A stretch of DNA of 20,380 nt, from the IMG/VR virus record IMGVR_UViG_3300024328_000800, positions 1 through 20,380 of that record. One strand, given 5' to 3'. The position numbers and the translations under genes were made by a program. Numbering within the stretch: position 1 is the stretch's first letter; each line of letters starts with the position of its first letter. The DNA comes from a virus. The notes under the pieces are model-generated. The model had not been told where the DNA came from, made no database searches, and worked only from the letters and a program-made list of their open reading frames with translations. Positions 1-20,380 of this stretch are shown here, in pieces.

Positions 1-36
1 AACGTTTTATTAAAATTTAGCCATCAACAAACAATA

Positions 37-49
37 TGACACTCTGTCA
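37..49. promoter_or_regulatory. Palindrome upstream of the sHsp promoter (candidate activator site)
   Basis: The sequence reads TGACA-CTC-TGTCA, a perfect 5-bp inverted repeat with a 3-nt centre. A further TGACA half-site lies at 68-72. It sits about 45 bp upstream of the -24 box of the sigma-54-type promoter at 94-109, which is where an enhancer-binding activator would normally bind. The symmetry is seen; binding by an activator is inference. Confidence 0.45.
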
Positions 50-93
50 CTTCTATTTTTATATTTATGACAATATTTGCAAAAAAGCAACTC

Positions 94-109
94 TGGCATA
101 ATTTTTGCA
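94..109 (+). promoter_or_regulatory. Sigma-54 (RpoN)-type -24/-12 promoter for the sHsp gene
   Basis: TGGCATAATTTTTGCA fits the sigma-54 consensus TGGCAYR-N4-TTGCW at every defined position, with the diagnostic GG (95-96) and GC (107-108) separated by exactly 10 nt. The predicted transcription start is near 119-121, giving a leader of about 40 nt before the ATG at 160. An alternative reading is a Bacteroidota housekeeping promoter, TTTG at 76-79 plus TA...TTTG at 99-107, but its -7 box has one base too many. The match is seen; use by host RpoN is inferred. Confidence 0.65.
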
Positions 110-159
110 GTATTATATATGTAACGCTAATGTTGCACTAAATTAATTAAATAATAAAA

Positions 160-510
160 ATGATTTTAACAAACAAATTTTTTGATACATTTGACAATGT
201 ATTTGATGTATTCCATAAAGCGGATTTTTATGGATCTAACTTTGCTAGTACTGGTGATTTAAAAAACTTAGAACTAGCTTTACCAGGATTTTCTAAAAAA
301 GATATTAATATAGAAATAGATGGATTAGCATTAACTGTCTCAGCAGAGGTTGATGAAGATAAATCAACTAGATATTATAAATCTTTTTCAAAGTCTTATG
401 TTTTACCAACCAATACTAATGTAGAAAACATTTCTGCAAAAATGACAAATGGTTTATTAATTATCGACTTTGGCGGCAAAACTGAATCTAAATCTATTAC
501 AATTAAGTAA
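160..510 (+). CDS. hsp20: Small heat-shock protein (Hsp20 / alpha-crystallin family)
   Basis: ATP-independent holdase that binds unfolding proteins in the cytoplasm. The 116-aa product has a short N-terminal arm, then an alpha-crystallin domain from about residue 33 to 105: the first strand motif ELALPGFSKKDI (38-49), a beta-rich middle, and the hallmark A-x-x-x-N-G-L-L near 93-100. It ends in SITIK, so residues 113-115 (ITI) form the I-x-I motif that docks sHsp dimers into oligomers; nothing key is missing. The length is at the short end for the family because the N-terminal arm is brief. It is a single-gene unit, with a sigma-54-type promoter and palindrome upstream and a terminator at 528-566. 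sHsps are known in T4-like cyanophages, but stand-alone sigma-54-type control would be unusual. Confidence 0.93.
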   Translation: MILTNKFFDTFDNVFDVFHKADFYGSNFASTGDLKNLELALPGFSKKDINIEIDGLALTVSAEVDEDKSTRYYKSFSKSYVLPTNTNVENISAKMTNGLLIIDFGGKTESKSITIK

Positions 511-600
511 ATTGTTAATAACTTTTGAAAAAAAGCGGTCCAGGATTTTCACGGGTCGCTTTTTTTGTTTATATTAGTATTATAATTAAAACTTAAAAAA
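511..600 (+). promoter_or_regulatory. Three-block intergenic element, copy A (promoter-like)
   Basis: Three blocks are identical to copy B at 7630-7719: block 1 (511-535, 25 nt), block 2 TTTTCACGGGTC (546-557) and block 3 (569-600, 32 nt). The 10-nt and 11-nt spacers between them have the same lengths but unrelated sequence. Block 3 runs directly into the ATG at 601. A degenerate Bacteroidota-type promoter can be drawn: TTTC at 547-550, 19 nt, then TATATTAG at 570-577 (consensus TTTG and TAnnTTTG, one mismatch each). The repeat is seen; the promoter role is inferred. Confidence 0.7.
528..566 (+). terminator. Rho-independent terminator of the sHsp gene, lying inside element copy A
   Basis: Positions 528-541 pair with 553-566: seven A-T pairs, then GCG/CGC, two G-U wobbles and two C-G pairs, with an 11-nt loop (542-552) and a 3' run of seven T. 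Half of the pairing bases come from the variable spacers of the element, so the hairpin is specific to this copy. Confidence 0.85.
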
Positions 601-780
601 ATGACAATAGAAAAACAAGTACAAAAAAGCTGGAAAAACAAATCCGATTTAGATTGGGAATTATGTTGCACAATTAACTCAAAAAATCCATTAATTACAT
701 GGGGAGAATATTATGAACTAAATAAATTACATGTTGAATTTGAGATGGGTTGTGAGAATTTAGGTTATAAATTTGTATAA
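601..780 (+). CDS. Small hypothetical protein (59 aa)
   Basis: I do not recognise the product. It begins MTIEKQVQKSWKNKSDLDW and ends LGYKFV. It is hydrophilic with a mixed charge, has three Trp and three Cys (two adjacent), and has no membrane segment or signal peptide. It is the first gene after element copy A, whose last conserved block abuts the ATG, so it is probably the first gene of the transcript that element would start. The next gene begins 1 nt after its stop, so the two are likely co-expressed. Support for a real gene is the correct A-rich start context, the snug spacing and the absence of any better frame here. Confidence 0.6.
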   Translation: MTIEKQVQKSWKNKSDLDWELCCTINSKNPLITWGEYYELNKLHVEFEMGCENLGYKFV

Positions 781-781
781 G

Positions 782-946
782 ATGACAAGATATACAGTAC
801 GCTTATTTATAAATGGTGAGATTATAGACTATTTAAATACAGATAATTGGGATTTAGCCCATGCAATAGAAAGAGAGTTAACAAATAAACACGGCAAAGA
901 CAACGTTTCATTATGCGATGCTGAAATAGAATGGATGGTAGGATAA
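782..946 (+). CDS. Small hypothetical protein (54 aa)
   Basis: I do not recognise it. The product starts MTRYTVRLFINGEIIDY, which looks like a beta hairpin with a central NGE turn, followed by an amphipathic helix (about residues 24-37) and an acidic C-terminus ending EIEWMVG. It is compact and cytoplasmic with no membrane segment. It follows the 59-aa gene by 1 nt and precedes the 77-aa gene by 10 nt, consistent with one operon of small phage genes. The competing minus-strand frame over 829-1029 would cross the start of the next gene and was rejected. Confidence 0.6.
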   Translation: MTRYTVRLFINGEIIDYLNTDNWDLAHAIERELTNKHGKDNVSLCDAEIEWMVG

Positions 947-956
947 TAAATAAAAT

Positions 957-1190
957 ATGAGAATAGATTATAAAATATTAAAAAAGATAGAAAAAGAATA
1001 CGGGTCTGATGATTTTCAAGTAGGCCCATCTACTGAAGGAATGTTTGGTAGCATTACACTTAGATTTGGATATTGGGGAAGAGTTCCTTTAGATTCTTTA
1101 CAAAAGGCAATCGGAGACAGATATGTTGTTGAAGAAATAGAATATGATGATGAAGATACTGGTTGGCTATATCACTACATAATTAAATAG
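957..1190 (+). CDS. Hypothetical protein (77 aa)
   Basis: No recognised domain. The product starts with a short basic helix (MRIDYKILKKIEKEYG), then a Gly/Phe-rich stretch FGSITLRFGYWGRVPL that looks like beta strands, and an acidic segment EEIEYDDEDTGWLY near the C-terminus. It is a small soluble alpha/beta protein by appearance. The start is the first ATG, in A-rich context (ATAAATAAAATATG). It is downstream of two other small genes and is followed after 14 nt by the acidic UVR-like protein. Function unknown. Confidence 0.65.
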   Translation: MRIDYKILKKIEKEYGSDDFQVGPSTEGMFGSITLRFGYWGRVPLDSLQKAIGDRYVVEEIEYDDEDTGWLYHYIIK

Positions 1191-1197
1191 ATAAATA
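1190..1197 (+). promoter_or_regulatory. Weak late-promoter-like octamer
   Basis: GATAAATA differs at one base from the T4 late promoter word TATAAATA and lies 7 nt before the ATG at 1205. The same octamer stands in a similar position before the hub gene (16837), but it also occurs inside genes (for example 12360-12367), so evidence is weak. Confidence 0.25.
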
Positions 1198-1204
1198 TAA
1201 TATT

Positions 1205-1558
1205 ATGAAAGATTATTTTGACAACGAGGATTATGATGATTTGTTTGATGATGAAAACAATAATCGTAGAGGAAGTGAATCATTTAATAGTTTAGATGAT
1301 TTTAACGAAGCTGATTTTAAAGATTTAATTGAAAAATTAAAAAGGGTTAGAGAAGAACAATTAATTATGGAAAACTATAACAACATTGTAAAACAAGGAG
1401 TAGACGTTGAAGGTATTGCCGAATATGGTGAAGATAATTTAAATAGACTAAAACAGACTCTTGATATTATGATTGAGTTTTTTGAAGATAGAGAAGATTA
1501 TGAAAAATGCCATGATGTTAAATTATTTTCAGATCAAATAAAAGAAATTGAATTTTGA
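1205..1558 (+). CDS. Acidic small protein with UVR-like C-terminal helical motif
   Basis: 117 aa. The N-terminal third is strongly acidic and probably disordered (DNEDYDDLFDDENNN). The rest is helical. The C-terminus carries LDIMIEFFEDREDYEKC followed by a second short helix. The same pattern, roughly L-I-x-x-F-E-x-x-E-[ED]-[YF]-E-K-C-x-x-[VL], recurs at the C-termini of the proteins at 3183 and 3705. It resembles the UVR motif, a helical hairpin with an E-D-[YF]-E-x-A-A core known from UvrB, UvrC, McsA and ClpC where it mediates protein contacts, but Cys replaces the first Ala. That relation is my inference. The stop overlaps the next gene in TTGA (TTG start/TGA stop). Confidence 0.6.
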   Translation: MKDYFDNEDYDDLFDDENNNRRGSESFNSLDDFNEADFKDLIEKLKRVREEQLIMENYNNIVKQGVDVEGIAEYGEDNLNRLKQTLDIMIEFFEDREDYEKCHDVKLFSDQIKEIEF

Positions 1559-1875
1559 AAACAATAAAAACATTTGAAAGTTTTATTTCTGAAAAGAAAA
1601 AGAATAACACTACTACTAAAATAAAAGCTGTAACTAAAAAACAGAAAAAAGCAGTTAAAAAAGTTAAGAAGTTTTTAAAGAAAGATAAAAAAATAACCAG
1701 CGACGTTAAAGATGGTAAAGCAGATAGTTCTGATAAAATGAGAAGTATGTTATTTAAATTACAGGCTAAGGGCGCGAAGGTTGATGTGCAAAAGACTGAT
1801 TTAAAAAAGAAAGAATTAGAAGTTAGATCTAAATTAGATACTATTAGAAAATCTAAAAAGAAAGAAGACGAATGA
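1555..1875 (+). CDS. Lysine-rich protein with capsid-targeting-like N-terminus
   Basis: 106 aa, extremely Lys-rich from residue 14 on (clusters such as KKKNN, KKQKKAVKKVKK, KKSKKKEDE), so probably nucleic-acid binding. The N-terminus MKTIKTFESFISEK resembles the T4 capsid-targeting sequence of internal proteins (roughly MKTYQEFIxEA as I remember it), which routes basic proteins such as IPIII into the prohead and is then cut by the prohead protease after Glu. The start must be TTG at 1555, overlapping the previous stop as TTGA; the only later in-frame starts would remove this motif. The stop overlaps the next ATG (ATGA). Role as a packaged internal DNA-binding protein is inference; it could instead be a free DNA or RNA binding protein. 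Confidence 0.6.
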   Translation: MKTIKTFESFISEKKKNNTTTKIKAVTKKQKKAVKKVKKFLKKDKKITSDVKDGKADSSDKMRSMLFKLQAKGAKVDVQKTDLKKKELEVRSKLDTIRKSKKKEDE

Positions 1876-2156
1876 AATATGTAAAAACATATAACGTGTT
1901 TGAACATCAAGGAACTGGTGATTCTACAGGTGAAGATTCTAACTTATATAACATTAGGAATTTTAGAGGTACTATAAAGGACTTTGATGCATATTTTAAA
2001 TCAAAGATGGGTGAAACAAATCCATATAAAGATAATATAAAAGTAGAAGGGCCACAAATAGATAGTCCACATGAAGGAGAAAAGGATAATAGTTTGCCTT
2101 ACCAAGATTTTCAAAATGGAAAGTCAGACCTAGTAAAAAACAGATATGGAAAATAA
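1872..2156 (+). CDS. Hypothetical protein (94 aa), capsid-targeting-like N-terminus
   Basis: The product begins MKYVKTYNVFEHQG, which has the same lay-out as the N-terminus of the preceding gene (basic start, aromatic, x-x-F-E). The remainder is hydrophilic, rich in Asp, Gly, Asn and Lys, and probably mostly disordered (for example GTGDSTGEDSNLYNIRN and DSPHEGEKDNSLPYQD). No enzymatic motif is seen. It starts within the previous stop (ATGA) and overlaps the next gene by 11 nt, so translation of the three genes is probably coupled. If the N-terminal reading is right, it would also be a head-internal protein; otherwise function is unknown. Confidence 0.55.
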   Translation: MKYVKTYNVFEHQGTGDSTGEDSNLYNIRNFRGTIKDFDAYFKSKMGETNPYKDNIKVEGPQIDSPHEGEKDNSLPYQDFQNGKSDLVKNRYGK

Positions 2157-2367
2157 TAGACTTACACAAGATCTTTTAAAACAATTAAAGAGAATTGCAG
2201 ATGCTCTTGAAAAAGGGAACGTATTAACCGAAGCACAAAATAAAAAATCTGAAAAGTTTAATAAGGTGCAAGAAAAGAAGGCAACTTTAGAATTAAAAGA
2301 TATTCAAGAAAAAAGAAAAGTAGGCCAAGTTACTGAGATTATTAATAAGAAACTTGATCAATCATAG
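2146..2367 (+). CDS. Small helical protein (73 aa), probable coiled coil
   Basis: The product is nearly all charged helix: LTQDLLKQLKRIADALEK has leucine/isoleucine heptad spacing and the rest is rich in Lys, Glu and Gln with no Gly or Pro breaks except at single points. Net charge is basic. No Cys, no membrane segment, no recognised family. It overlaps the previous gene by 11 nt and ends 3 nt before dnaJ. A structural or adaptor role through oligomerisation is possible but not shown. Confidence 0.6.
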   Translation: MENNRLTQDLLKQLKRIADALEKGNVLTEAQNKKSEKFNKVQEKKATLELKDIQEKRKVGQVTEIINKKLDQS

Positions 2368-2370
2368 GAG

Positions 2371-3186
2371 ATGAACTACTACAACGTATTAGGCGTAGAT
2401 AAAGGGGCATCTGATTCTGAAATAAAGAAAGCATATCGTAAAAAAGCAAAGGAGTATCATCCTGATAAAAACGGCGACTCAGAAAAGTTTAAGGAAGTTA
2501 GTGAAGCTTATGATGTTTTAGGAGATAAAACTAAGAAGCAAAACTATGATCAATTTGGAGATCCTAAGGGAAGTCCATTTAGTGGAAGGAATCCCTTTGG
2601 AGGTAATGGTGGAAATCCCTTTGGTGGCAGTGGAGACTTTGCAGATATGTTTAATGACATATTTGGAAATAGAAGACAGGCTAAAGGCCAAGACTTTAGA
2701 GTTAATATGACTATTAGTTTTAATGAAGCCTTTCATGGTTGTCGTAAAGAATTTTCAGTAAATGGACAAAGGCTTGCTATGAATTTTAAACCTGGTATGT
2801 TTACTGGTCAAACATTTAGAATTAATGACAAAGGAGGCACTAACCCCTATAACCCTGATGGTCCTAGAGGGGATGTTATCATAAATGTATCTGTTATACA
2901 AGATTCTAGATTTGTGTTACAAGGAAGTGATATCTGGACTGAATTAACTCTCAACTGGTGGGACATAATGTTAGGTTGTAAAAGAGAAGTTGAAACACCT
3001 GATGGCAAAGTCTTACTTAAAATTCCAGAAAACACATATCCTGGCAGGGTACTGAGGATAGTTGACAAAGGTTTCCCGATATATAATACAACAAACAGAG
3101 GAAGTTTGCTTTGTAGAATTAATGGTAAATGGCCAAAACTTACAGAGGAACAACTTGAACATGTTAAAAAAATAAAAGTAAAATGA
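2371..3186 (+). CDS. dnaJ: DnaJ / Hsp40 co-chaperone without zinc finger (CbpA-like)
   Basis: Delivers substrates to Hsp70 (DnaK) and stimulates its ATPase. The J domain is residues 1-65 with the essential HPD at 30-32 (YHPDKNG) and the typical EAYDVLGD helix. A Gly/Phe-rich linker covers about 66-95 (NPFGG repeated). The substrate-binding beta domains run from about 107 to 240, with [13 protein letters not shown] closing the second. The four CxxCxGxG zinc motifs of full DnaJ are absent, which makes it a type II (CbpA/DnaJB-like) protein; 271 aa is shorter than CbpA (about 306). No phage DnaK is visible in the window, so it likely works with host DnaK. AGGAG touches the ATG directly, too close for a normal Shine-Dalgarno site. 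Confidence 0.95.
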
Positions 3187-3446
3187 TAGGCGAAAGTCCA
3201 CTTGGTGAATTTAATGATTTTGAAATGTTTCTAAATATGTTAGTAACTAAACCAATTAATCCTGGTCACGTCTATGAAATGATTTATGATGCTTTAATAA
3301 AAGATACTTCATATGCAATATATGGAGGTTATCCAAAGGATTTAAAATTAAAAGCCTTAGATTCTTTAATTAATTGGTTTGAATTAACTGAAGAATTTGA
3401 AAAGTGTAAAGAAGTAAAAACTATAAAAGACAAGATATGCTCATAG
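3183..3446 (+). CDS. Small protein with UVR-like C-terminal motif (87 aa)
   Basis: The product is a short helical protein. Its C-terminal 30 residues, [17 protein letters not shown] and the helix after it ([10 protein letters not shown]), match the C-termini of the proteins at 1205 and 3705 in spacing and key residues (F-E, E-E-[FY]-E-K-C). The N-terminal part ([17 protein letters not shown]) is unrelated to those. The ATG overlaps the dnaJ stop (AATGA) and the 3' end overlaps bS21 by 10 nt, placing it between a chaperone and a ribosomal protein. The motif is probably a protein-contact hairpin; the partner is unknown. Confidence 0.6.
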
Positions 3447-3628
3447 TAAATGTAAAGAAAGATATAGAAAAGGCGTTAAAGCAATATAAAAGAAAAGTGT
3501 TTAAAACTAAACAATCTAAGAAAGTTAGTGCAAGAAGACACCATACTAAAAAATCAGTACTCCGTAGAGAGGAAGTCAAACATGCCCAATACGTTGAAAG
3601 AATGTATGGGAATAAAAATAATGACTAA
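3437..3628 (+). CDS. rpsU: Ribosomal protein bS21 homologue
   Basis: 63 aa, highly basic. Begins [20 protein letters not shown], matching the start of Bacteroidota bS21 (MLI-x-V followed by I-x-x-A-L-K-x-[FY]-K-R-K) and continues with the Arg/Lys-rich helical half typical of the family. By eye, against a flavobacterial bS21 as I remember it, Tyr52 aligns with the conserved Tyr54 that helps hold the 16S rRNA 3' end. In Bacteroidota, bS21 with bS18 and bS6 is known to occlude the anti-Shine-Dalgarno sequence. The protein would join the 30S subunit near the platform. Start overlaps the previous gene by 10 nt, with no Shine-Dalgarno motif, unlike host rpsU genes that carry one for autoregulation. 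bS21 is known in pelagiphages and some large phages. Confidence 0.85.
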   Translation: MLIVNVKKDIEKALKQYKRKVFKTKQSKKVSARRHHTKKSVLRREEVKHAQYVERMYGNKNND

Positions 3629-3684
3629 TAATATAATCTATTTTTTTTATTAAACAAGGCTGCCAATAAAAGGTGGTTGGAATA

Positions 3685-3692
3685 TATAAATA
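3685..3692 (+). promoter_or_regulatory. T4-type late promoter word TATAAATA
   Basis: Exact TATAAATA in the 76-nt gap after bS21, ending 12 nt before the ATG at 3705. I found only one other exact copy by eye (14158), also just upstream of a gene. In T4 this word is recognised by the gp55 late sigma. A leader of only a few nt would result, which is tolerable where no Shine-Dalgarno site is used. Confidence 0.5.
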
Positions 3693-3704
3693 AAAGTAAG
3701 TAAA

Positions 3705-3971
3705 ATGGCGATGGAAGGATATTTATCCAGTGAGGATCACGACAAATTAATGGAAGAGTCATATGAACTGTTAAGTAAAAACCATACTAAATCAGTTAAT
3801 AGATTCATTGTATATAAAGAAGGAAGCCAGAGTGTTGAGGTACCACATGGTATTGGTCAACGTTCTAAATACATTGACTTGCTTATTAAACACTTTGAAG
3901 AAAAAGAGGAATATGAGAAGTGTACAAATCTACAAGAACTTAAAGAGCTTGTTATTATGGCAGGTGACTAA
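3705..3971 (+). CDS. Small protein with UVR-like C-terminal motif (88 aa)
   Basis: Third member of the set sharing a C-terminal helical motif: here YIDLLIKHFEEKEEYEKC followed by LQELKELV. The N-terminal part (SSEDHDKLMEESYELLSKN) is a separate amphipathic helix and the middle (RFIVYKEGSQSVEVP) looks like a beta hairpin. The EEYEKC-x-x-L-x-x-L core is close to the UVR motif, with Cys for Ala. It is first after the late-promoter word at 3685 and lies 15 nt before the PhoH gene. The overlapping frame at 3808-4017 is a shadow. Function unknown. Confidence 0.65.
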   Translation: MAMEGYLSSEDHDKLMEESYELLSKNHTKSVNRFIVYKEGSQSVEVPHGIGQRSKYIDLLIKHFEEKEEYEKCTNLQELKELVIMAGD

Positions 3972-3986
3972 AAAATACCACAATAG

Positions 3987-4679
3987 ATGCAAAAAAGACA
4001 AAATGGAAACTCGTTAAAAAAACACATTCAAGAGTCGCTAAAGCGAGTACAGCTTAGACAATCACAACAAGAATATGTAAGAACAGTTAATGAAAATCAA
4101 ATTATATTTTGTCACGGCCCTGCCGGAACCTCAAAAACCTTTACAGCATGTTATATTGGACTTAAAATGTTTAGTGAAAAACAAATTAAGAGACTTGTAC
4201 TTTGTAGACCAATGGTTGAAAGTAGCGAGAAACTTGGATTCTTACCAGGTGTATTAGAAGAAAAGATCTCACCATATTTAAAATCTTATAAATCTAATAT
4301 TGAAAAAATCATAGGTTCTGAAATGACTGAACTTATGTTTGAAAAGAATTTTATTACATTTGAACCACTTGCATATATGAGAGGAGATACCTATGATGAT
4401 GCATTAATGATTCTTGATGAGGCGCAAAATGCTGAAATGAAAAGCTTAATGCTATTTATAACAAGAATGGGTAAATCTAGTAAATCAATTGTAGCTGGTG
4501 ATATTAACCAATATGACATTCAAAAAAATAAAGTTAGTATGCCAAAGTTTTATGAAATAATTAAAACTACTAAAGGTGTCAATGAACATGTCTTCACAGA
4601 AAAAGATATTGTTAGAGCCAAGATTCTTATTGATATTGTTAAGAAGTATGATGCATGGCGAGATAACGAAGGCAGATAA
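3987..4679 (+). CDS. phoH: PhoH-like P-loop ATPase
   Basis: Member of the PhoH family, ATPases related to superfamily I helicases and common in marine phages, with suspected roles in RNA or phosphate metabolism. In the 230-aa product the Walker A GPAGTSKT lies at 44-51, CRPMVESSEKLGFLPG at 73-88 and FEPLAYMRGDTYDD at 125-138 are the family's own motifs, Walker B is MILDEAQNA at 141-149, and SIVAGDINQYD at 167-177 is the sensor-type motif. The domain is complete; no N-terminal PIN or KH domain is attached, as in the short phage form. Start is the first ATG, 15 nt after the UVR-like gene, so both probably share the transcript from 3685. Confidence 0.95.
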   Translation: MQKRQNGNSLKKHIQESLKRVQLRQSQQEYVRTVNENQIIFCHGPAGTSKTFTACYIGLKMFSEKQIKRLVLCRPMVESSEKLGFLPGVLEEKISPYLKSYKSNIEKIIGSEMTELMFEKNFITFEPLAYMRGDTYDDALMILDEAQNAEMKSLMLFITRMGKSSKSIVAGDINQYDIQKNKVSMPKFYEIIKTTKGVNEHVFTEKDIVRAKILIDIVKKYDAWRDNEGR

Positions 4680-4709
4680 ACATTTTTCATTTTCTTCATA
4701 TAATAACAT

Positions 4710-5342
4710 ATGAATAAAGCAAAACACATTATTTTAAAATCTTACATGAACAAAGAACTTGTTGAGGTAGGATTAGATGAAGCGGGAAGAGGAGCATTGG
4801 CTGGACCAGTTGTGGTTGCAGGTGTTATAATGCCAAAAGGATTTACACATCCATTAATTAAAGATTCTAAATTATTAAACGAAGGTCAAAGACGAGAGGC
4901 AAGGGCATTGGTGTTAGATAATGCAATTTCATATTCAATTAAAGCAGTTGATGTAGATTATATTGAAAAAACAAATATTTTAAAAGCTACATTATTTGGA
5001 ATGAAAGAATGTTTAGATGGAATTAAAATAAAAGGAGATCAATTTGATTTTATTCTTGTAGATGGAGATCAATTTCATGGATGGAACGGGCTTCCATTCG
5101 AAACAGTAGTCGGCGGTGATAATAAATACACATCAATTGCTGCAGCTTCTATACTTGCAAAAACAAGTAGAGATTTAATTATGAAAAAATTAAACGAAGG
5201 CCATGAACAATATGGTTGGAATTCCAATAAAGGTTATGGAACAAGTGCACATCGAAATGCAATTAAACAGGATGGAGCAACTGAACATCATAGAATGAGT
5301 TTTATAAGTCACATGCTAACCTCAACCTCGAGTTTGTTTTGA
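4710..5342 (+). CDS. rnhB: Ribonuclease HII
   Basis: Cleaves RNA in RNA-DNA hybrids and at single ribonucleotides; in a phage probably primer removal and repair. The 210-aa product carries the family signature VGLDEAGRGALAGP (20-33) with catalytic Asp23 and Glu24 and the G-R-G ribose-sensing motif, DSKLL (52-56), LVDGD with catalytic Asp118, and KTSRD with Asp155, followed by NKGYG (173-177). All four acidic active-site residues are present. The first ATG (4710) adds 12 residues before MNKELVEVGLDEAG; Met13 (4746) is an equally plausible start and would give a more typical N-terminus. It ends in a TTGA overlap with the next gene. T4 itself uses an unrelated FEN-type RNase H. Confidence 0.95.
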   Translation: MNKAKHIILKSYMNKELVEVGLDEAGRGALAGPVVVAGVIMPKGFTHPLIKDSKLLNEGQRREARALVLDNAISYSIKAVDVDYIEKTNILKATLFGMKECLDGIKIKGDQFDFILVDGDQFHGWNGLPFETVVGGDNKYTSIAAASILAKTSRDLIMKKLNEGHEQYGWNSNKGYGTSAHRNAIKQDGATEHHRMSFISHMLTSTSSLF

Positions 5343-5683
5343 AAAACTTATTAATAGGCATAGGGCTTTATACTTTATCACAGTCACTTGTTTGGTTTCA
5401 ATCAAATGGTCAATTTATATGGCCATTCTTTAAGAAAAATACTTGGCTTATTGCCTTACTAGGAAGTGGTATTGCATATATGTTTATTAAAGGAACTGGT
5501 TATATAGCAGCACATTACGATGGGCAAATTTGGCCAGGAAGATTTATAGGATTTTCAATAGGTATGGTAACTTATTCAATATTTACATATTTTATCATGG
5601 GAGAAGGAATGAATTTAAAGACAACAATTTGTTTAATGTTAGCACTTTGTATATTATTAATACAATTATTTTGGAAAATATGA
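5339..5683 (+). CDS. Multi-pass membrane protein (114 aa)
   Basis: Probably four transmembrane helices: about residues 4-20, 35-53 (WLIALLGSGIAYMFIKG), 68-87 and 94-112 (TICLMLALCILLIQLFW), so it sits in the host inner membrane. Loops are short. No family recognised; it is not a clear holin because it is rather long and lacks a charged tail. The start is TTG at 5339, overlapping the rnhB stop as TTGA; the next in-frame ATG is at Met48 and would delete two helices. Its stop overlaps the next ATG (ATGA). Confidence 0.6.
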   Translation: MKNLLIGIGLYTLSQSLVWFQSNGQFIWPFFKKNTWLIALLGSGIAYMFIKGTGYIAAHYDGQIWPGRFIGFSIGMVTYSIFTYFIMGEGMNLKTTICLMLALCILLIQLFWKI

Positions 5684-5910
5684 GAGAAACAAAACCCGAC
5701 GTCGTAGTCGTTTGGAGAAAAAGCGATAGATCAGCAAAAAGATATATGACAATTTTTAAAGACGTTAAAGTAGATGATGTCTTAGAAGAAAAAAGAAAAC
5801 CTTTATTAGATAATAGCTATGTAATGGATGAGGTTGGAGTTGGCAGTTCATTTATAGATACTTGGCAACATAAATATAAAATTAATAAATATAATACAGT
5901 AAAAAAATAA
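5680..5910 (+). CDS. Hypothetical protein (76 aa)
   Basis: I do not recognise it. It begins MRETKPDVVVVWRKSDRS, a beta strand followed by a basic stretch, and has an acidic/basic middle (FKDVKVDDVLEEKRKP). It is soluble with no Cys. The open frame extends upstream to 5530, but that part overlaps the membrane protein and looks like out-of-frame translation, so I chose the ATG at 5680, which overlaps the previous stop as ATGA. It lies 6 nt upstream of a coiled-coil gene. Confidence 0.6.
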   Translation: MRETKPDVVVVWRKSDRSAKRYMTIFKDVKVDDVLEEKRKPLLDNSYVMDEVGVGSSFIDTWQHKYKINKYNTVKK

Positions 5911-5916
5911 ATTAAT

Positions 5917-6237
5917 ATGCATCCAATAGATTTAAATTACGTTAGTCATGAAACTAGACACATTGATGAAATGGAAATTAGAGTAAATGAACTAAAAGAA
6001 GATAAAAAGAAATATGTAAAGAATCTTGAAGTAAGATTTAGAAAAAACTGTTCTTTAGAAGAAGCACAACGTAGATTAAAAGATCATCTCGATAGAAATC
6101 CAAAGGGATTGGAAATGAAAAAACTCAAATCAATGGATTCTACTTTACATCATGTTATTAAGCAATTAGATATTAGAAAAGAAAAACTGGAAAAATTCTG
6201 TAATGAGAGAACGATTGAAGGAGAAAGTAATTCTTAA
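5917..6237 (+). CDS. Coiled-coil hypothetical protein (106 aa)
   Basis: The product is highly charged and helical with heptad-like spacing at residues 13-50 (IDEMEIRVNELKEDKKKY) and again at 76-100. About one third of residues are Lys, Arg, Glu or Asp. It starts MHPIDLNYVSHETRH. No enzymatic motif. It overlaps the next gene by 35 nt, the largest overlap in the window. The 3' part of a phage small-gene operon between rnhB and uvsE. Function unknown. Confidence 0.6.
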   Translation: MHPIDLNYVSHETRHIDEMEIRVNELKEDKKKYVKNLEVRFRKNCSLEEAQRRLKDHLDRNPKGLEMKKLKSMDSTLHHVIKQLDIRKEKLEKFCNERTIEGESNS

Positions 6238-6436
6238 TGACCTTTTAAATGAGTTACAGTTCGTAAGAAGAGTAATTCAAAGTTGTAAAACAGGGCACCA
6301 ATTAGAAATTGCGATTGATTGGATGAATCGCTGGAAACATAGTCGTAAAAAATGGATCGAATCTAAAAGGATGCCATATTTATTAAAAGAGTTTGAAAGT
6401 ATTGAATTCTTTAAAGAAATAAACAATTTGCAATAA
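6203..6436 (+). CDS. Basic helical hypothetical protein (77 aa)
   Basis: All-helical, basic and Trp-rich in the middle (AIDWMNRWKHSRKKWIESKR). No known family. The start is uncertain: the ATG at 6203 overlaps the previous gene by 35 nt, and a TTG at 6215 would still overlap by 23 nt and remove four residues. The frame downstream of 6237 is long enough and well placed to be a real gene. It is separated from the next gene by 16 nt (ATTTCATATAAAATTAA). Confidence 0.5.
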   Translation: MRERLKEKVILNDLLNELQFVRRVIQSCKTGHQLEIAIDWMNRWKHSRKKWIESKRMPYLLKEFESIEFFKEINNLQ

Positions 6437-6452
6437 TTTCATATAAAATTAA

Positions 6453-6677
6453 ATGTTACAAGCAATCTCAATATATTTACTAATCGGAATCTTAATTAAC
6501 TTATTAGTAGATTTAATGTATGATTGGATTGGTAGGAGTAACATTGACACTAAATTAATAGACACTAACATGAGTAATGAAAAATGGGATAACTTTACAA
6601 AGGTAGTAGTTACTTTATTATGGCCAATATGTATTGTTTATGTGATAATTCAAATTTTTAACGAATATACAAAATGA
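6453..6677 (+). CDS. Small membrane protein, two transmembrane helices (74 aa)
   Basis: Hydrophobic segments at about residues 4-25 (AISIYLLIGILINLLVDLMY) and 51-69 (VVVTLLWPICIVYVIIQIF) flank a hydrophilic loop of about 25 residues. Predicted inner membrane protein. The short C-terminal tail FNEYTK overlaps the uvsE start (ATGA). It could be a holin or superinfection-exclusion type protein by size, but nothing in the sequence decides this. Confidence 0.6.
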   Translation: MLQAISIYLLIGILINLLVDLMYDWIGRSNIDTKLIDTNMSNEKWDNFTKVVVTLLWPICIVYVIIQIFNEYTK

Positions 6678-7624
6678 CAAATTACGGATATTGTTGTATC
6701 AACAAAACACTTGCCGAACAAGATATTAAAGTCGGCAGAAAAATGATTAAAAAAACCTTTACTGAAAGAGGTATTGAATATGCAGGTCAACTTGCACTCT
6801 TAAATGTAAGTGATATGTGTAAGATTATTAAATGGAATAATGAAAATGGCATTAAACTTTATCGTATGTCTTCAAGTATGTTTCCATGGTCCACTGAATA
6901 TGATTTAAAAGATCTTCCTACATATAATAGAATTAAAGTATTATTACAAGGCGCAGGTCACATGGCTATTGAAGGTGGTCAAAGACTTACATTCCATCCT
7001 GGTCATTTTTGTGTATTGGCTAGCATGACTCCTAGGGTAGTATCTTCTGCGATACATGAATTAAATCAACATGGCGAAATCATGGACCTCATGGGTCTCC
7101 CAAGAAATCCTAACGCACCTATCAATATACATGTCAATACAACAATGGGTGGCAAGAAAGAAAGTATGGAAAGGTTCTGTAAAATATTTAAAACACTAGA
7201 TGAAAGCGTAAGATGTAGACTTGTTGTAGAAAATGATGACAAGAAAGCACAATACAGTGTAAAAGATTTGAAAGAAGGAATTTCAGATGTGATTGGATGT
7301 CCAGTTATGTTTGATTATCACCATCATTGGTGTTATGAAGATCCAATGCCAGTCAAAGAAGCATTTGAACTTGCAAGATCAACATGGCCAGTAGGAACTA
7401 AACAATGTACACACTACAGTTCATGTAAACAAATACATGAAGATAGTTCAGTTATGAATAGAGCACATGCTGATTATATTTATGAAACTATTCCAACATT
7501 TGGTTATGATGTAGACGTGGAATTAGAAGCTAAGGCTAAAGAACTTGCATTAATTAAATACTTAGAAGATTTAGCCCATAAAAAATTTTATGAGACTAAT
7601 ACTGGTCAAACCATGGTTGTTTAA
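6674..7624 (+). CDS. uvsE: UV damage endonuclease (UvdE/UvsE family)
   Basis: Nicks DNA 5' of cyclobutane dimers, 6-4 photoproducts and some other lesions, starting an alternative excision repair. The 316-aa product has the family's TIM-barrel motifs: N-terminal GYCCIN, YRMSSSMFPW (63-72), FHPGHFCVLAS (107-117) with metal-binding His108, NIHV (151-154) with His153, VVEND (184-188) with Glu186, a FDYHHHW block (213-219), and RAHADYI (263-269). These correspond to the metal ligands of the family as I remember it. Length is normal for bacterial UvsE. Its ATG overlaps the upstream membrane gene (ATGA), and no terminator is visible after the stop; element copy B starts 6 nt later. Useful for a surface-water phage exposed to sunlight. 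Confidence 0.95.
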   Translation: MTNYGYCCINKTLAEQDIKVGRKMIKKTFTERGIEYAGQLALLNVSDMCKIIKWNNENGIKLYRMSSSMFPWSTEYDLKDLPTYNRIKVLLQGAGHMAIEGGQRLTFHPGHFCVLASMTPRVVSSAIHELNQHGEIMDLMGLPRNPNAPINIHVNTTMGGKKESMERFCKIFKTLDESVRCRLVVENDDKKAQYSVKDLKEGISDVIGCPVMFDYHHHWCYEDPMPVKEAFELARSTWPVGTKQCTHYSSCKQIHEDSSVMNRAHADYIYETIPTFGYDVDVELEAKAKELALIKYLEDLAHKKFYETNTGQTMVV

Positions 7625-7629
7625 TTAAA

Positions 7630-7719
7630 ATTGTTAATAACTTTTGAAAAAAAGTGTTAAAAAGTTTTCACGGGTCAAAGATTATAGTTATATTAGTATT
7701 ATAATTAAAACTTAAAAAA
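7630..7719 (+). promoter_or_regulatory. Three-block intergenic element, copy B (promoter-like)
   Basis: Blocks at 7630-7654, 7665-7676 (TTTTCACGGGTC) and 7688-7719 are identical to copy A (511-600) with equal spacer lengths (10 and 11 nt) but different spacer sequences. The copy-A hairpin cannot form here because the complementary spacer bases are missing. It ends 2 nt before the ATG of the T9SS-type gene. Conserved spacing with free spacers points to protein binding, most likely a promoter. Confidence 0.7.
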
Positions 7720-7721
7720 AC

Positions 7722-8363
7722 ATGAAAAAAATAGCAATAACAATATTTACATTATTTACACTATCAACAACTGCACAGGATATTTGTAATGCACTAAACA
7801 TAACTTACACCCAATTTGGGACAAACTCTTTTAGATTATATTCAAATCTAGATAGTGTTAACATGTCGGGGGCTACTTCATTTAGATGGAAAGCATTTCC
7901 TGATAGTGTATTCGCACAATTAGATACTGCTAATTATAATTTTAAAACATGGTTAGATAGTACTAATATGAGCTGGGAGAGTGGGGATTCTGTGCCTTTT
8001 ATACATTTTCTTTACCATAATACTAATCATAGAAAAAAATATGGAGTATTTTTATTTTCTTTTTTAAGAGATGGAGATACATGTGTTATTCCATTTACAA
8101 TGAGTAGAACTAATAGTCCAATTACTTGGCATATGAATCAAATACCTTCATTTAATACTACAGTAGTTACTCCACCTAGTACTGGGAATCCAAATGGCAA
8201 TACTACTGGAATTGAAGATTATACTAATACTAATAAAAAATTAGTTGCAGTGTATAATTTAATGGGACAAATTGTAAATCCTGATGAGGTTAACAATCAA
8301 GTTTTAATATATCTATATGATGATAGAAGTATTGAAAAGAAGTACAAACAAACAATGTTCTAG
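7722..8363 (+). CDS. Secreted protein with T9SS type A-like C-terminal sorting domain
   Basis: 213 aa. Residues 1-19 (MKKIAITIFTLFTLSTTAQ) are a classic signal peptide with the T-A-Q end common in flavobacteria. The body (20-147) is beta-rich and Ser/Asn/Thr-rich, with no enzymatic motif. Residues 148-170 are a Pro/Thr/Gly/Asn linker. The last 42 residues fit a type A sorting domain: KKLVAVYNLMGQIV (172-185, compare D-x-x-G-R-x-V) and VLIYLYDDRSIEKK (194-207, compare YIYDDGTVEKK). In Bacteroidota such domains target proteins through the type IX system to the surface. The gene is monocistronic, between element copy B and the terminator at 8384. Whether phage- or host-derived is open; cargo function unknown. 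Confidence 0.8.
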   Translation: MKKIAITIFTLFTLSTTAQDICNALNITYTQFGTNSFRLYSNLDSVNMSGATSFRWKAFPDSVFAQLDTANYNFKTWLDSTNMSWESGDSVPFIHFLYHNTNHRKKYGVFLFSFLRDGDTCVIPFTMSRTNSPITWHMNQIPSFNTTVVTPPSTGNPNGNTTGIEDYTNTNKKLVAVYNLMGQIVNPDEVNNQVLIYLYDDRSIEKKYKQTMF

Positions 8364-8383
8364 ATATATTTAAATATTTAAAC

Positions 8384-8411
8384 AAAAAAGGTGGCCTAGG
8401 CTGCCTTTTTT
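8384..8411 (+). terminator. Rho-independent terminator of the T9SS-type gene
   Basis: AAAAAAGGTGGC (8384-8395) pairs with GCTGCCTTTTTT (8400-8411) around a CTAG loop, 12 pairs with two G-U wobbles and a six-T tail, 21 nt after the stop codon. The flanking A and T runs could let it work on both strands. Confidence 0.88.
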
Positions 8412-8472
8412 ATTTTCAAAAATATTAATATATTATAATGATATATAACTAATAACAAAAAAATACTTTAAA

Positions 8473-9096
8473 ATGAATACTAATCAAATATTATCATTCG
8501 AAGAGTTTTCAACAAGAGGTACAGATACTGCCACTGCTGAAGCTCCAACAACAGATACTGCCACTGTAGATACTGATACTACTGTTACAGATACTGAAAC
8601 AACAGACACTGACTCTGAAGAAACAACTGACTCTGAAGAAACAGAAGAAGAAACTACTGATACTGAAGAAACAGAAGAAGAGCCAGTTCACACACACACT
8701 CACTCAGCTGCTGAATCTGTTCAAGTAAATGAAGAAGAAGAAACACATACGACAACAGTTGCTGAAATGTACAAGAATATTAAAGAAGCTTGTAAAAATG
8801 AAGCAATGGCATATGAAGCTGATGATTATGCAGAACATACAAAAGACACATACATGACTGAAATGGCTACACTTGCTGCTGAAACTGCATGTAATGTTAT
8901 TCAAGAAATGTATGAAAAAGAAGATTGTACAAAAGAACAATATGAAGCTGCATGTAATTCTATAAAAGAAGCTTATGCTAAAAAATGTAACGAAGCATGT
9001 GAAGCATATGGTACTTCTGAGAATGAAAGACCTGAATCTGAGAACGAACCAGTTCAAGGTCCAGAAAATTCAATCATTACTAAAACAGAAGCTTAA
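8473..9096 (+). CDS. Acidic Thr/Glu-rich protein with a Cys-rich helical domain
   Basis: 207 aa in two halves. Residues 16-80 are low complexity, almost only Thr, Asp, Glu, Ala and Ser, encoded by imperfect repeats of ACAGATACTGCCACTG and GAAGAAAC-type words, so disordered and very acidic. Residues 95-180 are helical with six Cys and an apparent internal duplication (IKEACKNEAMAYE and IKEAYAKKCNEACEAYG). The N-terminus MNTNQILSFEEFS recalls the F-E-x-F of the capsid-targeting-like starts at 1555 and 1872. No family recognised. A prohead core or internal head role is possible by analogy with acidic T4 core proteins, but that is speculative. First gene of a two-gene unit between terminators at 8384 and 9311; overlaps the next gene by 1 nt (TAATG). 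Confidence 0.65.
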   Translation: MNTNQILSFEEFSTRGTDTATAEAPTTDTATVDTDTTVTDTETTDTDSEETTDSEETEEETTDTEETEEEPVHTHTHSAAESVQVNEEEETHTTTVAEMYKNIKEACKNEAMAYEADDYAEHTKDTYMTEMATLAAETACNVIQEMYEKEDCTKEQYEAACNSIKEAYAKKCNEACEAYGTSENERPESENEPVQGPENSIITKTEA

Positions 9097-9278
9097 TGAA
9101 TAAGATAAAAGAAATCGTTAATGCGTCTTGGTTTAAAGCCGCAATTGCAGGAGGAATAGCAACCCTATTACTATTCCAAGGAGATAAATTCTACGCTGGC
9201 ATTGCTTACGGTATTGCCATTAGAGAATTCTTATTAGGACTTAAAGTTGAAGGCGGGACTCAACAACTTAATTCTTAA
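9096..9278 (+). CDS. Small membrane protein (60 aa)
   Basis: Two short hydrophobic segments, about residues 13-26 (FKAAIAGGIATLLLF) and 32-50 (FYAGIAYGIAIREFLLGL), joined by a QGDK turn, with a basic N-terminus (MNKIKEIVNASW). This suggests a small hairpin-type inner-membrane protein. Holins can look like this, but no lysis gene is adjacent, so I leave the function open. It starts inside the previous stop (TAATG) and the transcript ends at the terminator 33 nt downstream. Confidence 0.6.
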   Translation: MNKIKEIVNASWFKAAIAGGIATLLLFQGDKFYAGIAYGIAIREFLLGLKVEGGTQQLNS

Positions 9279-9310
9279 TAAATTTATTAACAATTTAAAA
9301 ACTTTAATCA

Positions 9311-9343
9311 AGCCATCTATATAATAATAAAGATGGCTTTTTT
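9311..9343 (+). terminator. Rho-independent terminator after the 60-aa membrane protein gene
   Basis: AGCCATCT (9311-9318) pairs perfectly with AGATGGCT (9331-9338); the loop is 12 nt of A and T, and six T follow (9338-9343). Confidence 0.88.
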
Positions 9344-9361
9344 AATACAAACTAAACAGAC

Positions 9362-9796
9362 ATGCCAAAGACACCAATAGAATATACATATATGCAAGTT
9401 GCTTATCAATTTGCTAAATTAAGCTATGCTGAAAGAAGGCAAGTTGGATGTATTCTCGTTAAGAATGAACAAGTAATAAGTTTTGGCTATAATGGAACGC
9501 CAAGAGGATTTAATAACACTTGTGAATTAGATAACACTACTAAACCTGAAGTGTTACATGCAGAATCTAATGCTATTACTAAAGTTGCCCAATCTACGAT
9601 GGGGAGTGGCGGGGCGGAACTCTACACTACAACAGCCCCCTGTTTTAGTTGTTCAAAAATAATTATTCAATCTGGTATATCAAGAGTATATTATTCAGAA
9701 ACATATAGGGATATGTCAGGTATAGAACTATTAGAACAAGCCAATATAGAAGTAATAAGAATAGAACCAATACACATGAATGGATCAAGTAAATAA
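9362..9796 (+). CDS. Deoxycytidylate (dCMP) deaminase
   Basis: Converts dCMP to dUMP, feeding dTMP synthesis during phage DNA replication. The 144-aa product has the zinc-dependent deaminase motifs HAES (66-69, zinc ligand His66 and proton shuttle Glu68) and PCFSC (93-97, zinc ligands Cys94 and Cys97). GCILVKNEQVISFGYNGTPRG (29-49 region) is the nucleotide-binding part characteristic of the dCMP deaminase/ComEB subgroup. It is shorter than the T4 enzyme (about 190 aa), lacking the extra insert. It overlaps the helicase gene by 17 nt. No dUTPase or thymidylate synthase is in the window. Confidence 0.92.
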   Translation: MPKTPIEYTYMQVAYQFAKLSYAERRQVGCILVKNEQVISFGYNGTPRGFNNTCELDNTTKPEVLHAESNAITKVAQSTMGSGGAELYTTTAPCFSCSKIIIQSGISRVYYSETYRDMSGIELLEQANIEVIRIEPIHMNGSSK

Positions 9797-11600
9797 GATT
9801 ATAGAACAAGCCTTACAAGAAAAAACTTTTGGTAAAGACTTTAAGTTTAGACAATATCAACGTGAAACAATCACAGCAATCGTTAATCAATATATAGAAG
9901 ACCCTGAGTCTACAATTGTTATAGATGCTCCAACAGGTACTGGTAAATCAATTATTGCAATGTGGTCCTCATACATCCTTAAAGAACTTGGCAATCAAGG
10001 CTACATAGTAACATCGGATAAAACACTACAAGAACAATACGAATATGACTTCTCACAGTATAATACAGGATGGCCCTCAATTCAAGGCATTGACAACTAC
10101 AACTGTGAAGTGAATGGCCTGCCGTTTAGCCTAGGTGAATGTAAGATGAGAGGCTACTCTTATGGCCAAGCCGAAAGACTACAATGCGCCAGAATGTGCG
10201 ACTATTTAAACACTCGTAAAAAGGCGATCGATGCGCCAGTTACCCTTGTAAATTATAGTTTCTGGTTAATACAACAAAATTATGTTAATTATAGAATGGC
10301 TGTAAGACAAATGGAGAAAGAAGGACATAATACCCTTATTAATGATATGTCCTCGGAACGATATGATGAAATACTAGAGTCATATGATAATTTTTTTCCT
10401 TTTAAGAAACGGGACTTTGTTTTCTTTGATGAGGCGCACAAGATAGATGAAATTGTTCAACAACATTTTTCTCCTTCTTTGAAAAAATTTTCCCTATTTA
10501 AAACGGGCGCTTTGATTGACTTCATGATGGCTGAAGGAGTTAGAGTCCCAGCAGTTTCTAAAAGTTTTATAGGAGATCTAATGGATGAAATTCTAATAGA
10601 AGAAAATAAGGAAAAACTTCTCATTAAACTAGCAAAAGTAAAGGGGTTTTTATGGAGCATTTTAAAAGGTAGAGCAGAATTAAATCAGCGAGCAAAACAA
10701 AAGTTTGGAATTGATGTAAATTCAAGTCTTCCAAAGAAATGGCAACGGGCATTTTCACAGCTTGACGGGCTTAAAGATACTCATTGTAAAATTGAAGACT
10801 ATTTAGAAATTATAGAAACTACAGGCATTGAGTCTATGGTTTTTAATCAAAACCTACATGATGGTGAAATTAAATTAATGTGTTTGAGTGAGGCACATCT
10901 AATTAAAAAGCATTTACACAAAAGAGCAGGCTTTAAAGTATTTATGTCAGCAACTATCGGAGAACCTAAAACTTATATGAAAGTAATGGGAATAGACAAT
11001 GCTAAATTTATCAGACTATCTAATGGATTTACATATGAGAAGTCTCCAATTGTATTTGTTGATAGATGGAAGATGTCAATGCAACATAAACATAAAAGTT
11101 TACCGGAAGCTATTAAGATGTTAGATCAAATTTTAGAGAAACATAAAGGGCACAGAGGACTTATTCACACAGGAAGTTATGAATTTAGTCAATATATTAA
11201 AGGACACACCTCGAACATTAGAAGGATTATTGAGTATAATAAGAGTAGCGAAAAGAAAGAAGCATTGGTTAAATTTAAGAATACAATGAATGGAGTTATT
11301 ATGGGTCCATCAATTCTTGAAGGTTTAGATTTTAAAGATGACACTTGTAGGTTTCAAATATTTTTTAAAGTACCCTATCCTTCATTAGGAGATCCATTAA
11401 CAAGTGCTAAAATAAAGAAATCACCAGGTTGGTATGATTGGAAAACTGGAATAACAATCCAACAAGGTGCAGGTAGAAGTATTAGAAACAAAGAAGATTG
11501 GGCAGTTACATATATCTTAGATGCCTGCTTTGGAAATCTGATAAATAAACTAGAATACTTTCCAGATAATTTTAAACAAAGAATTAAGACAATAAAATGA
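9780..11600 (+). CDS. XPD/DinG-family iron-sulfur helicase (superfamily 2)
   Basis: ATP-dependent 5'-3' DNA helicase of the DinG/XPD type, likely for repair, R-loop removal or replication restart. The 606-aa product shows a Q-like RQYQ motif (24-27), Walker A APTGTGKS (50-57), four Cys at 109, 121, 136 and 140 in the place of the 4Fe-4S domain, Walker B DEAH (217-220), motif III-like MSATIGEP, motif V-like GPSILEGLDF, and motif VI QGAGRSIRN with the arginine finger. All core motifs look intact. It begins inside the dCMP deaminase gene (17-nt overlap) and ends in ATGA with the next gene. Assignment to DinG versus another XPD subgroup is not certain. Confidence 0.9.
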   Translation: MDQVNKIIEQALQEKTFGKDFKFRQYQRETITAIVNQYIEDPESTIVIDAPTGTGKSIIAMWSSYILKELGNQGYIVTSDKTLQEQYEYDFSQYNTGWPSIQGIDNYNCEVNGLPFSLGECKMRGYSYGQAERLQCARMCDYLNTRKKAIDAPVTLVNYSFWLIQQNYVNYRMAVRQMEKEGHNTLINDMSSERYDEILESYDNFFPFKKRDFVFFDEAHKIDEIVQQHFSPSLKKFSLFKTGALIDFMMAEGVRVPAVSKSFIGDLMDEILIEENKEKLLIKLAKVKGFLWSILKGRAELNQRAKQKFGIDVNSSLPKKWQRAFSQLDGLKDTHCKIEDYLEIIETTGIESMVFNQNLHDGEIKLMCLSEAHLIKKHLHKRAGFKVFMSATIGEPKTYMKVMGIDNAKFIRLSNGFTYEKSPIVFVDRWKMSMQHKHKSLPEAIKMLDQILEKHKGHRGLIHTGSYEFSQYIKGHTSNIRRIIEYNKSSEKKEALVKFKNTMNGVIMGPSILEGLDFKDDTCRFQIFFKVPYPSLGDPLTSAKIKKSPGWYDWKTGITIQQGAGRSIRNKEDWAVTYILDACFGNLINKLEYFPDNFKQRIKTIK

Positions 11601-11785
11601 CGTATATAAGAACAATCCTACCAGAACCAGATGTATTAAGAAAAATGATAGCAGAACAAGGAGAAGTTACTATTTTTAAAAGATATAAAAAATATGACAC
11701 TCTACAGGGTTCAGCTGAAAGTACTAAAATCATTAATGAAATACTATACAAACATTACAATAAAAAGAAACCTATAAAACAATAG
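11597..11785 (+). CDS. Small basic protein (62 aa)
   Basis: I do not recognise it. The product MTYIRTILPEPDVLRKMIAEQ... is basic with two predicted helices and a Lys-rich tail (HYNKKKPIKQ). Its ATG overlaps the helicase stop (ATGA), so it is likely translated with it. No Cys and no membrane segment. It might be a small partner of the helicase, but only the position suggests this. Confidence 0.6.
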   Translation: MTYIRTILPEPDVLRKMIAEQGEVTIFKRYKKYDTLQGSAESTKIINEILYKHYNKKKPIKQ

Positions 11786-11805
11786 GTCGTTAAATTTAAA
11801 CACAC

Positions 11806-12429
11806 ATGTCGTTGTTACGTAAACTTTTTCGTAAAAGGGAGTATAATATTAAAAATAAGAATATGTCAGAAGAAAAGACTGCCAATATTTATGTATGGCA
11901 AAAATCTGAAAGAATAGGTAAAATAGTAGTTGAGAAAGAAACTAAGGATGGATGGTTATACTTCACAGACGGAAGTAGAATTAATCCAAAATTAGTAGGT
12001 GAATTTTTAAGTCAAACAACGTCTATGGAAGATGCAGAAGGTATTGCAAAAATATTAAGTCCAGTTGCTGGAGTTGCACAAGCGGGTACAGAAAGAGGAC
12101 CGGGTGTTATGGTGCATGAAAATAAACCTAAAAAACCAATAGAAATAATTACAGAAACTAAAAAGGTGGACAGTAATATTAAAGATCCAGAAGATAGTAT
12201 AGTAGTTGGTATTTTAGAAAAACTTAGTAAAAAGAATAAAACTAATTTTGATATTAGTGTAGGTGTTAATATACCTGGAAAGACTATTTTTAAAGCTTTA
12301 CAAATGGACATGGAAGAAGAAGAATTAAAAGAAGGCCTAGTGGAGCTTGTAAAAAAACAGATAAATAATCTAGAACAACAATTAAACAAAGAAGTAGAAA
12401 CTTTTATTCAAAATCAATACTATGAATAG
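11806..12429 (+). CDS. Hypothetical protein (207 aa)
   Basis: No recognised family. There are two parts: an N-terminal domain with beta character (IYVWQKSERIGKIVVEKE and GWLYFTDGSRINPKLVGEF), a Gly/Pro-rich linker around 88-108, and a C-terminal domain ISVGVNIPGKTIFKALQMDM followed by long acidic helices (EEEELKEGLVELVKKQINN) with coiled-coil spacing. The ATG at 11806 gives a very basic leader (SLLRKLFRKREYNIKNKN); the ATG at 11863 (Met20, MSEEKTANIY) is an equally possible start. It overlaps the next gene by 8 nt. Being in the run of genes before the baseplate block, it could be structural or a chaperone of assembly; unproven. Confidence 0.6.
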   Translation: MSLLRKLFRKREYNIKNKNMSEEKTANIYVWQKSERIGKIVVEKETKDGWLYFTDGSRINPKLVGEFLSQTTSMEDAEGIAKILSPVAGVAQAGTERGPGVMVHENKPKKPIEIITETKKVDSNIKDPEDSIVVGILEKLSKKNKTNFDISVGVNIPGKTIFKALQMDMEEEELKEGLVELVKKQINNLEQQLNKEVETFIQNQYYE

Positions 12430-12787
12430 GCAACAAAGAAGAAATGCATATAAGTCTATGGGAATTCTTAAAAACAAGAGCTCTAGACAATTTAATGATC
12501 CAGTAAGAAATCAAATTACAGAACAGCTTAGTAGAGAAGGTAAAGAAAAACATAGAGCAATGGTTGAAGCTAATGAAAGGCAATATCATGAGGATATGGA
12601 ACATAAGCTTGCTGAATATAAAAAGACTCTCGAAGTTACGGGATGGGAAGGTAAAGAAATTGAAAAATTAGCAGAGGCTTGGATGCTTAAGGCAGTTAAA
12701 GATAAAGAGAATTATCAACAAGATAAAAAAGATGCTAAAAGATTAACTAAAGAAGCAGAAGCTTTAAAAGCTAAGAGAACTAAGTAA
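12422..12787 (+). CDS. Coiled-coil basic protein (121 aa)
   Basis: The N-terminus MNRQQRRNAYKSMGI resembles the M-N-R-x-Q-R-R start of many small phage proteins. The rest is nearly continuous charged helix (residues 30-121), ending in a Lys-rich tail (EAEALKAKRTK). No Cys, no membrane part, no catalytic motif. It overlaps its neighbours by 8 nt upstream and 1 nt downstream (TAATG), so it is part of the same operon. A tail or head assembly accessory role is a guess from position. Confidence 0.6.
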   Translation: MNRQQRRNAYKSMGILKNKSSRQFNDPVRNQITEQLSREGKEKHRAMVEANERQYHEDMEHKLAEYKKTLEVTGWEGKEIEKLAEAWMLKAVKDKENYQQDKKDAKRLTKEAEALKAKRTK

Positions 12788-13125
12788 TGGTTACAGTAGT
12801 ATTAGACATAGGAGACAATGGTGTAGTCAAAATTATAGAAGATGACAACTACAATGGAAATGGTGAAGTTAATGTCACTAAAACTCTTTATGTCTTTGAT
12901 GGAGATCCTGATTATGAAAATAGAATTAAATTTTTAAAAGATCTTTGTTTAGATATTGGGTTAAGTATAGGTAATAAAGATGCTCAGAAAAGACTTAATA
13001 TAAATCTTCACAAGAAGTCAAAAGACATGTCACTAATGACTAAAAAGGAATTAGAGACGAGTATTATGGCAGCAGGTAGACTTGTGGAGAAGTATAAAAA
13101 AGAACTTAAAAAATATGAATCTTAA
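12787..13125 (+). CDS. Hypothetical protein (112 aa)
   Basis: Starts with beta strands (MVTVVLDIGDNGVVKIIED), then a helical part FLKDLCLDIGLSIGNKDAQKRLNI and a Lys-rich C-terminal helix. The L-x-D-L-x-x-D-I-G-L-x-x-G-N-K run reminds me of short phage proteins with a similar D-x-G-L-x-x-G-x-x-x-x-x-R segment, but I cannot name a family. It starts inside the previous stop (TAATG) and overlaps the next gene by 11 nt when that gene starts at 13115. Confidence 0.6.
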   Translation: MVTVVLDIGDNGVVKIIEDDNYNGNGEVNVTKTLYVFDGDPDYENRIKFLKDLCLDIGLSIGNKDAQKRLNINLHKKSKDMSLMTKKELETSIMAAGRLVEKYKKELKKYES

Positions 13126-13564
13126 GGTAGAATGTATATGGTGTAAAACTAAAACTGATTTTAATAGATTTGCAAGAGAAACTAAAAAGTCAGAAGAATA
13201 TGACAAGTTTAAAAACCAAATAATTTCTTATAATGAAATTGGAGATAGACTTTCTAAGAGTGATCCTTATGGAAATACTCCATCTGAAACTTTAGTTGCT
13301 TTACATATACAAAAATTAATACGAAATCTTGTTAATAAAAATAGGAGAGTAGAAGAAGAAGTTGAAGAAGATCAAACTGCAAAGGTTACATATCTTCTTA
13401 AAAACTTAAATCAAGAAAATGTACTAAATTTTAAAAACTTTATTAATGAAATAGCTGATGGAGTAGAGTTTGAATTAGTAGTTATTAATAGAGAAGATAA
13501 ATTAGATCCTAAAGTATTGAGTAAATTCGATAACGTTAGAATTGTAGACAATGATAAGACATAA
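13115..13564 (+). CDS. Hypothetical protein (149 aa)
   Basis: Product MNLKVECIWCKTKTDFNRF... has one CxxC (CIWC) near the N-terminus without a second pair, so a full zinc ribbon is not present unless it dimerises. The middle is charged helix (VNKNRRVEEEVEEDQ) and the C-terminal part (VEFELVVINRED, FDNVRIVDNDK) looks like beta strands. The frame is open from 13082, but I chose the ATG at 13115 because it gives a compact 11-nt overlap like its neighbours and removes a stretch that is only out-of-frame reading. It overlaps the next gene by 14 nt. Confidence 0.6.
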   Translation: MNLKVECIWCKTKTDFNRFARETKKSEEYDKFKNQIISYNEIGDRLSKSDPYGNTPSETLVALHIQKLIRNLVNKNRRVEEEVEEDQTAKVTYLLKNLNQENVLNFKNFINEIADGVEFELVVINREDKLDPKVLSKFDNVRIVDNDKT

Positions 13565-14144
13565 GATATTTTCAAAAGGTGAAAGAATCCATGCTCTAAT
13601 ACATTCAACAACAAATCCAAATATTTTATTTCCAGTTAGAGGCATGATTTACGATACTAAATTTGATGAGTACAATCCTCAATATCAAATTAAAGTAGAT
13701 AAAATGTATGATGATATTGCGTTCTTAAAGCGATATTTATTTAAAGGCCGAACTATCCGAAACTTTGATGGTAAAGATAGTAGATGGAAATTTACAAGAA
13801 CAAGTTATAAAACAACCGATGAGTTTGTACAAAAAGTTTTTAATGGTGATAATTGGGAAGGCTACTTAATTGTAGTTGATAGCGTTTATTGCTGTAGAAC
13901 AAGAAAAGAACAGGTTGGCTTCTTTAATAAGATACAAACATTTATGATACAAAAGAATCTGAGAGAGCTATACGAGATGACTAGAAGGAAAGAATACAGA
14001 TATGGTAGATTTTATTATCATACTAAAGATATGTTTAAGAGAGCACTTAAAAAGTTCTTTGGAGAACGATCACCTCAATCAGATAAATGGTGGAATGATT
14101 TTCTTGCATCCACTGATATTAGAGATTTAGACAAACACGTCTAA
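13551..14144 (+). CDS. Hypothetical protein (197 aa), last gene before the baseplate block
   Basis: No recognised family. It is basic and rich in aromatic residues. The N-terminal part (MIRHKIFSKGERIHALIH and LFPVRGMIYDTKFDEYNPQY) is suggestive of a small beta-barrel such as a KOW/SH3-like fold; the middle is alpha/beta (WEGYLIVVDSVYCC) and the C-terminus is basic helix (FKRALKKFFGERSP) ending DLDKHV. It overlaps the previous gene by 14 nt and is the final gene before the gap with the late promoter word at 14158. It could be a structural or assembly protein; not shown. Confidence 0.6.
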   Translation: MIRHKIFSKGERIHALIHSTTNPNILFPVRGMIYDTKFDEYNPQYQIKVDKMYDDIAFLKRYLFKGRTIRNFDGKDSRWKFTRTSYKTTDEFVQKVFNGDNWEGYLIVVDSVYCCRTRKEQVGFFNKIQTFMIQKNLRELYEMTRRKEYRYGRFYYHTKDMFKRALKKFFGERSPQSDKWWNDFLASTDIRDLDKHV

Positions 14145-14157
14145 ACTTTAAGTGATA

Positions 14158-14165
14158 TATAAATA
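14158..14165 (+). promoter_or_regulatory. T4-type late promoter word TATAAATA before the baseplate block
   Basis: Exact TATAAATA in the 37-nt gap between the last small gene and the first tail gene, ending 16 nt before the ATG at 14182. This is the position expected for late transcription of structural genes in T4-like phages. The only other exact copy I found on the + strand is at 3685. Confidence 0.6.
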
Positions 14166-14181
14166 AAAATAATACTTTTTA

Positions 14182-15912
14182 ATGAGCACATTTACCCATA
14201 TTTTGGAAGAAGGCCTAAGCGCTGCAGATTTTGTATTCGATGAAATAACAGATGCTGGGGAAGTCATGTATACTAATCTTGTAGATGGCTTAACATCTAA
14301 GGCATATAGTGGTATAATAGAAGGTGCTAAAAATAATCCAACTCCTGAAGAAGTACAAAAGGCATTATTTAAAGCTTCAAATCCAGATTTTGACCCCGCA
14401 CTCGTTAAAGAGGAAGGACTTTATCCTAAATCAAACTTTAAACAGCCTACTACATATTCTGTTAAAAAAGGAGTAGAATCAGACGCAGAGTCAGATGCAC
14501 CTACTAGTAGAGTTAATAATTGGACTTTATTAAAATATAAAGGGCAAGGAGAAAATCCAGATTATAATAAAGCAATGGTTGGATCAGGTGCAGGAGATTC
14601 TGGTTTAGCAATAAACCCTACTGCAAATAACATTATTCAAAGAACTTTTACTAAAGGATCTGCTAGTTTTAGATATTTTCAAAAAGACTTTATATTTTGT
14701 GAACATTATGGTAAAGTTACAAATAATCATATGTTAACTTTAAGAAGGTTTCCATTCCCAGTTGAAGATAATATATTAGATCCTAAAAAATATAGCATGC
14801 AAGAAAAAAAGGTTGTTGATAATATTCAACCTGCTCTTGCACAGGCCGTAACGTGGATGAGTCCAACTATTGGAAATAGTTTAAATGAGATATTAAAATT
14901 TGGAGTTGGTTTTAAATGGAAAGAAACCGAAGCTGAGCTTCAAACTATTGAAAGTAAACCTAGAGATAGAGGCATGGTTGGAGGAATGATTGATAGTATT
15001 CCATATTCTCAAAATGCACAAGGTGGTTTAGCAGGAGAGAGTGCAGCAACTACTCATAGAAGAAAGCAACAAGGAGGTGGCTGGGATCCTTTAAAACAAA
15101 CATATCCTAATCACACATTCGCTCCACTTAACGTTATAAAAAGTATGCAAGTTAGAGATAGTGGTTTAACCTTTGATCAAAGTTTTAGTTTGACATTTAA
15201 TTATGATTTAAAAGGAATTCCAAATACTTCTCCTAAAATGGCTTTTTTAGATGTTTTAGCTAATTTATTAGTATTGACATATAACAATGCTCCTTTTTGG
15301 GGAGGAGCAATTAGATACACAGGAGGTGGAGTTGTTGGTAATTCATTAGGTGATCTTGAAAAATTAAAAAAGGGAGATATTAAAGGTTTTATGGGAAGTG
15401 TAATGAAAGATATAGGAGGAACTATAAAAAATGTTGCAGAAGATCTTAAAGGTGCACTCAGTGGAGATAGTAAAATATTAAATAACGTAATCGGTGGAGG
15501 ATTGATGGATTTATTTGGTGGACCACAAGGTGGACAAGTTGCAGCTGCATTCTTAACAGGAGAATCTACAGGTCAATGGCATTTAACGGTTGGAAATCCA
15601 TTAAATCCAATTGCTGTAATTGGAAATTTAGGATGTAAGAAAGCTGATTTTCAATTTGATGGACCATTAGGTTATGAAGACTTTCCTACTAAACTAAAAG
15701 TTGTAATTGAATTGCAACCTAATAGGCCAAGAGATAAAGCAGATATTGAATCAATGTTTAATGCTGGTAAAGGTAGATTATATTTACCAGAACAAGGAGT
15801 ATTAGACCCTAGTAATGATACATATGATGTTAGTGCTTATGGTAATAAAGAATTTAAAGGAAGAAGTAAAGAGGCATTTATTAAGAAGGCCGCAAAAACT
15901 GCAAACGGATAA
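14182..15912 (+). CDS. Large tail/baseplate protein (576 aa), tail-tube-junction candidate
   Basis: First gene of the late structural block. The N-terminal 130 residues are hydrophilic; the core holds strands and LRRFPFPVEDNI, then FDQSFSLTFNYDLKG, KMAFLDVLANLLVLTYNN and PFWGGAIRYTGGG. A Gly-rich section lies around 390-460, and the C-terminal domain contains WHLTVGNPLNPIAVIGNLGC, GPLGYEDFPTKLKVVIEL and NRPRDKADIESMF. These look like a tail-tube-like beta fold with insertions, as in baseplate-tube junction proteins (gp48/gp54 role in T4). The downstream neighbours are a LysM protein and hub, which supports a baseplate role. The exact T4 equivalent is not certain. Overlaps the LysM gene by 1 nt (TAATG). 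Confidence 0.65.
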   Translation: MSTFTHILEEGLSAADFVFDEITDAGEVMYTNLVDGLTSKAYSGIIEGAKNNPTPEEVQKALFKASNPDFDPALVKEEGLYPKSNFKQPTTYSVKKGVESDAESDAPTSRVNNWTLLKYKGQGENPDYNKAMVGSGAGDSGLAINPTANNIIQRTFTKGSASFRYFQKDFIFCEHYGKVTNNHMLTLRRFPFPVEDNILDPKKYSMQEKKVVDNIQPALAQAVTWMSPTIGNSLNEILKFGVGFKWKETEAELQTIESKPRDRGMVGGMIDSIPYSQNAQGGLAGESAATTHRRKQQGGGWDPLKQTYPNHTFAPLNVIKSMQVRDSGLTFDQSFSLTFNYDLKGIPNTSPKMAFLDVLANLLVLTYNNAPFWGGAIRYTGGGVVGNSLGDLEKLKKGDIKGFMGSVMKDIGGTIKNVAEDLKGALSGDSKILNNVIGGGLMDLFGGPQGGQVAAAFLTGESTGQWHLTVGNPLNPIAVIGNLGCKKADFQFDGPLGYEDFPTKLKVVIELQPNRPRDKADIESMFNAGKGRLYLPEQGVLDPSNDTYDVSAYGNKEFKGRSKEAFIKKAAKTANG

Positions 15913-16832
15913 TGAATTTTAAAACAATATTAGATAAATTAATAGAGGGTGGAAAACTTATTTTAGCTCAACCTACATTTATATTTAAAGATGATGAGGT
16001 TCCATTTAGTGAATATGTTGTCAAAAATACAGATGCTGGTAGAATTGATTTAATAGCTGAGGAATATTATGGAAGTGCTGTTGATTTAGAAAGTATTTTA
16101 AAATTTAATGGAATATCTGATCCGTTTTCAATTAACGAAGGTGATGTTTTAAAAATGCCAATAGATGATGCTGTTATTAAAAAATTAGAAAGGCCTAGCA
16201 TTGCAATAAGTAATATAGTTAGACAAGAATTTATAGATGGTAAGAAATTAACTAAAAAAGATAAAAGAAGAATTGATTTTCTTAAAAAGAAATATAATCT
16301 TAAAGAAGTACTCCCACCTAATATGTTAAAGTCTGGATTTAAAAACTTTGAATTAAGGAAAGAAGAAGGTGAAGATGTCATTAAGATGGGAATGGGTGTA
16401 TCTACTCCAGAATCTTCATTTTCTGCACCTAAGAAGAAAGCCAAGAAAGTTTCAGTTAATGAGTCTGAAGCTGATTCAATTTCTAAAAAAATTAAAAGCG
16501 GTGCTAATGAAGAATTAACAGATGCTGAAATTGCAAAATTAGAAAATAGTGGAATTAAATCTTCTAATATTTCTAAAAAGGCGTCTAAGTTAGCTACTAC
16601 ATTTGATGGAAAAGAAATAGGAAACCGAGGAAATACTTCTTCTAATTTCACAGCCAATACGTCAGATGCATTAGACGATGACGGTAACAAGGTAGGAAAC
16701 CAATCAGTAACTCAATCTGAACAAATTGAAGGTGATAAAGTTACAAAAACTGTCACAAAAACTATTGTAAAACCAGATGGCTCTTCTGAAACTACTCAAA
16801 CTGTTACTTTTTCTAAATACGAATCTAAATAA
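15912..16832 (+). CDS. LysM-domain baseplate protein (gp53/gpX-like)
   Basis: 306 aa. A LysM-like domain spans about residues 35-83: YVVKNTDAGRIDLIAEEYYG, then DLESILKFNGISDP and INEGDVLKMP, which is the classic order (aromatic strand, helix, N-x-I-x-D, G-x-x-L-x-[IMV]-P). In contractile tails, LysM proteins sit at the tube-hub junction (P2 gpX, Afp7-type) or in the wedge (T4 gp53 carries a LysM-like domain). The second half (about 140-306) is low complexity, rich in Ser, Lys, Thr and Asn, probably disordered, ending in a Thr-rich strand region (TVTKTIVKPDGSSETTQTV). Peptidoglycan binding is not implied. It follows by TAATG and is 17 nt before the hub gene. Confidence 0.8.
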   Translation: MNFKTILDKLIEGGKLILAQPTFIFKDDEVPFSEYVVKNTDAGRIDLIAEEYYGSAVDLESILKFNGISDPFSINEGDVLKMPIDDAVIKKLERPSIAISNIVRQEFIDGKKLTKKDKRRIDFLKKKYNLKEVLPPNMLKSGFKNFELRKEEGEDVIKMGMGVSTPESSFSAPKKKAKKVSVNESEADSISKKIKSGANEELTDAEIAKLENSGIKSSNISKKASKLATTFDGKEIGNRGNTSSNFTANTSDALDDDGNKVGNQSVTQSEQIEGDKVTKTVTKTIVKPDGSSETTQTVTFSKYESK

Positions 16833-16836
16833 TTTA

Positions 16837-16844
16837 GATAAATA
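16837..16844 (+). promoter_or_regulatory. Weak late-promoter-like octamer before the hub gene
   Basis: GATAAATA in the 17-nt gap before the ATG at 16850 differs by one base from TATAAATA. It may add a late start for the hub, but the same octamer occurs inside genes, so it is only suggestive. Confidence 0.25.
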
Positions 16845-16849
16845 ATATA

Positions 16850-18373
16850 ATGGAGTTAAATAATAATATACTATCACTAATAGAGCCTAAAATTAGACCA
16901 ACTGATGTTGAGTTAAAGGGAGGAACTGAATCCGGCGAAGGTGATAAAACTTCTAAGTCATTTGGTACAGATTTACCTAGAATAACAATTAATAATTACT
17001 TATTTGAAGAAGGAGATTTAATATCTTTTAAACTTAATACTGGAATTACTAAAAAATATCCAACCGTTAATGTTACTGTTATTGATACAGGTGGAACATT
17101 TGACATTGATCAATTTCCTAGAGACGGAGATGTAATTACAGTTTATATTAATTCTAAAAACACAGATACTTTTAAAAGTATTCACATGGATTTTAATATT
17201 ACATCAATATCTTCACCTCCTAAAGGTTTACCAAATAGTCTTAAACAATATAGTTTTCAGGGCACATGTAAAGTACCAGGTTTATTTAGTGAAGATTGTG
17301 TTGCATATACTGAAAACACAAGTTTAGGTCACTTAGAAGAAATTGCTACTAATTTAGAACTAGGTTTAGCATCAAACATTGACTCTACAGATGATACTCA
17401 AAATAGGCTACAGGCTTATACAACTACATTAGATTATATTAAAGAAACTGTTAATTCCTCTTATATAGATGAAGAAAGTTTTCAAACATTTTACATTGAT
17501 CAATACTACAATTTAAACTTTGTAGAGATGAATAGAATTTTTAATTCTGAAAATGTAAGTCTTGAGAGCATGCAAAGTAATTTTGCTTCTTTAGCAAAAA
17601 GTTTTAGTCAAGAGGCAGGAGTAGAAGATAATACAGACAATATAGAGAATAAATTAATGTTAACTAATAACACGCAATTTGATAAAAGCAATGTTAAAAT
17701 ATCTCAATTTGCATTAAAAAATAATTCAAGTAAAATATCATTATTGAATGGTTATAGAAGAGTACTTCAAATGTGGGATGAATTAGAAGATAGTGAACCT
17801 ACTGCATGGGATACTGAGCGTTTAGTTGAGTTTGATGTTGAGGCGTATACTAGTAAAAATATTAGAGACGTTGAAGAACCTTTAAAAGGTAGGAGAGGTG
17901 AGACAGAATATGATAATCATTCTAAATATAAATGGGTAGGTAGAATGCAAGATTATTCTTTAGAAGGAAATGTACACCTTAATCATAAGTATTCTATATT
18001 AAATAATTGGCAAAATTTACAGGAACTTGAAAAAATAAAACTAGTCGTAGAATTAGATTCTTTTAACCCAAGCTTATATGTATGTCAAAAAATACCAGTA
18101 ATGATGTACACTTATGATGAGATACAATCTGCAGCTGCTACCAAAACCCAAACAGGTTTAAAAGATAAAGGTGTAAAAACAGATGATAAAGCTTTTCCTA
18201 GTAAAACTGAAGAAGTTGAGGCTACAGAAGCTCCAGTAAGACAAGATGATTTTACATCTGGTCATTATGTTATCGGCGGAATAGAATATATATACTCAGA
18301 CGGCGATCAAGCCTTAACTCAGCGATTAACTCTTTTAAGGAGGGAATGGCCAACAAGAGCAAATAATTTATAA
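16850..18373 (+). CDS. Baseplate hub protein (gp27/gpD/VgrG-like)
   Basis: 507 aa. The early region ITINNYLFEEGDLISFKL, VNVTVIDTGGTFDIDQFP and GDVITVYINSKN is the first barrel domain of hub proteins, followed by MDFNITSISS and YSFQGTCKVPGLFSEDCVAY, and then the helix NTSLGHLEEIATNLELG that precedes the second barrel, TFYIDQYYNLNFVEMNRIF. This order matches T4 gp27 and P2 gpD. The C-terminal part (380-507) holds an MQDYSLEGNVHLN stretch and an acidic linker. It would form the trimeric platform between the tail tube and the spike. Neighbours (LysM upstream, OB-fold spike downstream) agree. No clear catalytic motif. Confidence 0.82.
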   Translation: MELNNNILSLIEPKIRPTDVELKGGTESGEGDKTSKSFGTDLPRITINNYLFEEGDLISFKLNTGITKKYPTVNVTVIDTGGTFDIDQFPRDGDVITVYINSKNTDTFKSIHMDFNITSISSPPKGLPNSLKQYSFQGTCKVPGLFSEDCVAYTENTSLGHLEEIATNLELGLASNIDSTDDTQNRLQAYTTTLDYIKETVNSSYIDEESFQTFYIDQYYNLNFVEMNRIFNSENVSLESMQSNFASLAKSFSQEAGVEDNTDNIENKLMLTNNTQFDKSNVKISQFALKNNSSKISLLNGYRRVLQMWDELEDSEPTAWDTERLVEFDVEAYTSKNIRDVEEPLKGRRGETEYDNHSKYKWVGRMQDYSLEGNVHLNHKYSILNNWQNLQELEKIKLVVELDSFNPSLYVCQKIPVMMYTYDEIQSAAATKTQTGLKDKGVKTDDKAFPSKTEEVEATEAPVRQDDFTSGHYVIGGIEYIYSDGDQALTQRLTLLRREWPTRANNL

Positions 18374-18376
18374 GAA

Positions 18377-19759
18377 ATGGGTCTATTAGGAAATAAAAAC
18401 AAATTTGCAAAAGCTAAAGGTAGAAGTGCTCATCCTTATGGTGATCCTACATTTCTTAGTTTCTTTTTAATGTTCGATTGGTATAGCCCAAAATCACCTT
18501 TGTTTAATGGTGATGCAACTAATTTTTTAAGAAATGTTATAGGAGATAACAATAGAGCAGATCAACTTGAAAAATTTAAAAAGTATTTAAAGAGAATAAA
18601 TCAAGAAATGCCATGGTTTTGGCAATCAATTACTGGTTTAAATGCAGCATATGACTATGGTAAAATGGATGACGCTCTAGTATTTAAAGAAGGCGCAGAA
18701 ATTGAAATAGGTTGTTTAGAAACTTTAGACTTTACAATGGCTGGTATTTTTAATATGTATCAATCAATTGTATTAGACACTGAAAGGTATGTACAAGTTT
18801 TACCAGATAATTTATGTTATTTTAATGTTTACGTACATGTGCAAGAAATAAGAAATTTTGTGCCATTTATTGGAAGTGGAAGTGCTGTAGAAAGAGCAAT
18901 GGCAGGTATTGAAAAGGCAAAAGGAGCTGCAAGTTCCTTAGCAGCGTTTAAAGCTGGAGACGCAGCAGACAGAAAAAAATTAATAGAAGATAACAAGGAT
19001 GGTGTTTTAGGCAAAATACAAGACAGACTTAATTCTGACCAACTTGATTGGAAGTCAAAGGGATTAGGACCTAGATTTATAACTAAATTAGGAAAATGTA
19101 AGTTTAGTTATAATAATGGAATGGATATGTTTAGTGAGATAAGTAATGCTGAATTAGGAAGCCCTGTGCAACACAAATTAAAATTTAAATTTCATACAAG
19201 TAAAGTTCATGAATTTGAATATTTAACAGGTTTTAATCATGTAGATCCTGATCCTCTTAGTCCATTTAATAATGACATATTAAATGATTTAGCAAATGAT
19301 GCTGTAAATCAATTAGTTACTAAAGGAACTGCATTTGCTAAAGGAAAACTTGAAGACTTTAAAAATAAACTATTATTAGGAAACGTATACGGTGCTAATG
19401 CTCTTTCTAAAATACAAGATGTTTTTAATTCAGGTTCTATAAATGCTATAGTACCTTTAGTAAAAGGAGAAGATCCAAAAGGAGAGCCCGAAAACGTTGG
19501 AAGACCTATAGGTGACAATGTTCACCCTGTACTTCCAGCTGACGAAGTTGCATTAGAATCTACTAAAATTTACGAAGATACTCCAGAAGAACAGCCATTA
19601 ACAAGTACTAATACAATGCCAATCGCAAGCCCGGAAGTGCCATTAGAATCTACTAGAATTTATGATGATGCTCCGGAAGAAGGCACATTGAATAGTACTA
19701 GAATTTATGATGATGCTCCACCTGAAAGTCCATTAGAAAATAGCAATGTTTATGAGTAA
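18377..19759 (+). CDS. Tail/baseplate protein with 15-residue tandem repeat tail (460 aa)
   Basis: The N-terminal two thirds contain SFFLMFDWYSPKSPLFNG, WFWQSITGLNAAYDYG, then ERYVQVLPDNLCYFNVYVHV, and later FITKLGKCKFSYNNGMDMF and HKLKFKFHTSKVHEFEY. The L-P-x-N-L-x-x-F-x-V and the K-C-x-F pair are typical of tail-tube-like or tube-initiator proteins (role of T4 gp48/gp54 or gp19-like fold). Residues 170-215 are Ala/Lys-rich helix. The last 69 residues are an acidic, Pro-rich repeat, described as a separate feature. It starts 3 nt after the hub and overlaps the next small gene by 8 nt. Exact identity is not certain. Confidence 0.65.
   Translation: MGLLGNKNKFAKAKGRSAHPYGDPTFLSFFLMFDWYSPKSPLFNGDATNFLRNVIGDNNRADQLEKFKKYLKRINQEMPWFWQSITGLNAAYDYGKMDDALVFKEGAEIEIGCLETLDFTMAGIFNMYQSIVLDTERYVQVLPDNLCYFNVYVHVQEIRNFVPFIGSGSAVERAMAGIEKAKGAASSLAAFKAGDAADRKKLIEDNKDGVLGKIQDRLNSDQLDWKSKGLGPRFITKLGKCKFSYNNGMDMFSEISNAELGSPVQHKLKFKFHTSKVHEFEYLTGFNHVDPDPLSPFNNDILNDLANDAVNQLVTKGTAFAKGKLEDFKNKLLLGNVYGANALSKIQDVFNSGSINAIVPLVKGEDPKGEPENVGRPIGDNVHPVLPADEVALESTKIYEDTPEEQPLTSTNTMPIASPEVPLESTRIYDDAPEEGTLNSTRIYDDAPPESPLENSNVYE
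19550..19756 (+). repeat. 45-bp (15-residue) imperfect tandem repeat, about 4.6 units
   Basis: In frame within the 460-aa protein: units ALESTKIYEDTPEEQ, PLTSTNTMPIASPEV, PLESTRIYDDAPEEG, TLNSTRIYDDAPPES and a partial PLENSNVYE (residues 392-460). Units 3 and 4 are the most alike; unit 2 is the most diverged. The consensus is P-L-E-S-T-R-I-Y-D-D-A-P-E-E-x, acidic and likely disordered. Confidence 0.88.
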
Positions 19760-19907
19760 ACGTGGTAATAAAACTCAATTAAGAATTTTAGAATTTGCAA
19801 GAAACATAGTGTGTGGAAAGGTAATGGATTCACCAGAAGATATTCAATTTTATTTAAACTATAGAGTAGAAATCGAAGAAACTCTAAGAAATTGGTCAGA
19901 AGATTAA
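19752..19907 (+). CDS. Small hypothetical protein between tail genes (51 aa)
   Basis: The product starts MSKRGNKTQLRILEFARNI and ends IEETLRNWSED. It is helical, basic at the N-terminus and acidic at the C-terminus, with no membrane segment. It overlaps the 460-aa protein's end by 8 nt, and 15 nt separate it from the spike gene, so it fits tightly into the tail operon. The longer minus-strand frame over 19750-20079 is rejected because it crosses the spike gene. Function unknown; maybe a small tail accessory or chaperone. Confidence 0.6.
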   Translation: MSKRGNKTQLRILEFARNIVCGKVMDSPEDIQFYLNYRVEIEETLRNWSED

Positions 19908-19922
19908 CAGAATATATAATAT

Positions 19923-20380
19923 ATGAAGGCTGAAGAATTATATAAAGATAATTTAAGGGATACTCATTGGTTGGGAAAGGTTGTTGATACAGCTGATCCT
20001 TTAATTGAAGGTAGATGTCGAGTGATGGTATATGGTAAGTTTGATAAAATACCAACTGAATCAATTCCATGGGCAACATCTTCTAATAGTAATATGATAG
20101 GTAGTTATTCTACTCCAAAATTAGGAGATATTGTTTCTGTTAACTTTGATAATGGAGATATTTACCATCCTGAATATACTTATACAATTAACAGCAAAGA
20201 TAGAAATACATTTAAAACAGAAATATTAGAAGCGCTAGGAGCTGAGGAAGCTGTTAAAGCACAATCAATTGTATATGATGTTGATAATAAATTTAGAATC
20301 TATTATGAACCAAATGAAGGTTTAATAGTTTCAATGGGTGATGGAATTAAAACAGAGCCTTTTATAAATGTAAAACAAAC
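19923..20380 (+). CDS. Baseplate central spike protein, gp5-like OB-fold (partial, 3' end outside window)
   Basis: 152 complete codons are visible. Residues 15-88 form the OB-fold of gp5-type spike proteins: HWLGKVVDTADPLIEGRCRV, VYGKF, IPTESIPWATSS, LGDIVSVNFDNGD and HPEY, which follow T4 gp5 (W-x-G-x-V-x-D-x-x-D-P-x-x-x-G-R-x-R-V and I-P-T-E-x-x-P-W). After it comes a helical linker (FKTEILEALGAEEAVKAQ) and then VYDVDNKFRIYYEPNEGLIV, which already looks like the start of a spike or post-OB beta region. No lysozyme domain, as inserted in T4 gp5, has appeared by residue 152; it may lie further on or be absent. Confidence 0.85.
   Translation, partial: MKAEELYKDNLRDTHWLGKVVDTADPLIEGRCRVMVYGKFDKIPTESIPWATSSNSNMIGSYSTPKLGDIVSVNFDNGDIYHPEYTYTINSKDRNTFKTEILEALGAEEAVKAQSIVYDVDNKFRIYYEPNEGLIVSMGDGIKTEPFINVKQ

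Follow-up and report, generated by a model that had tools for sequence, protein, structure and literature searches.

A phage protein with a signal peptide and a compact C-terminal tail, best read as a reduced type IX sorting signal

Phage-encoded cargo of the host type IX secretion system (T9SS) is already published, as the available text of two papers documents (PMC7468147, PMC6949934). In Cryophage, phage genes bear T9SS sorting domains and their cargo parts differ among phage variants; the accessible sections of that paper already contain the proposals that the host system is used and that superinfection is excluded (PMC7468147). BACON-bearing gut phages of cluster 2 likewise encode T9SS sorting-domain proteins, and in one case the protein is a fusion with BACON domains, according to the available part of the report (PMC6949934). 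Type A and type B signals and their shuttles are treated in PMC12618676, available in part. The last 22 residues of HBP35, comprising motifs D and E, are described in the accessible portion of PMC10202324 as sufficient for T9SS secretion of GFP, the lysines of motif E being needed.

The locus described here resembles Cryophage in being a phage gene with a signal peptide, a sorting signal (here deduced by comparison) and a variable cargo part. The Cryophage genes, in the text available, have annotated type A domains on an endoglucanase, a glycoside hydrolase and a PA14 protein (PMC7468147), whereas the present gene ends in a compact tail that scores below the type A cut-off and has a passenger without an assigned function. 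With the BACON-bearing gut phages it shares the phage encoding of proteins with T9SS sorting domains; the phages and the sorting domains are different ones, and the compact tail is not reported in the accessible part of that paper (PMC6949934). No description of the compact tail class turned up in the literature searched, bioRxiv and most subscription papers lying outside the scope of that search.

The window, meaning the whole stretch of DNA that was analysed, is a virus record of 20,380 bases with Hsp20, UvsE, PhoH and helicase genes identified by profile or family matches, and with DnaJ-like and RNase H-like proteins recognized by eye in the list of open reading frames (ORFs). The virus appears to be large and its host flavobacterial, and record names and contig identifiers are read as indicating a marine origin of the phage and its hosts. 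The gene of interest encodes a cargo protein of 213 residues, identical copies of which occur in four further IMG/VR contigs (one is 205 kb long); a fifth IMG/VR contig (L006) holds a relative with 83% identity. Only two alleles are known among the five contigs holding the gene. The features of the locus are as follows.

6674–7624, + strand: uvsE, left neighbour of the insertion (TIGR00629, 180 bits)
7625–7721, + strand: leader, almost identical in the window and L006 (allele comparison); promoter putative
7640–8418, + strand: moron-like insertion, approximate extent (L210 flanks align at 7526–7639 and 8419–8560)
7722–8363, + strand: coding sequence of the predicted secreted cargo protein, 213 residues (ORF list, translation)
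7722–7775, + strand: signal peptide, residues 1–18, predicted cleavage before Gln19 (read by eye; Q-rule from the available text of PMC5837995)
7776–8162, + strand: passenger, residues 19–147, the part differing between the two alleles (allele alignment, 94/127 identical)
8163–8210, + strand: Pro/Thr/Gly/Asn linker, residues 148–163 (sequence)
8211–8360, + strand: predicted compact sorting tail, residues 164–213 (tail profiles; profile match 8217–8351)
8384–8411, + strand: terminator-like hairpin with 12 pairs and a 4-base loop (folding)
8473–9096, + strand: acidic Thr/Glu-rich gene, right neighbour of the insertion (ORF list and comparison of loci)

The 213-residue frame at 7722–8363 on the plus strand, proposed in an earlier sequence-only reading, was confirmed by the ORF list and its translation. 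The flavobacterial-type signal peptide claimed there holds as well: by eye and by the Q-rule, the N terminus, MKKIAITIFTLFTLSTTA followed by Q (A18/Q19), fits a Sec signal peptide whose cleavage would expose glutamine, which is usual in Bacteroidetes according to the accessible text of PMC5837995. The Pro/Thr/Gly linker is present, with Asn as a further component, and so are the two motifs pointed out in that reading, LMGQIV and LIYLYDDRSIEKK. A Sec signal peptide at the N terminus (by eye) is combined with a predicted sorting domain at the extreme C terminus.

Structure prediction, proposed for residues 20–147, gave no confident fold. The two models of the whole protein had mean pLDDT values of 44.4 and 56.9; in the second, tail residues 174–209 formed three strands at a pLDDT of about 80, the passenger and the rest being poor. 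A type A domain is a seven-stranded Ig-like beta-sandwich. Foldseek returned nothing from the PDB at E ≤ 0.001 (best E 0.22). A PKD-like passenger was considered and rejected: two of the 296 genomes gave three weak matches between them (per-genome E values of 5.9e-4 to 7.1e-4), and matches so weak and from near-identical proteins are not much above chance. A tblastn search of the phage collection with the whole protein gave eight records (best E 2), two of which were inspected, and these were taken as chance; the tail alone had no match in the phage or plasmid collections.

Membership of a virion structural family, named beforehand as a possible outcome, was looked for and not found: the cargo protein has no Pfam or PHROG match at E ≤ 1. 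That the protein is nevertheless part of the virion, with an incidental likeness in its tail, could be argued from phage tail-like genes that lie in the same window from position 14182 (weak PHROG matches for 15912–16832). The missing matches speak against this, as do the signal peptide, the absence of the gene from close relatives and a tail score far above that of shuffled sequences (both below), and we consider a virion role very improbable.

The C-terminal domain had been described as a type A-like sorting domain, to be checked by a profile search. The protein does match the TIGR04183 profile, over positions 4–42 of 72 (E 0.0083), but at 16.1 bits it falls below the cut-off of 23. With our own type A HMM the window tail scored 11.5 bits, the best of 5000 shuffles reaching 14.9. 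PNP at the start of the domain, found in all 20 canonical type A tails examined from ten Flavobacteriales genomes, is absent from the window tail, and profile–profile comparison with the 20 canonical tails was weak (probability 14% and 27%). What stood of the earlier description is the sorting-type tail, the whole protein scoring 41.5 bits with a host-only HMM (below); the strict type A assignment was rejected on the TIGR04183 score, the lack of PNP and a length of about 45 residues against about 72. For type B and type C domains, the models of which are presumably part of the NCBIfam library scanned, the scan at E ≤ 1 gave TIGR04183 alone for the cargo protein. Judged by its sequence, the tail is not type A in the strict sense and is a member of a compact class of about 45 residues. 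Compact and type A C-terminal domains (TIGR04183, PF18962) are alike in their C-terminal place, the signal peptide at the other end, a DhhGR-like block, terminal lysines and their occurrence on homologous passengers; they differ in that type A has about 72 profile positions and PNP, whereas the compact tail has about 45 and no PNP.

Three phage tails (from the window, its 83% relative L006 and a further phage locus, L031) served as queries in a scan of genomes, and 259 stretches matched. Tblastn confirmed 20 of them, and each of the 20 record titles refers to Flavobacteriales, to Bacteroidetes or to a family or genus belonging to them; by title, two pairs among the 20 share an assembly. The search patterns fixed the YDD[RG][ST]IEK block (or a second block) and left the terminal position free, so identity in that block is selected and terminal position is not: the tail forms the end of the protein in 20/20 confirmed loci. 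A signal peptide was seen by eye in 16 of the 20 proteins, three others run off the fetched stretch and one is without. An earlier genome scan with two near-identical tails had given 226 pattern matches, none of them confirmed.

The compact tail was found in at least 106 of 395 Flavobacteriales genomes at E ≤ 1e-6 with a 22-row profile (A5; up to 18 candidates scored in each genome), and in a phylum-wide draw in 2 of 118 genomes at E ≤ 1e-4, one being the centre genome itself. Ten host genomes carry between 1 and 41 compact tails each at E ≤ 0.01, and the same ten have from 33 to at least 150 TIGR04183 matches each at that threshold. Among twenty compact-tail genes taken from the best matches of genome G014, visual inspection from the called starts showed a signal peptide in 14 and none in six. 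TIGR04183 matched only 2 of the 22 A5 tails at E ≤ 10, the window's being one, and gave 14.6 bits for the whole L006 protein; Pfam produced a single weak match to one of the 22 tails (E 0.16). The compact class is modelled by neither Pfam nor NCBIfam. A tail HMM built from 36 host rows and no phage sequence gave the cargo protein 41.5 bits (E 2.9e-11, searching the ORFs of 130 phage loci), with ten matches that are all copies of the cargo protein or its L006 allele; the window tail alone scored 46.0 bits, the highest score among 5000 shuffles of it being 14.2. Because the host tails had been found by their likeness to phage tails, these scores express consistency rather than independent proof.

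The compact tail and the type A domain exchange places on homologous passengers. Homologues of a host secreted protein, P0003 (from L035), occur in 47 of 196 genomes at E ≤ 1e-30, and among the best 30 loci the compact tail is present in 18 (36.0 to 72.6 bits), type A in seven (12.9 to 54.4 bits) and neither in five (cut, broken or weak). The two HMM scores on these tails are inverse, one being high where the other is low; the tail of L035 and that of the L257 gene belong to the HMM training set. SprA, the T9SS translocon, was detected in 49 of 50 tail-bearing genomes (10/10 and 39/40) and in 0/14 controls, the lone tail-bearing genome without a match being possibly incomplete; SprA is expected in most Flavobacteriales genomes, so its presence is weak support and a failure would be more telling.

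The DhhGR block and the C-terminal lysines are read as the counterparts of type A motifs D and E, and the compact tail looks like a natural remnant of these two motifs. It is alike in this to the last 22 residues of the HBP35 C-terminal domain, where motifs D and E alone are reported to be sufficient; that construct was made by truncating a type A domain experimentally, whereas compact tails are natural (PMC10202324, in the text available). The compact tail is best read as a T9SS sorting signal in reduced form. The tail might instead serve as a sorting or anchoring signal of another Flavobacteriales pathway, which would place the phage protein elsewhere in the envelope. TIGR04183 misses the short host tails even at E ≤ 10 (2/22, including the window's), the profile likeness of compact to type A tails is weak, and both tail types stand together in the same ten genomes, all of which could suit such a pathway; the homologous passengers with either tail, SprA in 49/50 tail-bearing genomes and the apparent match to motifs D and E count against it, and we hold it to be quite unlikely. 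Routing of the cargo protein through the T9SS of the host is, with good confidence, the probable reading.

The gene occupies a putative moron-like insertion between uvsE and the acidic gene. In the closest relatives without it, L210 (UvsE 96%) and L211 (95%), uvsE is followed directly by the acidic gene, and the L211 alignment supports the right border of the insertion from 8414. Two features expected of phage morons are seen, an extra gene absent from close relatives and a hairpin of its own, and the earlier suggestion of an accessory cassette with its own terminator is borne out to that extent: the hairpin at 8384–8411 folds at −14.2 kcal/mol (z −3.03; 0/200 shuffles equally stable), though a consensus scan for terminators found none. 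The promoter-like element that had also been suggested was not established, the 11 sigma-70-like sites being not above chance (7.0, s.d. 3.0, in shuffles). A compact-tail ORF is present in at least 5 of 52 viral loci encoding a UvsE relative, some of these loci being partial; where the genes after uvsE were listed, for 18 loci, the compact-tail gene is found in two and absent from 16.

The acidic Thr/Glu-rich gene itself varies in size (207 residues in the window, 197 in L006, 168 in L210 and 234 in L211), and L211 has an additional gene of 192 residues after it, so the place looks variable.

The two alleles differ chiefly in the passenger, where 94/127 residues are identical (dS 0.63, dN 0.21); the signal peptide is identical at 18/18 residues, the linker at 15/16 and the tail at 49/50 (tail dS 0.04). 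Among the other genes compared between the window and L006, identity ranges from 92.4 to 100% in 22 of 23 and is 87.8% in the remaining one. The dN of the cargo gene, 0.12, is the highest of 24 genes, and its dS of 0.35 is exceeded by three others (0.37 to 0.53). This pattern fits exchange of the passenger between conserved ends, although with only two alleles exchange is inseparable from selection and unproven. For the whole cargo gene, dN/dS is 0.35, a value from two alleles that suggests constraint.

The gene could also be a captured host gene whose product is secreted with no selected role for the phage. Its absence from close relatives, the existence of two alleles only in five contigs and the lack of an assigned passenger function are in keeping with that; the retention of signal peptide and tail while the passenger changed, the dN/dS ratio of those two alleles and the recurrence of the tail in three other phage protein groups (below) are not, and we regard neutral capture as unlikely.

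The second-lowest identity between the window and L006, the 87.8% above, belongs to a small membrane-type protein at 6453–6677 of the window (dN 0.083).

The proposed check for related phages showed the same tail in other phages, on three further protein groups. IMG/VR was scanned with five tails, four from hosts and that of the phage locus L126, giving 173 pattern matches; 78 loci were confirmed, with a compact-tail ORF in 78/78. By blastp these ORFs fall into three groups with 73, 4 and 1 members, the single one coming from the contig of L031, and the window protein makes a fourth group; at 95% identity the 78 ORFs form 64 clusters. A signal-peptide-like start was scored in 72/78 tail-bearing ORFs and in 55/123 other ORFs of at least 300 residues, a background that is not a clean control because the rule is loose; many of these background ORFs are suspected to be one recurring lipoprotein neighbour. 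Of the six tail-bearing ORFs without such a start, two are short fragments and the other four begin about 150 bases or less from the edge of the locus.

The group of 73 (L287–L342 and L344–L360) consists of proteins mostly 600–1020 residues long with the compact tail at the end, and 71/78 tail-bearing phage ORFs contain at least three repeats of the GC-D-A-NY-A type. L126, which belongs to this group, has a MAM domain, with a holin-like gene (below cut-off) and an M15 peptidase nearby, on a 67-kb contig that also encodes a portal protein and a large terminase. Marine virus AG-345-P14 was rejected as a relative of the L126 cargo, the match consisting of three pieces that cover 17% of the cargo, and an HMM search of 12.2 kb of AG-345-P14 found neither tail type. 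A lipoprotein-like gene of 376 residues (L366:7034–8161) lies near the tail-bearing gene of contig G411 and has no PHROG match at E ≤ 0.001. Within the window's own phage clade, a signal-peptide protein of 641–643 residues with a type A-like tail (E 1.4e-4 to 0.01) is encoded at L251:8697–10622, L249:8650–10581 and L250:8650–10581.

A role in lysis or late release, such as keeping progeny off cell debris rather than excluding phages, is suggested by the neighbours of two of these genes: in G411 a holin-like gene and an M15 peptidase are close to the gene for the tail-bearing protein, and in L031 that gene adjoins a gp23 capsid gene. The window gene sits between a repair gene and the acidic gene, outside any lysis module, and such a role seems to us improbable, to about the same degree as neutral capture.

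Under the preferred reading, T9SS-routed cargo, the protein would be exported by Sec, as its sequence suggests, and cleavage of the signal peptide would leave an N-terminal Gln. The compact tail would then be recognized by the host type IX system, as the tail swap and the co-occurrence with SprA imply, the cargo would pass through the SprA translocon, and the variable passenger would be released or displayed outside the infected cell. The likeliest use would be to alter the surface of the host during infection, for example by excluding competing phages or keeping progeny from re-adsorbing; surface modification as the purpose is put forward tentatively, at somewhat less than an even chance, and the phage exclusion or receptor masking named in the earlier reading is conjecture. 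We give about equal weight to the truth and the falsity of a wider proposal: that a small-genome Flavobacteriales lineage uses a natural compact type IX tail, about 45 residues long and unrecognised by current models, and that at least four separate phage protein groups bear it as a means of bringing variable, in part adhesin-like proteins to the outside of infected cells, probably altering what can bind the cell.

If the compact tail works as a sorting signal, many secreted Flavobacteriales proteins are missed by present annotation. A working compact tail would also make the tail type a link between phages and host lineages, show which part of the type IX signal suffices in nature, and render phage remodelling of the infected-cell surface through the host secretion machine testable.

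Two further genes were noted on the 205-kb phage contig G003. One (L028:18048–19166) encodes 372 residues that combine a lipoprotein-like start with a glycoside hydrolase family 16 domain (PF00722, E 9.3e-27), and may be a phage-encoded enzyme acting at the host surface. The other (L026:7222–7815) encodes 197 residues, the start of which resembles a signal peptide, and has a DNA/RNA non-specific endonuclease domain (PF01223, E 2.2e-23); if exported, this nuclease could serve in scavenging or in the destruction of incoming DNA.
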